Below are positions 1 to 64,000 of a stretch of 64,000 nucleotides of DNA, piece by piece. How positions within the stretch are numbered: the first letter of the stretch is position 1; every line of letters starts with the position of its first letter. A model generated the notes under the pieces. The model saw only the letters and a program-made list of their open reading frames with translations. It was not told where the DNA came from and did no database searches. Source of the DNA: an uncultured Gemmatimonadota bacterium (lineage in GTDB: Bacteria; Gemmatimonadota; Gemmatimonadetes; Gemmatimonadales; Gemmatimonadaceae); the NCBI GenBank assembly GCA_903882745.1, contig CAIRYG010000010.1, positions 186,001-250,000 on the forward strand. Reading direction: 5' to 3'. A program made the translations under genes and the position numbers.

Positions 1-48
1 TGCGCGCCTGCAGCAGCCGAGCGCGAGCGCTCACGCGCGCCAAGAAGG

Positions 49-531
49 TCACGGGGCGAACTTTTTCCGGAGCGCGGCCGCGGTGTCGGCATGCACGAGC
101 CCCGTCACATCGCCGCCAAACTTCGCGATTTCGCGAACGAGACTCGAACTGATGTACGTGGTGTCGAGCGACGGAACCATGAACACCGTTTCCATCTCCG
201 GCGCAAGGTGACGGTTCATGAGGGCCATCTGGTACTCATATTCGAAATCGCTGACGGCGCGGAGGCCGCGAATGATCATGCGAATGCCCGACTCCTTGGC
301 AAAATCCACGAGGAGTCCGTTGAACTCACGCACCTCGACACGTGGATCGTGCCCCAGCGCGGCGTTGATCAGCGCCGTGCGTTCCTCGGTGCTGAACAAC
401 GGCTGTTTCGTGACATTCGTGGCCACCGCGACGACAATGTGGTCCACAAAGCTCAGGCTTCGCCGAATCAGGTCGGCGTGGCCATTCGTAATCGGGTCAA
501 AGCTTCCGGCGTACAGGGCGATTTTAGGCAT
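49..531 (-). CDS. coaD: Phosphopantetheine adenylyltransferase
   Basis: CoaD transfers AMP from ATP to 4'-phosphopantetheine, the penultimate step of coenzyme A synthesis, in the cytoplasm. The 160-residue product has the family's usual length. The nucleotidyltransferase signature GSFDPITNGH lies at residues 9-18, RGLRAVSDFEYE at 88-99 and ISSSLVRE near 127-134, all typical of bacterial CoaD. The frame stays open further upstream, but the ATG at 531 places the first beta strand directly before the GSFDP loop, so I chose it. It follows rsmD with a 10-nt gap; rsmD-coaD is a common bacterial gene pair. It is probably the distal gene of the yqeY-to-coaD run. Confidence 0.97.
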   Translation of the reverse strand: MPKIALYAGSFDPITNGHADLIRRSLSFVDHIVVAVATNVTKQPLFSTEERTALINAALGHDPRVEVREFNGLLVDFAKESGIRMIIRGLRAVSDFEYEYQMALMNRHLAPEMETVFMVPSLDTTYISSSLVREIAKFGGDVTGLVHADTAAALRKKFAP

Positions 532-541
532 CTGATGACCG

Positions 542-1057
542 TCAGGCTCGGTAGATGGTGATAGCAGTGGAACCGTAGGTACGTCGGTCCCCTCCCTCAG
601 GAAGGGTGACGTACCGCGCAGTCTCCACCCCGAAGATGGCCGAGAACGGGGCGGAGAGCCAGCGGTCCACCAGATTTTTCGCGATATCCGTTTTGTATGG
701 CGGGTCCGCCAGCGCGAGATCATACGCCAGCGGATCGAGCTCGGCCACGAACCGCTCAGCGTCCGCTTTGTGTGCGGCGCACCGCTCCCCCGCCCCGAGT
801 CCGGTGATATTGGTCTGGAGCACACGCAGGGTACGGACGTCATTCTCGATGAAGTCGACGAACGCCGCACCGCGCGACAGGCACTCGAGGCCATGGGCGC
901 CCGAGCCGGAACAGAGGTCCAGCACGCGCGCGTCGGGAATCTCCATCTGGAGAATGCTCATCCATGACTCCCGGACCCGATCGGCGGTCGGGCGCACATC
1001 CATCGTCGGCGGTGCTTCGAACCGGCGCCCACGCCACTCCCCGGCAATGATTCGCAT
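542..1057 (-). CDS. rsmD: 16S rRNA (guanine-966-N2)-methyltransferase RsmD
   Basis: A SAM-dependent methyltransferase of 171 residues. RsmD methylates G966 of 16S rRNA in the assembling 30S subunit. The N-terminus MRIIAGEWRGR matches the family start. The SAM-binding loop LDLCSGSGAHGLE follows, then the catalytic DPPY tetrapeptide in ALADPPYKT. The frame extends 11 codons upstream into recJ, but the ATG at 1057, one base after the recJ stop, gives the canonical N-terminus. The near-zero spacing to recJ and the 10-nt gap to coaD imply cotranscription. Confidence 0.95.
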   Translation of the reverse strand: MRIIAGEWRGRRFEAPPTMDVRPTADRVRESWMSILQMEIPDARVLDLCSGSGAHGLECLSRGAAFVDFIENDVRTLRVLQTNITGLGAGERCAAHKADAERFVAELDPLAYDLALADPPYKTDIAKNLVDRWLSAPFSAIFGVETARYVTLPEGGDRRTYGSTAITIYRA

Positions 1058-1058
1058 G

Positions 1059-2792
1059 TCAGCGCGCCGCGCGGAAATCGGTGAGCCCAAGTTGCAGCTT
1101 GCTCACGCCTCGGAACTCGTTCCGCTCGAGTTTGTAGGCGATGTCAATGATCGCGCCGGTCGCAAGCTCTCGCGCGCGCTCCGCCATCCCCCAGCCCACC
1201 GCCTCGATTGGCCCCGAGGGACCAGCGATCTGCGCTTTCACGCCGTCGGTTCCGATCTTGGTAGCGCCAGCCGCCACACGGACGCCGCGCGCGACGAACA
1301 TCGGGCCGGGATTCCCCATGCCGAACGGTTCAAAGTGACGGAGCATTTTCTCAAGATCAGCCGTCGCTTCGTCGAGCGGAAGTTCGAGGTCGAGCTTGAG
1401 TTCGCGGACGAGGTCGTCCGCAGTGAGTCGCTCGCGCGCCACGGCATTGAAGCGCTCGGTAAATGCCGGGATCTGCGCGGCCTCAATGGTGAGCCCCGCC
1501 GCCGCCCGATGCCCGCCATGCTTGATGAGGAGGTCATCACAGGCAATAAGCGCCGCATGCAGGTCAAAGGCCCCAATCGAACGCCCCGACCCTTTGCCGA
1601 TACCATCGTTGACGGCAATCAAAAAGGCCGGACGCGCCGTCTGCTCTACGACACGGGATGCGACAATGCCGATCACGCCAGGATGCCACCCCTCACCTGA
1701 CAGGGTGACCGCCCACGTGTCCGGCAGATGCATCGCGTCGACGCTCCGCATGGCCGAATCCAAGAGTGAACGGTCCATCTCCTGCCGCTCGCGATTCAGC
1801 TCTTCACACTGCCGTGCGAATCCATTGGCCTCGGCGTCCGTTTCCGCGAGCAGGAGATCAACACCTCGGATCGCTTTCGCTAATCGGCCGAGTGCGTTGA
1901 GTCGTGGCGCCAGAATGTATCCCACGCGCCCCGCCGTCATCTCTTTCCCTTCCAATCCAGAGGAACGGATGAGCGCGCGAATCCCCGCGCTCTTGGATTC
2001 CGCCATTAAGCCGAGTCCGCGACGGACCATCACCCGGTTTTCTCCGCGCAGCTTCGCCACATCGGCCACGGTCGCCATCGCGACGAGATCGAGCATGTTC
2101 AGCACGACGTTCTCGTTCCCGCCGCGCACGCGCGTGACCTGCAACGCGAGCTTGAACGCGACACCCACCGCCGCGAGATCGCGCCCCACCTCCGCGTATG
2201 GCTTGTCGGTGCGCTGTGGATTCAGCACGGCAACGGCCGGCGGCAAGGGACCACCAGGCAGGTGATGATCACTGATGATCAGATCGATCCGTTCGGCCTG
2301 CAGCCGCCGCGCGGCCGCCATTGCACTGGTCCCGCAATCGCAGGTGAGTACGAGCGACGCCCCCGCCGCGATGGCCGCGTCAACGCCGGCGTCGGTCAGA
2401 TCATACCCATCCGTGCGACGATCGGGAATAAACGGCACCACCGTCCCGCCCAGCGCGCGCAGGGCACGCGTCATCAGGGCCGCCGAGCACATCCCGTCCA
2501 CGTCATAATCGCCGTGCACCATGATGGTCTCCCCCTTCGCGACGGCACGCGCCAGGCGCTCTGCGGCGATGTCCATGTCGGGGAGCGCGAGCGGATCGAG
2601 CAGCTGCTCTAGCTGCGGCCGCAAGAACTGCTTGGCCGCGGCCTCGTCGCCGTAGCCGCGCGCAGCAAGCAGCGCCGCAAGCGAACGCGGAAGCCCGAGC
2701 GTTCGCGCCAGCGCTTGTGCCTCAGCCTCACGGATCGGCGGTGGCTCCATCCAACGAGTGGGAGCACGGCGTCGAGCGGTCGGAGTCGCCAC
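1059..2792 (-). CDS. recJ: Single-stranded-DNA-specific exonuclease RecJ
   Basis: RecJ is a 5'-to-3' single-strand exonuclease of recombination and mismatch repair. The 577-residue product has the DHH-family metal motifs: HGDYDVDG (aspartates at 95-99), LTCDCGTS near 149-155 and SDHHLPGG at 174-181. Later come an arginine-containing LNALGRL region and the DHHA1-type GKGSGRS and HGGHRAAAG motifs, and a C-terminal OB-like segment. The start may be 14 codons later (MEPPP), because the first 14 residues are low-complexity and basic. It lies 49 bp after the zinc-ribbon gene and 1 nt before rsmD. Confidence 0.96.
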   Translation of the reverse strand: MATPTARRRAPTRWMEPPPIREAEAQALARTLGLPRSLAALLAARGYGDEAAAKQFLRPQLEQLLDPLALPDMDIAAERLARAVAKGETIMVHGDYDVDGMCSAALMTRALRALGGTVVPFIPDRRTDGYDLTDAGVDAAIAAGASLVLTCDCGTSAMAAARRLQAERIDLIISDHHLPGGPLPPAVAVLNPQRTDKPYAEVGRDLAAVGVAFKLALQVTRVRGGNENVVLNMLDLVAMATVADVAKLRGENRVMVRRGLGLMAESKSAGIRALIRSSGLEGKEMTAGRVGYILAPRLNALGRLAKAIRGVDLLLAETDAEANGFARQCEELNRERQEMDRSLLDSAMRSVDAMHLPDTWAVTLSGEGWHPGVIGIVASRVVEQTARPAFLIAVNDGIGKGSGRSIGAFDLHAALIACDDLLIKHGGHRAAAGLTIEAAQIPAFTERFNAVARERLTADDLVRELKLDLELPLDEATADLEKMLRHFEPFGMGNPGPMFVARGVRVAAGATKIGTDGVKAQIAGPSGPIEAVGWGMAERARELATGAIIDIAYKLERNEFRGVSKLQLGLTDFRAAR

Positions 2793-2841
2793 GGTCAGCG
2801 TGTCCGCATGCAGTCGAGAAACCAGAGCATTCGATACGGAG

Positions 2842-3546
2842 TCAAGATGGGAAGTACATCAGCACACCACATCCTTCACAGACGTCAATGGCACCCGTCG
2901 TGCTCATGCTGTGGCGGCGCTGCATGGGGATCGCCGTGTCGCACGCCCCACAGCAGTAGCCATTCATGGCAAAAACCGCCTCAGGCTGCCGGCGTACACG
3001 AATCCGGTCGTACTTGGAGCGCAGCGAGGCGGGCACGGCCTCCGCAGCCCGCGCGCGACTGGCGCGTGCGACGGCGAGTGCGCCGTCAATCTCCGCGCGC
3101 TCAGCCGCGACCTCTCCGCGCACAGCCTCCTGCGCCGCCGCGAGTGTCGCGAGCTCGCGCTGTTGCGTGTCGAGCACGGCGCGCAGCTCGTCCAGCTTTC
3201 GGTTGATGACAACCAGATCGCCCTCCTCCGCCACCACGATCGCTTTTGCCTGATCCATCTGGGCCGTCGCGGCTGTAGCCATTTTCATATTCGTAACGGC
3301 ATCGAGCTGCGACGCGTTGCGCTCAATCAACGCCTTGTGCTCGGCGATTTTGTCACGCACCCAGGCCTGCTTCTTTTCCTCATCGGCGACGGCGCTCGCC
3401 GAGCGCGCCAAAGCATCAGTCAGGCGCGCACGGCGCAGGTCGAGCTCGCGAATCCGCGGCTCGAGCGATTCGAGTCGCGCGTCGAGTCCGTGAATCACCA
3501 CATCGTCAGCCTGCAGCGCGAGCAGCGCTTCGAGATCGTTGTTCAC
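2842..3546 (-). CDS. Coiled-coil protein with C-terminal zinc ribbon (DUF164/CdsZ-like)
   Basis: A 234-residue protein. About 180 residues are highly charged, Ala/Glu/Arg-rich and likely form an antiparallel coiled coil. A C-terminal zinc ribbon follows with two Cys pairs (CGAC and CEGC) and ends in the VLMYFP motif typical of the C4-type zinc-ribbon family (PF02591). The GTG at 3546 was chosen because AGGAGG lies about five bases upstream; the open frame before it has no support. Members of this family are proposed nucleic-acid or translation-associated proteins, but the exact role here is unknown. It sits between dnaG (40 bp) and recJ (49 bp), within a DNA-metabolism run. Confidence 0.88.
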   Translation of the reverse strand: MNNDLEALLALQADDVVIHGLDARLESLEPRIRELDLRRARLTDALARSASAVADEEKKQAWVRDKIAEHKALIERNASQLDAVTNMKMATAATAQMDQAKAIVVAEEGDLVVINRKLDELRAVLDTQQRELATLAAAQEAVRGEVAAERAEIDGALAVARASRARAAEAVPASLRSKYDRIRVRRQPEAVFAMNGYCCGACDTAIPMQRRHSMSTTGAIDVCEGCGVLMYFPS

Positions 3547-3586
3547 AGCTCCTCCTGAGTGATCCAAAGAAAATAGCCGTCTAGCC

Positions 3587-5476
3587 TCACGTGGGGCCAC
3601 GTCGTCCGAGCTTCCATCCTGCGCGCGGATCGACGCGGACCAGCTCCGCAATCAGGGTCCGTTTCTGCATGTTGAGCGATCCCTTTTCCTCGTCCGATGC
3701 TAAGGGTGTCATGCGCTCAATGTCTGCAATGCGATCACTCAACAGTCGCGCCGAGAGCACCGAGATCGCCGCGTCAACGGCCACCGCCTGATCGCCGACC
3801 TCCCCTGCCTCGGCCATCAGTTCTTCGACCACCGCGATCGCCTGCGGTTCCAGCGACTCGGCCAGCCCCTCGAGGTCGAGCACCCCGTCCTGCATCAAGA
3901 CTGCATCAAAGATGGCGCGGTACACCGGATCCCGGAGCGCGCCGTTGCCAGGGCCCGACACCTCGTCGATATCCGGATGGTGTCCGCCTTCCTCCTCCAT
4001 TCGCGACAGCCGCTCGTGCACCGAATCCGCGGCCTCGGGCGCTGCAAGAACGAGGCGCACGAGCGAGCGTTCCGCTGCACTCTCGGGCGTGCTGCCGCGA
4101 TAGGGGCCCGCCGGACGGGGCGCGGGCACCGTTGCACGCGCGATTTCCCGTGGCGTCGCCATCGGCGTTGACACGCGCGCCCGCCGCGCGTCGGCAGCGG
4201 ATGCGGCGTTCATTTCTTGAACCAGCACGGAGCGCTCAACGCCGGCGGCCTCGCTCAGTCGCGCCACATACAAGTCTCGCGTGAGCGGGTCGGTTGTGCC
4301 GCGAATGGTTGGCAGCAGCGCATCGAGCGCGCGACGCTTGCGTTGCAGGTCGGCAAACCAGCCACTGCGCTCTAAGAGCTGGACCTTGCGATCGAACACG
4401 TCCATCGCGGCACTCAGCAGCTTCTCCATCGCCGGTCCTCCGTGCTTCTGCACGAAGGTGTCGGGGTCATCGCCCTCAGGAAGCGTAGCCACGCGAACGG
4501 ACATCCCACGCTTCAAGAGCAGCTCCGCCGCGCGAAAACTCGCCTTTTGTCCGGGACCGTCAGCATCATAAAGCAGAAAGACGTTCTTGGTGAGCCGCTG
4601 CAGTGCGTCTGCTTGCTCCTCGGTAAGCGCCGTCCCCATGGGAGCCACGACACACTCGATGCCCCCCTCGACCAGTCGAACCACATCGAAGTAGCCCTCG
4701 ACTACCACCACGCGCTCCTCGCGACGAATCGCGCTGCGCGCCTGATGCATGTTGTAGAGCAGCTTCCCCTTTGAGAACGTCTCCGACTCGGAACTATTGA
4801 GATACTTTGGCTCGCCGGGGCCGATGAGTCGACCGCCAAAACCGACCGTGTGGCCCGTGGCGTCCGCAATCGGGAAAATCAAGCGATCCCGAAAACGGGG
4901 GCGAGGCTCGAGTTGGTCCTCGCGCTGGACCAGAAGCCCCACCGTCATCAGCCGCGCGTCGTCGAAGCCGAGCCCGTTGAGGTAGCTTCGCATGAGCCCG
5001 AGCTCGCGCGGCGCGAACCCGATACCGAATCGATCCGCGGTTTCTTTCTTGAGGCCGCGCTGCGCGAGATAGTTACGTGCGCTGGCACCGAGATCATTGT
5101 CCCAGAGCAGATCGCGAAACCAGGCGCTCGCGGTCCCGTTGAGCTCCCACACCGGCTCGCGCGGATCGGGGCCCTCACGCGTGCGCTGCACTTCCTTGAC
5201 TTCGATACCTGACTTTTCACCGACGTACTTCACCGCCTCGACAAAACTCATCCCGAGCCGCTTCTGCACGAAGGTGAACACACTCCCCTTCTCTCCGCAG
5301 ACGAAGCAGGTATATCCCTTTCCCGGAACGACGGAGAAGTTGTTGTTCGTGCCTTGATGGAACGGACAGGGGCCGCGGTACACCGAGCCCGTCTTTTTGA
5401 TCTTCACATGTTCGCCGATGATCGCCACGATATCGGCGGCGTGAAGAATCTGCTCGACCTGTTCGTCGGGAATCAT
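3587..5476 (-). CDS. dnaG: DNA primase DnaG
   Basis: DnaG synthesises RNA primers at the replication fork with the replicative helicase. The 629-residue product starts MIPDEQVEQIL, the standard N-terminus. Its zinc-binding site uses C37, H40, C57 and C60. A catalytic TOPRIM core follows, with VVVVEGYFDVV, the GTALTEEQ segment and LLYDADGPG. The C-terminal third is the variable helicase-binding region. The start overlaps the mutS2 stop by four bases (ATGA), so the two are translationally coupled. I see no rpoD next to it, unlike the classical rpsU-dnaG-rpoD arrangement. Confidence 0.97.
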   Translation of the reverse strand: MIPDEQVEQILHAADIVAIIGEHVKIKKTGSVYRGPCPFHQGTNNNFSVVPGKGYTCFVCGEKGSVFTFVQKRLGMSFVEAVKYVGEKSGIEVKEVQRTREGPDPREPVWELNGTASAWFRDLLWDNDLGASARNYLAQRGLKKETADRFGIGFAPRELGLMRSYLNGLGFDDARLMTVGLLVQREDQLEPRPRFRDRLIFPIADATGHTVGFGGRLIGPGEPKYLNSSESETFSKGKLLYNMHQARSAIRREERVVVVEGYFDVVRLVEGGIECVVAPMGTALTEEQADALQRLTKNVFLLYDADGPGQKASFRAAELLLKRGMSVRVATLPEGDDPDTFVQKHGGPAMEKLLSAAMDVFDRKVQLLERSGWFADLQRKRRALDALLPTIRGTTDPLTRDLYVARLSEAAGVERSVLVQEMNAASAADARRARVSTPMATPREIARATVPAPRPAGPYRGSTPESAAERSLVRLVLAAPEAADSVHERLSRMEEEGGHHPDIDEVSGPGNGALRDPVYRAIFDAVLMQDGVLDLEGLAESLEPQAIAVVEELMAEAGEVGDQAVAVDAAISVLSARLLSDRIADIERMTPLASDEEKGSLNMQKRTLIAELVRVDPRAGWKLGRRGPT

Positions 5477-7884
5477 GCGATCTCCACGATGGTCACGCCC
5501 GCTCCCCCTTCGTTCCACGCACCCATTCGCGACGCTTTGACACGACGGTCAGTCTTCAGCAACATGGTCACCCGTTCACGCAACGCACCCGTTCCCTTGC
5601 CATGAATAATGCGAATCGCACTCAAGTCCGCGCGCACCGCATCATCCACCGCCTGAAGCACGGCGTCATCGACGTCCATCACACGCATCCCGCGGAGATC
5701 CACCTCGGTGCGAACCACCACATCGGGCTGATCGCCGATCAGTGGGATCGCCTTCTCAACGGGCTCGCGCTTTCGGCGTGAGACTACGCGTAACGTGGCG
5801 ACCGGCACCGAAATCTTCATCGCCCCAACCATGACGGTGGCTTCGCCATTTCGGACGCCGATCACCTCACCCGCCTTTCCACCAAGCGACGACACGCTCA
5901 CGGTCGCGCCGACCACTACGTCACCCAGCGCGGACGCCGCATCCCGCTCCGCGACCTGTGTCCCATCGAGCGTTGCAATCGCTGCCGCCTGCGCGGCTGC
6001 CTCGCGCTCCACGGCGCGTCGGATCTCGAGTGCGGCGGCGTCGAGCTGCTGCATCCCCGCGTCACGCCCCGCATCGCGCAACTGTTTGATCAACCGTTCG
6101 ATTTCCTGCCGCGCGTCCAAGACGTGGCGCCGCGCTTCTTGGCGCGCCGACCGTTCCAGCTCGCGTTCTTTCTCCTTCACCTCGCGCTCTCGCGTGCTCA
6201 CCTGCTCCGCGCGCTCCGACATGGCCTCCGCACGAGCGGCGACGTCGCGCTCGCGCTCGACAAGCGACTCCTGACGCGCTTCGAGGTCCTCAAGCAGCGC
6301 CGCAACATCACGCTCGCCGATTGGCACGCGCTGCTCGGCACGCGTGAGCACCGACTCTGGCAACGCAAGTCGGCGCGCAATGCTAATACCGTACGAGCGT
6401 CCTGGAATCCCCTTGATGAGCCGGTAGGTGGGCGCGAGTCGAACCGCGTCAAACTGCAGCGACGCATTCACCACTCCAGGCACCTCCTGCGCCAGCTCCT
6501 TGAGTGCTCCCAAATGCGTGGTCGCAATCGTAAAGGTCCCGCGACGGGTGAGTTCCTCGAGAATCGCGCCGCCCAACGCCGCGCCCTCAACAGGATCAGT
6601 TCCCGACCCAAGCTCGTCAATCAACACGAGCGACGCCGCCGTTGCCTCACGGAGAATCTCCCCGAGGTTCCGCAAATGAGCACTGAATGTCGACAGCGAT
6701 GCGGCAATCGATTGCTCGTCACCAATATCACCAAAGAATCGATCGAAAATCGGCACACGACTCTCAGGCCCCACCGGCGCCGGGATTCCGGACTGCACGA
6801 GTAGGGACAGCAGCGCCATGGCCTTGAGCAGCACGGTCTTTCCGCCGGTATTCGGCCCGGAGACGAGCAGGGTGCGCTCCCCTGGCTCCATCACCAAATC
6901 GAACGGTACCACGGAGCCCGCATCACGGGCCAGCAGCAACGGATGCCGTCCGGCATGCACGGCAAAACCATCACCTACCAGTGCAAGCCCTGGCCGAGTG
7001 CCGCCGTGACTACGAGCGTACCGAGCGCGCGCGGCTAACGCGTCGAGTTCGGTCAACGCGACGAGCGCGCCCATCAAGGCGTCGCGCTCCGGGCGCAGTG
7101 TGTCGGTGACCTCGAGCAGCACGCGATGCACCTCGCGCATCTCCTCCGCTTCTAACTCGCGAATCCGGTTCCCCGCCTCCACCGCTGCCGGCGGCTCAAC
7201 GAACACCGTTGCGCCACTCGCCGATGTGTCGTGCACGATTCCACCCACGGCGCCCCGCCCCTCGCGGCGGACGGGAATCACATAGCGACCATTCCGGAGC
7301 GAGACCGACGCGTCGTCCACCCGATGGTGCGTCTCAAGCTTGGCCATGAGCCGCTCAAGCATGCGCACCAAATCGCCTTCGGCGCCACGCAACTCGCGCC
7401 GTACCTTCCGGAGCGCGGGGGACGCATCGTCGCGGACGACCCCTTCCTCATTGACCACGCGGTCTAAATCGCGCTCAATCTGCGGCGCATGCACGAGGGC
7501 ATCGATGATGCTTGTGAGCGACGCCACCAGATGCGCGTCGCGCTGCGGCTGGCGCAGGACATCCCGCGACCGGCGCGAGGCCCCGAGCAGGGTGTGCGCG
7601 AGTCGGAGCTCTGGGCCAGTCCACGCGGTCCCTGGGACGCGCAGTCGTGCGAGCGGCGCATCCAGCTCCGGGACTAACTCCGGCGCGAACCCACCATCCT
7701 CGTCCATCAGCCGACGGATCGCATCCACCTGATCGAGCGCGTGGTCAATCGCCGCCGCGTCCGTCATCGGCGTCAACGCGCGGACGCGACGCGCACCAGC
7801 CGGACTGCCCGCATGTCCGGCGACCATGTCGAGCGCTGCACCGAACTCGAGGACGGTGAGCGCGTGGTCGCTGCCGATGCTCAC
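5473..7884 (-). CDS. mutS2: Endonuclease MutS2
   Basis: A MutS-family ATPase without the mismatch-recognition domain, 803 residues. MutS2 proteins act in recombination control, and in some bacteria in rescue of collided ribosomes. Visible parts are the core/lever region, Walker A SGPNTGGKT near residue 340, the Walker B segment LIDELGSGTDP, and the ATTHLGALK switch. A long charged coiled coil (roughly 520-640) follows, then a C-terminal Smr nuclease domain with DLRGM and the HGKGTGALR motif. The GTG start overlaps the yqeY stop, and its stop overlaps dnaG ATG. Confidence 0.96.
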   Translation of the reverse strand: MSIGSDHALTVLEFGAALDMVAGHAGSPAGARRVRALTPMTDAAAIDHALDQVDAIRRLMDEDGGFAPELVPELDAPLARLRVPGTAWTGPELRLAHTLLGASRRSRDVLRQPQRDAHLVASLTSIIDALVHAPQIERDLDRVVNEEGVVRDDASPALRKVRRELRGAEGDLVRMLERLMAKLETHHRVDDASVSLRNGRYVIPVRREGRGAVGGIVHDTSASGATVFVEPPAAVEAGNRIRELEAEEMREVHRVLLEVTDTLRPERDALMGALVALTELDALAARARYARSHGGTRPGLALVGDGFAVHAGRHPLLLARDAGSVVPFDLVMEPGERTLLVSGPNTGGKTVLLKAMALLSLLVQSGIPAPVGPESRVPIFDRFFGDIGDEQSIAASLSTFSAHLRNLGEILREATAASLVLIDELGSGTDPVEGAALGGAILEELTRRGTFTIATTHLGALKELAQEVPGVVNASLQFDAVRLAPTYRLIKGIPGRSYGISIARRLALPESVLTRAEQRVPIGERDVAALLEDLEARQESLVERERDVAARAEAMSERAEQVSTREREVKEKERELERSARQEARRHVLDARQEIERLIKQLRDAGRDAGMQQLDAAALEIRRAVEREAAAQAAAIATLDGTQVAERDAASALGDVVVGATVSVSSLGGKAGEVIGVRNGEATVMVGAMKISVPVATLRVVSRRKREPVEKAIPLIGDQPDVVVRTEVDLRGMRVMDVDDAVLQAVDDAVRADLSAIRIIHGKGTGALRERVTMLLKTDRRVKASRMGAWNEGGAGVTIVEIA

Positions 7885-8324
7885 GCGGTCGGGCCCAGCT
7901 CCTCTCGGGCGACGCGGTTGATCACGCCACCGTCGATGCGTCCCTTGAACTGCGGCATCACCTTCCCCATCACTACGCCGACATTCGCTGCACCGGCGGC
8001 TATAGCGGCCTTGACCGCCGCACGCACATCGTCCTCACTGGCCTCCGGCGGAAGAAACCGCGTCAGCATCGCCGCCTCATCGCGCTCCTGCGCGGCAAGC
8101 TCCGCGCGGCCACCCTTTTCGTACGCGTCCTGCGACTCTCGGCGGCGCTTGATCCCCTTCCGGAGCACGTCCACGACATCCGCTTCGGTCAGGTCGCGCT
8201 TTGCGGCAATGTGGGCGTTTTCAATGTCGGCGAGGATCGTGCCGAGCAGGAGCAAGGCCGGCTTCTGCTGAGCCTTGCGGGCTGCGGTCAGTTCGGCGCG
8301 GAGTTGTTCGTGGAGCGAAGCCAT
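7881..8324 (-). CDS. GatB/YqeY domain protein
   Basis: A 147-residue YqeY-like protein related to the tRNA-binding tail domain of GatB, of uncertain function. Family features are the KRRRESQDAYEKGGR segment, the LTRFLPPEASEDD motif and the GKVMPQFKGRIDGGVIN C-terminus. YqeY neighbours dnaG in many bacteria, usually with rpsU. The ATG at 8324 is preferred over a GTG three codons upstream. It heads the run continuing into mutS2, with start and stop overlapping. Confidence 0.93.
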   Translation of the reverse strand: MASLHEQLRAELTAARKAQQKPALLLLGTILADIENAHIAAKRDLTEADVVDVLRKGIKRRRESQDAYEKGGRAELAAQERDEAAMLTRFLPPEASEDDVRAAVKAAIAAGAANVGVVMGKVMPQFKGRIDGGVINRVAREELGPTA

Positions 8325-8452
8325 TTCAGTCACCGGCTGGGAGGACGAGAGCCCTTCAAGTTACGGCCTGCGTGGCCCTTCGGGCAAGCTTCGGGAGAGG
8401 CGACCCGTGGGTACGAGCTCCCCGCCAACGGGCTAGATTTCACCACCAACCG

Positions 8453-11400
8453 ATGAGCGAACACCCGAACCGATCCGTCTTCCTCGACCCCAGCGGCAAA
8501 CGCTGGCGGAGGATTCAGCGCGTCTCGCTCGCCCTGGGCGTGCTGACAACGCTCTTTGGGCTTGGCATCGCCATCAGTTTTCTGATTCCCCCAATCCTCC
8601 CGAAACTCCAAGACGCGCGCGCTCAGGTGCGAGCCGCCGCGCAGCCGTCGCAGTTGAAGACAAGCCGTCGCGAACGCGAAAAAACCGCAGCGCAGCGCCG
8701 CCTCGAAACCGCACTCAGCAGATACGTCCATCCCCCCGCGATGCGGCCGAGCCAGTTACCGATCGAGCGCAATCGAAAGATCGAGGGTGCGACCAGCAAG
8801 CGCGCGGTGAGCATGAACAGCGATCGCCCCGGGATTGTGGCAGGCTTTTTTGTCAACTGGGACGACAACTCGCGCACCTCGCTCAACGCCCACATTCGCG
8901 ATCTCGACTGGGTGGTCGGCGAGTGGTTCTTCATCAACCCCAACGGCACACGATTCGACGACCGCACCGACGCCCGGGCACTCTACACCATTGAGCAGGA
9001 GTCACCAAAGAACCGCCCGAAACTGATGGCCATGGTCAGCAACTTCGACCGCGGCACGCAAAAGTTTCACGCCGAGGCATTGCGCAAGTTGATCGCCACG
9101 CCGCGATCGCGAGAGTCTGCCGCCCTGCAACTGGTCAACGCCTGCATCAAGTACGGGTTTGCCGGCGTCACGTTGGATTTCGAAGAAGTCCCGGACGACC
9201 TGATGCCGTCCGTGATTGCCTTTTCGCGCATCCTGCGCGCGGCACTCGCTCCAGGTGGACGCGTCCTCTCCAGCGCCCTTCCCGTCAGCACCGACGAAGA
9301 AACCGCCCGACAGTTCGCCGCGACCAACGATTATTTGTTCCTCATGCTCTACGATGAGCATTACGGACGTGGGGACCCCGGCCCCGTGGCGAGTCAGCGC
9401 TGGTTCGAGGACCGCCTGGATCAGTTCCTCAAATGGATCCCCCCGGGGAAGGTGATTGTGACGCTCGGTGCCTACGGCTACGAGTGGAACGACGCCGACA
9501 ACAAGGTGAATGGCTCCACGGTCACCTTCCAAGACGTCATGCGGCTGTCGAAAGAGCACAACGCGACCGTGCGCTTCGACTCAACCATGCTCAACCCCTT
9601 CGTCACCTGGTCCGACAGCGATGGCACGGACCACGTGTCCTGGTTCCTCGACGGTGTGACCGCATGGAATCAGTCGAAAGCGGCAGTGCAGCGAAAAATT
9701 GCGGGCGCCGCCGTGTGGCGCCTCGGTTCTGAAGATCCATCGATCTGGGGCGCCATCTCAAACGACATTCCACGCTCGGATCCGTCGATGCTGGCCGAGA
9801 TCCCCGCAGGATACGACCCCGAAATCCTCGGTGACGGCGAGCTGCTGCGGCTCTCGAGCCGGCCGGTCACGGGCCGCCGGACCCTGTCGGCGTCGCCACG
9901 CAGCGGGCTCATCGAGCACGAGAGCGTGCTCGCCTTCCCCGCACCATGGCGCGTGCAGCGATTCGGTGGCGAGGATACCACAAAGGTCGCCATCACCTTC
10001 GACGACGGTCCCGACCCGCGCTTCACCGGCGCGATCCTCGATACGCTCCGTTCACGGAACGCGAAAGCCACCTTCTTCGTTGTCGGTCGCCAAGTCGACG
10101 GCTACCCCGCACTGCTCCGGCGCATTCTGCGTGAAGGACACGAGATTGGAAGCCATACCTACACGCATCCCAATCTCGCGCTGACGAATCCATTTCTCGC
10201 AAAACTGGAGCTCGTGGCGTCAGGACGGTTGATCGAGAGCATCTTAAACCGCCGCACCGCGCTGTTTCGACCGCCCTATTTCGGAGACGCGGAACCCACG
10301 ACCGCCGACGAGCTCATCCCTGTTGGCATCGCCACCGACCTCGGGTACCTCACAGTTGGCGTGCACATCGACAGCGAGGACTGGCGGCTCACCGATCCGC
10401 AGGCGGTCTACGATACCACCATGATGCGGCTCGACAAGGGCAACATTCTGCTGCTGCACGACTCCGGCGGCGACCGCAGAGCGACCGTTGCGATTCTTGG
10501 CACGCTGATCGACTCCATGCGCGCGCATGGACGCGAGCCGGTCCTCGTCTCTGAGCTCGCGGGCATCTCGCGCGACGAAGCAATGCCCCAGCTCTCGACG
10601 CACACCACGCTCGAGCGCGTCGTCGAAATCGTAGCCTTCACGGCCGTCGGACTGATGGACTGGGGTGTCTACTGGATTTTCCTGATCGCCGTCATCGCCG
10701 GGGTCATTCGCCTCGCCTTTATTCTCGTCCTAGCCGTGATGCAGCGTCGGAAGGCGCTTGCCCAACAGGCCGCGACCGATACCGCGCCACGATTCGCCCC
10801 GCCGGTTACGATCATCGTCCCCGCCTACAACGAAGGGATGGTGATTGCACGCACGGTACAGAGCCTGCTCGACCAACAATACGACGGGGACCTGCGCATT
10901 ATCGTCGTGGACGACGGCTCGCCAGATGACACCTTCGCCATCGCGCGCGACCGGTTCGCGAACGATCCGCGTGTCGACGTGCACACACAACCCAACGCCG
11001 GCAAAGCGGCAGCGCTCAATTTCGGCATTGCGCGTGCGTCGACCGATATCATCATCTGCCTCGACGCTGACACGCTGTTCGAACGCACAACGGTCCGCGA
11101 ACTCGTCCAACCACTCCACAACCCAACGGTTGGAGCGGTTGCCGGCAATGCCAAGGTTGGCAACCGCATCAACCTCGTGACCCGGTGGCAGGCGCTCGAG
11201 TACGTGACCTCACAGAATCTGGATCGACGCGCCTTCTCGATCCTGAACTGCATCACGGTCATTCCCGGCGCGGTCGGCGCCTGGCGCCGCTCCGCCGTCA
11301 TCGAGGCCGGCGGCTTCACCAGCGACACGCTCGCCGAGGATCAGGACCTCACGATTCGCATTCGGCGCCTCGGCATGACCATCGCCTACGCCGAACGGGC

Positions 11401-11917
11401 GATCGCCTGGACCGAAGCCCCAGCAGACCTCTCCTCCCTGTCCAAGCAACGCTTCCGGTGGTCCTTCGGCACGCTGCAGTGCGCGTGGAAACACCGCGAC
11501 ACGATGCTGCGACCCAAGTATGGCTCGCTCGGACTCGTCGCGATGCCGAACACGTGGCTATTCCAGCTGCTCCTGACGGCGCTGTCACCGCTGGCCGACC
11601 TGCTCTTCGTCTACGGCCTGGTCTCGGTGTGGCTCACCTGGACGGACCATGGCGCGGGCTATGCGCTCTCCGATCTCGAGAACCTGCTCGCCTTCTACGC
11701 CATCTTCCTACTCAGCGACTGGCTCGGCGCCTTCATCGCCTTCCTCATGGAACCCGACGAACAGCGCGGACTCTCGTGGCTCATCATCCTCCAACGCTTC
11801 GTCTACCGGCAGATTATGTACTCGGTGGTCGTGCGAAGCTTCTTCGCCGCGATTCGCGGACGCGTGGTTGGATGGGGATCTCTCGAACGGAAAGCCACCG
11901 CCGAAATCGGCGTGTAG
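8453..11917 (+). CDS. Fused GH18-like glycosidase / NodB polysaccharide deacetylase / GT2 synthase
   Basis: A single 1154-residue chain with three catalytic modules. A transmembrane helix at about 24-47 is followed by a GH18-like domain with GVTLDFEEVPD near 240-250. A NodB/CE4 deacetylase at about 508-720 shows TFDDGPD, HTYTHP, the RPPYF motif and LLLHDSGGD. One or two membrane helices lie at 723-764. The GT2 domain shows IIVPAYNEG near 786, LDADT near 870, EDQD near 962 and QRFRW near 998, then further membrane helices. GT2 motifs resemble processive PgaC/IcaA, chitin and hyaluronan synthases. I infer synthesis, export and trimming of a beta-linked GlcNAc-type polymer, with the first two domains outside the inner membrane. 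The start at 8453 discards 84 unsupported codons antisense to yqeY. Confidence 0.9.
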   Translation: MSEHPNRSVFLDPSGKRWRRIQRVSLALGVLTTLFGLGIAISFLIPPILPKLQDARAQVRAAAQPSQLKTSRREREKTAAQRRLETALSRYVHPPAMRPSQLPIERNRKIEGATSKRAVSMNSDRPGIVAGFFVNWDDNSRTSLNAHIRDLDWVVGEWFFINPNGTRFDDRTDARALYTIEQESPKNRPKLMAMVSNFDRGTQKFHAEALRKLIATPRSRESAALQLVNACIKYGFAGVTLDFEEVPDDLMPSVIAFSRILRAALAPGGRVLSSALPVSTDEETARQFAATNDYLFLMLYDEHYGRGDPGPVASQRWFEDRLDQFLKWIPPGKVIVTLGAYGYEWNDADNKVNGSTVTFQDVMRLSKEHNATVRFDSTMLNPFVTWSDSDGTDHVSWFLDGVTAWNQSKAAVQRKIAGAAVWRLGSEDPSIWGAISNDIPRSDPSMLAEIPAGYDPEILGDGELLRLSSRPVTGRRTLSASPRSGLIEHESVLAFPAPWRVQRFGGEDTTKVAITFDDGPDPRFTGAILDTLRSRNAKATFFVVGRQVDGYPALLRRILREGHEIGSHTYTHPNLALTNPFLAKLELVASGRLIESILNRRTALFRPPYFGDAEPTTADELIPVGIATDLGYLTVGVHIDSEDWRLTDPQAVYDTTMMRLDKGNILLLHDSGGDRRATVAILGTLIDSMRAHGREPVLVSELAGISRDEAMPQLSTHTTLERVVEIVAFTAVGLMDWGVYWIFLIAVIAGVIRLAFILVLAVMQRRKALAQQAATDTAPRFAPPVTIIVPAYNEGMVIARTVQSLLDQQYDGDLRIIVVDDGSPDDTFAIARDRFANDPRVDVHTQPNAGKAAALNFGIARASTDIIICLDADTLFERTTVRELVQPLHNPTVGAVAGNAKVGNRINLVTRWQALEYVTSQNLDRRAFSILNCITVIPGAVGAWRRSAVIEAGGFTSDTLAEDQDLTIRIRRLGMTIAYAERAIAWTEAPADLSSLSKQRFRWSFGTLQCAWKHRDTMLRPKYGSLGLVAMPNTWLFQLLLTALSPLADLLFVYGLVSVWLTWTDHGAGYALSDLENLLAFYAIFLLSDWLGAFIAFLMEPDEQRGLSWLIILQRFVYRQIMYSVVVRSFFAAIRGRVVGWGSLERKATAEIGV

Positions 11918-11947
11918 CGCCGCGCTAGCCCGAAGGCCAGCGCGGCG

Positions 11948-12289
11948 TCAGCCCGGAGGCCAGCGCAGCGCGCGGCCGCCCAGCACATGCAGATGCACGT
12001 GGGCCACACTCTGACCACCGTCATCGTTGGTGTTGACGACCACGCGATAGCCGCTCTCCGCAACCCCCTCCTGCTGCGCTACGTCCCGCGCGAGCGCGAG
12101 CAGATCTGCGAGCACGCTGGGTGACGAGACGTCGTTCAGCGACGAGGCGTGCACACGCGGAATCACCAAGACATGCACCGGCGCCTGCGGCGCAATGTCA
12201 CGAAAGGCCAAGCAGCTTTCGCGTTCGGCAACGATCGCCGCAGGAATCTCTCCCGAGGCGATTCGACAGAACAAACAGGGTGCGCTCAT
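11948..12289 (-). CDS. HIT family (histidine triad) nucleotide-binding protein
   Basis: A 113-residue HIT protein of the Hint/HinT group, likely a purine nucleoside phosphoramidase or related nucleotide hydrolase. The C-terminal histidine triad HVHLHVLGG is intact, and the N-terminal CLFCRIASGEIPA is typical of bacterial HinT. It lies 15 bp downstream of rsmE and is probably the last gene of the hemW-hrcA-dnaJ-prmA-rsmE run. It converges with the plus-strand fused synthase across a 30-bp gap. Confidence 0.95.
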   Translation of the reverse strand: MSAPCLFCRIASGEIPAAIVAERESCLAFRDIAPQAPVHVLVIPRVHASSLNDVSSPSVLADLLALARDVAQQEGVAESGYRVVVNTNDDGGQSVAHVHLHVLGGRALRWPPG

Positions 12290-12304
12290 AATTTCTATTC
12301 CGGG

Positions 12305-13048
12305 TTACGTTGCCGCGTCGAGCGCGGCGCGCGCGATACCAAGCGCCGCTACCGCAGCCGTCTCAAATCGTAAAATCGTCCCGCCCATTCGGACCCGGAC
12401 AAATCCCGCGGCTTCCAGTTCGGCGAGTTCCACATCTTCGAACCCACCTTCCGGACCGATCGCTAAAGTGACCGTGGGAAGCGAGGGCGTCGAGCGAATC
12501 GCCGCATCGAGCACACGCGCCATCGGCGCACCCGATTCGTCGCACACATATCGAACGCCCTCCGGCGCCGCCGCAATCGCGCGATCGGGGGAAGCATCGG
12601 GATACGCAACCGGAAGATATGCGCCGCCGGACTGCCCAAGCGCCGACGCCATGCGCGCCGCAACCTTCTGGTGAAACTGCGGCCCTTCGCCACGCGGACT
12701 CACACTCTTCGATCGCTTCCACAGGACCGGACGCCAACTCGTCGCCGACAACTCCGTTGCCTTCTCGGCCAGCCAGAGCATCCGATCACGATCCGCGACC
12801 GGAAGCATCAGGTGGATGGCCGGCATCGGGTCGCCCACCGTCGCGCTCTCCACCTGAACCGTGGCGTTTCGTTTGGCGATCCGCAGTAACACTCCCTCGC
12901 CACGCGTGCCTTGCCCGTCGAGTAGCCCGATGCGTTGACCGGCATCGAGTCGGCGCACGCGCATATGGTGCGCCTCCTCTTCGCCTAGGGTGACAACCTG
13001 CCCCGCGGCAAATCCCTCACCCACAACGAAGGTCGGCAGCGTGCTCAT
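12305..13048 (-). CDS. rsmE: 16S rRNA (uracil-1498-N3)-methyltransferase RsmE
   Basis: A 247-residue SPOUT-superfamily methyltransferase that methylates U1498 of 16S rRNA using SAM. The N-terminal PUA-like part contains EEAHHMRVRRLDAG. The SPOUT knot shows the LAEKATELSATSWRPVLWKR segment, the IGPEGGFEDVE loop and the terminal LRFETAAVAALG. The ATG at 13048 overlaps the prmA stop (ATGA) and gives the normal N-terminus; the longer open frame upstream lies inside prmA. prmA-rsmE adjacency is common, so coupling is expected. Confidence 0.95.
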   Translation of the reverse strand: MSTLPTFVVGEGFAAGQVVTLGEEEAHHMRVRRLDAGQRIGLLDGQGTRGEGVLLRIAKRNATVQVESATVGDPMPAIHLMLPVADRDRMLWLAEKATELSATSWRPVLWKRSKSVSPRGEGPQFHQKVAARMASALGQSGGAYLPVAYPDASPDRAIAAAPEGVRYVCDESGAPMARVLDAAIRSTPSLPTVTLAIGPEGGFEDVELAELEAAGFVRVRMGGTILRFETAAVAALGIARAALDAAT

Positions 13049-13881
13049 CGCGCGATAACCACCGACCACCAGCCGTCTTCCGAATCCTCCGCGAGCACGC
13101 GCCACCCGCGCACCGCGAGCGCCTCGAGCATCATCGTGCGCTCCTCAATCAAGATGCCACTCAGAATGACGCGACCATCCTCGGTGAGCGATTCCGCCAT
13201 GAGCGGCAGCAGCTCCAACAGCACCGACGAGATAATGTTCGCAAGAATCACACGCACCGGTGCTACGAGCGGGAGCAGTACCCCTGCATCCCCCTCCAAC
13301 ACCTGAACGCGCCCGACCACACCGTTCCGCTCGACATTCTCCAGCGCATTCGACGTGGCATCCGGATCAATCTCGATGGCAGCCGCACGACTGGCGCCAA
13401 GCTTGATCGCCGCAATCGACAACACGGCCGTTCCCGAACCGAGATCCGCCACCACGTCACCAGGGCGAATAACCGTTGGCAGCAGACGCACCACGCCGCG
13501 CGTGGTGCCATGCTCACCGGTCCCAAAGGCCATCGCGGGATCAATGATAATCGTGGTGGCAGCGTCGAACTGATCGGCCAGCCAGGGAGGCGCGATCGTC
13601 AACGGCCCCAGCTGGTGTGCGCCCACGCGCGCGCGCCATTCCGACCAATCCATGGGCGGCAACTCGGTGACCGCAATATCAGCCGCCGCATCGGCGCCCC
13701 GGAGCACATCAGCAAATGTTCCGACATCGCTTCCTGGCTCCAGATGTGTCACCAGAAGCACACCATCCTCCTGCACCCCCTGCGCGCCTGCCGCAAAAAG
13801 TGCCGCCATCAACGCGTCGCGTCGATCATCCGCCGACGGACGAACGGCTACGCGTAACCACGGCGTCTTCTCGATGGTCAT
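13045..13881 (-). CDS. prmA: Ribosomal protein L11 methyltransferase PrmA
   Basis: A 278-residue SAM-dependent methyltransferase of the PrmA family, which modifies ribosomal protein L11. The hallmark [15 protein letters not shown] segment is present, followed by the SAM loop [15 protein letters not shown] and the LANI motif that stands in place of NPPY in PrmA. Both ends are coupled: its ATG overlaps the dnaJ stop and its stop overlaps the rsmE start, each by four bases. This gives a heat-shock-linked run, hrcA-dnaJ-prmA-rsmE, known in many bacteria. Confidence 0.95.
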
Positions 13882-15014
13882 GTGCGCAACGCATCCTTCA
13901 TCTTGTCCCAGAAGCTCTTTTCACGCTTCCCCGGCGCCGGACGGTGTACCTTCGCCAGCGCATCAATCTGCGCCGACTCGTCGCTCGTGAGATCGGTCGG
14001 AGTCCAAATGTGCACGCGCACATGCAAATCTCCCGTGCCGCTCGCATTCACGCGCGGAAGCCCCTTGCCCCGTAGCTCAAAACGCTGTCCGCTTTGCGTC
14101 CCCGCCGGCACCCGAAGCTCGAGCGGCCCGAGAACCCCGGGCACCTCAATCTCCGCCCCACGGACTGCTTGCGGGAAGGTAATGAGCACATCGGTAAAGA
14201 GGTGCTCACCGTCGCGCTCAAACCGATCATCCTCCTCGACGTCAAACACCACCACGACGTCGCCCCGCGGGCCACTGCGCGCGCCTGCATTGCCAACACC
14301 GCGCATCTGCATGTACTGACCGCTCGACACACCGGGCGGAATCTTGATGGGCAGCGTGTGCTCGCCACGCTGCCGCCCCTCACCGCGGCAGGTCTTGCAC
14401 GGCGTCGCAATCATGACCCCTTCGCCACTGCACGTCGGACAGGGCGCCACGCTCACGAACTGCCCAAAGAACGAGCGCTGTGCGCGCCGCACCTCACCCT
14501 GCCCAGCGCACGTACTGCATTTGGCGGGCTTTGTACCGGGCTCAGCCCCAGCACCGGCGCACCGGTCGCAAGGATCGAGCAACTTCATTTTTACCGTGCG
14601 CGTCACGCCAAGCGCCACTTCGGCGAGCGTCAGCTGGACATCGACACGAACGTCGGCCCCAGCCTGCGGCCCCGCCGCCTGCCGCTGCTGACCGCCGAAC
14701 ATGTCCCCAAGCCCGAAGTCGCGCATGAAGATGTTGAGCGCCTCGGACATGTCCACATGATGGAAGCCCCCCGCCCCACCTCCGGCTCCGCCACCACGAA
14801 GTCCAGCCTCGCCGTAGCGATCGTACGCGGCGCGCTTCTGCGGATCGCGCAGCACGTCGTACGCCTCGCTGACTTCCTTAAATTTCTCCTCGGCTTCCTT
14901 CGACCCACCATTCTTGTCGGGATGGAACTGCATAGCCATCCGCCGATACGCGGTCTTAATCTCGTCATCGCCGGCCGTCTTTTCGACACCAAGCGTCTTG
15001 TAGAAGTCAGCCAT
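13878..15014 (-). CDS. dnaJ: Chaperone protein DnaJ
   Basis: DnaJ stimulates the ATPase of DnaK and delivers unfolded clients to it. The 378-residue protein has an N-terminal J domain with HPD at residues 31-33 and a Gly-rich linker. A cysteine-rich domain of four CxxCxGxG-type repeats ([32 protein letters not shown]) and the C-terminal substrate-binding beta domains follow. It lies 3 nt after hrcA and overlaps prmA. Neither grpE nor dnaK is in this window, so the partners must be encoded elsewhere. Confidence 0.97.
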
Positions 15015-15017
15015 TCC

Positions 15018-16061
15018 CTATGCCAGTAGTTCCGTGACGAGCGTCGACGTATGCGTCACGAGTGAAATCACTTTTGCGTACGGCATCCGCGTCGGACCGA
15101 TCACGCCGATCACGCCCGACAGCCCGCCCGCACGATACTCCGCCGTCACCAAGGTCATTCCCCCTGGCAACGAGTTCCCATGTTCCGCGCCAATCGTAAT
15201 CTGGACGCCGGCGGCAGCATTCCGCGTCCGCAACAACGTCGCCAGTTCGGTGCGGGTCTCGGTCAACTCAATCAGCCGCCGCATCTGTTCCCCACTCGCG
15301 AACTCGGGTTTGTCCGCTAGCACCGATGCCTGCCCAAGCACCACCGCATCCCCACGCTCCGCCGCGGCGACATCAAACAACTGCTCCTGCTCCTGCACAA
15401 AGATATTCAGCAGCTCGGTGGCCTCGCCCCGTACCCCAGAGTCGCGGACCCGCTCGCCGAGCGAGAGCCGAATCTCACCGAGGGTCACCCCCCCGAGCCG
15501 CTCGTTCAACACGCGCTGAACCTCGGAGAGTGCATTGTCGGCGATTTCACCCTTCACTTCTATAAAGACCGTACGCACCGCCCCGCCGCGGAGCGTGAGT
15601 ACCAACATCAGCTTTTCGAAACTCAGCCGGACAATATCCAAACGCTCCAGAATCGTCTGATCCATGCGCGGCCCGAGTGCGATCCCAAGCTCCTGCGTCA
15701 GCACGCCCAAGCTCTGTGCCGCGCGACGCAAAATCGACTCGATTGCCGACCCCGCCTGCGCCAGTTCGTTGGCTAACCGCTGCCGCTCGGCCGGCTCGAG
15801 CGGCGGAATCCGCATCAGCTCGTCCACGTACAACCGATACGCCTTTTCGGTCGGGATACGCCCCGCGGAGGTATGAGGATGGAATAAAAATCCCTTCTCC
15901 TCGAGGTCACTCATCGTGTTGCGAATCGTGGCAGGCGATACCCCAAACCCAAACCGTCGGGCCAGGGTCCGCGACGCGGCCGGCTCGGCGGTCTCGACAT
16001 ACGATCGAATAACCGCCTGCAAGACCGAGCGTTCGCGCTCAGAAAGCTCCACCGATGCCAT
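15018..16061 (-). CDS. hrcA: Heat-inducible transcription repressor HrcA
   Basis: HrcA represses class I heat-shock genes by binding CIRCE elements. The 347-residue product has the N-terminal winged-helix start LSERERSVLQAVI, the RRFGFGVSPATIRNTMSDLEEKG recognition region (the FGVSPATIRN part is diagnostic) and the HPHTSAGRIPTEKAYR stretch, then a GAF-like domain. It follows hemW with a 13-bp gap and precedes dnaJ by 3 nt. I saw no complete CIRCE inverted repeat directly upstream or in the hemW promoter region; only a left-half-like TTAGCAC occurs, at 17309-17315. Confidence 0.96.
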   Translation of the reverse strand: MASVELSERERSVLQAVIRSYVETAEPAASRTLARRFGFGVSPATIRNTMSDLEEKGFLFHPHTSAGRIPTEKAYRLYVDELMRIPPLEPAERQRLANELAQAGSAIESILRRAAQSLGVLTQELGIALGPRMDQTILERLDIVRLSFEKLMLVLTLRGGAVRTVFIEVKGEIADNALSEVQRVLNERLGGVTLGEIRLSLGERVRDSGVRGEATELLNIFVQEQEQLFDVAAAERGDAVVLGQASVLADKPEFASGEQMRRLIELTETRTELATLLRTRNAAAGVQITIGAEHGNSLPGGMTLVTAEYRAGGLSGVIGVIGPTRMPYAKVISLVTHTSTLVTELLA

Positions 16062-16074
16062 AAGTTGAAGTATA

Positions 16075-17199
16075 CTAACGACTTCGGTGTGCGGTCAAGG
16101 CGGCAGCAAGCGAGTCGAGGCGCAGCCAACCGAGTGCGGTCACCGTGAGTTTCGCCCCGTCGAGTGTCGCCCAACCCGCCTCAATCCAGCGCTCCACTTC
16201 GGGCAAATCGGTAGCCGCAAGCTCCAAACCGTCCACCGTCCGCAGTCCGAGGTATACCTCTTCGGCGATCCGGTTTGCCGCCGTCAGCTCCTCAAACCCC
16301 GCTTCTGCGCCCGTTCCAGCCATCACGGAGGCTCGCCAACGCTCGTATTCTTGGATATTCCAGCGGCGATTCACCCCGTCAAACGAGTGCGCCGATGGGC
16401 CAAGTCCACGGTATGGCACCCGCTTCCAATAGGACGAGTTGTGCCGGCTGCGCATTCCCGGCTTGGCAAAATTTGAGACTTCGTAGTGCTCAAACCCGCC
16501 GTCCACCATCCGCCGATGCGCCTCCATGAACTCGTCGGCGTACCGGTCCTCGGGGGCCTCAACGGCCTCTCCGCGGGCGGCCCAGCGCCCCAGCGGGGTG
16601 TGCGGCTCGACGGTCAATCCGTACAACGACACATGGTCCGGACCGAGGGCCAGCGCCTGCTCGAGGTCGGCTGTCCAGTTCCGGTTGAGCACTTCAGGCA
16701 GGGCAAAGATAAGGTCCAACGATATATCGTTGATGCCGGCGGAACGGAGGTTATCCATCGCCCCGCGGACAGTCGAAACATCATGGGATCGATGCATCCA
16801 CTCCAGGACCGTCGGGTCAAAAGACTGGACCCCAAGCGACACGCGCCGGACTCCGGCCGCCACCCAGCTCCGCGCCGCGGCCTCCGATACATCCTCCGGA
16901 TTGGCCTCAATCGTGATTTCCGTGGCGGCTGGCGTGATCTGCGGATAGGCCTCGGCGATGGCCCCAATGAGCTCGCCGACCCCAAGTTCACCAAGGCGAC
17001 TTGGGGTGCCTCCGCCAAAGTAGAGCGTGCTGATCGGTCCCGTCGGGGCTGAATTAAACCCCGTGACGAGTTCTGCCTTAATGGCGTCTATGTACTGAGC
17101 GACCGGTACCGTGCGCCGCACCGCGATCGAAAAGTCGCAGTAGCTGCATCGGCGAGCGCAGAATGGTACGTGGACGTAGATGTGCCGCAGAACAGGCAC
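16075..17199 (-). CDS. hemW: Radical SAM HemW-like protein (coproporphyrinogen III oxidase-like)
   Basis: A 374-residue radical-SAM protein of the HemW group, formerly annotated as oxygen-independent coproporphyrinogen III oxidase and now viewed as a heme chaperone. The 4Fe-4S motif appears as CARRCSYCDF near the N-terminus, followed by YFGGGTPS and the RHNSSYW segment typical of HemW. The GTG at 17199 is the only reasonable start, although its AGGAG lies unusually close. hemW immediately upstream of hrcA is a frequent arrangement. It is the first gene of the run after a 240-bp AT-rich intergenic region. Confidence 0.93.
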   Translation of the reverse strand: MPVLRHIYVHVPFCARRCSYCDFSIAVRRTVPVAQYIDAIKAELVTGFNSAPTGPISTLYFGGGTPSRLGELGVGELIGAIAEAYPQITPAATEITIEANPEDVSEAAARSWVAAGVRRVSLGVQSFDPTVLEWMHRSHDVSTVRGAMDNLRSAGINDISLDLIFALPEVLNRNWTADLEQALALGPDHVSLYGLTVEPHTPLGRWAARGEAVEAPEDRYADEFMEAHRRMVDGGFEHYEVSNFAKPGMRSRHNSSYWKRVPYRGLGPSAHSFDGVNRRWNIQEYERWRASVMAGTGAEAGFEELTAANRIAEEVYLGLRTVDGLELAATDLPEVERWIEAGWATLDGAKLTVTALGWLRLDSLAAALTAHRSR

Positions 17200-17314
17200 T
17201 CCTGGGCAAAATGTTCAGTGATGAGTCGTGACCGACCGACAAAACAGCCGAGAATCAGCGGTTGAGAATCATCTAAAGTGATTTCTCAAATCCTTATATT
17301 GCATTACATTAGCA

Positions 17315-17342
17315 CATATAGACTAGAAACAACTTCAATCAA
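17315..17342 (-). promoter_or_regulatory. Putative promoter of hemW-hrcA-dnaJ operon
   Basis: On the minus strand, TTGATT (17337-17342) and TATATG (17315-17320) are separated by 16 bp in the most AT-rich part of the 17200-17440 intergenic region, about 115 bp before the hemW start. The match to the sigma-70 consensus is moderate and other -10 choices exist nearby. Confidence 0.35.
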
Positions 17343-17371
17343 ATACGCCACCGATCTGCAGCATGGAAAAG

Positions 17372-17452
17372 TTTTCCACAACAAACCAGAAGGACAGACG
17401 CATGGCGCATTTTTCAACAATTCACAATTTGCCAGCGTGCCTATGTGGATAA
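17372..17452. promoter_or_regulatory. Paired DnaA-box-like sites upstream of hemW
   Basis: TTTTCCACA (17372-17380, one mismatch to the DnaA box) and TGTGGATAA (17444-17452, an exact box on the minus strand) face each other across 63 bp. They lie upstream of the putative hemW promoter; the second overlaps the 3' end of dprA. The same pair of motifs recurs upstream of recA. Confidence 0.45.
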
Positions 17453-18340
17453 AGCAGATCGCCTGCTCAACACGCCGTCGCTGCGCGCCTCAACCAGACC
17501 GCTGATCTCCAATCTCGACGCCAGTTCCAATACCTGCCGAATCGACATTCCGAGGCGGGCCGACAGAGACTCCGCGCTCGCTTCCCCGCCCTCCAGCGCC
17601 TCCCAGACCCGACCCTCTTCGTACCCAAGATTGGGCGCGTGGTCCGTAACGTCCCCGGCAACACCGAACAGGCCAAGCGCGTCGGATACACCCGTGATGA
17701 CCTGCGCCCCGTCCCGAAGCAGCAGGTTGCTCCCGGCGCTGCGGGCCGAATCGATCGGTCCGGGGACAGCCGCCACCACCCGCCCTAACTCCAGCGCCTG
17801 GGTCGCCGTGTTCACCGCCCCGGACTTATAAGGCGCCTCAACCACAACGGTTACTTCGGCCAGCGCGGCAATGATCCGATTGCGCCTCGGGAAGCACCCC
17901 TGGGTCGCACGACACCCTGGCTCGCGCTCCGACACCACAAGCCCAGCGGTCGACACGTGACCATGCAGTTCCCGGTGGCCAACCGGATATGGGACGTCTA
18001 CGCCGGTCCCCAAAACAGCGACCGTGTCCCCGTTCGCCCCTAACGCCCCCCTGTGGGCCGCCGAGTCGATTCCCCTGGCCAAGCCACTCACGACGGTGAT
18101 TCCCGCCCGCACAAAGGCTCTGGCGAGCTCGTCCGCCACCCGCATGCCGTACGGGGAGGCGTCCCGGGTACCGACAATCGCAACCGATCGGCGCGGCGTC
18201 CGCTCCAGCAACCGCGTTCGCCCCATAGCATACAGGCCGGCGACCGGTTCTCGAAGCCCATCAAACGCCATCGCTGGCCACAACGGGTCCCCGGGCCGAA
18301 GCCGCTCCACCGGCACCTCGGCACCACTTTCCCCACGCAT
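17441..18340 (-). CDS. dprA: DNA processing protein DprA/Smf
   Basis: DprA binds incoming single-stranded DNA during transformation and loads RecA onto it. The 299-residue product has the Rossmann-like core: SVAIVGTRDAS, VSGLARGIDSAAH, VAVLGTGVDVPYP and FPRRNRIIAAL. A C-terminal winged-helix domain carries EEGRVWEALEGGEASAESLSARLGMS-like spacing. The N-terminal SAM-like domain is mostly missing compared with longer homologues. The ATG at 18340, with AAGG upstream and 7 bp after the obgE stop, is preferred to a start inside obgE. Confidence 0.94.
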   Translation of the reverse strand: MRGESGAEVPVERLRPGDPLWPAMAFDGLREPVAGLYAMGRTRLLERTPRRSVAIVGTRDASPYGMRVADELARAFVRAGITVVSGLARGIDSAAHRGALGANGDTVAVLGTGVDVPYPVGHRELHGHVSTAGLVVSEREPGCRATQGCFPRRNRIIAALAEVTVVVEAPYKSGAVNTATQALELGRVVAAVPGPIDSARSAGSNLLLRDGAQVITGVSDALGLFGVAGDVTDHAPNLGYEEGRVWEALEGGEASAESLSARLGMSIRQVLELASRLEISGLVEARSDGVLSRRSALST

Positions 18341-18347
18341 CTGGACC

Positions 18348-19370
18348 TTAGGGGGCCAGCGGTTCTCGAACCGTCGCTGCGAGCTCAACCTTCTTGAGCT
18401 CCAGCAGCTTCCGCCACCAGGCGTCTTTCAGCGCATCCAGCCCAAGTCGACCCGCCGCCGAAATCGACAGCTTGGCGAAGGCGTCCTGGGTCTCAATGTC
18501 CGGGACATAGTCCTCGCCCATCAGATCAAGCTTGGTGAACACCACGCAATGTGGCTTCGCGGCAAGCTCGGCAGAATAGCTGGCAATCTCTGTCCGGAGC
18601 TGGTCGTACTCCGCCTGCCAGTCCATGGCATCGATCGGAATCATGAACGCCAGCACCCGGGTCCGCTCGATGTGACGCAGGAATTTGAGGCCGAGCCCCT
18701 TCCCCTCATGGGCCCCTTCGATGATGCCCGGAATGTCCGCCACCACAAAGGTTCTGTGGTCAGACAGCTGCACCACGCCCAGGTTGGGCTGCAGAGTCGT
18801 AAAGGGATAATCCGCAATCTTCGGGCGCGCGGCCGAAATCACCGACAGCAAGGTGCTCTTGCCGGCATTCGGTTGCCCGACAAGGCCAATGTCGGCGATG
18901 AGCTTCAACTCCAGCTCCACCGTCCGCTCCTCCCCCTCCTCGCCAGGCTGCCACTCCCGCGGCGTCTGGTGCGTCGCGGTCGCAAAGTATGAGTTCCCCT
19001 TGCCGCCGCGCCCGCCCTTACAAATCACAATCTCTTGGCCCGCCTCAAGGATCTCCGCCAGAATCGCGCCGGTCTCGGCGTCCTTCACGACAGTACCGCG
19101 AGGCACCGGGAGCACAACGCTCTCCCCCGATCGCCCAGTCTTGTTCGCGCCCATCCCGTGCTCACCGCGCTCGGCGGCCCACTTATCGCGGTAGGTATAG
19201 TCGAGGAGCGTGGCGAGGTTGTTATCGCCCCGAATAAGGACATCCCCCCCGCGACCGCCCTCACCACCATCAGGGCCGCCAAGAGGCTCACGCCACTCTC
19301 GGCGGAAGGATGTGCAACCGCTTCCACCGGTACCGGCGGAAACGCGAACTGTGACGCGATCGATGAACAT
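18348..19370 (-). CDS. obgE: GTPase ObgE/CgtA
   Basis: Obg is an essential GTPase of 50S ribosome assembly and stress signalling. The 340-residue protein has the Gly-rich Obg fold (GGPDGGEGGRGGDV near 31-44). The G domain has P-loop GQPNAGKS at 165-172, DYPFTTLQPNLG and switch II VADIPGIIEGAHEGKGLG. It ends without a clear OCT domain, as in many short Obg proteins. The open frame runs about 120 codons further upstream, through the preceding gene, but the ATG at 19370 gives the conserved MFIDRV start. It lies 35 bp after the CMD-like gene. Confidence 0.96.
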   Translation of the reverse strand: MFIDRVTVRVSAGTGGSGCTSFRREWREPLGGPDGGEGGRGGDVLIRGDNNLATLLDYTYRDKWAAERGEHGMGANKTGRSGESVVLPVPRGTVVKDAETGAILAEILEAGQEIVICKGGRGGKGNSYFATATHQTPREWQPGEEGEERTVELELKLIADIGLVGQPNAGKSTLLSVISAARPKIADYPFTTLQPNLGVVQLSDHRTFVVADIPGIIEGAHEGKGLGLKFLRHIERTRVLAFMIPIDAMDWQAEYDQLRTEIASYSAELAAKPHCVVFTKLDLMGEDYVPDIETQDAFAKLSISAAGRLGLDALKDAWWRKLLELKKVELAATVREPLAP

Positions 19371-19405
19371 CTCAGAAAGGTAACTAGTCGGCCGCCGAAG
19401 AGCCC

Positions 19406-20089
19406 CTATTTCCCCGCGACTCGCGCCCAGAGCATGATCGCACGCTCCAAGAGCTCCGGCTCGACGACCCCCGCCAGTGCGTCCAGCGCTGCCCGCACTT
19501 CGACCGGAGAGGCCCCGGCGTTCAGCGCTCCGCGCAGATGTGAGTGCAGTTGCCGATCCTGCCCCGCCGCCGCGCACGCCGCCACGATGCACAACTCGCG
19601 GCGCTTCAAGTCCAGCCCGGGACGAGAGAGCACCTTTCCATAACCCTCGACCACCATCCAGTCGTCCAGCGCGTCGTGCAACGCGCGGATGTTGCGCCGC
19701 AGGGGCGCGTAAGAATCGCCGTACACCGTCGCGCATGTCACCTCGCCGCGCTCACGCCAGTCGTGGACGGCCGCGTAACTCTCGCCCGGCGGCAGGCCAC
19801 CGACCGAAGTGTCGGCACCCGCCGACGACACGTCAGACCCCGCCGCTGCCGACCGTCGCCACTCCCGCGCGGCATTCAACGCCCGCGGAAAACCAGCAAA
19901 CAAGTACGACTGCAACACGAGCTCCTCGAGCCACTCGGCGCTCACCCGCGCGTCAGCACACTCGGCGAATCCCTCACGAATCGCGCCTTCATCAGAGGCC
20001 GTGATCCGTGCAGACTGACGCACGAGCGCAACCGTCGCCCGGTCGAGCGCTGGTACGATACCCTCCAGGTGCGTTTCGAGTGTCATCAT
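19406..20089 (-). CDS. Carboxymuconolactone decarboxylase-like protein
   Basis: A 227-residue alpha-helical protein resembling the CMD/AhpD superfamily. The C-terminal half carries the ELCIVAACAAAG core followed by LHSHLRGALNAGASPVEV, the usual position of the CMD helix-turn motif. The CxxC redox pair of AhpD is absent, so a peroxidase role is unlikely. The N-terminal half (LEELVLQSYLFAGFPRALNA) looks like a second degenerate CMD repeat. The substrate is unknown. Two adjacent ATGs follow GAGAGGA; I used the first. It precedes obgE by 35 bp. Confidence 0.75.
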   Translation of the reverse strand: MMTLETHLEGIVPALDRATVALVRQSARITASDEGAIREGFAECADARVSAEWLEELVLQSYLFAGFPRALNAAREWRRSAAAGSDVSSAGADTSVGGLPPGESYAAVHDWRERGEVTCATVYGDSYAPLRRNIRALHDALDDWMVVEGYGKVLSRPGLDLKRRELCIVAACAAAGQDRQLHSHLRGALNAGASPVEVRAALDALAGVVEPELLERAIMLWARVAGK

Positions 20090-20164
20090 TTCCTCTCGGT
20101 GCGGAGCATTCGAGCGCGAGAAGGGTGCGCTCGGGAGCGTACCACGGGATCTGCCGAAAACGCG

Positions 20165-21154
20165 CTACTCCGCCGGACGAACCTCACCGACGATCTCACC
20201 ACGCGTGTTCTTGATCGGGCGCACGAGCCAATCGGCCAGACGCTTCGGCAGCGCGCCCTGCAGCACGCCGAGTTGCTGGAGGATGTGCACGACCGCGCAA
20301 TGCTGCGCGCGCTGCGCACCGTCCTCCGCCTTCAACGCGATTCCCATGCCAATCGCCGGCACCATCAACGTGTGCACCCCCTCGGCGCCGACTTTCGAAA
20401 TCACCGCGCCTTCCGTCTCCTCGATCAGCACCGTGTCGAACCGATCGGTGCCCCCAAGGAGCATCGGATGTTTGCGAACGGCAGCGAGCGTACGCCCCGG
20501 CCATTCGTCGCCGGAGGTCGCCGCCCGCCCCCAGCGCGCGTAGGCCAGCGCCATGCGATCGAGCGGGAGCGCCATCACCGTCACGCCGCAGCCGTCCACG
20601 GCGATCGGCATGTCATCGAGCGCGACACCACTCCAGCTCGACACTTCGGCCAAGCACGCGCGCTGCACCTGATGATCCGCACGCTCATACCCCTGCGTCC
20701 TCCACCCAGCCGTCTGCGCGCGGGCGAGCATCGCCGAATGTTTGCCCGAGCAGTTGTTCATGAGGCGATTGAACGGCAGGCCGCTCTCGCGCGCGAGGCG
20801 TGCGCCGCGCGTCGACAGCGGCTCATGCGGTCCGCAGGCGAGGTCTCCCTCTTCGAGGCCGAGCGAGGTGAGCATGCGCGTGGCGACCGCCACGTGCTCG
20901 GGCTCTCCGCCGTGCGACGCGCAGGAGAGCGCGAGCTCTTCCTCGCCCCAACCGACCTGGTCAAACCCACCCGAGGTCAGAAATGGAAGCACCTGAAAGA
21001 ACTTTGCGCAGGAGCGCCACATCGTCACGAGATCGGTGTCGCGGGCACCGGCGAGCAGTGTGCCATCAGCGTTGACGACCGCCGCATGCACGCGATGGAT
21101 CGACTCCGTGGTCGAACCACGGGTCACGATCACGTCGAGGGAGAGCTTTTCCAT
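20165..21154 (-). CDS. Type II (SxxK) L-asparaginase
   Basis: A 329-residue member of the Asparaginase_II family (PF06089), typified by the Rhizobium etli enzyme ReAV, hydrolysing L-asparagine to aspartate and ammonia. Active-site positions are visible with the same numbering I recall for ReAV: S48 and K51 in WRSCAK, C135 and K138 in NNCSGKH, and C189 in VDGCG. No signal peptide is apparent, so it is probably cytoplasmic. It lies 12 bp after the DMT transporter gene and 75 bp before the CMD-like gene; the transporter may be functionally linked, but this is inference. Confidence 0.92.
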   Translation of the reverse strand: MEKLSLDVIVTRGSTTESIHRVHAAVVNADGTLLAGARDTDLVTMWRSCAKFFQVLPFLTSGGFDQVGWGEEELALSCASHGGEPEHVAVATRMLTSLGLEEGDLACGPHEPLSTRGARLARESGLPFNRLMNNCSGKHSAMLARAQTAGWRTQGYERADHQVQRACLAEVSSWSGVALDDMPIAVDGCGVTVMALPLDRMALAYARWGRAATSGDEWPGRTLAAVRKHPMLLGGTDRFDTVLIEETEGAVISKVGAEGVHTLMVPAIGMGIALKAEDGAQRAQHCAVVHILQQLGVLQGALPKRLADWLVRPIKNTRGEIVGEVRPAE

Positions 21155-21166
21155 AGGGAGAGAAAT

Positions 21167-22090
21167 CTAGCGCCGTTGCCGCGACGCAAGGACAATTCCC
21201 GCCAGCACCACACCACCCCCAACGAGTGTCATCACGCTCGGCTGCTCGCCAATCCCCGGCAACAATGCCGCTAGCGCAGTCGCGCCTATCGGCTCGGCGA
21301 TCGCCACAAGACTCACCACATACGCCGGCAAGTAGCGCAGAGCCCAGTTGAATCCCGTGTGGCCAAGGAGCATCGGGCCAAGCGCCATGCCCGTGAAAAT
21401 CAACAGCTCGCGCTGTGGCTGCGGCCCGATCACGGTGCCCCGTGCCAGCGCAATGAGCAACACCGTGAGCAGGCACGCGCCGTAGACGAGCCCAACATAT
21501 GGCCAGAGATCGAGCTTCTGCCGCACGCGACGACCCGTCAGGAGATATCCCGCAATCGTGATGGCACCGACAACGGCGAGGAGGTCGCCGATCAGCGCGT
21601 TCCCGCCGTGCGCCGCCGACTGTGCCGCGGAGATGTCGCCCCACGCGAGCAGCCCTGCCCCGGCCAGCGACACCGCGATGCCGGCGGCCTGTACGCGCGA
21701 CGGGCGTTCCCCCAAAAAGAGCGCCGAGCCCGCCGCGACGATCACCGGGTGCACATTCACGAGCACCACCGATGCCGCGACCGACGTGTACCCGATCGAG
21801 GCAATCCAGCTCCAGAAGTGCAGCGCAAGCAGCACCCCCGCGACGCCGGCCGCGATGAGATCGCCCCGATTCAGTCCCTTCCACTGACGCCAGCCGCCGC
21901 CGGTCAGGAGGATCACTGCGACGACGGTCATCGAAAGGCCAAGGCGCCACAGCGCAATCGCCAGCGGCTCCGCGTGCGACAGGCGCACGAGCGGCCCCGA
22001 CCCCGAAATCCCGAGCACGGCAATGAACAGAACCAGCGGGACCGTGCGCGGAATCGCTCGGACGGGAGACATCGGGAGGTGTTCTGGCAT
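21167..22090 (-). CDS. EamA/DMT-family membrane transporter
   Basis: A 307-residue inner-membrane protein with about ten hydrophobic helices in two repeated EamA halves, e.g. the HFWSWIASIGYTSVAASVVLVNVHPVIVA region of the first half and the GPMLLGHTGFNWALRYLPA region of the second. DMT exporters typically move amino acids or metabolites, but the substrate cannot be told from sequence. The ATG at 22090 is used; a TTG four codons earlier and an ATG six codons later are alternatives. It is divergent from hldA, 57 bp away, and runs into the asparaginase gene. Confidence 0.9.
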   Translation of the reverse strand: MPEHLPMSPVRAIPRTVPLVLFIAVLGISGSGPLVRLSHAEPLAIALWRLGLSMTVVAVILLTGGGWRQWKGLNRGDLIAAGVAGVLLALHFWSWIASIGYTSVAASVVLVNVHPVIVAAGSALFLGERPSRVQAAGIAVSLAGAGLLAWGDISAAQSAAHGGNALIGDLLAVVGAITIAGYLLTGRRVRQKLDLWPYVGLVYGACLLTVLLIALARGTVIGPQPQRELLIFTGMALGPMLLGHTGFNWALRYLPAYVVSLVAIAEPIGATALAALLPGIGEQPSVMTLVGGGVVLAGIVLASRQRR

Positions 22091-22147
22091 CGCCGTATCC
22101 AAGCGTCAGACTCGCTCGCGGTCAATGGCTAGGCTATTTTCCACCGT

Positions 22148-23143
22148 ATGACACGACTCATCGACCGCGCCCGCCTCGAGCACCTGCTTGCCGGTGCCCG
22201 CTCACGCCGCATTGCCGTTGTGGGTGACGCGATGCTCGACGTCTACCTTCGCGGCGACGTCGACCGGATCTCCCCAGAAGCGCCGGTCCCGGTACATCGC
22301 GTGCGCGACCGCGTGCTTGCACTCGGTGGCGCGGCCAACGTCGCACAGAACGTCGCGGCGATTGGTTGCCGTTCTGAGCTCGTGGCCGTGGTTGGCAACG
22401 ATCCATCGGCGCGTCAGCTCGAGGAGTTGCTCGCCACCCGAGGGTGCGAAACCCGCGGTCTCGTCGCGGTCGACCGCCCGACCACGACCAAGACGCGGAT
22501 TGTGGCCCGTTCCCAGCAACTCCTCCGCATCGACGAAGAGCACGACGAAGATTGCTCTCCTGCCGATGTCGCCCGCATTCTAGACCACGTCGGCACGGCG
22601 ATCGAGAGCGCCGACGCACTGATTCTCGAGGATTACAACAAGGGTGTGCTCGTCCCCGCAGTAATCGAAGCGAGCATCGCCCAAGCTCGTGCACGTAACA
22701 TCCCGATTATCGTAGACCCAAAGTACCGCAACTTCTTTAGTTACCAGGGCTCAACGGTCTTCAAGCCGAATCGGCGCGAGCTCGAAGCAGCCCTCGGCGC
22801 GGCCGTAGACCTTTCGCACGCGGAGGCCCTGCCGTCGCTGGTGGAGCGGCTCGGCGTCGAGTCGGTGCTGCTCACCCTGAGTGAGCACGGGATGGCGCTA
22901 ATCGAGGCCGGAACCGAAGGCGGAGTGCAGCGGATTGCCACCACCGCACGCGAGGTGTATGACGTAGTAGGCGCAGGAGACACGGTGACGGCCTATCTGG
23001 CGGCCATGCTCGCCGCAGGTGCCACGCGACTCGAAGCGGCTGTGATCGCCAACTACGCGGCGGGAATCGAGGTAGGCAAAATGGGAGCCGCGACCGTTTC
23101 AGCGGAGGAAGTACTGGCGGCGTTTGACGCGCACGGGGTGTAA
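22148..23143 (+). CDS. hldA: D-glycero-beta-D-manno-heptose-7-phosphate kinase (HldA / RfaE domain I)
   Basis: A 331-residue PfkB-family kinase of the RfaE1 type, which phosphorylates heptose 7-phosphate at C1 for ADP-heptose synthesis. VVGDAMLDVYLRGDVDRISPE and the GGAANVAQNVAA segment are characteristic. The catalytic GAGD lies at 275-278, preceded by VYDVV. The nucleotidyltransferase half of fused HldE is absent, so HldC would be separate and was not seen here. gmhA, the preceding pathway step, is 17 kb away. The gene ends at a perfect 15-bp terminator hairpin shared with the convergent gene. Confidence 0.92.
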   Translation: MTRLIDRARLEHLLAGARSRRIAVVGDAMLDVYLRGDVDRISPEAPVPVHRVRDRVLALGGAANVAQNVAAIGCRSELVAVVGNDPSARQLEELLATRGCETRGLVAVDRPTTTKTRIVARSQQLLRIDEEHDEDCSPADVARILDHVGTAIESADALILEDYNKGVLVPAVIEASIAQARARNIPIIVDPKYRNFFSYQGSTVFKPNRRELEAALGAAVDLSHAEALPSLVERLGVESVLLTLSEHGMALIEAGTEGGVQRIATTAREVYDVVGAGDTVTAYLAAMLAAGATRLEAAVIANYAAGIEVGKMGAATVSAEEVLAAFDAHGV

Positions 23144-23199
23144 AGCGCACGCCGGAGTCGCGGTTCCCCACGCGGTGCTGATGAATCGTCACTAAAAGC

Positions 23200-23233
23200 A
23201 GAGCGGCCTCGGGCGTTTGCCCGAGGCCGCTCT
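23200..23233. terminator. Bidirectional terminator between hldA and secreted-protein gene
   Basis: A perfect 15-bp inverted repeat (23200-23214 and 23219-23233) encloses a GTTT loop. An A-rich stretch lies on the left and CATGTTA on the right. It sits between two convergent genes and can serve both. Confidence 0.85.
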
Positions 23234-23253
23234 CATGTTACGTGTAACCGAGA

Positions 23254-23799
23254 CTACTTCGCCATCAGCGGTGCCGAGAACGCCGTGAGGGCGTTATGAA
23301 TCGCGAGGAGAACCGGCGGAGCGTTGGTCAAGAAGGCAGCGCTCGAGGCCGCGATCATCGCGTTGTACTTCTGCACGGCATTACGAACCGCGGCCGGCGA
23401 CGGGTTGGCACCAAGACCAGCCATTGCGCCCATCAGCGCGGCCGTCTCGGCCGTCGGAGCGCCGGCGGAGTTGAGCTGTCCCTGGACGACCGCAACGGAG
23501 CCCGCAGCGCCGCTCAGCAGATTGGCAACCGCAGCGCCTGCCGCGGCCGGAATCGCCGTGTTGGTGATCGACGATCGTGCTCCGCCCGACGACAGCGAGG
23601 TCGACGCCGTGGCGCCGATCACGATCATGCCCGGGGTCGCCGTGCTCACGCCACCGCCACCGTTGCTCGGCGAAAACATGCCGCCAAAGGTGCTGAGCGT
23701 GGTGCCAGTGCTGGAGTGATCGCTGTTGTTGATGTTCTGCGCGGCCAACGGAGCAGCCGCAACCAACACGAGACCGAGCGAGAGGAAAGTCTTCTTCAT
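23254..23799 (-). CDS. Small secreted protein of unknown function
   Basis: A 181-residue product with a clear Sec signal peptide (MKKTFLSLGLVLVAAAPLAAQ, predicted cleavage after the final Ala of PLAA). The mature part is rich in Ala, Ser, Gly and Thr. It has a Gly-rich loop, a hydrophobic Ala-rich central helix and the repeated-looking helical segments AVRNAVQKYNAMIAASSAAF and IHNALTAFSAPL. I recognise no family. GGAG nine bases before the ATG at 23799 supports the start. It is 66 bp downstream of the OmpA-family gene and likely cotranscribed, suggesting an envelope role. Confidence 0.75.
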   Translation of the reverse strand: MKKTFLSLGLVLVAAAPLAAQNINNSDHSSTGTTLSTFGGMFSPSNGGGGVSTATPGMIVIGATASTSLSSGGARSSITNTAIPAAAGAAVANLLSGAAGSVAVVQGQLNSAGAPTAETAALMGAMAGLGANPSPAAVRNAVQKYNAMIAASSAAFLTNAPPVLLAIHNALTAFSAPLMAK

Positions 23800-23865
23800 G
23801 TTATTTAGCTCCAAAAAACGAGGGACGGATCGAAAAAAAATCGTGGGCAAGGATACAACTGTGCA

Positions 23866-25353
23866 TCAACGCGGCGGCACCTTCAGGCTCTCGCCGCCCG
23901 CGGTGATCTCAAACTCAGCGCGGCGGTTCTTTGCCCACGCGTCTTCCGTATTACTCACGTCAACCGGACGCTCTTCACCAAAACCAACCGTCTCAATACG
24001 ATCCGCAGCGATGCCGCGGGAGACGAGGTACCGCTTGGCCGATGCCGCACGACGCTGCGACAGGGCGAGGTTGTACTCATCTGAACCACGTTCGTCGGTG
24101 TGACCAGCAATGCGAATCATCAGCAACGGGTTCGCCTGGAGGACCGGGACCTTGGCATCCAACGAGGCCTTCTGATCGTCGCGAATCTCGTCGTGATCGA
24201 AATCATAGTACACGATCTTCGCTAGGGTAGCGCGAACCGCATCGAGTTCCGCGGCATTCTTGCTGCGCTCCGCCTCGGCAGCCGCGGCAATCGCCCTGCT
24301 CTTTTCGGCGGCCGCAGCGGCATCAGCCACACGTTTCCGCTCGTCTTCCGTGCGGGAATCCGCGACCTGACGACGACGTTCATCCTCGGCACGAGCCGCA
24401 GCCATCGCAACCTTCTCTGCGTCCACCTGCACCGCGGTTGCGTTGATCACCAGCATCGACGGCGCAGCAGACGGCGCCGGCGCCGTCGGGTTCACCTTGA
24501 ACGCGAAGCCGACGCCAAGGGTGAAGCGCGGGCCAGTCTTTTTGGCACCAGCACCCGTCGCGAGGTTCGCATTCGACGCGCCGGTCAGATCGGCAATCGC
24601 CGGCGAGAGCACCAGCGGGAGGCTATTGAACGGTACAAACGAGACGCCGAGGTTCAGGTCCTGCCCTGCCCAATCAAGAATGACCGAACTGGCGTCGTTC
24701 ACGCGAAGCGCGGCCGACGTGAAGATCCCGACGCCGTGCTTCCCAGAGTTGAGGTTGCCCGCCGTCTGAAAGGCTTCGGTGCCGATCCCGCCCGACCAGG
24801 TGAAACCCTGGAACTGGCTCAGCGCTGTGCCCTCGAGGCTAAACGCCTTGGTGACCACGCCGTAGATGCTGTTGCGGTCGTCGGCGTTGCTGTTGAGCTG
24901 CACACCCTGCATCCCGAGCGCGACGCCCCAGTTGTTGGCGAGGATTTTGTGCGCCTTGAAGCCGAGCCCGACGCGGTTACCGACGCCGGACCGGACCGTC
25001 GAGAGCGCGTTGATCGCGACTTCGACGCCAGCAATGTCCGAGGCGTTGCCAAGACCAAAGCCCATCGAGACGCTGCCATCGGCGTCGCCGTTGGCGCTGT
25101 ACCGCACCGGAGCCTGAAGGCCGCCGCCGATGAAGGCGTCGTTCCAGTTTGCGCCGAAGGCAATCGGAGAGCCGGAGCTTGTGCCTGGCGCGCCGCGGGG
25201 AAAGCGGCCCGTCTCAGTCGCTAGCCCGACTTCAGGCACAGGGAGACGGAACTTCGCACGCAGATCCTCGGCAGACTGCTGCGCACCCGCCGACCGCGCG
25301 ACTGTCGTCGCGACGATTACGGAAGCAGCAAGCAGTGTGCGGAACGAACCCAT
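23866..25353 (-). CDS. OmpA-family outer-membrane protein
   Basis: A 495-residue envelope protein. A signal peptide ends in ARSAGAQQ, followed by a roughly 260-residue beta-rich region likely to form a barrel, then an Ala/Glu/Arg coiled-coil linker (about residues 320-390). The C-terminal OmpA peptidoglycan-binding domain has YYDFDHDEIR, IAGHTDERGSDEYN, LALSQRRAAS and KNRRAEFEI. It likely anchors the outer membrane to the cell wall. The ATG at 25353 has GGAG nine bases upstream. A strong TATAAT and a CRP-like site lie upstream. The last domain resembles Pal in motif, but the barrel region argues against a simple lipoprotein. Confidence 0.92.
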   Translation of the reverse strand: MGSFRTLLAASVIVATTVARSAGAQQSAEDLRAKFRLPVPEVGLATETGRFPRGAPGTSSGSPIAFGANWNDAFIGGGLQAPVRYSANGDADGSVSMGFGLGNASDIAGVEVAINALSTVRSGVGNRVGLGFKAHKILANNWGVALGMQGVQLNSNADDRNSIYGVVTKAFSLEGTALSQFQGFTWSGGIGTEAFQTAGNLNSGKHGVGIFTSAALRVNDASSVILDWAGQDLNLGVSFVPFNSLPLVLSPAIADLTGASNANLATGAGAKKTGPRFTLGVGFAFKVNPTAPAPSAAPSMLVINATAVQVDAEKVAMAAARAEDERRRQVADSRTEDERKRVADAAAAAEKSRAIAAAAEAERSKNAAELDAVRATLAKIVYYDFDHDEIRDDQKASLDAKVPVLQANPLLMIRIAGHTDERGSDEYNLALSQRRAASAKRYLVSRGIAADRIETVGFGEERPVDVSNTEDAWAKNRRAEFEITAGGESLKVPPR

Positions 25354-25391
25354 GCAGTGGTCTCCGGGGGATTTCACGAGCGACAGCTAAG

Positions 25392-25416
25392 ACAACTCAT
25401 CACAACTAGTACAACT
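25392..25416 (-). repeat. Three AGTTGT direct repeats in the ompA leader
   Basis: On the minus strand, AGTTGT occurs at 25411-25416, 25402-25407 and 25392-25397, spaced 9-10 bp, immediately downstream of the -10 element. The near-helical-turn spacing resembles an operator; its binder is unknown. Confidence 0.4.
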
Positions 25417-25417
25417 A

Positions 25418-25423
25418 ATTATA
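25418..25423 (-). promoter_or_regulatory. -10 element of the ompA-family gene
   Basis: A perfect TATAAT on the minus strand, about 65 bp before the start codon. No good -35 hexamer lies 16-18 bp upstream; that position is occupied by a CRP-like palindrome, consistent with an activator-dependent promoter. Confidence 0.6.
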
Positions 25424-25441
25424 CATGGGAGCGGGCGCGCC

Positions 25442-25457
25442 TGTGACAGCAGTCACC
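25442..25457. promoter_or_regulatory. CRP/FNR-like binding site
   Basis: TGTGA-N6-TCACC (perfect inverted repeat GTGAC-N4-GTCAC) matches nine of ten arm positions of the CRP consensus TGTGA-N6-TCACA. Its centre lies about 39 bp upstream of the predicted start site, close to a class II activator position. Confidence 0.5.
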
Positions 25458-25569
25458 TTCGCCCCGTTCCCTATCTAGTATGTCTCGTGGTAAATCTCGG
25501 AGTTGGCGGGATTCTTGTCAAGAGCAGTTCGTCGCAATCGCGTCACTGTCTCAAGTCGCGCCAGTCCGG

Positions 25570-25597
25570 TTGCTCCCCACCGGGAGTGGCTTATCTT
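25570..25597 (+). promoter_or_regulatory. Putative tRNA-Ile promoter
   Basis: TTGCTC (25570-25575) and TATCTT (25592-25597) are separated by 16 bp and end 16 bp before the tRNA 5' end, as expected for a stable-RNA promoter. Confidence 0.45.
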
Positions 25598-25613
25598 CAA
25601 AGCCTGTACGTAC

Positions 25614-25686
25614 GGGCCCTTAGCTCAGCGGTTAGAGCGGCGGACTCATAATCCGAAGTGCGGTGGTTCGAATCCACCAGGGCCCA
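25614..25686 (+). tRNA. tRNA-Ile (CAT anticodon, Ile2 type)
   Basis: A full cloverleaf: acceptor GGGCCCT pairs with AGGGCCC, the D arm contains TAGCTCAGCGGTTAGAGC, the T arm contains GGTTCGAATCC. The anticodon loop CTCATAA has anticodon CAT. The body closely resembles tRNA-Ile2, whose C34 is converted to lysidine by TilS to read AUA. An elongator Met tRNA is the alternative. The 3' CCA is not encoded. Its 3' half is antisense to the end of the GT4 gene. Confidence 0.9.
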
Positions 25687-26848
25687 TCTTTTTCACATGC
25701 CGCTGCCAGGCAGCGTCAGCCGCTCCGCGGAACTCAGCGCGAAACCGGTCGCGCGAGAACCGTGCCGCGTTCTGACGGCACCCGTCCGCGGTGAAGCGCT
25801 GACGCGCGTCCGCGGCTTCGAATACTCGAATCGCGTCAACCAGCCCGGCCGCGGTTTGCGCGTCGAACAAGACCCCCGTGGGTTTGGGCGTGTCGAGGCC
25901 GCGCACCGTCTCCGCTGCCCCTCCCTTGCCATATGCAATCACGGGGATGCCGCAGGCCTGCGCTTCGATCGGCGCGATGCCAAAATCTTCCTCGGCCGCA
26001 AACACAAAGGCGCGGGCACCTTGTAGCAACCTGCGAAGATTCTGGCGCGACTGGTAGCCGACGAGTTCGACGTTCGGACCAGCGGCCGCTCGAACTTTCG
26101 CAGCGTCCGGCCCCGTTCCCACAATCACGAGTCGTCGCTCGGGCATGCCAGAAAAGGCTTCAGCGATCATGTCGATGCGTTTGTACGGCACAAAACGACT
26201 CGCGGTGATGTAATAGTCCCCACGGGTGCCTGCCGTCGGCGTAAAAAACTCGGTGTCCACCGGCGGATAAATCACCTCGGCGTCACGCCCATAGGCGCGC
26301 GCGATGCGCTCGCGAATGTACTGCGACAGTGTCAGGAACTCGTCCACATCGCGCGAGTTCTTGGCATCCCACCGCTGCAGCTGATCGAGCAGCACGCGTG
26401 CGACCTGACCACGCATGGTGCCGTTGAGCCCAGACTCCTGGAGATATTGCTCGCGCAAATCCCACGCATAGCGCATCGGAGAGAGGCAGTAACAGAGGTG
26501 GAGCTGTTGGCTGTGGGTCCGAATACCCTTGGCGACGGCGTGCGAGACGGATATCACGAGATCGAAAGCGGACACATCGAGCGACCGAAGTGCCAGCGGC
26601 ATCAGCGGGAGCAAGAGCCGGTAGTACCGCCTGACCCCCCGGACGCGCTGCAAGACGGAGGTTTGCACCGAACCAAGTCCAATGTCCGACCGATCCGTAT
26701 CGTTCAGGCAATCCACGAGGCTGAATACCTGCGCCTCCGGGAATGCGAGCAGCAGGTCGCGGAGTACCATCTCGCCGCCCGCGTTCACCACGAGCCAGTC
26801 GTGAACGATTGCGATGCGTGGACTGGAGCTTTGGACGGTCGAAGTCAC
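25646..26848 (-). CDS. GT4-family glycosyltransferase
   Basis: A 400-residue GT-B fold glycosyltransferase, likely adding a sugar from a nucleotide donor to a surface polysaccharide. The N-terminal domain shows IAIVHDWLVVNAGGEMVL. The C-terminal domain shows the donor-binding SRFVPYKRIDMIAEAF, VIVGTGPDA and EDFGIAPIEAQACGIPVIAY segments. The start is GTG. The last 13 or so codons (from MGPGGFEPP) are read antisense through the tRNA-Ile gene, so the C-terminal tail is dictated by tRNA sequence. It lies beside the exporter and transferase genes but on the opposite strand. Confidence 0.9.
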   Translation of the reverse strand: MTSTVQSSSPRIAIVHDWLVVNAGGEMVLRDLLLAFPEAQVFSLVDCLNDTDRSDIGLGSVQTSVLQRVRGVRRYYRLLLPLMPLALRSLDVSAFDLVISVSHAVAKGIRTHSQQLHLCYCLSPMRYAWDLREQYLQESGLNGTMRGQVARVLLDQLQRWDAKNSRDVDEFLTLSQYIRERIARAYGRDAEVIYPPVDTEFFTPTAGTRGDYYITASRFVPYKRIDMIAEAFSGMPERRLVIVGTGPDAAKVRAAAGPNVELVGYQSRQNLRRLLQGARAFVFAAEEDFGIAPIEAQACGIPVIAYGKGGAAETVRGLDTPKPTGVLFDAQTAAGLVDAIRVFEAADARQRFTADGCRQNAARFSRDRFRAEFRGAADAAWQRHVKKMGPGGFEPPHFGL

Positions 26849-27008
26849 AGTGTAAAGGCAGGTCGAACGTGAACACGCGCCAGAGCGAGGTACCTCGCCT
26901 TCGATATTCGGCTGGGGACCCCGCTTCCAAAAACAGCTACCGATGGTTTATCATAACGCTGTCGCACGTGCGGTGCTTTTTTGGCCACAGCAGTCCGCGA
27001 CAGTTGTC

Positions 27009-27082
27009 GGACGCGTAGCTCAGCTGGTTAGAGCGCTGCTTTCACACAGCAGAGGTCCGGGGTTCGAGTCCCTGCGCGTCCA
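27009..27082 (+). tRNA. tRNA-Val (CAC anticodon)
   Basis: A complete cloverleaf: acceptor GGACGCG pairs with CGCGTCC, the D arm has TAGCTCAGCTGGTTAGAGC, the T arm GGGTTCGAGTCCC. The anticodon stem CTGCT/AGCAG encloses TTCACAC with anticodon CAC (Val, codon GUG). The 3' CCA is not encoded. A strong hairpin terminator follows 28 bp downstream. Confidence 0.95.
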
Positions 27083-27110
27083 TGTTCGTGAAGCCTGTTG
27101 GACCATTCAA

Positions 27111-27140
27111 AGCGGCGCCCGGCGTTGTCCGGGCGCCGCT
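27111..27140 (+). terminator. Terminator after tRNA-Val
   Basis: A 12-bp perfect GC-rich stem (27111-27122 with 27129-27140) encloses a six-base CGTTGT loop and is followed by TTGCATTATTATTCT. It lies just downstream of the tRNA gene. Confidence 0.8.
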
Positions 27141-27260
27141 TTGCATTATTATTCTATTAAGTTGTGGATACGCGCTGCCGGCCGTTCTTTGCGCGAGGCA
27201 GCCTTTGCGACATTGCGTAGTTCGAGATCAGCACTCCCAAACGTTCGCTTGGAGCACTTC

Positions 27261-29855
27261 GTGTCGATAGCTCGACGTCTGCTAGTCCCCGCGCTTTCCG
27301 TACTCGCGCTGGCGCTCCCCCGTGGCGCAGTCGCGCAGCAAGCCCCGAAGCCGACGCCGCAAGAGGCGCAGGCCCTGCTCAAGGATCGTCCTGATCTGCT
27401 CGCGCAACTGCGCCAGCGAATCATGACGAGCGGCATGACCCCTGATCAGGTCCGTGCCCGTCTCCGAGCCGAGGGGTACCCTGAGAACTTACTGGACGCG
27501 TATTTGCCGGGCGCGACCGGTAGCGGAGACGCAGTTCCAACGAACGATGTGTTTGATGCCATCCGAACGCTCGGCATCAGCGATTCAACTGACGTGGACT
27601 CGCTTCGCACCCTAGTCGGCCCAGCGAGAGAGAAAGCCGCGCAGCCTGCGGTGCCATTCAATGCCACGAATGATCCCTACGCGACCAATCCGTACCTCAC
27701 GAAAGCACAGCGTGAACGAGAAGACTCTCTGAGTCGACTCGAGTCTGCCGCTGGGCGAAGTCGTGTGGACATCCCCATTTTTGGCACAAGCCTCTTCCGT
27801 TCATCCACGAGCGAGTTCCAGCCGAACCTCGATGGGCCAGTGGATGCGAACTACCGACTTGGCCCGGGCGATCGACTCGTTCTCATTTTGACGGGCGAAG
27901 TTGAGACCGCCCAGACCCTCGATGTCACGCGCGAGGGGTTCGTCCTGATTCCTCAAGTCGGGCAGATCGCCGTCGCGAACTTGACCATCGCGCAGTTGGA
28001 GGAGGTGCTCTACTCCCGACTCGGCCGCGTCTATTCGGGAGTCAAGAAGGGCGCCGGCGCGACCACGCATTTCCAGGTGTCGGTCGCGAAGCTGCGGAGC
28101 AATCAAGTCTTTGTGGTTGGGGATGTGGTGCGCCCCGGGAGTTACCGCGTCTCCAGCGCCGGCACAGTAATGACGGCGCTGTACGCTGCTGGAGGGCCCA
28201 GCGACAACGGCACCCTGCGTTCGGTCACCGTTCGCCGGAGTGGCAAGGAAGTTGGACGACTCGACGTGTACGACTACCTCCTGCGTGGCGACGCCTCCCG
28301 GGATCTGCGGCTGGAGTCTGGGGACATCGTGTTCGTCGCGACCCATGGTCCTCGGGTTCTGATCAGTGGCGAGATTACCCGTTCAGCCATTTACGAACTG
28401 AAGGCGGGGGAAACGCTCAACGACCTCGTGACAGCCGCGGGTGGGCTCACCGCCTCGGCGTCACGGCAGCGCATCCAGATCGAACGGGTGATTCCCCTCT
28501 CCCAGCGCGGGTCGAAGTCTGAAGAGCGAACGCTCATTGAGGTCACCAGCGATGCCGCACTCGGCTCGGCGACGCCGTCGCTCCCACTCGAGAATGGCGA
28601 CTACGTCAGGGTGTTCGGCGTCGCGGAGCGGGTGCGGAACCGGCTCACGGTCAAGGGAAATGTCTGGCGCTCGGGGGCGCAAGCGTTCGCTCCCGGGATC
28701 ACGCTGTCTGAAGTCCTGCGACGCGCGGGGGGAACAAAGCCCGACACGTATCTCGGGCAGGTGTTGGTGTCGCGCCTGAAGGGCGACTCCACGCGCGTTC
28801 AGCTTCGCGCGATGCTCCGTGACACCACCGGTGCCGTACTTGGCGCCGATCTCCCGCTCGCGGACGATGACGAAATCACCGTGTTCTCGCTGACGGATTT
28901 CCGACCTAAGCTGTACGTCGCCGTTGCCGGTGCTGTTCGCAAGCCTGGTCAAATCCCATACCACGAAGGGATGACCCTGCGCGATGCACTGTTGCTCGTG
29001 GGCGGCGCAACAGAAAAGGCCTACACCAACGAAGTGGAGGTGGCGCGCTTTCCGATCGATCGCCACGTGGGACAGCTCGCAACAACGACGCGGGTGGCGT
29101 TTGATACTGCTGCGATGCCTGGGAGTACCGGTGACGTGGGTAACGGGACGAATCAAGGCCTTGGTGGGGATTTTGTGCTACGTCCGTACGACAACATTCT
29201 GGTTATGCAGCAAACGGACTGGCGCCCACTGCAGTCCGTGTGGGTAACGGGCGAAGTGCGCCATCCAGGTAAGTATGTCATCCGAGACAAGACCGAGCGC
29301 ATACGCGACCTGATTCTTCGCGCCGGGGGTCTGTTGGCCGGCGCGAGTATTGAGGCCTCGTATCTGGCACGCGCTCGTGCCGCTACGACATTTGCGAGCG
29401 CGATTGAAAAAAATGCTGCAGCTGTGCGGTTGGGCGTTGACCTGTCCTCGATTATGAACGACCCATCCGACCTCAACAACCTGTTGGTCGAGGCCGGGGA
29501 CTCGCTCGACATCCCGACCTCAAAGGCGACGGTTGAAGTGCGTGGAGCCGTGAACCTTCCGACTGTCACTGTTGTGAAACCCGGGGCTGGCCTGAATAGC
29601 TATTTGCGAGCCGCGGGCGGCGCATCCCAGTTGGGGGATCCCAGCCGAGCCTATGTGATTCAGCCGAGCGGGAAAATTGAGGCACGCCGCTCGCTCTGGT
29701 TCTTCAGCCTTGACCCAACGCCTCGACCGGGTGCGACGGTCGTCGTTCCCCCTCGCGACACTAGCAACACGGGCGCCGCAGCGTTGGCGACGATCACCAC
29801 CGTTACACAGATTATCGCAGGACTCCTCACGGCGTACGCGCTTATCAAGCGATGA
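27261..29855 (+). CDS. Polysaccharide export protein with multiple SLBB domains
   Basis: An 864-residue secreted protein of the polysaccharide export (Wza-like, PF02563) class. A signal peptide ends AVAQQ. After an N-terminal helical, low-complexity region comes the Poly_export domain (YRLGPGDRLVL to FQVSVAKLRS). A chain of SLBB beta-grasp repeats follows, recognisable by GDVVRPGSY, SGEITRSAIYEL, AVAGAVRKPGQIPYHEG and TGEVRHPGKYVIRD. The C-terminal hydrophobic helix (AALATITTVTQIIAGLLTAYALI) may insert in the outer membrane as in Wza. It is far longer than Wza (about 380 residues). The GTG at 27261 has GGAG seven bases upstream. Confidence 0.9.
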   Translation: MSIARRLLVPALSVLALALPRGAVAQQAPKPTPQEAQALLKDRPDLLAQLRQRIMTSGMTPDQVRARLRAEGYPENLLDAYLPGATGSGDAVPTNDVFDAIRTLGISDSTDVDSLRTLVGPAREKAAQPAVPFNATNDPYATNPYLTKAQREREDSLSRLESAAGRSRVDIPIFGTSLFRSSTSEFQPNLDGPVDANYRLGPGDRLVLILTGEVETAQTLDVTREGFVLIPQVGQIAVANLTIAQLEEVLYSRLGRVYSGVKKGAGATTHFQVSVAKLRSNQVFVVGDVVRPGSYRVSSAGTVMTALYAAGGPSDNGTLRSVTVRRSGKEVGRLDVYDYLLRGDASRDLRLESGDIVFVATHGPRVLISGEITRSAIYELKAGETLNDLVTAAGGLTASASRQRIQIERVIPLSQRGSKSEERTLIEVTSDAALGSATPSLPLENGDYVRVFGVAERVRNRLTVKGNVWRSGAQAFAPGITLSEVLRRAGGTKPDTYLGQVLVSRLKGDSTRVQLRAMLRDTTGAVLGADLPLADDDEITVFSLTDFRPKLYVAVAGAVRKPGQIPYHEGMTLRDALLLVGGATEKAYTNEVEVARFPIDRHVGQLATTTRVAFDTAAMPGSTGDVGNGTNQGLGGDFVLRPYDNILVMQQTDWRPLQSVWVTGEVRHPGKYVIRDKTERIRDLILRAGGLLAGASIEASYLARARAATTFASAIEKNAAAVRLGVDLSSIMNDPSDLNNLLVEAGDSLDIPTSKATVEVRGAVNLPTVTVVKPGAGLNSYLRAAGGASQLGDPSRAYVIQPSGKIEARRSLWFFSLDPTPRPGATVVVPPRDTSNTGAAALATITTVTQIIAGLLTAYALIKR

Positions 29856-29900
29856 TGCAGGAGTTTACGTCCAGCATCCTTCCGCCGATTGGCTCCATAG

Positions 29901-29929
29901 TTGCACGGGTTGTCTCCATTTCGTACATT
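29901..29929 (+). promoter_or_regulatory. Putative promoter of the sugar transferase gene
   Basis: TTGCAC (29901-29906) and TACATT (29924-29929) are separated by 17 bp, 38 bp before the proposed ATG. This gap of about 110 bp holds nothing else obvious. Confidence 0.45.
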
Positions 29930-29966
29930 TGTTTAGAACTAGCCACTCCTCTTGTCGGCAAACTGG

Positions 29967-31043
29967 ATGCTTCCTAAACACAACTTGGCAGGCGAGTCCG
30001 TATCGGAAACGCGCCGCCCGGCCGTGGCCCCCCGATCGGTGCCGCGTGCGCCAGAGCAGCGCAGCGCCGAGCCCAACCGGGTTGTGGTGGTTGGATCCGC
30101 GTCTGACATTCCGCGTGCGCTCGCGCACCCCGCGGTGCTCGCGCGTCGACTCAATGTGGCGTCCGTGGTAGCGGTAGACGTGGAGTCTGGCGGCCAGGAC
30201 GGCGCGCGGAGCGCGATTGCGTTGGCGCTCCATGAGCATACCCCGCGCACCATCCTCATCGCGGGGCCGCTCGGCAACCCGACGATGCGCATTGTTGCTG
30301 ACCTCGCGCTGCTGTTTCATTGCGACTTGCTCGCGGTGATGCCTGCGGAAGTTTTAGCTGGCCATGACCCCGTGGTCGTTTGGAGCGGAGACTTTCCGCT
30401 GGTTCAGCTCGCGAGTCCGCGTCGTACGCGCCTATCAGCACGCGTCAAGCGTTTGGCGGACATTGCTGCGTCGGCGGCTGGTGTGATCGTCGCTGCGCCG
30501 ATTGTGGCGGTTCTGGCTGGACTGATTATGGCTGAATCGCGGGGTAATCCCTTCTTCCAGCACGAGCGTGTTGGGTTGGGCGGACGGCGTTTCCGGTGTT
30601 TCAAACTCCGGACGATGCACACCGGCGCTGAGCAGTTATTGTCGGACGACACTGCGTTGTACGAATTGTATCGTCGGAATCATTTTAAGATTCCAGATCG
30701 AGCCGACCCTCGCGTCACCCCGTTGGGGAGGCTGTTGCGTCGCACCAGCCTCGACGAGCTCCCCCAAATCTGGAATGTGCTGATTGGCGATATGGCACTG
30801 GTTGGTCCGCGGCCAGTTGTCGCGGACGAACTCGCGCTTTATGAACTGGGAGAGCGTGAACTCCTGTTGTCCGTCCGCCCTGGCATTACGGGCGCCTGGG
30901 CCGTGAACGGCCGCCACGGCGTTGGGTACCCGGAACGTTGCGGAATGGAGCTTGGATACGTCAGAAATTGGACGTTGTTGACTGACCTCAAGATTTTGAT
31001 GGCGACTGTCGGGGCAGTTCTGCGCCCGGGCGGCGAAGACTAA
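29967..31043 (+). CDS. Undecaprenyl-phosphate sugar-phosphate transferase (initiating transferase)
   Basis: A 358-residue protein with the C-terminal bacterial sugar transferase domain (PF02397) that starts polysaccharide repeat units on undecaprenyl phosphate. Seen are the membrane re-entrant helix AASAAGVIVAAPIVAVLAG, the FQHERVGLGGRRFRCFKLRTM segment, RRTSLDELPQIWNVL with the catalytic D-E pair, and the VGPRPV motif. The usual N-terminal four-helix membrane module is absent; about 130 residues of Rossmann-like sequence (VVVVGSASD) precede the catalytic part. ATG 29967 is preferred to TTG 29952; neither has a strong ribosome-binding site. A terminator follows. Confidence 0.9.
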   Translation: MLPKHNLAGESVSETRRPAVAPRSVPRAPEQRSAEPNRVVVVGSASDIPRALAHPAVLARRLNVASVVAVDVESGGQDGARSAIALALHEHTPRTILIAGPLGNPTMRIVADLALLFHCDLLAVMPAEVLAGHDPVVVWSGDFPLVQLASPRRTRLSARVKRLADIAASAAGVIVAAPIVAVLAGLIMAESRGNPFFQHERVGLGGRRFRCFKLRTMHTGAEQLLSDDTALYELYRRNHFKIPDRADPRVTPLGRLLRRTSLDELPQIWNVLIGDMALVGPRPVVADELALYELGERELLLSVRPGITGAWAVNGRHGVGYPERCGMELGYVRNWTLLTDLKILMATVGAVLRPGGED

Positions 31044-31060
31044 GAGGACTGCGGTATCTG

Positions 31061-31098
31061 AAAAGCGACCGCAGGGCATGTGCCTTTCGGTCGCTTTT
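31061..31098 (+). terminator. Terminator after sugar transferase
   Basis: AAAAGCGACCG (31061-31071) pairs perfectly with CGGTCGCTTTT (31088-31098), and the interior GGGCA/TGCC can extend the stem. The T run lies at the 3' end. The roughly 160 bp from here to the next gene hold no feature I can support. Confidence 0.8.
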
Positions 31099-31256
31099 GC
31101 TTTCTGAGTTGCTTGGCAGCGCCGCACGCGCCTCGTAGTTTATGACATATTCGTTATACACGCAGGAGCGTGCATTCCCGTAGGTAGCCCGTAGCCCTCA
31201 CCGGCCCATGTTCCGCAAACCTAAGCGACCGACTCGTAGCTCCACCAGCACCTATA

Positions 31257-33158
31257 ATGAGAAATCGCGACTTCTTTTTGATTGATGCTCTGCTGCTCAC
31301 AGGACTGCCGTTTCTGGTCCTGCTTTTGCACGCAGAGTCGCTCACGCTATCCCCGGCACTGCTGGGGACCGCGCTGGCGTACACCTCGATTTCATTGGCG
31401 CTGCGCGTCACCATTGCCTACTTCGCTGGTCTCTATCGCTGTCTCTGGCAGCACGCCAGCGTCGCGGAACTGGAACGCGTGCTCGCGGCTGGAGTCATCG
31501 CCGGAGTGGGATCTGTTACGGTAGGTACCATCGGCATGAAGGTGCTGGGGCTTGCGCCCATGCCGCTCGGAGCCTTGATGCTGGACTCGATCGGTGCGCT
31601 TGGAGTTTTTTGCATCTCCCGCATGGGCGTTCGCCTCGCCGCTGCCCGCCACCGGCATCTCAACTCGGGGCGCAGGGCCCTGGTTGTTGGCGCTGGCACG
31701 GGCGGCCAGATGATTCTGCGCGAAACCCAGTTGCACCCAAAACTTCGCGTGCAGGTCGTGGGCTTTGTTGACGACGATCGGTCGAAGCAGAACCAGCTTC
31801 TGGGCAACGTGCCCGTGGTAGGCACGCTGGACGATCTGCCGACGCTGATCCGACAGTTGTCGGTTGCCGAACTCATCATCGCGATGCCGTCGGCACGAGG
31901 AACCCTCGTGAGAAAGGTGCTGAAGGCAGCGACCGACGCGGGGATTCAGGCGCGCACAATGCCTGGGCTCCACGACCTTCTATCGGGCCGCGTGCGAGTG
32001 AGTGCTCTGCGCAGCATCGAAATCCAAGACCTGCTGCGTCGCGAGCCAATCGTCACGGACTTGAACGCCGTGCGTGCGCTCGCTACCGGAAAAACGGTCA
32101 TGGTCACCGGTGCGGGCGGATCAATCGGCAGCGAACTCTGCCGGCAGATCGCGGCGCTCGAGCCCTCGACCCTGGTGCTCGTGGACCACAGCGAGAATCA
32201 GGTCTTCGAGATCGAGGGAGAGTTGCGCCGCGCCTTCCCTGAGTTGAAGATCGCGGCGGTGATTGCCGACATCCGGAACGCCGCGCGTGTGAACTCGGTA
32301 ATGGCCGCGTTGAAACCCTACGCGATTTTCCACGCTGCCGCGCACAAACATGTACCGCTGATGGAGTGCAACATTGTCGAGGCCATCACGAATAACGTGA
32401 TGGGCACGCAAAATGTGGTGAATGCGGCGCTTGATGCTGACGTGCAGCATTTCGTGAACATTTCGACCGACAAGGCAGTTCGCCCCACGTCCATTATGGG
32501 GACGACGAAGCGAATCGCCGAACGGATTGTCTTGAACGCGGCCGTAAACCACGACAAGAACTTCGTGTCGGTGCGGTTCGGCAACGTACTGGGCTCGCGC
32601 GGATCGGTGATTCCGACCTTCATGCGTCAGATTATGGACGGTGGACCGGTCACGGTGACGCACCCAGAGATGCGCCGCTACTTCATGACGATCCCCGAGG
32701 CCGTGCAACTCGTGCTGCAGGCTGGAGCACTGGGTTCAGGTGGCGAGCTGTTCGTGCTCGACATGGGCGAGCCGGTGAAGATCGTTGACCTGGCGCGAGA
32801 CCTCCTGCGCTTGTCCGGACTCGAGGAAGGGGTGGACATGGACATCGCCTTCACCGGCGTGCGCCCCGGCGAAAAGCTGTACGAGGAAGTGCTCTTCGGA
32901 GAAGAGGACATCCGCGCCACGAACCACCCCAAGGTGCTGCGCACGATCGATTCGCCAGAGGACGAGCAGTTCATGGACGGCGTGGCGACGCTCATCCGCA
33001 ACGCCGTGATGAGTGCCAGCGACGATGCGACGTTGCGCGACGGACTTCGGCACTTGGTGCCTGAGTTCGCGCGAGAGGATGCACGCACGGACCCGCGGAA
33101 CAAGCCGGCAGCAGTCGCCACCCGCCCGAAGACGGATCGCCCCTCGCTCTCGAAGTAG
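31257..33158 (+). CDS. CapD/WbpM-like nucleotide-sugar 4,6-dehydratase (membrane)
   Basis: A 633-residue protein of the membrane-bound UDP-sugar 4,6-dehydratase family (CapD, WbpM, PglF). Four N-terminal transmembrane helices (about 1-130) lead to a Rossmann-like regulatory domain (VVGAGTGGQM) and an SDR catalytic domain. The SDR domain has TGAGGSIGSELCRQI, the AAHKHVPLME segment, ISTDKAVRPTS and SIMGTTKR, where Met replaces the usual catalytic Tyr, as in this subfamily. It probably converts UDP-GlcNAc to a 4-keto-6-deoxy sugar for surface glycans. It ends 12 bp from the convergent hflX gene with no visible terminator. Confidence 0.93.
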   Translation: MRNRDFFLIDALLLTGLPFLVLLLHAESLTLSPALLGTALAYTSISLALRVTIAYFAGLYRCLWQHASVAELERVLAAGVIAGVGSVTVGTIGMKVLGLAPMPLGALMLDSIGALGVFCISRMGVRLAAARHRHLNSGRRALVVGAGTGGQMILRETQLHPKLRVQVVGFVDDDRSKQNQLLGNVPVVGTLDDLPTLIRQLSVAELIIAMPSARGTLVRKVLKAATDAGIQARTMPGLHDLLSGRVRVSALRSIEIQDLLRREPIVTDLNAVRALATGKTVMVTGAGGSIGSELCRQIAALEPSTLVLVDHSENQVFEIEGELRRAFPELKIAAVIADIRNAARVNSVMAALKPYAIFHAAAHKHVPLMECNIVEAITNNVMGTQNVVNAALDADVQHFVNISTDKAVRPTSIMGTTKRIAERIVLNAAVNHDKNFVSVRFGNVLGSRGSVIPTFMRQIMDGGPVTVTHPEMRRYFMTIPEAVQLVLQAGALGSGGELFVLDMGEPVKIVDLARDLLRLSGLEEGVDMDIAFTGVRPGEKLYEEVLFGEEDIRATNHPKVLRTIDSPEDEQFMDGVATLIRNAVMSASDDATLRDGLRHLVPEFAREDARTDPRNKPAAVATRPKTDRPSLSK

Positions 33159-33170
33159 CGTCCCGCCGAA

Positions 33171-34469
33171 TCAGTCCTCGAGTAGCCCCAATCGATACAA
33201 GCGGCCTCGAAGGGCGTCATCAACACGAGCTCGAAGCAGCGAGTCCCCGCTCTCTTCGTCTTGGCGCACCGAGACCACCTCAGCACTCCGGTACAGCTCG
33301 GCCAGCATGCGGCCGTCGGCGGCTGGAATACGCACCCCGACCTCCGGACGACGCAACAATAGGCGCGCGATCATCGCGGCATGGAGCTCCGCCGTCCCGC
33401 CGGGGGCCTGCGCGCTCACAAAAACGGAACCCGGGAGCAGATCGGCCATGCGCTGGCGGAGTGCCAACAGCGATTCTGGCTCCAGCGCGTCAATCTTGTT
33501 GAACACGTGAACCACCGGGGTATCGTGCACGCCCAGGTCGGCGAGCACGTCGTCGACGACGAGCCGCTGCTCCTCCCAGGTCGGGTGGCTCGCGTCGATC
33601 ACATGCAACAACACGTCGGCCTCGCGCACTTCCTCGAGCGTCGCACGGAAACTCGCCACAAGATGGTGCGGCAGCTTCCGGATGAACCCCACTGTGTCGG
33701 TGAGCAGCATCTTTTGCTGCTCGCCAAGCATGACGTCGCGCGTGAGGGGGTCGAGCGTCGCAAATAGACGATCCTCAATAAACACGTCGGGGGCGCCGCT
33801 CATGGCTTTGAGCAATGAGCTCTTCCCCGCATTGGTGTAGCCCACGAGCGAGGCGCGGAACTCGCTCTTACGCGAGGCACGCTGGACTTCGCGAGAGCGC
33901 TGCACGTCGGCCAGGCGCTCCTTGAGGATCTTGATACGGTGGCCAACCATTCGGCGGTCGGATTCGAGCTGTGTTTCGCCCGGGCCGCGCACGCCTATTC
34001 CGCCGCGAAACTTCTCGAGGTGGGTCCACATGCGCGTGAGGCGCGGCAGCGAATACTCGAGCTGCGCGAGTTCCACCTGCATGCGCGCTTCGGCGCTGCG
34101 CGCGCGCACGGCAAAGATGTCAAGAATCAACTCCGCGCGGTCGACGACACGTTTGCCAAGTTCGAGTTCGAGGTTCTTGCCCTGCGCCGGCGTGAGCTCA
34201 TCGTCGAACACAAGGAGCGTGGCCTCGCGTTCGGTGGCCATCATCTTGAGCTCTTCGAGCTTCCCTTTCCCCACGTACGTAGAGGGATTCGGCCGATCAA
34301 GCTGCTGCGTGAGGGTGCCAACGACGATCCCTCCCGCGGTGTCGATCAGGCGCTCAAGTTCGAGCAGATGTTCATCGACCGCGTGGCGGGCGTTGCTGCG
34401 CTTGAGCGGCGCGCCGACAAGAATGGCCTTGTCGACGACGGGGGCGAGGGAGATGAGTTCTTTGGCCAC
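33171..34469 (-). CDS. hflX: GTPase HflX
   Basis: HflX splits stalled 70S ribosomes under stress. The 432-residue protein has the N-terminal domain (NPSTYVGKGKLEEL), a coiled coil leading into GGIGVRGPGETQLESDRR, which is diagnostic, and the G domain SLVGYTNAGKSSLLKA, DTVGFIRKLP and HVFNKIDALE. The GTG at 34469, 1 nt after the preceding gene's stop, was chosen; an in-frame TTG 29 codons earlier would overlap that gene by 86 nt. It is the last gene of the long recA-to-hflX run. Confidence 0.94.
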   Translation of the reverse strand: MAKELISLAPVVDKAILVGAPLKRSNARHAVDEHLLELERLIDTAGGIVVGTLTQQLDRPNPSTYVGKGKLEELKMMATEREATLLVFDDELTPAQGKNLELELGKRVVDRAELILDIFAVRARSAEARMQVELAQLEYSLPRLTRMWTHLEKFRGGIGVRGPGETQLESDRRMVGHRIKILKERLADVQRSREVQRASRKSEFRASLVGYTNAGKSSLLKAMSGAPDVFIEDRLFATLDPLTRDVMLGEQQKMLLTDTVGFIRKLPHHLVASFRATLEEVREADVLLHVIDASHPTWEEQRLVVDDVLADLGVHDTPVVHVFNKIDALEPESLLALRQRMADLLPGSVFVSAQAPGGTAELHAAMIARLLLRRPEVGVRIPAADGRMLAELYRSAEVVSVRQDEESGDSLLRARVDDALRGRLYRLGLLED

Positions 34470-34470
34470 G

Positions 34471-34950
34471 TTATCGGCGGATGGCGTCGTACTGACCGAC
34501 GCTGTCGTACGGCCGCGTGATGCTACCGAAGGGTGTCGCGACGGTGACCTCGCCAATCACGTGATAAGTCACAGTGCCGCTCTTACTCATCACACGAGCC
34601 GCGCCCATGAGTTCCTTGACGCCGATGCTGACCGGAAGTCGAACCTCGGAGCGCTGTTTCGGCGGGAGGGTCACGAGTTGCGTGATTTGCCCGGAGGCGA
34701 TCGTCGTGCTGTCAACAACCAGTGTGTAGGTCACACTCTTGGCATCGAGGCGATACTCGTTGGGATTGTTCACCTCGAGCACGAGGTCCACGGCGCCGCC
34801 CGTCAGGCCGATGGCTTTGACTTGGACATCCTTGAGCGTGACGATCGGCGTGGCAAAGGCTCTCCGCGCGAGCGATGCGCAGCCGAGTGCGCTGAGGGCG
34901 AAAAGGGCAACGAGCGCTGTGGTACGCGTGAGATGTGTGCTGCGAATCAT
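34471..34950 (-). CDS. LEA14-like (WHy domain) lipoprotein
   Basis: A 159-residue protein with a lipoprotein signal (hydrophobic stretch ending LSALGC, lipid-anchoring Cys near residue 23). The beta-sandwich resembles the LEA14/WHy domain: LTGGAVDLVLEVNNPNEYRLDAKSVTYTL-type NPN motif, then QITQLVTLPPKQRSEVRLPVSIG. Such proteins are linked to desiccation and stress tolerance; the bacterial role is not well defined. Its ATG overlaps the rarA stop (ATGA). The longer open frame upstream is inside rarA and was discarded. Confidence 0.85.
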   Translation of the reverse strand: MIRSTHLTRTTALVALFALSALGCASLARRAFATPIVTLKDVQVKAIGLTGGAVDLVLEVNNPNEYRLDAKSVTYTLVVDSTTIASGQITQLVTLPPKQRSEVRLPVSIGVKELMGAARVMSKSGTVTYHVIGEVTVATPFGSITRPYDSVGQYDAIRR

Positions 34951-36344
34951 TCGGGGCCCTGCTCCTGATCTGATGAATCGCCGGCGGCTGGTTTGGCTCC
35001 ACCGGTACCGCGGCGTTTGAGGTCGTCCCACCAAGCGAGACGCTTGGCGATTTCTTTCTCGAACCCGAAGGGACCGGGGACGTAGAACTCGCGGCGCCTG
35101 ACCTCAACCGGAAGATACTCCTGCGGGACGTACGCGGACGGGTCGTCGTGTGCATAGTGGTACCCGCTCCCGTAGCCCAGTTCCTTCATAAGCCCCGTGG
35201 GGGCGTTTCGGATATGGAGGGGCACTCCGGCCGCAGGAGTCGCCTCAGCGGCCTCCTGAGCGGCTTTCCAGGCGGCGTAGACCCTATTGGACTTCGGGGC
35301 CGTGGCCAGGTAGACCGCAGCTTCGGCAAGCGCGAGTTCCCCTTCGGGGGATCCGAGCAGTTCGAGGGTCTGCCGGGCGGCGAGGGCGACCTCGAGGGCC
35401 CGGGGATCGGCGAGGCCGACGTCCTCAGCAGCGAAGCGGATGGTGCGGCGGGCGATGTAGAGCGGGTCCTCGCCCCCGGCAATCATCCGGGCCAGCCAGT
35501 AGAGGGTGGCCTGCGGGTCAGAGCCCCGCATGGATTTGTGATAGGCGGAGATCAGGTTGTAGTGCTCTTCCCCGGACTTGTCGTAGCGGGGGGAGCGCCA
35601 CTGGAGCGCCTCGGTGACCGTTTTGACGGTTACTTCTTGATCCGTCGTGTTCACGAGGAGCTTGGCGGCCCCTTCGAGGACGGTGAGGGCGCGACGGGCG
35701 TCGCCGTCGGCGGCCGTCGCGAGAAGGGCGAGCGCATCGTCAGCGATGGAGAGCCCCTGCTCCCCCAGCCCGTGCTCCTCGTCGGCGAGCGCTCGGCGTA
35801 TAAGCGCCGCGATGTCATCGGCGGCGATCGGCTGAAGCACGTAGACGCGCATCCTGCTCAGAAGGGCGCCATTGAGCTCAAAGCTCGGATTCTCGGTGGT
35901 GGCGCCGATCAGGGTAACAAGCCCGCCCTCGACGTGCGGGAGGAGCGCGTCCTGCTGGCCCTTATTGAATCGGTGGATTTCGTCGATGAACAAGATTGTC
36001 CGCGCGCCCGAGGCGAGGCGCCGTTCGGCGGCGGTCATGATCTCGCGCAGACGCGGGATGCCGTCCGTGACGGCGGAAAACGGCACGAACTCGCCTTTGG
36101 CGTATCTCGCAATAAGCCGCGCGAGTGTAGTCTTACCGGTTCCTGGGGGGCCCCAGAAGAGGATGGACCCCGTATCGCCGGCTTCGATGCTGACCCGCAG
36201 GCCCTTCCCGGTCGCGAGGAGGTGCTGCTGGCCGGCGACCTGGTCGAGGGCGCGGGGGCGCATGCGGGCGGCCAAGGGCGGGCGGCCGGCGAGGGGTTCG
36301 AAGACGCTGGGCTGTGACGGCTCCCCGCTGGACTTCCGCGTCAT
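34947..36344 (-). CDS. rarA: Replication-associated recombination protein RarA (MgsA)
   Basis: A 465-residue AAA+ ATPase of the RarA/WRNIP1 family acting at stalled forks. Walker A GPPGTGKT lies at 65-72, Walker B LFIDEIHRFNKGQQD follows, then IGATTENPSFELNGALLSR (sensor region) and the C-terminal tetramerisation domain with DPLYIARRTIRFAAEDVGLADPR-type sequence. It overlaps both the ZIP gene upstream and the LEA14-like gene downstream by four bases. Confidence 0.96.
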   Translation of the reverse strand: MTRKSSGEPSQPSVFEPLAGRPPLAARMRPRALDQVAGQQHLLATGKGLRVSIEAGDTGSILFWGPPGTGKTTLARLIARYAKGEFVPFSAVTDGIPRLREIMTAAERRLASGARTILFIDEIHRFNKGQQDALLPHVEGGLVTLIGATTENPSFELNGALLSRMRVYVLQPIAADDIAALIRRALADEEHGLGEQGLSIADDALALLATAADGDARRALTVLEGAAKLLVNTTDQEVTVKTVTEALQWRSPRYDKSGEEHYNLISAYHKSMRGSDPQATLYWLARMIAGGEDPLYIARRTIRFAAEDVGLADPRALEVALAARQTLELLGSPEGELALAEAAVYLATAPKSNRVYAAWKAAQEAAEATPAAGVPLHIRNAPTGLMKELGYGSGYHYAHDDPSAYVPQEYLPVEVRRREFYVPGPFGFEKEIAKRLAWWDDLKRRGTGGAKPAAGDSSDQEQGPE

Positions 36345-37060
36345 GACGGGCCGAGCAGCGTGTGTGCGACGATGTATAGCACGCAGCCAGCAACGAACAT
36401 CGCGCTATGGTGCCACCCTGGCTTCCCCTGAAACTCAGGAATCAAATTCGACGCGCCAACGTAGACGGTCACGCCACCAGCGAGCGCCAATCCATGCTGG
36501 GCGAGCAGCGGCGAGGCGCCGGTGATGAGGACCCCAGCGACCGTCGCCAATCCGAGGAGCGCGGCGGCGCCCACCGCAGCGCGGCGTGTTCCACCAGCAG
36601 CAAGCACGAGTGAAGAAATCGCGAGCCCTTCGGGGAGTTTATGCAGGGCAATCGCCCCGAATACCAGCCAGCCGAGCGACGGCCCCACGACGAAGGCGCT
36701 CGCGATCGCGACGCCGTCGATGAGCGTATGCAACAGCAGACCAACGAGCGCCGAGGCCGCCACGCTTCGCGCGACGACGTGCGTCTCTTCACCAAAATGA
36801 AAGTGTCGCACGAAGACATGCTGCGTAACGTGCACGAGTACGAAACCCGCCAGCACGTACGCCCCCGCCGCCTTGCCTCCCTGCGAGATGGCCTCAGGGA
36901 TGATGTCGGCAATCGCCACCGAGAGCATAAACCCGGCAGACAATGCGATCATCAACTCGAGCGCTCTCACACTCCAGCTGCGTCGAACGGTCACGACGAG
37001 TGCGCCGAGGACGTTGGCGGCGGCCGCAACAATAGCCGCGAGCAGCATTGAAGCGATCAT
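36341..37060 (-). CDS. ZIP-family metal transporter
   Basis: A 239-residue inner-membrane protein with about eight helices and a short His-rich loop (FVRHFHFGEETH). The metal-binding helix motifs HTLIDGVAIASAF (TM4) and HKLPEGLAISS (TM5) are intact, as in ZupT-like importers of zinc and other divalent metals. Start and stop each overlap the neighbouring genes (cca and rarA) by four bases. Confidence 0.93.
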   Translation of the reverse strand: MIASMLLAAIVAAAANVLGALVVTVRRSWSVRALELMIALSAGFMLSVAIADIIPEAISQGGKAAGAYVLAGFVLVHVTQHVFVRHFHFGEETHVVARSVAASALVGLLLHTLIDGVAIASAFVVGPSLGWLVFGAIALHKLPEGLAISSLVLAAGGTRRAAVGAAALLGLATVAGVLITGASPLLAQHGLALAGGVTVYVGASNLIPEFQGKPGWHHSAMFVAGCVLYIVAHTLLGPS

Positions 37061-38370
37061 CCGTTCCTCGACGGGTCACTCGCCATCGCGCGGGTGAGCA
37101 GCAGATCCCGCTGATTGCGCGTCGGATCCTCGAGGACAAACTCTAACAACCGCCGGAGCGTCGATCCGAGCTCAGGTCCGGCAGGAACCCCTGCACGGAC
37201 CAGATCGTCGCCGGAGACAGCGAGATCACTGAGTTCCACCGGCTCATGGAACGCGGCGTGCGAGGCCATCGAGAGGCACTTTTCAGCGCGCTCCGAGACC
37301 GCAGTTCCCGTGTGGCACACCGATCGCGCTCCATGCAACGCGCGGACGAGACCAAAAAACGACCCCGACCGCATGCGTCCTACCGCCGCGACCCAGCGCC
37401 GCACCTCGGTCGCCGTAGGCAGTCGCTCCGCCAACACGGCGTCCACCGCCCCACCGATCTCTGCCTGTGCCTTGGCAAGCGCGGTGATCCACCCTTGCTG
37501 CGCATTCGAACACTTGAGCACGCCGAGCGCATTCCGAACCGCGGCCGGATCGGACCCAAAAAAGAGCATCGCGAGCCGATCAAGCGTTCGCCCCGGCTCC
37601 TCTGCCCCTTCCCCACGAGGCAGATGATCCAGCGCCTCGAACCGCTCATCTGGCGCGTCGGCAATCACCGGCAGCAAGGTTCGGAGCGCTCCCGATTCGC
37701 GCCACCAGAGCATCGAGACGCTGGGCTTCTCCACCTGTTGCATGGTCTTGGTGAGTTCCTGCAGCACACGCTCGCCAGAGAGGCGGCCCAGATGCGGCGC
37801 ACTCCCCACAATCGCGCGCCAGGTCGCCGGCTCAAGGTGGAACCCGAATCGCCCCGCGAACCGAATCCCGCGCAAAGCACGCAGACGATCCTCTCGCATC
37901 CGCTGATCAGGCTCGCCGACCGCCCGCACCAGTCCACGCTTGAGGTCAAGTTGTCCCTCAAACGGATCGTGGAGTTCCTCTCGCTGTGGATGGTACGCAA
38001 TCGCATTGATCGTGAAGTCACGCCGGGCGAGATCCTCGTCGAGCGACGCGCCAAACGCGACCTCGGCGTGGCGCCCGTCGGTCTTCACATCGTGCCGAAA
38101 GGTGGTGACTTCGTGCATCGTGCCGGCATCGTCGAGCACCCCGACCGTGCCAAAGGCAATCCCAACGGGCACCGTCCGCTTGAAGACCTTCATGACCTGC
38201 TGCGGTGTGGCAGCGGTCGCCAGGTCCCAGTCGAGATGCGCGTGTCCCAGCAGCGCGTCGCGAACGGCACCGCCCACGCACCAGGTTTCGTAGCCGGCGC
38301 GCTCGAGGCGCGCGACAATCTCGCGAACGGGCGCGGGCGGATCGAGCTTCCGGCGCAGGGAATCGTTCAC
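37057..38370 (-). CDS. cca: CCA tRNA nucleotidyltransferase
   Basis: A class II nucleotidyltransferase of 437 residues that adds or repairs the tRNA 3' CCA. CVGGAVRDALLG is at 31-42, the catalytic DWD at 47-49, RRDFTINAIAY follows and the RMREDRLRALRGIRFAGRF head/neck region is typical. It is relevant that both tRNA genes here lack an encoded CCA, so this enzyme or a paralogue must add it. A poly(A) polymerase is the alternative reading. Four-base overlaps join it to the epimerase and ZIP genes. Confidence 0.93.
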   Translation of the reverse strand: MNDSLRRKLDPPAPVREIVARLERAGYETWCVGGAVRDALLGHAHLDWDLATAATPQQVMKVFKRTVPVGIAFGTVGVLDDAGTMHEVTTFRHDVKTDGRHAEVAFGASLDEDLARRDFTINAIAYHPQREELHDPFEGQLDLKRGLVRAVGEPDQRMREDRLRALRGIRFAGRFGFHLEPATWRAIVGSAPHLGRLSGERVLQELTKTMQQVEKPSVSMLWWRESGALRTLLPVIADAPDERFEALDHLPRGEGAEEPGRTLDRLAMLFFGSDPAAVRNALGVLKCSNAQQGWITALAKAQAEIGGAVDAVLAERLPTATEVRRWVAAVGRMRSGSFFGLVRALHGARSVCHTGTAVSERAEKCLSMASHAAFHEPVELSDLAVSGDDLVRAGVPAGPELGSTLRRLLEFVLEDPTRNQRDLLLTRAMASDPSRNG

Positions 38371-39251
38371 AGTGCGCGGAGCCCCTCCTCAAGGCTCACG
38401 CGGGGAGTCCAGCCTGGCAGAACTACGCCTTGCGACCAAGGCTCCAGCATCTCGCGCGCACGCACCGCCCGTGCTCCCCAGTCGGCAGGAATCACCGTGC
38501 CACGCGCTGTTGCCCAGGTATCAAAGAGCGCACGCACATCGCGGTTCGTACCGGAGCGCACGGCAAATATCTCATGACCTGCCGTCACCGAATGCTCCGT
38601 ACGCGAAACCGCGACTCGAATGGCCGCAACCGCGTCATCCACGTGCACAACATCCATGGGAACCGTCGCAGGCACCATCGCCATTGACGCGCCGCTTCGC
38701 TCGGCAGCAAGCATAAACGGAATCAACTTGCGACGTGTGTCGCCGGGCCCATAGGTGTCGGTGAACTCGATCGTCACCGCACGCATCCCGTGCGCCTCAA
38801 CCCAGTAGGTGAGCAGACTCACGAATGCCTGCTTAGTGGCCGCGTAGAGACAGGTCGGGGAGAAGTCCTGATCGTGGTAATGCTGCCATGCGGAGCCAAC
38901 ATTCACGAACCGCGTGACGCCAGCAGCGCGCATCGCTTCCAGCAGCTGCGCACCAAACAGCACGTTGTCGCGCACCAAAGGCTCGACCTCGTGCGACTTA
39001 TGCTCGGCAATAAAGTTTGACGCTAAGTGCACCACCACTGTCGGTTGCACCGCCGCGACAATGGCCATCGTTCCTTCGGTGGTTCCGTCGTGCACATGCG
39101 TCGCAGCAACGGCACCAACCGCTTGCACCGCGGGGTCGCTCGCTGGGCGGCGCACCACCGCATGCACCTGGTGACCGTCAGCTGCCAGCGCTCGCACCAG
39201 CGCGCCACCTACAAAACCGGTGGCGCCGGTCACGAGCCAGCGTTCACCCAC
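38367..39251 (-). CDS. NAD(P)-dependent sugar epimerase/reductase
   Basis: A 294-residue extended-SDR protein. The N-terminal cofactor motif is TGATGFVGGALV, the active site has SAW...YAATK spacing, and TDTYGPGDTRRKLIPFML resembles nucleotide-sugar reductases and epimerases (CDP-abequose/paratose synthase-like, by general impression). I set the start at the GTG 39251, which has GGAAG upstream inside the SDR gene end; a GTG five codons earlier is possible. It lies directly after gmhA and the SDR gene, suggesting a role on a surface sugar, but the substrate is unknown. Confidence 0.85.
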   Translation of the reverse strand: MGERWLVTGATGFVGGALVRALAADGHQVHAVVRRPASDPAVQAVGAVAATHVHDGTTEGTMAIVAAVQPTVVVHLASNFIAEHKSHEVEPLVRDNVLFGAQLLEAMRAAGVTRFVNVGSAWQHYHDQDFSPTCLYAATKQAFVSLLTYWVEAHGMRAVTIEFTDTYGPGDTRRKLIPFMLAAERSGASMAMVPATVPMDVVHVDDAVAAIRVAVSRTEHSVTAGHEIFAVRSGTNRDVRALFDTWATARGTVIPADWGARAVRAREMLEPWSQGVVLPGWTPRVSLEEGLRAL

Positions 39252-40008
39252 AGAGCACACTTCCACCGTTCACATTGACAATCTCACCGGTCACATGGCG
39301 CGACCCTGCAAAGCACAGGCAGACCGCCGGGAAGGCGATGTCATAGGCGGACGCGATGCGCCCAACCGGAATCCCCTTCGCAATTCGCTCCTTGCCTCCA
39401 TCGGCAAAGGGCACAACACACATCTCGGTGTCGACCCACCCCGGCGCCACGGCGTTCACCGTAATGCCCTGCCCCGCAACCTCAACCGCGAGCGACTTCA
39501 CGAACGAGATCATCGCGCCCTTGCTCGTGCCGTAATCCGCGTGCATGGACTCACCGCGCTGCCCTGCGGTGCTCGACACGAACACCATCCGCCCTCCACT
39601 CGCCATGACCCGAGCTGTCGCGCGCGCAACGTAGAACATTGCGTCCACATTCTCGCGCATGGTGCGAGCCCAGCGGGCATCATCCAGTTCAGCAACCGGA
39701 ACTTCTTCCACCGGCCAAATCCCCGCCGAGTGAATGAGGATATCGACACCACCAAGAGTTTGGACTGAGTGAGCGATGAGCGAAGCAGCCCCGGCCGGCG
39801 AGGTGAGATCACTCGCGTGTGAAGTCGCCTGCACTCCGAAGGCCGCGCACTCGGCGACTGCGACATCGGCATCCGCCTTGCGCGAGTGATAGCCAATGCA
39901 CACGTCCGCGCCCGCTTCGGCGAGCAAACGACTGACCGCACCGCCGATGCCGCGCGAACCGCCGGTGACCACCGCGCGACGCCCCTTCAGCGAGAATGCC
40001 TGACTCAT
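39244..40008 (-). CDS. Short-chain dehydrogenase/reductase (FabG-like)
   Basis: A 254-residue classical SDR. Cofactor motif TGGSRGIGG at 15-23, NNAG replaced by HSAGIWP, catalytic S in FVSSTAGQRG and YGTSK motif, PGWVDTEM and the C-terminal VTGEIVNVNGG as in FabG-like enzymes. The family includes 3-oxoacyl-ACP reductases and sugar or polyol oxidoreductases. Its position between gmhA and a sugar epimerase favours a carbohydrate substrate, by inference. The start overlaps the gmhA stop by four bases. Confidence 0.88.
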   Translation of the reverse strand: MSQAFSLKGRRAVVTGGSRGIGGAVSRLLAEAGADVCIGYHSRKADADVAVAECAAFGVQATSHASDLTSPAGAASLIAHSVQTLGGVDILIHSAGIWPVEEVPVAELDDARWARTMRENVDAMFYVARATARVMASGGRMVFVSSTAGQRGESMHADYGTSKGAMISFVKSLAVEVAGQGITVNAVAPGWVDTEMCVVPFADGGKERIAKGIPVGRIASAYDIAFPAVCLCFAGSRHVTGEIVNVNGGSVLCG

Positions 40009-40574
40009 ACGCCAATCTCCTCGTCCACGACATCACAGATGGCGTGTTGGATGTTCAAATGAATTTCCTGCGCGCGGTCCGTGCGGTCCGTGGGGACGAT
40101 GATGCACAGGTCAGCCAAGGTCTTCATGTCGCCACCATCGCGCGCCGTGAGACAGACAGTGGTGATCCCCATGGACTTCGCCGTGCGCACGACGTGAATG
40201 CAGTTTGGCGACGTCCCACTCGTCGTGTGGATCATCAATAAATCGCCCGCGCGACCGAGCGCTTCGAGCTGCCGTGAAAACACGGCCTCATATCCAAAAT
40301 CGTTTGCGTGTGCCGTCAGAATGGACGTGTCGGTCGTGAGCGCAATGGACCGCAGTGCCTGCCGGTTTTTGCGATACCGCACGACATACTCCGCGGCCAT
40401 GTGTTGCGCGTCGGCGGCGCTTCCACCATTCCCACAGAAGAAAATCGTCCCACCGTTCCGTAACGTGTCCACGGTCCGGCGCGCGGCCTCCGCAATCTGC
40501 GGACGCAACACCGTCGCAGCTCGCGCCGCGGTTGCTGCGAGATCATCGAGATGCGTTGCCGGGTCGATCGCCAT
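40005..40574 (-). CDS. gmhA: Phosphoheptose isomerase-like SIS-domain protein
   Basis: A 189-residue SIS-domain protein matching GmhA, which converts sedoheptulose 7-phosphate to D-glycero-D-manno-heptose 7-phosphate. FFCGNGGSAADAQHMAAE carries the family His and Glu (58 and 62), and AQEIHLNIQHAICDVVD carries the C-terminal Gln/His site. Together with hldA (22.1 kb) it indicates heptose synthesis. DiaA-like SIS paralogues look similar but lack the full pair of sites. The gene is linked by overlap to the following SDR. Confidence 0.9.
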   Translation of the reverse strand: MAIDPATHLDDLAATAARAATVLRPQIAEAARRTVDTLRNGGTIFFCGNGGSAADAQHMAAEYVVRYRKNRQALRSIALTTDTSILTAHANDFGYEAVFSRQLEALGRAGDLLMIHTTSGTSPNCIHVVRTAKSMGITTVCLTARDGGDMKTLADLCIIVPTDRTDRAQEIHLNIQHAICDVVDEEIGV

Positions 40575-40600
40575 GTGTCCAGCTCCTCTCCTGTGGGAGA

Positions 40601-40911
40601 TTAGGGTCGCGCAATCAGCGCGGACAACCGGGACTGCGTGGCTGCTGCGCGTTCACCCAGTGTCGCGGGATCATCGGCCGCCGCCTCAAACGCGAAGGTG
40701 ATGCAGGCATCGGCCGCTAGCAGGTCGAGCGCCACCGGACGCGACGCCTCGCTCTCGAGCACCCGACGCGACAGCCACTCGGCAGCGTGTGTAAACGCAT
40801 CCGCGTGCGGAAGTGCATCCCACTCGGGATGTGCCGCAAAAATGTCACGGAGCCGCTGCACGAGCGCAGCCGGCGCTTCCCCTGAACGTTCGGCAGCCCA
40901 GTCCGCGTGCG

Positions 40912-40915
<4 letters not shown>
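40601..40915 (-). CDS. Hypothetical protein in the alaS-gmhA run
   Basis: A 104-residue, Ala-rich, acidic, mainly helical protein without signal peptide or membrane helix. I recognise no family. It shows two helical blocks (ALVQRLRDIFAAHPEWD and HAAEWLSRRVLESEASRPVALDLLAADA), then ITFAFEAAADDP. Its ATG overlaps the alaS stop by four bases and it ends 26 bp before gmhA, so it is almost certainly translated as part of the operon. Confidence 0.7.
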
Positions 40916-43644
<2,729 letters not shown>

Positions 43645-43686
43645 AGGGGTCAAATCTAACGGAGCCATACGATTAGGCACAGGGTT

Positions 43687-44478
43687 TCAGCGCGGGAAAG
43701 TCGCCTGTACGACCTTGCGAACCTCCTCCCCTCCGAACCCCCTGCGCAGCAAAAACCCCATCAACCGCCGCCGCGCCACCTCCGGCTCCAGCTTGCTCAT
43801 CGACCGTGCTCGGCGCTCAGCCGCCGCCTCGAGTGCGCCGCGCTCGTCGAACCCCTCCTCCTCCCCCGCCTCGCGAAGCACGCGGTCCACCAGCTCGCGC
43901 GCGATGCCCTTGCGCGAGAGCTCCATCGCGATCCGCCTGCGGCTGGTCTTCCCACCCGCCATTTTCGCCCGCGCGTAGCTGCGCGCGTACGACTCGTCGT
44001 CGAGGAAACCGAGCTCGTCCAGGCGATCCAGGGCACTCCGAATGTCGGGTGGAGCGTGTTTGCGTTGCATGAGCCAGCGCTCAAGCTCACGGCGGCTACG
44101 CCCTCGGAGTGCGAGGGCGGCGGTGGCCGAATCGTAGGTGGCGAGCGCGGACGCGCTGGCGACGAGCTGCTCGCCGGCCTCAACATCGAGCTCCGCGCCG
44201 ACCTTGAGCTTGAATCGCTGCATCACGGCGGCATCGACCAGGACCGTCTCCTGCGCGCGACGGCCCTCCCCGAGCAACGCCTCCGCCGACAGGGCGATCG
44301 CGACGCGATACCGCCCGGGTTTCCTGGGGTGCTCCGACAGCCCGGCAACCCGCCCGCTAACGGGACCGTCAGTTAACGAAAGAGGCCGAGTGGGGACTCT
44401 GGACGATTTGGAGGATTCCGGGCCTCCGTCACGATCCAGCTTCGCCCACTCGGCTTTTCTTCCGCCCTTCGGAAACAA
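43687..44478 (-). CDS. recX: Regulatory protein RecX
   Basis: RecX binds RecA filaments and inhibits recombinase activity. The 263-residue protein has a RecX core with ALRGRSRRELERWLMQRK, LDELGFLDDESYARSYARAK and RRIAMELSRKGI repeats, typical three-helix modules. The first 100 residues are an extra N-terminal extension. The start is a TTG at 44478, supported by GGAGGAG six bases upstream, overlapping the end of recA. recA-recX adjacency is typical and implies coupled expression. Confidence 0.92.
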   Translation of the reverse strand: MFPKGGRKAEWAKLDRDGGPESSKSSRVPTRPLSLTDGPVSGRVAGLSEHPRKPGRYRVAIALSAEALLGEGRRAQETVLVDAAVMQRFKLKVGAELDVEAGEQLVASASALATYDSATAALALRGRSRRELERWLMQRKHAPPDIRSALDRLDELGFLDDESYARSYARAKMAGGKTSRRRIAMELSRKGIARELVDRVLREAGEEEGFDERGALEAAAERRARSMSKLEPEVARRRLMGFLLRRGFGGEEVRKVVQATFPR

Positions 44479-44481
44479 CGG

Positions 44482-45525
44482 CTACTCCTCCGACGCCTCC
44501 GACTGCGCTTCAGCGATTTTGGTGATGCCAAGTACGACCTTCACCTTCTCCTCGATCTCCGCCATGATGGCCGGATTGTCCTTGAGGAAGAGCTTGGCGT
44601 TCTCACGCCCCTGCCCAATCCGCTGCGGACCGTAGCTATACCAGGCGCCGGACTTCTCGATAATCCCCGACTCCGCGCCAATGTCGACCAGGAGCGAGGT
44701 GTGCGAGATCCCTTCCGCGTACATGATGTCGAACTCCGCCTGCTTGAACGGCGGGGCCACCTTGTTCTTGACGACCTTCACGCGGACGTGCGAGCCAATC
44801 ACGTCTTCCTTTTCCTTGACTGGACCGACGCGACGGATGTCGAGACGGACCGACGCATAGAACTTGAGCGCCTTGCCGCCGGTGGTGGTCTCAGGATTGC
44901 CGAACATCACGCCGATCTTCTCACGCAGCTGATTGATGAAGATCACACTCGTCCCGCTACGGGCGATGGCGCCGGTGAGCTTGCGCAGCGCCTGCGACAT
45001 CAAGCGCGCCTGCAACCCCATGTGCGAGTCGCCCATCTCCCCTTCGATTTCGGCCTTCGGCACCAGCGCCGCGACCGAGTCGATCACAATCACGTCCACC
45101 GCACCCGAGCGCACGAGAATCTCGCAAATCTCCATCGCCTGCTCGCCGGTGTCCGGCTGAGAGACGAGAAGCTTCTCGATGTCCACGCCCAGCTTGGCCG
45201 CGTATTCGGTGTCGAGCGCGTGTTCGGCATCGATGAAGGCGGCGGTCCCGCCAGCCTTCTGCGCATTGGCGACGACATGCAAGCACAGCGTCGTCTTGCC
45301 GCTCGATTCCGGTCCGTAGATCTCGGTCACGCGCCCACGCGGAATCCCACCCACACCGATCGCAGCATCGAGATTGATGGCCCCCGTGGGGATCACATCA
45401 ACTTTCACCGACGGCGCATCGGGGCCCAACTTCATAATGGACCCCTTGCCGTACGACTTCTCGATCTGCGCGATCGCGAGGTTGAGTGCCTTCTTTTTTT
45501 CGTCGTTCGCGTTGGACACGGCCAT
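44482..45525 (-). CDS. recA: Recombinase RecA
   Basis: RecA forms filaments on single-stranded DNA for homologous recombination and SOS induction. The 347-residue protein is full length. Walker A GPESSGKT lies at 71-78, Walker [14 protein letters not shown] follows, then the L1/L2 loops ([36 protein letters not shown]) and an acidic C-terminus. recX follows 3 nt after its stop. The upstream 275-bp region carries a paired DnaA-box-like motif around the putative -10; I found no classical SOS box by eye. Confidence 0.98.
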
Positions 45526-45716
45526 GGGGCCTCATCAAAAGTGCGGGGCGGCTGTGCGCCCGTGGGAAGAAATCTACCGTCCGGAGCCCGCAGGGCTACT
45601 CCCGAACGAAGAGCGAAGAAAACAGACAGAACAGCAATACCGAACAAACTACGAAAGTACCCGAAAAGTGCAATAGGCAGTCGCGTGATCGAGCAGGAAA
45701 GCAGAGGTACGGCCTG

Positions 45717-45776
45717 AGTATAGTTTTCCACATTCCTGCTATATTCATTTACAGCAACATCTTACGCTGTGGATAA
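45717..45776 (-). promoter_or_regulatory. recA promoter region with paired DnaA-box-like sites
   Basis: On the minus strand TATACT (45717-45722) is a good -10 without a clear -35 hexamer. TTTTCCACA (45724-45732 on plus) abuts it and TGTGGATAA (45768-45776 on plus) lies about 40 bp upstream, facing it. Binding there could occlude RNA polymerase. The rest of 45526-45800 holds no further feature I can support. Confidence 0.45.
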
Positions 45777-45800
45777 CTGTTTTCTTCTAACGCTGCCTGG

Positions 45801-46166
45801 CTAACTCAATCGGAACGCCGACGGCACGTGCCGCACAAAGACCCGCCGGTCTCGGACCAAAACGCCCACCACATCGAACCGATACGACTCCCCGCTCCGC
45901 CCATGTCGGTCGATCCAACTCTGCGCCGACTTCACGAGTTCTCGCTGCTTGCGACGATTCACCGCTTCAACGGGATCGCCGAACTCGTCGCCGTGACGGG
46001 CCTTCACTTCCACGAACGCAATCACCCCTTCGCGCTCGGCCACGACATCGATATCGCGACGGCCCGACTTGAACCGGCGCGCCACAATCCGCCATCCACT
46101 CTGTTCGAGCCACCGGGCGGCGATGCGCTCCCCCAGTTCTCCGAAGGCATTGGTCGCTGTTGTCAT
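45801..46166 (-). CDS. YraN family (UPF0102) putative endonuclease-like protein
   Basis: A 121-residue member of UPF0102, a restriction-endonuclease-like fold. GELGERIAARWLEQSGWRIVARRF precedes the nuclease-like core RDIDVVAEREGVIAFVEVKAR (D...E.K motif) and RKQRELVKSAQSWI. A nucleic-acid role, possibly in transformation or repair, is inferred by fold only. The ATG at 46166 gives the family N-terminus; upstream extension in frame is unsupported. It follows the hydrolase gene with 82 bp between. Confidence 0.9.
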   Translation of the reverse strand: MTTATNAFGELGERIAARWLEQSGWRIVARRFKSGRRDIDVVAEREGVIAFVEVKARHGDEFGDPVEAVNRRKQRELVKSAQSWIDRHGRSGESYRFDVVGVLVRDRRVFVRHVPSAFRLS

Positions 46167-46248
46167 GGACGTACGGTACAACGCCATGCGGGGCGCGACG
46201 TCATCATTCCGTCGCGCCCCGAACCATTTCATCGCGGCATCACGTGCT

Positions 46249-47160
46249 TCAGTCGGACGACGCGTCGCGAGTGCTCTTCGCCGAGGCGGCGAGACTGTCG
46301 CTCTCCATGCGCGTACGCCCGTACTCGCGCGCCGCGCGACTGCCAAAGAACGCCGCGACCATCGCAATGACCACCGGCGACTTGAGCATTCGTCGATGGC
46401 CCTCCGCATCGACTTCCACCATCTGTGAGTTTCGGAAGGCGGCCGCGCAGGCGTGCCCCTCCGACAGCGGCACCTCGGCGTCGGCGCGATCGTGCACGAC
46501 GAGCACCGGAATCTCGACCTCGCGCACGAAGGCCTCAAAGCGTGACTCGTCCACTGAGACACCGGTTCGGCGGGACATCTCAGCGCGGAACGCCGCGCGA
46601 ATCCGTGGGCCCACATGGAGGAACGCGCAAAAGCGATCGAGCACCTCAGACAGGTCCGCGGGCGACCCCAGCATCGCCACCCGCTCGACCTGAAGCCCCC
46701 GACTCAGCGCGATCGCCGTCGAGGGCCCACCCATGGAGTGAGCGACGATACCGCGAAAGGGACCGAGCGTTGCCTGCAAATCCAAGAGCGCTTTTGCGAA
46801 TTCAAAGGGGCCCGACATGACGCCGAGCGAGTCGCCGTGCGCAGGACCATCCATCGCGATCACGCGGGCCCCGAGTCCTCGAAGGGGGGCGATAAACTGG
46901 CCAAGTTGCAGGCCACGCCCTTCCCACCCATGCAGGAGCACAATCGGCGGGCCGACCTTGGCCCCGAACTCGGTGAGATGGAGCCCAGCGATACGGCGCG
47001 GGCGCCCCTGCAGGGCCAGCTCACGCTCCCATTGCGGCGCTTCGCGACGGCGCGGTGTCGTGAACAGGTCGGCGACCAGGCGGCCAGCCACCGAGGGTGC
47101 GATGTGCTCCAGCGAGCGCAGAAGGGCGATGCGGAACTTGAGCGAAGAAGAAAGCAGCAC
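46249..47160 (-). CDS. Alpha/beta hydrolase
   Basis: A 303-residue alpha/beta hydrolase. Seen are the oxyanion HGWEGRG, nucleophile elbow AHSMGG (catalytic Ser), the acid in VVHDRADAEVP and the catalytic His in EGHRRML. The substrate is unknown; the N-terminus has a short amphipathic or hydrophobic segment and no clear signal peptide. It sits 65 bp after rfbC and could be part of the dTDP-sugar run, although the spacing is loose. Confidence 0.88.
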   Translation of the reverse strand: MLLSSSLKFRIALLRSLEHIAPSVAGRLVADLFTTPRRREAPQWERELALQGRPRRIAGLHLTEFGAKVGPPIVLLHGWEGRGLQLGQFIAPLRGLGARVIAMDGPAHGDSLGVMSGPFEFAKALLDLQATLGPFRGIVAHSMGGPSTAIALSRGLQVERVAMLGSPADLSEVLDRFCAFLHVGPRIRAAFRAEMSRRTGVSVDESRFEAFVREVEIPVLVVHDRADAEVPLSEGHACAAAFRNSQMVEVDAEGHRRMLKSPVVIAMVAAFFGSRAAREYGRTRMESDSLAASAKSTRDASSD

Positions 47161-47225
47161 GGAAGGAAGATATCCTCCGCGTGCTGCTGGCTGTAGCGCG
47201 AATCTAAGAATCCCCTTGTATTGCG

Positions 47226-47774
47226 CTAAAAATTCGGGAGGAGTTCTGCGGGAATGTCAGCGAGACAGCGAGCCGCAGCGTCTTTCGGTGACACGGTGGG
47301 CTTCTCGATTGGCCAGTCGATCCCGATAGCTGGATCGTTCCACAAGACCGTGCGCTCGTCGGCCGGTGCGTAGTAGGTGGAACACTTGTAGCTGAACACC
47401 ACCTCATCGGTCAGGGTGACGAAGCCGTGGGCGAAGCCGGGGGGAATGAAGAGCTGCACGCCACGGTCGTCGGAGAGCTCCTCCCCCACCCACTGCCCGA
47501 ATGTCGGGGAGCCGACGCGCACGTCGACCGCCACATCGAACACCACGCCCCGTAGCACCGAAACGAGCTTCGCCTGCGCCAGTGGGTGTTGCAAATGAAG
47601 CCCGCGCAACACCCCACGGCGCGACACAGAGACGTTGTCCTGGACGAAGGGACCAATGCAAAGCTGGGCATAGGAATCACTCCGCCAGGTCTCGGTAAAC
47701 TGCCCTCGCTCGTCGGCGAACACCTGCGTGATGACGCGCCGGACCTCGGGAAGCCGCGTTGCCTCGGCCTTCAC
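47226..47774 (-). CDS. rfbC: dTDP-4-dehydrorhamnose 3,5-epimerase
   Basis: A 182-residue cupin epimerase of dTDP-L-rhamnose synthesis (RmlC). [28 protein letters not shown] with catalytic His60, and the [18 protein letters not shown] segment are canonical, followed by [13 protein letters not shown] and YKCSTYY. Its ATG overlaps the rfbA stop by four bases. rfbD, the last step, is not in this window. Confidence 0.95.
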
Positions 47775-48649
47775 TCCTTCACTCCCTCGCGTGCCAGCCG
47801 AGCCAGATACGCGCCGTAAGGATTCACCTTAAACTCTGCGGCAAGGCGAGCGAGCTGCGCAGCGTCGATCCATCCTTTCCGGAAGACGATTTCCTCGGGG
47901 CATGCGATCTTAAGCCCCTGCCGCTTTTCGATGGCCGAGACAAAACTTGACGCTTCCTGGAGGGTATCGTGTGTTCCGGTATCGAGCCACGCGGTGCCGC
48001 GGCCAAAGAGCTTGAGCCGGAGACTCCCGCGACGCAGGTATTCGCGGTTTACATCGGTGATCTCGTATTCCCCACGAGCCGACGGCTGTAGCCCGGCCGC
48101 GATTTCGATGACGTCGTTGTCGTAGAAGTAGAGCCCGGTGATGGCGAAGTTCGACCGCGGGTTCGCGGGCTTCTCTTCGATCGAGAGGACCGTACCGGCT
48201 GCGTCGATCTCGGCCACACCGTAGCGCTCAGGATCGGTGACGCGGTAACCAAAGACCGTGGCACCCGTTTGTTGAGCAGTCGCCTCTACGAGGACGGCGG
48301 TCAGGTTCGCGCCGTAGAAGATATTGTCGCCGAGCACCAGACAGACCGAATCGTTCCCGATGAATTCGCGCCCGATGACAAAGGCCTGCGCCAGACCATT
48401 TGGGACCGCCTGCTCGGCGTAACTAAAGGCGACCCCCCACTGGGATCCATCGCCAAGCAACTCACGCATACGCGGGAGGTCCGCCGGTGTGGAAATGATC
48501 AGGACGTCACGGATCCCCGCCAGCAATAGCACCGACAGCGGATAGTAGAGCATCGGCTTGTCGTACACCGGCAACAACTGCTTGCTGACCACGCGTGTGA
48601 TCGGCCAGAGTCGACTCCCGGTGCCGCCAGCAAGAATGATTCCCTTCAT
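47771..48649 (-). CDS. rfbA: Glucose-1-phosphate thymidylyltransferase
   Basis: A 292-residue nucleotidyltransferase (RmlA) making dTDP-glucose from dTTP and glucose 1-phosphate. [16 protein letters not shown] at the N-terminus, [25 protein letters not shown] and the [11 protein letters not shown] motif are all present. The ATG at 48649, overlapping the rfbB stop, gives the family start; the 21-codon upstream extension lies inside rfbB. Confidence 0.96.
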
Positions 48650-49707
48650 GCCGACCCCAGGGATCCGAGCCGCTCTCCGCGATACGCACCACTCATGACG
48701 TGCTCCACCCACGCGGGGTTCTCGAGGTACCAGACAACAGTCTTGCGGATGCCCGACGCAAAGTCCTCGCGCGGAGACCAGCCGAGCTCAGCACGGATCT
48801 TCGTGGCGTCGATGGCATAGCGTTGGTCGTGGCCGGGTCGATCGGTCACGAAAGATATCAAGCGTGCGTACGGGCCAGCAGGATCGGGGCGCAGTTCATC
48901 GAGCAGCGCGCAGACGGTGCGCACGACGTCGATATTCCGGCGCTCGTTGTTCCCGCCGACGTTGTAGGTCTCGCCGGGGAGCCCCTTATCGAGCGCCAAG
49001 CGAAGCGCACGAGCGTGATCATCAACATACAGCCAATCGCGCACGTTCTCGCCGTTGCCATACACCGGAATCGACGCCCCCCCGAGGGCCTTTTGTATCA
49101 ACAGCGGGATCAGTTTTTCGGGGAACTGGTGCGGACCGTAGTTGTTCGAACAGTTGGTGATGACAACTGGCAGCCTATAGGTGCGAAACCACGCGCGCGC
49201 CAGATGATCGCTCCCCGCCTTGCTCGCGGAATAGGGCGAGCTTGGATCGTACGCGGTCTCCTCGGTGAACAGGCCCTCCGCGCCGAGCGAGCCGTACACT
49301 TCATCGGTGGAAACATGGAGGAACCGGAATGCCCCTCGTCCCGCCGCATCAAGCGATTTCCAATAGCGGGTGGCTTCGTCGAGCATCGTGTAGGTGCCGA
49401 GGACGTTTGTCCGCACGAACGCCCCAGGGCCGTCGATCGAACGATCCACGTGCGATTCGGCGGCAAGATGGAGCACAGCCTGCGGCCGCTCGGCATCAAA
49501 CACCGCACGCACCGCGGCGGCATCGCAGATGTCGACTTGATGCAAGCGATGCCGCGCGTCAGTGCGCGCGACTCCAAGCGATTCAAGGTTGCCGGCATAC
49601 GTGAGCGCATCGATGTTCGCGATGCGCGCGTCCGTCTCGGCGACCAACTGCCGGACGAGCGCAGAACCAATGAAGCCGGCACCCCCGGTGATGAGAAGCG
49701 TGGTCAT
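48646..49707 (-). CDS. rfbB: dTDP-glucose 4,6-dehydratase
   Basis: A 353-residue extended SDR (RmlB) converting dTDP-glucose to the 4-keto-6-deoxy sugar. NAD motif TGGAGFIGS at 7-15, [22 protein letters not shown] and the active-site YSASKAGSD follow, then [17 protein letters not shown]. The ATG at 49707 follows the ftsK stop by one base, so rfbBAC may be transcribed with ftsK. Confidence 0.96.
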
Positions 49708-49708
49708 C

Positions 49709-52255
49709 TCACCCAGCGAGAGTGGTGGTGCGATCCCCACAAATCCGCTCCATATCCTCTAGCCCCACAAGCACATCTCGCGGCTTGGATCCATCCGGCG
49801 GTCCCAGCACCCCGGCCAGATGCAACTGATCGATGATGCGCGCCGCACGGCCGTAGCCAACCTTCAGACGACGCTGCAACAAGGACGTACTCCCGCCCTG
49901 GTTCTGAATACAGACCTCGGCCGCCTCGCGAAACAGCTTGTCGCGATCGCTGTCGTCTGCATCCGCGTTCTCCCCACCGCCTGCCTCGACCGCCTCGGCC
50001 GCGCGCACCTTGGCAATGATATCGTCGTCGTCCTTGGTCTCCTCGATGTGGATCAGCCCCTGTGCTTCCATCGCAGCCTTTCGGGCCTCGCGACGATCCA
50101 CATACCACTTCATCAGGCGCTCGGTGTCATCGTTACTCAGGAATGCGCCCTGCAGGCGGCTCGGCTCACTCTTGCCGGGCGGAATGAACAGCATGTCGCC
50201 ATTCCCAAGCAGCGACTCGGCGCCCATCCCGTCGAGAATGGTACGGGAATCGATTTGCGAGGCCACGCGGAAGGCAATCCGACTCGGAAAGTTGGCCTTG
50301 ATCAGGCCGGTAATGACATTCACCGAGGGACGCTGCGTGGCAAGAATCAGATGGATGCCAATGGCACGCGCCTTCTGCGCGAGCATCGCAAGCGGCGTCT
50401 CAACTTCGGCGGCACAGGTCATCATGAGGTCGGCAAGTTCGTCGATGACCACCACGATGTACGGCAGGATCCCGCGCGTGTACTCGAGATTTTCGAAACC
50501 GACGGTCGGATCTTTCGGCTTCTGCAGCTTGTGTCCGTCGCGAACTTTCTGATTGAAGTCTTGGATATTGCGCGCGCCGTTGGCGGCCAGAAGCTGATAG
50601 CGCTCCTGCATCTCGAGCACGGCCCACTTGAGCAGCGCGGCCGCGTCACGGTTGTCGGTGACAACCTTGTGGCGCTGATGCGGAAGCACGTTGTACACCG
50701 ATAGTTCGACCATCTTCGGGTCGACCATCAGAAAGCGCAGGGTCTTCGGCGTATGCCGATAGATCAGACTCGTAATGATCGTGTTCACGCAAACGGACTT
50801 TCCGCTGCCCGTGGCGCCGGCGATGAGCAGGTGCGGCATCTTGGCCAAATCTGCGATCACCGGCTTTCCTTCGAGATCCTTGCCGAGCGCGATGGGGAGC
50901 GCGCGCGGCGTGGTTTGGTAGTCGCGCGACTCAATCATGTCGCGGAACCCCACCATCTCCGGCACGGGGTTCGGGACTTCAACACCGACGGCGCCCTTCC
51001 CTGGAATCGGCGCGACAACGCGGATGCTTGGCGCACGCATGGCGAGCGCCAAGTCGTTGGCGAGGTTTGCGAACTGGCGGACCTTCACGCCTGGCGACGG
51101 TTCGATCTCGTACTGCGTAACGGTCGGGCCACTCGTACGACCGCTCAGCACACCATCGACTTTGAAGGTGCGAAGGGCTTCCATCAGCTTGAGTCCCATG
51201 GCGTCGAGATGCTGCTTCCCGACCTCTGGGTTGCGCTCCGGTGCCGGCGTCAGCAACTCCGGCGAGGGGAGATCTTCCGCCTGTGCGTCGAGCGGATCGC
51301 CGGTGGAGGCGCTGATCGCGGCCACAACACCAGCCGCGTGCCCTTCACGCGCTTCGGCTTTGCTCTGCTTCTTCTTGCGAGAGGGCTTCTCGGCTGCCGA
51401 CTCTGTGACGGGCTCCTCGTCGCGCTCATCGGCGACCGTCGCTGATCCGGCGGCGATCTCCATGAGGGTCAAATCCATGGCCGGCATTTCAGCGGCCGCG
51501 GGCTCGAGCGCTTCCGCTTTCGTGAGCGTTGCGGTGCCCTGCGGAATCGTGGCGCTCGTGGTGCGGGCCCCAATCAACATCCGAATCGGATTCCAGGCCA
51601 GCGTTCCCGCCATCAGGCCCGAGAGGGCAATCGCGATCACGACCCATGCGCCGCCGAGGCCGATGACTTTGGCCAGATAGAACGCGACGAAGCTACCGAA
51701 GAGTCCGGCGAGCGGATCAATGTTCGAGCCATCGACCGTGGCACCGCGAGCGAGCGCGGCGGACACGGGAACGATCAAGGCGAGCCCGACGGTGAAGAAG
51801 AGCCACCGTTTGTCGGAGGATTCTTCGATCCGACCGAGCAGGCGAAGCGCATGTACGGCGGGAATGAACGGGACGATGACCGCCGCGAGTGCGCCGATCG
51901 AGAGGAGCACAGAGGAGCGGAGACAGGCGCCAACCGGACCGAAGATCCCGCCCGCATTGGTGCAGCTCTGTCCGTTCTCGGTGCCACCGGCCAGTAGGGC
52001 TCCGGCCACGAAGACGGAGGCGAGGAGCAGGGCGATACCGCCAACTTCGCGGCGCAAATGCGTGCGTCGCGCTGATCTTTGCAGGTCGGCAGGATCTGGT
52101 GCGGACTCGGTCGACGATGCGCCTGCCGACTTCCGCTTTTTGCGCGGGGGCCGCGGGACCGTGTCGAACGGGAGCTCGTCGTCCTCGCCGAGCGCGAGGC
52201 GCGCGTCGGGGGTGACGTCCGGAGTCGGCGATCGGTCGCGCGAAGCTTTGGGCAT
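49709..52255 (-). CDS. ftsK: DNA translocase FtsK/SpoIIIE
   Basis: An 848-residue septal DNA pump that clears chromosome dimers and the terminus during division. Four N-terminal transmembrane helices (about 60-210), a charged linker, and the RecA-like motor with Walker [13 protein letters not shown] near 478 and Walker [13 protein letters not shown]. The [26 protein letters not shown] segment and the C-terminal gamma winged helix ([19 protein letters not shown]) are typical. ATG 52255 has AGGA seven bases upstream. It lies 127 bp after the ComB-like gene. Confidence 0.96.
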
Positions 52256-52382
52256 TGAAGATCCTGGTGGCCGAAATGCCCCGCGCCGCACAGCGGGGCG
52301 CCGTGCGGGCAGGAGTACCGAATTCTTGACTGGTAGGCGGCGGTTCAGGTCACGGAGCCGGTCCCGCTGCGGGTCGGGCCGA

Positions 52383-53168
52383 CTAGTCTTTTTGGAGTAC
52401 TAGCCGTCCTCGGACCCAGACCGGGAGTACCGGATGGGCGTCGAGGGCGGCGCAGTCCGTGAGGTCGCGGGCAAAGCCTGCACGGCGGAGGGTGCGGGCG
52501 TGGTCCGCGTCTTTGAAGAGCTGCGGCAGATTCCTGATGTACGGGCGCTCGAGCAGACGGGCGGTTCGAGCCGCGTCGTTGAGGCGGGGCGCCTGGCGGG
52601 AGGTCGCCCCAGGTCGACGAGCCAGCGACCGTAGCGCGAGACGGACCAAGCGCCCCGCGCACGCGGCGTCTTCGAGGGAGAAGCGACCGTCGCTGCCGGC
52701 GCAGATGATGGCCACGTCACCGCCTGAGGCGAGTGTACCGCAAATCTCCGCGAGCACGCGGGAGAAGTTGACGTAGGACCCCACCACGAGCCGCGTCGCG
52801 CCACGTCGGCCGGCGAGGAGCGCCCGGGTGCCGTTCGTGGTGGTGGTGACCACGGCCTTTCCTTTGACAACCGACGCGGCGTACTCGCGTGGCGAGTTGC
52901 CCAGGTCGAACCCGGGAATTCGCAGCGCGTGCCGCTCGCCGCCAAGCACGGTCTCCGAGCGCCCAAGCCGACGAGCCATTCGGCGCGCCTCCGCCGGCTC
53001 GGCAACCGCGTAGACGGCTCGTGCCCCGTTGGCCAGCGCGGTTGTGATCGTGGTGGATGCCCGCAACACATCAATCACCACGACGCGGCGCCCGGCGGTG
53101 TCCGCTCGCTGCAAGTGGGAGTAGCCGAAATGGACGTCGAGCGAAGCCAGTGAGCGACCTGAGGCCAT
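52383..53168 (-). CDS. ComB-family 2-phosphosulfolactate phosphatase-like protein
   Basis: A 261-residue protein of the ComB family (PF04029), first described as 2-phosphosulfolactate phosphatase of coenzyme M synthesis. VVVIDVLRASTTITTAL, the FDLGNSPREY segment, TTTTNGTRALLAG and CAGSDGRFSLEDAACAG are family landmarks. Bacteria without coenzyme M carry members of unknown role, so the biochemical function is open. The ATG at 53168 is used; an in-frame GTG or ATG seven codons earlier is possible. It follows the MFS gene by 38 bp. Confidence 0.85.
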   Translation of the reverse strand: MASGRSLASLDVHFGYSHLQRADTAGRRVVVIDVLRASTTITTALANGARAVYAVAEPAEARRMARRLGRSETVLGGERHALRIPGFDLGNSPREYAASVVKGKAVVTTTTNGTRALLAGRRGATRLVVGSYVNFSRVLAEICGTLASGGDVAIICAGSDGRFSLEDAACAGRLVRLALRSLARRPGATSRQAPRLNDAARTARLLERPYIRNLPQLFKDADHARTLRRAGFARDLTDCAALDAHPVLPVWVRGRLVLQKD

Positions 53169-53206
53169 CAACGTGTCACCCGGAAGCATTGGTTGTCACG
53201 GACCGA

Positions 53207-54493
53207 TTAACGCACGGCACGCGGGCTACGTCCCCCCGTGTCATGGCGCCCCGAAGGGAGCTGCGCCCGCGAGACCCAGAGCACCACGCCGCCAGCCACC
53301 GCGCCCAACGCGGCCAGCAGGAGGAGGCCCGTGGAGTACGATCCGGTCGCATCGTGCATCCAGCCCATTGCAAAGGGACCCACAAACCCCGCCACATTGC
53401 CGATCGAGTTGATCAGCGCGATTCCGCCAGCTGCCGCCGGGCCGACCAGGAACGCGGTCGGAAGCGTCCAGAAGACCGGCAGACAGCCGAAAATTCCAAA
53501 CCCTGCCACCGTGAGCGCGGCCATTTTTGCGACAGGATTCGGCAGGAATGTCGACAGTGCGATGGACGTCGACGCGAGCAAGAGCGGCGCCGCCGTGTGA
53601 AATCTTCGCTCGGTGAATCGGTCTGATCGTCTCGACCAATACACCGACGCACACAGACCAGCGACATACGGAATCGCAGAAATAAGTCCAGTCTGCACAT
53701 CCGTGACCCCAAACGCTTTGACAATCTGCGGAAGAAAGAAACTCATGCCGTACATCGTCGCGACAGCACCGAAATAGACGAAGCTCAAGGCGAGGACCCG
53801 CGGATTCAGCAGGGCGCGGAGTGTCACACTGTGACTCGCCGATGGGGAGGCGGCGTCCGCCTCGAGGCGCTCGGTGAGCCAACGCCGGGCCTCCGGAGCG
53901 AGCCAGCTCGCATCACGGGGCGAATCCGGCAAATAGTGCGAGATCACGACCGACATCACAAGCGAGGGAATCGCCTCGAGGATGAACATCCACTGCCACC
54001 CGTGCATCCCCCCCACGCCGTTCATGCCGAGCAGGACCCCGGAAACCGGCGCCCCGATGACGGTGGAGAGCGGAACGGCCGCCATGAAGTAGCCCGTGAT
54101 CCGAGCCCGATGACTGCTCGGGAACCAGAGCGTCAGGTAGTAGATGATTCCTGGAAAGAATCCCGCCTCGGCCACGCCGAGCACCAGACGCAGCACGTAG
54201 AAAGATCGTGCATCTGTCACCAGCGCCATAGCGCCCGACACGAGCCCCCAGGTGAACATGATGCGCGCAATCCATCGGCGCGCGCCAACGCGCGCCAGGA
54301 AGAGATTGGAGGGGATCTCGAACAGCGAGTAGGAGAGGAAGAACAGCCCCGCCCCAAGCCCAAAGGCCGCAGACGACAGCCCGATGTCACGGTTCATGGT
54401 GAGTGCCGCGAAACTGACATTCACCCGGTCCAGGTACGCCACAAAAAAACACGTGACGAGCAGCGGTACCAACCGCCTCGTCACGTGGGCCAA
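53207..54493 (-). CDS. MFS transporter, anion:cation symporter (ACS) type
   Basis: A 428-residue inner-membrane permease with twelve predicted helices. The N-terminal helix VAYLDRVNVSFAALTMNRDIGLSSAAFGLGAGLFF region, the SYSLFEIPSNLFLARVGARRWIARI loop and the GVAEAGFFPGIIYYL segment are typical of the ACS family, which imports organic anions such as hexuronates, tartrate, phthalate or glucarate. The substrate is not deducible. The first start is TTG 54493; a GTG three codons in is possible. The last 20 residues are a basic tail. Confidence 0.88.
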   Translation of the reverse strand: MAHVTRRLVPLLVTCFFVAYLDRVNVSFAALTMNRDIGLSSAAFGLGAGLFFLSYSLFEIPSNLFLARVGARRWIARIMFTWGLVSGAMALVTDARSFYVLRLVLGVAEAGFFPGIIYYLTLWFPSSHRARITGYFMAAVPLSTVIGAPVSGVLLGMNGVGGMHGWQWMFILEAIPSLVMSVVISHYLPDSPRDASWLAPEARRWLTERLEADAASPSASHSVTLRALLNPRVLALSFVYFGAVATMYGMSFFLPQIVKAFGVTDVQTGLISAIPYVAGLCASVYWSRRSDRFTERRFHTAAPLLLASTSIALSTFLPNPVAKMAALTVAGFGIFGCLPVFWTLPTAFLVGPAAAGGIALINSIGNVAGFVGPFAMGWMHDATGSYSTGLLLLAALGAVAGGVVLWVSRAQLPSGRHDTGGRSPRAVR

Positions 54494-54533
54494 CGTCTGC
54501 GTTTCTATCAGCAGGAACGGTCGCGGCTCGGCG

Positions 54534-55907
54534 TCACGGCTTCGCGCCAGGCACCAGCTCCTTCAACAAATACGCCCCTTCCTGCTCCAAGAACTTCGTG
54601 TGGAAGTCGCCCTTCGCAAAGTGCGGATCCCGCATGACTTTCCCCAAGAAAGGAATCGTCGTGGTGATCCCCTGCACGATGAACGTTTCGAGCGCGAGCT
54701 TCATCTTGGCGATCGCTTCCTCGCGGTCGCGACCATGGCAGATCAGCTTGGCGATCATCGAATCGTAGTACGGCGGCACGGTGTAGCCTGCATACGCGTG
54801 TGTATCCACACGCACCCCGTTTCCGCCTGGCACATTGAACACGTCGATCTTCCCCGGTGACGGCTGGAAGTTGCGCATCGGATCCTCCGCGTTCACGCGG
54901 CACTCAATCACATGCCCACGCAACGACGGCGTCTGCTTCTCGCGCATCTCGAGCCCGGCGGCCACACGAATCTGCTCCTTCACGAGATCCACCCCGGTCA
55001 GCATCTCGGTCACCGGATGCTCAACCTGAATGCGCGTGTTCATCTCCATGAAGAAGAACTCGCCATTCGCATCGAGCAACATCTCGACCGTGCCGGCGCC
55101 GACATAGTTGATCGCCTTGGCCCCACGCACCGCCGCCTCGCCCATGGCCTCACGCAGTGCAGGCGTGAGTGCCGGACTCGGCGCTTCCTCAATCAGCTTC
55201 TGGTGACGACGCTGAATCGAGCAATCGCGCTCGCCCAAGTGAATCACATTCCCGTGCGTGTCGCCAAGAATCTGGAACTCAATGTGTCGCGAGCGCTCGA
55301 GGTACTTCTCGACGTACACATCGCCGTTGCCGAAGGCCGAAATCGCCTCGCTCCGCGCCAGTTGGAACGACCGAGCAAAGTCGTCGGCGTCGCGCGCGAC
55401 ACGCATTCCCTTCCCGCCGCCGCCTGCCGCCGCCTTGATGATGACCGGAAAGCCGGCCTTCACCGCGAACTCCAACGCCTCATCCACGTCCTCGATCGGC
55501 CCCGGAGTGCCCGGGACAATCGGCACACCACAGGCCGCCATCGTCTTTCGGGCCGTTGCTTTGTCGCCCATCATACGAATCTGATGCGGTGTCGGTCCAA
55601 TGAACGCGATGCCCGATGCCGCGCAAATCTCCGCGAACTCCGCGTTCTCGGCGAGAAACCCGTAACCCGGATGAATGGCGTCGGCTCCCGTGATTTCGGC
55701 CGCCGCAATCAATCGCGGGATCTTGAGGTAACTGTCGCGCGCAGGCGCCGGACCAAGGCAGACGTCATCGTCGGCAAAGCGCACGTGCAGCGACTCGCGG
55801 TCGGCCTCCGAGTACACGGCAACCGTCTCGATACCGAGTTCACGGGCGGCGCGGATGATACGGAGCGCGATTTCTCCGCGATTCGCAATCAGGATCTTCT
55901 TGAACAT
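54534..55907 (-). CDS. accC: Acetyl-CoA carboxylase biotin carboxylase subunit
   Basis: A 457-residue biotin carboxylase that carboxylates biotin on AccB, the first step of fatty acid synthesis. [20 protein letters not shown] is the standard start, then the ATP-grasp site [26 protein letters not shown], the [20 protein letters not shown] region and [16 protein letters not shown]. Length is normal. Unlike the usual accB-accC pair, pilT lies between it and accB, ending 31 bp upstream of accC. The frame extension upstream overlaps pilT and is unsupported. Confidence 0.97.
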
Positions 55908-55938
55908 CAGTGCGGGTCCTGGTGGGCGGAACGTGGCA

Positions 55939-57159
55939 TCAGGTGGCCACATCCTGCTGGAAGGCGTTGAAGCTGGTGTCACTGGCACCGGCGATGCCCT
56001 GAACGCGCAGAGCAAACTCGCTGGGACTCGTGGCGTAGAAAAGGGCGTGCTCGTACGTGATGACCCCCTTCTGATACCAGTTCATGAGCGATTGGTCGAA
56101 GCTCTGCATCCCGTATTGCACCGTGCCGTCACGGATGAGATCCGGGATGTTGAGCGACTTGGTCATGTCGCGAATATTGTCGCGCACGGCAGCCGTGTTC
56201 ACGAGTACTTCGCAGGCGGGAATACGCCCACCACGATCCGCCCGCGGGACGAGCCGCAACGACACGACCGCCTGCAGCGCCTGGCTGAGCGCAAACCGCA
56301 CGTCGGCCTGCTGATGTGGCGGATAGAACGAGAGAATACGGCTAATCGTCTGCGTGGCATCGGTCGTGTGCAGCGTGCTGAACACCAAATGCCCCGTGTC
56401 GGCGGCCTTCAGCGCTATCTCCAGCGTCTCGAGGTCACGAATCTCGCCGATCATCACGACGTCGGGATCTTGACGCAGCACACGGCGAAGCGCCTGCGCG
56501 AATGAGCCGGTGTCGCTGCCCACTTCGCGCTGGTTGATGTGACAGTTGATGTCGCGATGCAGGAACTCGATCGGATCTTCAATCGTGATCACATTCGCGT
56601 GGCGGTGCTCGTTCACGTACTGGATCATCGTGGCGAGCGCGGTCGACTTGCCGGAGCCGGTAATGCCGGTGACGAGCACCAGGCCACGCGGCTTCATCGC
56701 GATCTGCTCCAGCACGGGCGGGAGATTCAAATCTTTCAGCGACAGCGCCTGAAACGCGATGGCGCGAAAGGCGTACGCAATCGACCCGCGCTGCTGGTAC
56801 ATATTCACGCGGAAGCGCCCGATGCCGGGAACGCCGATGGCGAAATCGGCCTCTTTCTCTACGTCGTATTCGCGCCGCTGCTTCGGCGGGAGAATCTGCT
56901 CGCCAATCGAGCGAAGGTCTTCCGACCGCAGCGCTGGGAAGTCAAGCGACGAGAGCTCACCGTCGAGTCGAATCGTCGGGGGACGCCCAATCTTGAGGTG
57001 CAGATCGGACGCATGCTGCTGCACCATCGCTTGTAGGATGGCCTTGTAGTTGTACGGCGGAAGCGGCGGCGCCGACGCGACTGGCGCCGCGGCCGAGGCG
57101 CCGGCCGGAGCAGTCGGCGTCGCCGCAGGAGCGGGGCGACCCGCGCCCGGATCAGCCAT
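55939..57159 (-). CDS. pilT: Type IV pilus retraction ATPase PilT-like
   Basis: A 406-residue secretion-type ATPase. Walker [10 protein letters not shown] lies at 165-173, followed by the Asp box [11 protein letters not shown], Walker [25 protein letters not shown] and the His-box [13 protein letters not shown]. The N-terminal [22 protein letters not shown] and the absence of GspE's zinc domain mark PilT/PilU. A Pro/Ala-rich tail (1-35) precedes it. PilT drives pilus retraction in twitching or DNA uptake. The start overlaps the accB 3' end by eight bases, so it is translated in the acc operon; no other pil gene is nearby. Confidence 0.93.
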
Positions 57160-57646
57160 TCGGTTCGATCTTGAAGAGGACCTGTCCGTATTCCACCGGA
57201 TGTGCATCGCTCGCGCTGATGGCGCGCACGGTGCCGGCGTATTCGGACTCGATCTCATTCATGATCTTCATGGCCTCGATGATGCAGAGGGTCTGTCCCT
57301 TGCTGATCTTGTCGCCCACGGAGACATACGGCTTGGCACCCGGCTCGGGCGCACCGTAGAAGGTCCCCACCATCGGTGACTTGATGTCCAACGTATTGAC
57401 CTTGGGGGCTTCGGCGGGCGCGGCCTCAACGGCGGCGGCTGGCACGGGAGTGCCCGCGGCGGGCGATACCCGTGGCTCGGCGGGCATCATCTGCTGCATC
57501 GGCGCGGCCATCTGCACCATGCCGCGCTGCGATGCCGTCTTGCTAATGCGGATCTTCATCCCCTTATCGGACGAGATTTCGATGGAATCCACCGAGGATT
57601 CGTCGAGCATCTCAACCAGCTTCTTGACGTACCGGAGGTCAATCAT
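57152..57646 (-). CDS. accB: Acetyl-CoA carboxylase biotin carboxyl carrier protein
   Basis: A 164-residue BCCP. The N-terminal helix (IDLRYVKKLVEMLDESSVDSIEI), a Pro/Ala-rich linker, and the biotinyl domain with CIIEAMKIMNE, biotin being attached at K127. The GAPEPGAKPYVSVGD segment is canonical. The ATG at 57646 matches the family start. It is followed by pilT with an eight-base overlap and preceded by pepP 46 bp upstream. pepP-accB-accC is a common arrangement, here interrupted only by pilT. Confidence 0.95.
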   Translation of the reverse strand: MIDLRYVKKLVEMLDESSVDSIEISSDKGMKIRISKTASQRGMVQMAAPMQQMMPAEPRVSPAAGTPVPAAAVEAAPAEAPKVNTLDIKSPMVGTFYGAPEPGAKPYVSVGDKISKGQTLCIIEAMKIMNEIESEYAGTVRAISASDAHPVEYGQVLFKIEPNG

Positions 57647-57692
57647 ATGCGTGCCTGGCAGAAGACCGAGGGTAATAGCCAACCAAAACGGG

Positions 57693-58784
57693 TCAGCCGA
57701 TCACCATCAAGTCGCGTGAAAAAGCAGTCAGTACCTGGGGTCCCTCTCGAGTCAGGAGCACATCGTCCTCGATGCGCACCCCACCCCAGCCCGGACGGTA
57801 GATCCCGGGTTCGATCGTTACGACGGCGCCCTGCGGGAGTGGCGCGTCAGCCGTCTTGGCAAGCCGAGGAGCCTCATGTACCTCGAGACCAATCCCGTGC
57901 CCTAACGAATGGCCGAACGCCTCCCCCCAACCGCGACGCTGAATGTAGCCCCGTGCAAGCGCATCGGCATCCCTCCCACGCATTCCAGCCCGAACACCGC
58001 CCGAAGCGCTGGCGTTTGCCTCCCGCACAATGTCATGAATCTCTTGCATCTCCGGGCTCGCGCTAGCGACGGCGAAGGTGCGGGTGATGTCGGAACAGTA
58101 GCCACGCACCACCGCCCCAAAATCAATCAGCAGGAACTCGTCCGGCCGTATGATGCGCTCGCTGGCTCGCGCATGCGGGAGCGCCGAGCGCGGCCCGCTG
58201 GCCACAATTACCTCGAAAGGATGCGACTCGCTTCCGGCGGCGCGAAGCTCGCATTCGAGGATCCCGGCGATCTCCAGCTCCGTCTGCCCCACCTCGACCT
58301 GCGCAATCGTGCGCTCGAGGGCAATCTCCGCGACGGACACAGCAGCCGTGATCGCGTCGATCTCGGATTGATCCTTTTGCTCGCGCAGGGTTTCGACGAG
58401 GTTGACGGACGGCCGCCACTCCCACTTCCCGCCCCCCTTGGCCGCGTCAAACAGCCGTTGCGTGTCGGCATGGGTCATGTGCGCCGACTCAAAGGCGAGC
58501 GACTCTACCTCCAGTTCGGGGAGAATCTCCCAGAGACGCTTCCAGAGCGAGCTGCCGTCAATGACGACATGCGCGGCGTCGCCGACTTCCTCCGGCGCCT
58601 GCGTTGCGTAGCGGAAATCCGTGAGAAAGACCGCCTCACTGGGAGTGACCACCAAGAGGGCGCTCGACCCAGAGAACCCCGTGAGGTAGCGGATGTTCGG
58701 CAGCGCGGTCACCAGTAGCCCATCGAGCCCAGAGGCCTCGAGGGAGGTGCGAAGCGCGGCCAGCCGCTGATGCTGACTGCGCAT
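57693..58784 (-). CDS. pepP: Xaa-Pro aminopeptidase / M24 metallopeptidase
   Basis: A 363-residue pita-bread peptidase of the PepP/PepQ group. N-terminal creatinase-like domain (residues 1-130) and a C-terminal M24 catalytic domain with the five metal ligands in LLIDFGAVV, CSDITRTF, HSLGHGIGLEVHE, VTIEPGIY and GVRIEDDV. Aminopeptidase or dipeptidase specificity cannot be separated. Its ATG overlaps the aroQ stop as TGATG, and it precedes accB by 46 bp. Confidence 0.93.
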   Translation of the reverse strand: MRSQHQRLAALRTSLEASGLDGLLVTALPNIRYLTGFSGSSALLVVTPSEAVFLTDFRYATQAPEEVGDAAHVVIDGSSLWKRLWEILPELEVESLAFESAHMTHADTQRLFDAAKGGGKWEWRPSVNLVETLREQKDQSEIDAITAAVSVAEIALERTIAQVEVGQTELEIAGILECELRAAGSESHPFEVIVASGPRSALPHARASERIIRPDEFLLIDFGAVVRGYCSDITRTFAVASASPEMQEIHDIVREANASASGGVRAGMRGRDADALARGYIQRRGWGEAFGHSLGHGIGLEVHEAPRLAKTADAPLPQGAVVTIEPGIYRPGWGGVRIEDDVLLTREGPQVLTAFSRDLMVIG

Positions 58785-59323
58785 CAGCGCGACGCGCTTT
58801 CCGAGGGGCTGTGCGAAGCGCTGTGCGAAGCGCTGTGCGAGGTTCCCGCGGCGGTACGGAGCTCCGCCACGAGTGCGCGCAATGCCATCTCATAGCCGGC
58901 CGCGCCAAATCCGCAGACCATGGCACGTGCTGCCGGCGCGAGCATCGAATGCCGGCGCTCGGGTTCACGCGCGTAGATGTTACTGAGGTGCACCTCAACG
59001 AACGGCAGGGCGACCCCGGCCAGCGCGTCGCGCAGCGCCAGACTCGTATGTGTCCACGCGCCGGCGTTCACGAGCGCGGCATCGACTCTATTCCGCAGGG
59101 CTGGCGCGACGCCGGGAGCGCTTGGCCTCCCGCCGAGCGCGTGAATGGCGTCGAGGCAATCCCCTTCGTGATTGAACTGGGCACACACCAGCTCCACCCC
59201 GAGCTCACTCGCCACGACCGACAAGCGCGCTTCGATCTGGGCAAGCGTCGTATTGCCGTAGACCTCTGGCTCTCGTGTGCCGAGCAGGTTGAGGTTGGGA
59301 CCATTGAGCACGGCAATGCGCAT
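58784..59323 (-). CDS. aroQ: 3-dehydroquinate dehydratase, type II
   Basis: A 179-residue AroQ catalysing the third shikimate-pathway step. NGPNLNLLGTREPEVYG at the N-terminus, QFNHEGDCLDAIH, VNAGAWTHTSLALRDAL and VEVHLSNIYAREPERRHS match type II enzymes, with the catalytic Tyr in the VYG segment. The usual length is about 145-150, so the last 30 residues are an added tail of SHSA-type repeats encoded by 12-bp direct repeats. It is coupled by TGATG overlaps to the TPR gene and pepP. Confidence 0.95.
   Translation of the reverse strand: MRIAVLNGPNLNLLGTREPEVYGNTTLAQIEARLSVVASELGVELVCAQFNHEGDCLDAIHALGGRPSAPGVAPALRNRVDAALVNAGAWTHTSLALRDALAGVALPFVEVHLSNIYAREPERRHSMLAPAARAMVCGFGAAGYEMALRALVAELRTAAGTSHSASHSASHSPSESASR
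58808..58841. repeat. 12-bp tandem repeat in aroQ 3' end
   Basis: The unit GCTGTGCGAAGC occurs at 58808-58819 and 58820-58831 with a third partial copy at 58832-58841. The unit length is a multiple of three, so copy changes would alter only the Ser/His-rich tail. Confidence 0.85.
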
Positions 59324-60843
59324 CAGGATTCCCCGAGGGGCTGGATGTAGGTCTCAAACACGCGGGCGGCTTCCTCGTCGGCTGGTGCCGGGGCCACGTG
59401 ACCGAAGAACGTGTCGATGGTGCGCTCGGCGCCCCCACCAGGTACGACGACCGCGGCGAGTTCTGGGCCCGTGGAGAACGCTGCGGAAGTTGCGGCCGCT
59501 GCGAAGGTTGCGAAGGTTGCGAAGGCTGCGAAGGCTGCGAAATGCTCACGTGCAGTCGGGCCAGCAGTCGGGCCAGCATTCGGAACTGCGGTCGGAGTTG
59601 CGGTCGGAACTGCGGTCGGAATGCTCGCCGAAACGGACGTCCGCGTCGGGACCGCAAACTCCTGCGTCCGCGTTGGGACGGCGAACTCCTGCGTCCGCGT
59701 TGGAATCACCGGAGTCGGCATGAGGGCGCGAATGCGGATCTTGAGCGCCTCGTCGTCGGGGCGTTGCAACGCGAGTTGCTGATACACCTCGAGCGCGCGC
59801 TCAGTGTGCCCCTGCTGCAAGTACAGCTCGGCCATCGTCGCCGTGACGAACGGCGACCCCTGATCCTCGCTCGGATCGTCGAAGGGATCCTCGAACTGGT
59901 CGTCGAGAAACTCTTCGAATGATGCCGATTTCCGCTCGACGAGCGACTCCGCAACCACTTCTGGAGCCACTTCTGGAACGGCGTCTGGAACCGCCGATTC
60001 TGGCGCCAGCGGCGGGCTCTCAAACGCCGAACTCTCAAACAGCGGAGCGGGCTCCACCTGCTCGGGCGCGGCAAAAAACGGTGAGTCGTCAAACGCGATC
60101 GGCTGCGCGACCTCAAGGCTTGTGCGCTCGAAGCCAATCACCGGAGTGTCGTCCACCGAGTAGCGGTCGACGGGCATCGAAAACTCGGCCACGTCCTGGG
60201 CACCAGCATCATCAGCCACGACGTCATCAGGTGACGAAGCAAGTGTTGGCTCAATCGACGACTCAATCGACGAGGGCACCTCGCCGAAATCGGGGAGTTC
60301 CAGCGCTGTGACCGCAAACTCCCCCGTGGTCGCGCGCGTGTCCTCGAGCGACGCTTCGAGTACCGACGGGGCCCCCTCCGGCTCGTCATCAACCGACAGG
60401 AACTGCAAATCCTGCGTGGGTCGGTCGGCGGACTCGGAATCCCCGGCAGCATCCATCTCGGCCACGAACCCCAAGATTTCCTCGTTGCGAGGATCCGCAT
60501 CGAGGATTCGACGGAACCATTCCCGGGCCCCGGCCGGATCCCCGGCGAGACGCGCAATGTCACCCAGGTGACGAAGGGCAATCAAGTTTTCAGGGTCGAG
60601 CGCGATGGCCGTACTGAAGGTGGCGTGTGCCTCGTCGACCCGGCCCACCTCAAACAGCGCCTGACCGTAAACCACGTGCCCGTTCATGTTCGACGGCTGC
60701 TCCGAGAGGTGACGCTCGCAGATGCCGATGGCCATGTGGAGGTCCCCCGACTTGCGGAATTCGTTCGCCAGCGGCGCAAAAAAGCGTCGCGGGTTCTCGT
60801 TGTACCGCTTCTTGAGTTCAGTTAGTCGCGCGGAGGCACTCAT
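59323..60843 (-). CDS. TPR-repeat protein with low-complexity tail
   Basis: A 506-residue protein. Residues 1-135 form about three TPR units (GHVVYGQALFEVGRVDEAHATF, ALDPENLIALRHLGDIARLAGDPAGA). A long acidic linker (about 140-330) follows, then another TPR-like pair (ELYLQQGHTERALEVYQQLAL). The C-terminus has PTRTQEFAV repeats, a Thr/Pro/Val segment and an Ala/Phe block, ending in a conserved-looking motif (ERTIDTFFGHVAP). No signal peptide or membrane helix, so it is probably a cytoplasmic scaffold. Function unknown. It starts the minus-strand run leading to aroQ, from a divergent promoter shared with ppiD. Confidence 0.85.
   Translation of the reverse strand: MSASARLTELKKRYNENPRRFFAPLANEFRKSGDLHMAIGICERHLSEQPSNMNGHVVYGQALFEVGRVDEAHATFSTAIALDPENLIALRHLGDIARLAGDPAGAREWFRRILDADPRNEEILGFVAEMDAAGDSESADRPTQDLQFLSVDDEPEGAPSVLEASLEDTRATTGEFAVTALELPDFGEVPSSIESSIEPTLASSPDDVVADDAGAQDVAEFSMPVDRYSVDDTPVIGFERTSLEVAQPIAFDDSPFFAAPEQVEPAPLFESSAFESPPLAPESAVPDAVPEVAPEVVAESLVERKSASFEEFLDDQFEDPFDDPSEDQGSPFVTATMAELYLQQGHTERALEVYQQLALQRPDDEALKIRIRALMPTPVIPTRTQEFAVPTRTQEFAVPTRTSVSASIPTAVPTATPTAVPNAGPTAGPTAREHFAAFAAFATFATFAAAATSAAFSTGPELAAVVVPGGGAERTIDTFFGHVAPAPADEEAARVFETYIQPLGES
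59500..59541. repeat. 9-bp imperfect tandem repeats in TPR gene
   Basis: Units such as GCGAAGGTT and GCGAAGGCT recur four to five times, encoding the Phe-Ala-Thr/Ala block. Confidence 0.8.
59570..59625. repeat. 12-bp imperfect repeats in TPR gene
   Basis: Units built on GAACTGCGGTCG and GAGTTGCGGTCG repeat several times, encoding a Pro/Thr/Ala/Val pattern. Confidence 0.7.
59636..59706. repeat. 27-bp tandem repeats in TPR gene
   Basis: Two near-identical copies and one diverged copy of a 27-bp unit encode PTRTQEFAV-type nonapeptides. Confidence 0.8.
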
Positions 60844-60883
60844 GGGAATCCCTCGGGGGGACCGCCCCCGTTCGTTCGCTGAT

Positions 60884-60910
60884 ATTGTAGCGAATTCGAG
60901 GCGAAGTCAA
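60884..60910 (-). promoter_or_regulatory. Putative promoter of the TPR-aroQ-pepP-acc run
   Basis: On the minus strand TTGACT (60905-60910) and TACAAT (60884-60889) are 15 bp apart, 41 bp before the TPR start codon. The hexamers are strong, the spacing slightly short. Confidence 0.5.
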
Positions 60911-60929
60911 TCAGAAGTCCATTATTGAC

Positions 60930-60957
60930 TTGATTTTAGGTCCGCACGCCGGATAAT
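60930..60957 (+). promoter_or_regulatory. Putative promoter of ppiD-like gene
   Basis: TTGATT (60930-60935) and GATAAT (60952-60957) are separated by 16 bp, giving a leader of about 50 bases before the GTG at 61015. It lies back-to-back with the minus-strand promoter. Confidence 0.5.
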
Positions 60958-61014
60958 TTGCGAGGTTCTACCGAACTGCTGGTCCTTTCACGATTCTGCA
61001 ACAGGGTACAATCC

Positions 61015-62844
61015 GTGCTGCAACAGATGCGGACCCACGCGAAGTGGATCTGGATAGTCGTTTTCGTCGCCTTCGTCGGCGGCTTCCTCCTGTATGAAGT
61101 GTCCGGCCTCGGCGGCCGATCCGGTCCCACGACCTCTACGGTCGTCGCATCGGTCAACGGTCGAGACATCGGCTACATCCAGTGGGTGAATGCGAGTCAG
61201 CAGCTTGCTCAGCAACAAGAGCAGCAGCAGACCCGCGGCCTCACGCTCGACGAACGTCGCCAGATCGACAACCAGGCCTTCGACCAGCTGGTCATGGACG
61301 TCCTCCTCCAACAGGAGTACGACAAACGCGGCATCCGCGTGACCGATGCTGAGATTATTGAAGCGGCGAAGTACAGCCCGCCGCCGCAGTTCGCTCAGGC
61401 GCAGGAGCTCCAGACCGATGGACGCTTCGACCCCTCCAAGTACCAGCGCTTCCTCGCCAGCCCCGGCGCGAAGTCGCAGGGCATTCTGGCGCAGCTGGAG
61501 GGCTACTACCGCACCGAGCTCCCCAAGCAGAAGCTCTTCACCCAGATCGCCGGCGACGTCTTCGTCTCCGACGCCCGTCTCTGGCAGATCTGGAAGGATC
61601 AGCACGACTCGGCCTCGGTCTCGAGCGTCAGCTTCCGCCCGACCCTGGGCAAGGATGCGATCGCCGCAGTCTCCGACGCGGACGCACAGAAGTACTACGA
61701 CACGCACAGCAAGCAGTTCGATCGTCCGGGCCGCGCGGTCCTGTCGATTGTCACGCTGGACCGTAAGGCGACCACGGCCGATTCGCTCGAGACCCTCAAG
61801 CGCATCACCGCCGTTCGCGAACAGCTGACGAAGGGCGCCAAGTTCGAGGATGTCGCCAAGCGTGAGTCGGACGATTCGTCGTCGGCCGTCAACGGCGGCC
61901 TCCTGCCGAAGGGTCCGCGTGGACGCTTCGTCAAGCCGTTCGAAGATGCGGCGTACAAGCTGTCGGTTGGCGAACTCTCGCAGCCCGTGCCGACGCAGTT
62001 CGGCTTCCACCTGATCAAGGTCGATGCCAAGAAGGGCGACACGCTCACGATTCGCCACATCCTCAAGCTGGTGAAGCAGGGCGATTCGTCGGCCACCGCA
62101 ACGGACCGCAAGGCCGACCAGTTGGCCAAGATCGCGGCTGGTGCGGACGTGCCGGCAAAGTTCGACAGCGCCGCGAAGTCGATGGGGCTGCTCGTCTCGC
62201 GCATTGAAGTGATGGACGGCGACCAGGCGATCTACCTCGGCCGCACGGTGCCGAGCGCTGGCGCGTGGGCCTTTGGCGGCGCGCGCGTTGGTGAGTCGAG
62301 CGACCTGTTTGACGATGACCAGGCGTATTACATGGTCCGTTTGGACTCGCTGCGTCAGGGCGGCGTGCAGCCGCTCTCGGTCGTCAAGGACGAGGTGAAG
62401 CAGCTCGTCGCCCGCGAGAAGGCACTGGCCGCGCTGGTGAACGACGCCAAGTCGCTGGCTCAGGCGGCCGCGAGCGGCACGCTGGAAGCCGCTGCGCAGG
62501 CCAAGGGGCTGACCGTCGCCAAGGAAGGCCCGTTTACTCGCTCCATGGGCGCCTCGGGGCTTGGCGGCGTCAGTGAAGCGACCGGCGCGGCCTTCACCGC
62601 CCCGATCGGCCAGGTCACTGGTCCGATCAAGACGGAAAGCGCCGTGTTCGTGTTCCGCGTCGACAAGCGCGTCGAAAGCGACGAAGCGGCATGGACGGCG
62701 CAGAAGACCTTCCAGCGCGACCAGATCACGCGCAGCCTGCGTGAACAGCGCGTGCGGATGTACCTCGATAACCTGCGCAAGGCTGCCGACCTCAAGGATC
62801 ACCGCAAGGAGATTCAGTCGTCCCAGCGTCGCACCACGAGCTGA
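61015..62844 (+). CDS. Peptidylprolyl isomerase, PpiD/SurA-like periplasmic chaperone
   Basis: A 609-residue membrane-anchored foldase. One transmembrane helix (about 10-27) is followed by a SurA_N-type helical domain rich in Gln and a parvulin domain with LSIVTLDRKATTADS, AKRESDDSSSAVNGGLLPKGPRG, FVKPFEDAAYKLSVGELSQPV and FGFHLIKVDAKK. A C-terminal helical domain follows. It likely assists outer-membrane and secreted proteins at the inner-membrane periplasmic face, as PpiD does. GTG 61015 is preferred because AGGG lies upstream and it yields the MLQQMR-type start; ATG 61027 is possible. A terminator follows. Confidence 0.88.
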   Translation: MLQQMRTHAKWIWIVVFVAFVGGFLLYEVSGLGGRSGPTTSTVVASVNGRDIGYIQWVNASQQLAQQQEQQQTRGLTLDERRQIDNQAFDQLVMDVLLQQEYDKRGIRVTDAEIIEAAKYSPPPQFAQAQELQTDGRFDPSKYQRFLASPGAKSQGILAQLEGYYRTELPKQKLFTQIAGDVFVSDARLWQIWKDQHDSASVSSVSFRPTLGKDAIAAVSDADAQKYYDTHSKQFDRPGRAVLSIVTLDRKATTADSLETLKRITAVREQLTKGAKFEDVAKRESDDSSSAVNGGLLPKGPRGRFVKPFEDAAYKLSVGELSQPVPTQFGFHLIKVDAKKGDTLTIRHILKLVKQGDSSATATDRKADQLAKIAAGADVPAKFDSAAKSMGLLVSRIEVMDGDQAIYLGRTVPSAGAWAFGGARVGESSDLFDDDQAYYMVRLDSLRQGGVQPLSVVKDEVKQLVAREKALAALVNDAKSLAQAAASGTLEAAAQAKGLTVAKEGPFTRSMGASGLGGVSEATGAAFTAPIGQVTGPIKTESAVFVFRVDKRVESDEAAWTAQKTFQRDQITRSLREQRVRMYLDNLRKAADLKDHRKEIQSSQRRTTS

Positions 62845-62868
62845 GCGCCCCAGATCATTGGGCATGAC

Positions 62869-62901
62869 GAAGGGGGAGCGGCCAATGGCCGCTCCCCCTT
62901 C
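62869..62901. terminator. Bidirectional terminator between ppiD-like and tatA
   Basis: A perfect 15-bp stem (62869-62883 with 62887-62901) closes a three-base AAT loop, between convergent genes. Confidence 0.85.
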
Positions 62902-62925
62902 TGACTTCTCGCGCTATAACTCCGC

Positions 62926-63168
62926 TTAGATCAAGCGCTTCGGCTCCGAGGATGCCGACTCCTCATGCGAAACCGACTGCGATGCGCGGGGCAACGCCTC
63001 GACGGCAGGCGGCTCGGCGATGTCACGTTGCACATCGTTCATGTTCTTCTTGAACTCCTTGATCCCCTTGCCGAACGAGCCGGCAATCTCAGGGATACGC
63101 TTGGCGCCGAACAGCAGCAGGATTGCCAGCACGGCCAAGCCCATCTCCATCGGTCCCATTCCGAACAT
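62926..63168 (-). CDS. tatA: Sec-independent protein translocase TatA/E
   Basis: An 80-residue TatA-family component of the twin-arginine translocase. A single N-terminal helix (about 5-21, MEMGLAVLAILLLFGAKRIPE) is followed by the amphipathic FGKGIKEFKKNM and an acidic disordered tail. TatC is not in this window. TatB is less likely because the protein is short. It lies 10 bp after the small membrane protein gene. Confidence 0.93.
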   Translation of the reverse strand: MFGMGPMEMGLAVLAILLLFGAKRIPEIAGSFGKGIKEFKKNMNDVQRDIAEPPAVEALPRASQSVSHEESASSEPKRLI

Positions 63169-63178
63169 GTGTTGCCTC

Positions 63179-63460
63179 CTAGAACAACGACCGCGCGATC
63201 AAGTAAGCGGCGAGGACCCCGACGAGACTCAGCAACGAGACGTCGAGCGCGAGCGGTCCAACCGCGAATTTCAAGATAATCAGGTTGATCTCTATGGCGC
63301 CAATACCCGGGGTCACCCCGGTGGTCAGGAACTCCTTTGCTGCACCAGCCGGCAACCACAACCGGCCAGCCTGGGTCAGGAGGCCCCCCACGACAAATCC
63401 AATAGCCAGTACTAGGCCATGGAACCCCGGCCGATGCCTAGAAGATCCTTTGATGGCCAT
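63179..63460 (-). CDS. Small membrane protein (DUF4321-like)
   Basis: A 93-residue protein with two hydrophobic helices (FHGLVLAIGFVVGGLLTQA and LDVSLLSLVGVLAAYLIARSLF) and the central GVTPGIGAIEINLIILKFAVGPLAL segment, recalling DUF4321 proteins. The function is unknown. The ATG at 63460, 2 bp after the polyprenyl synthase stop, is preferred over a longer frame inside that gene. tatA follows within 10 bp. Confidence 0.75.
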   Translation of the reverse strand: MAIKGSSRHRPGFHGLVLAIGFVVGGLLTQAGRLWLPAGAAKEFLTTGVTPGIGAIEINLIILKFAVGPLALDVSLLSLVGVLAAYLIARSLF

Positions 63461-63462
63461 CG

Positions 63463-64000
63463 TTACGACCGCCGATCCATCACGTACGCAATCGCATCCG
63501 TGAGCGACTCCCGCGAGTCGGAGTCTGGAATGCCGTCGAGTGCTTCCTCGGCTTCTTGTGCGAACGCTTCGCCTTGGCGGCGCGCGTACTCCAGACCGCC
63601 GCACTCGGCCACAATCGCCACGACATCAGCGATCTCGCCGTCGTCGGGGGTCGGGTTCGCGAAGAGGGCCTCGGTCCGACTCCGTTGCACCGCCGACATC
63701 GACGGCAGCGCGGCGATCAGCGGCAAGGTGACCTTATGCTCGCGCAGGTCATTGCCGCTGGGCTTTCCCGTAACGCTCTCGGTCTCGGTGTAGTCGAGGA
63801 GGTCGTCGGCAACCTGAAAGGCCATCCCGAGTCGCTCGCCAAAGCGACGGAGCCGATCGCGATACTGCGGCGCACCACAAATCGCGCCGACCTCACAGGC
63901 CGCACCGAGGAGCGATGCCGTCTTGGCCCGATTGAGGTTAAAGTAGTCGCGCTCACTGAAGTTCAGCGCATCGTACGATGACAGCTGGCGCATCTCGCCC
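63463..64000 (-). CDS. Polyprenyl diphosphate synthase (5' end beyond window)
   Basis: The C-terminal 178 residues of a trans-isoprenyl diphosphate synthase of the IspA/IspB/HepT class; the start lies past the window edge. The second aspartate-rich motif (QVADDLLDYTE) and the following TGKPSGNDLREHKVTLPLI region, including the K-x-T-x-P motif, are intact. Chain length (geranyl, octaprenyl or longer) cannot be judged without the first DDxxD region. Products serve quinones or carrier lipids. It is adjacent to the small membrane protein and tatA genes. Confidence 0.9.
   Translation of the reverse strand, partial: GEMRQLSSYDALNFSERDYFNLNRAKTASLLGAACEVGAICGAPQYRDRLRRFGERLGMAFQVADDLLDYTETESVTGKPSGNDLREHKVTLPLIAALPSMSAVQRSRTEALFANPTPDDGEIADVVAIVAECGGLEYARRQGEAFAQEAEEALDGIPDSDSRESLTDAIAYVMDRRS

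Follow-up and report, generated by a model that had tools for sequence, protein, structure and literature searches.

In Streptomyces, the MatB protein carries an extracellular CE4 domain, one transmembrane helix and an intracellular GT2 domain, and an F598-reactive PNAG layer that is sensitive to dispersin B depends on MatAB (PMC5972031). The matAB mutant retained β-1,4-glycan staining, and MatAB is tied to β-1,6 PNAG (PMC5972031). Fusions of a glycosyltransferase to a deacetylase in Gram-negative bacteria without pgaA and pgaD are noted in the sections of Bundalovic-Torma et al. (2020) drawn on here, and those sections suggest that the deacetylase of such fusions acts at the inner membrane (PMC7112194). 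In Clostridioides difficile, the HexSDF–HexRK system unites a glycosyltransferase and a polysaccharide deacetylase with an MprF-like flippase and a two-component system, and gives rise to an aminohexosyl glycolipid (PMC10128005). Two periplasmic enzymes, AcvB and VirJ, hydrolyse lysyl-PG, and the former binds LpiA (PMC13197417, PMC13135905).

The gene described here combines GH18, CE4 and GT2 domains and lies in the window, by which we mean the whole 64,000-nucleotide stretch of Gemmatimonadota DNA that was analysed. It occupies positions 8453..11917 of the forward strand, as an ATG-initiated open reading frame of 1154 codons for amino acids. A longer frame from a TTG at 8201 was rejected, as it overlaps yqeY and the homologs begin where the ATG does. 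The nearest relative from another genome is 88% identical over its full length, and many genomes conserve the frame throughout, with no internal stops in the full-length homologs listed; being stop-free and so widely conserved, it is neither a chance reading frame nor an assembly chimera. Within the window the fusion gene stands alone, between a divergent YqeY-like gene upstream (7881..8333, reverse strand), which is common to close relatives and lies outside the system, and a HIT-domain gene downstream (11948..12289, reverse strand).

The preliminary description had placed GH18-like, NodB and processive GT2 modules in one 1154-residue chain, and all three were recovered by Pfam above their cut-offs in this single conserved frame (all coordinates that follow are on the forward strand). 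The GH18 domain (8837..9727, residues 129–425; PF00704, 5.5e-12, 46.4 bits against a cut-off of 29.6) is of the YdhD/SleL/YaaH type, and its above-threshold profile is accompanied by the catalytic D-x-E, here D-F-E at 9176..9184 (residues 242–244). In the CE4/NodB deacetylase domain (9974..10561, residues 508–703), Polysacc_deac_1 (PF01522) matches residues 509–609 at 3.8e-29 and 101.6 bits against a cut-off of 23.1, homology to solved CE4 enzymes extends to about residue 703, and all five motifs, metal-binding and catalytic, are intact. The GT2 domain (10799..11470, residues 783–1006; PF00535/PF13641, E-values down to 1.6e-32, above cut-off) has the DxD motif, the (T/A)ED motif as AED, the Q-x-x-R-W motif as QRFRW, which is typical of processive GT2 enzymes, and the accompanying membrane helices. 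An alignment of 39 homologs found the catalytic residues intact in all three modules, with no substitution in the window protein: D242 and E244 of GH18 and D517, D518, H568, H572, R606, D640, D643, W644 and H669 of CE4 are invariant, and D821, D871, D873, E962, D963 and Q999-R-x-R-W1003 of GT2 are invariant in every non-truncated row. Judged from these residues, the chain carries three apparently active domains.

The structure of the fusion protein was examined as an AlphaFold2 model (mean pLDDT 82, pTM 0.61), in which a helix at residues 16–44 is followed by a low-confidence linker (51–124), GH18, CE4, a helix at 716–775, GT2 and membrane helices from residue 1025. The first of these is the N-terminal transmembrane helix (8498..8584), ahead of which lies a conserved cytoplasmic VFxDPSGxRW motif; the helix between CE4 and GT2 (10625..10732, residues ~725–760) is modelled as the single long helix 716–775; and the C-terminal membrane helices span 11540..11752 (residues ~1030–1100). 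GH18 and CE4 are predicted to lie outside the inner membrane, in the loop that connects the first two helices of the synthase, and GT2 on its inner side. Positive-inside flanks agree, with a net charge of +3.3 before the first helix, +3.0 after the second, +3.0 after GT2 and only +0.2 before the second helix; a mildly positive flank also follows the first helix (+1.7), so the charge bias is support for the topology rather than proof. The earlier proposal that the first two modules face the periplasm and GT2 the cytoplasm is consistent with both model and charges, and no topology with all domains on one side was seen.

Foldseek searches with parts of the model matched GH18 to SleL and a chitinase, CE4 to the Bacillus cereus deacetylase Bc1960, and the GT2–membrane part to Chlorella virus hyaluronan synthase. 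That the best solved relatives of GH18 and CE4 include cortex-lytic SleL and peptidoglycan GlcNAc deacetylases would suit a role in peptidoglycan modification, with both ectodomains acting on peptidoglycan and GT2 making a wall-linked glycan. We regard such a role as very improbable: fusion to a processive synthase and placement in the loop from transmembrane helix 1 to helix 2 tie both ectodomains to the synthase exit, and Pfam detected no peptidoglycan-binding domain in the fusion protein.

Among the HMMs for polymer synthases, the best match of GT2 was PgaC/IcaA (178 bits; NodC, 117), and GT2 has ~36% identity to Escherichia coli PgaC across 242 residues and 33% to NodC across 274. The likeness to PgaB plus PgaC drawn in the preliminary description stands to that extent, but the score of 178.4 bits is far under the cut-off of 422.3 for the PgaC/IcaA equivalog TIGR03937. 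Its wider implication, a Pga-type system, was rejected: the hydrolase of PgaB is a GHL13 and that of the window protein a GH18 of YdhD/SleL/YaaH type, and the PgaA barrel, PgaD and a PgaB-type GHL13 were all absent from the window’s genome, in searches that found all of them in the E. coli positive control. No outer-membrane exporter was identified in that genome, so that the self-contained machine suggested in the preliminary description is no more than a possibility. A Streptomyces MatB-like protein, by comparison, has 43% identity to the window protein over GT2 and 42% over CE4, with the same order of CE4, one transmembrane helix and GT2. Because of this order and similarity, and of the absence of Pga parts, we favour the reading that the fusion is an inner-membrane, MatB-type poly-GlcNAc synthase (CE4–TM–GT2) with periplasmic finishing enzymes and an added GH18, and hold it to be moderately probable.

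Under the MatB-type reading, the cytoplasmic GT2 would polymerise GlcNAc from UDP-GlcNAc and thread the chain through its own membrane helices, as its family and motifs suggest. CE4, in the periplasmic loop, would strip N-acetyl groups and so render the polymer cationic, in keeping with its intact motifs, and GH18, in the same loop, would cut the chain, either setting its length or releasing it. The product would be partly de-N-acetylated poly-GlcNAc. Polymer synthesis is the likely mechanism; the shortfall of GT2 against the equivalog cut-off and the lack of a PgaA-like exporter in the genome count against this reading.

The linkage could be β-1,6, as GT2 is nearest PgaC and MatB, or β-1,4, as GH18 and CE4 are nearest enzymes of chitin and peptidoglycan. 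The relatives of GH18 and CE4 act on β-1,4-linked GlcNAc, a poor fit with β-1,6 PNAG. The product may instead be a chitosan-like β-1,4 oligomer or polymer, the single chain acting as a NodC/NodB-like pathway in which GH18 sets the product length. For CE4, the closest matches are NodB-type models and the deacetylases of peptidoglycan and chitin; for GH18, they are SleL/YdhD and chitinases. All of these act on β-1,4 GlcNAc. As to the machine, this is a sub-case of the MatB-type reading, from which it differs in product. We think it possible but doubtful, as GT2 scores higher with PgaC/IcaA than with NodC, and as the CE4 of MatB is also β-1,4-like, yet MatAB is tied to β-1,6 PNAG and its loss leaves β-1,4-glycan staining in place (PMC5972031).

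The GH18–CE4–GT2 fusion is real but not unique to this genome. It was present in 58 of 298 sampled Gemmatimonadota genomes, representing 28 of 119 genera, and near full-length matches were found in named plasmid-collection records of Deinococcus, Sphingobium, Novosphingobium, Sphingomonas and Prevotella nigrescens, with Rhodobacterales records of the same collection matching with a weaker GH18; Verrucomicrobiota also carry the fusion, on genome contigs. Pfam assigned GH18, CE4 and GT2 to one chain in Deinococcus, Prevotella, Sphingomonas and one member of the Verrucomicrobiota. In Sphingobium it returned no GH18 at 1e-5, yet the protein has 32% identity to the window GH18 (E 3e-49) and keeps the D-x-E. 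Homologs labelled as a cyanobacterium (L051) and as Moraniibacteriota (L056) are metagenome bins whose taxon may be misassigned. In the GT2 tree, which has long branches in its deep part, only close kinship among Gemmatimonadota members was supported. The survey across phyla thus placed triple fusions in Gram-negative phyla and Deinococcus; those that the preliminary description attributed to some Gram-positive bacteria did not turn up, and the relatives examined from such bacteria (Streptomyces and Kocuria) are CE4–GT2 proteins without GH18. The Kocuria protein shares the N-terminal F-x-D-P-S-G-K-R-W motif. We found no description of the triple fusion in the open-access literature.

Several of these loci showed further features. 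In Kocuria, a separate GH18-like chitinase gene adjoins the CE4–GT2 gene on the opposite strand (L075:4704-8009); we do not claim it as a split-off GH18, as a BLAST comparison with the GH18 domain of the window protein showed no similarity. In Sulfitobacter indolifex (L096:6461-9727), the aligned GH18 motif is D-A-S, not D-x-E, so that this domain looks degenerate and may be an inactive hydrolase. A DUF3131 gene directly follows the fusion gene there, as it does in Limimaricola (L095). In Deinococcus sp. KNUC1210 (L071:6962-12129), a gene that follows the fusion encodes a sensor diguanylate cyclase, hinting at c-di-GMP control.

In close relatives of the window locus, mprF follows the fusion gene in the same slot, with virJ next where detected (L037, L038, L041, L052, L059 and L064), and in several relatives mprF and virJ lie between the fusion gene and the HIT gene. 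Downstream of the gene, relatives repeatedly show clusters of antisense open reading frames (such as L052, 7388-9364, minus strand); these were dismissed as shadow frames opposite mprF. Of the 298 Gemmatimonadota genomes, 30 had both the fusion and a PF09924 match of full length, and in 14 of the 30 the two were adjacent, separated by 1.6–2.1 kb between the matched parts, mostly the N-terminal half of MprF. These 14 cases span six genera and two orientations, and VirJ is alongside in 13. Strong VirJ matches were found in 25 of 58 fusion-positive genomes versus 15 of 240 fusion-negative ones (Fisher p 6e-11, with no correction for kinship). In each of the four Sphingomonadaceae loci that were inspected (L072, L074, L093 and L094), virJ, mprF and a two-component system adjoin the fusion, and locus L081 carries a similar two-component system. 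Across Gemmatimonadota and Sphingomonadaceae, adjoining mprF, mostly with virJ/acvB, was observed at L037, L041, L072, L074, L081–L085, L093 and L094.

Two loci encode four-domain chains (L050:3595-7665 and L081:7585-11709), in which an additional hydrophobic segment and VirJ (PF06057) come after GH18–CE4–GT2; if the GT2 C-terminus is cytoplasmic, such a segment would be needed to move a periplasmic hydrolase outside, in keeping with the predicted topology. VirJ is fused at the synthase C-terminus in two genera, with mprF divergent alongside, and the fused VirJ retains its serine and histidine motifs. Genomes G092 and G279 have likewise VirJ-fused proteins, judged by frame length and position. 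The genomes of several outgroup loci (Verrucomicrobiota L062 and L066, and others) have no mprF match, so the link to mprF is frequent, not obligatory. In the window’s own genome, mprF and the fusion lie on separate contigs, and the partners are unlinked; mprF there has a weakly VirJ-like α/β hydrolase gene as its convergent neighbour (L080:6084-9635). No report of an mprF/virJ linkage of the triple fusion was found in the literature searched.

By analogy with HexSDF, the best alternative mechanism is a pathway to a cationic glycolipid, in which GT2 would add GlcNAc to a membrane lipid, CE4 would remove the acetyl group at the outer leaflet, and the linked MprF relative would flip or aminoacylate lipids. 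The recurrent linkage to mprF and virJ, and the two-component system of the Sphingomonadaceae and L081, speak for such a pathway. We nevertheless consider it unlikely. HexS is an MGDG-synthase-type enzyme, not a GT2, and HexF has no lysinylation domain, which the MprF here does have. The Q-x-x-R-W motif and hyaluronan-synthase-like membrane part of GT2 are typical of processive polymerases, it is hard to see what GH18 would do on a lipid bearing a single sugar, and MatAB is needed for a polymer (PMC5972031).

Returning to the poly-GlcNAc synthase, we infer that in many relatives the fusion, MprF and VirJ/AcvB share one cell-envelope charge programme. A more specific and tentative proposal, which we would not rate as probable, is that the fusion provides the polymer branch of a surface-charge module not described before, coupled physically and genetically to lysyl-PG synthesis by MprF and hydrolysis by VirJ/AcvB, with a shared two-component system and, in some Gemmatimonadaceae, a fused VirJ; amino acids borne by lipids might possibly be passed to the polymer.

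The fusion itself is a variant of the already known CE4–TM–GT2 layout with GH18 added, and the link to mprF and virJ is its less expected part. The recurrent linkage to aminoacyl-phospholipid enzymes, at some loci a fusion, suggests that the charge of a surface sugar polymer is coordinated with that of membrane lipids, an idea that is testable and bears on tolerance of acid and cationic peptides. The LpiA–AcvB operon of Agrobacterium and Rhizobium comprises homologs of the mprF and virJ linked to the fusion in relatives, and no polysaccharide synthase was reported alongside it in the papers searched. For the glycosyltransferase–deacetylase fusions of Bundalovic-Torma et al., which fall in divergent PgaB clades, the sections of the paper cited above describe neither a GH18 nor an mprF/virJ linkage (PMC7112194). 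Rhizobial NodB and NodC also have intact CE4 and GT2 motifs, but are separate small proteins with lower GT2 similarity and no GH18. In E. coli, PgaB and PgaC likewise bring deacetylase, hydrolase and processive GT2 to one polymer, but as separate proteins; if our reading is right, one polypeptide covers what Gram-negative PNAG systems spread over several, and offers a compact system for studying coupled synthesis, deacetylation and trimming. MatB differs in having no GH18 and a Gram-positive host and, like the window protein, needs no Pga partners.
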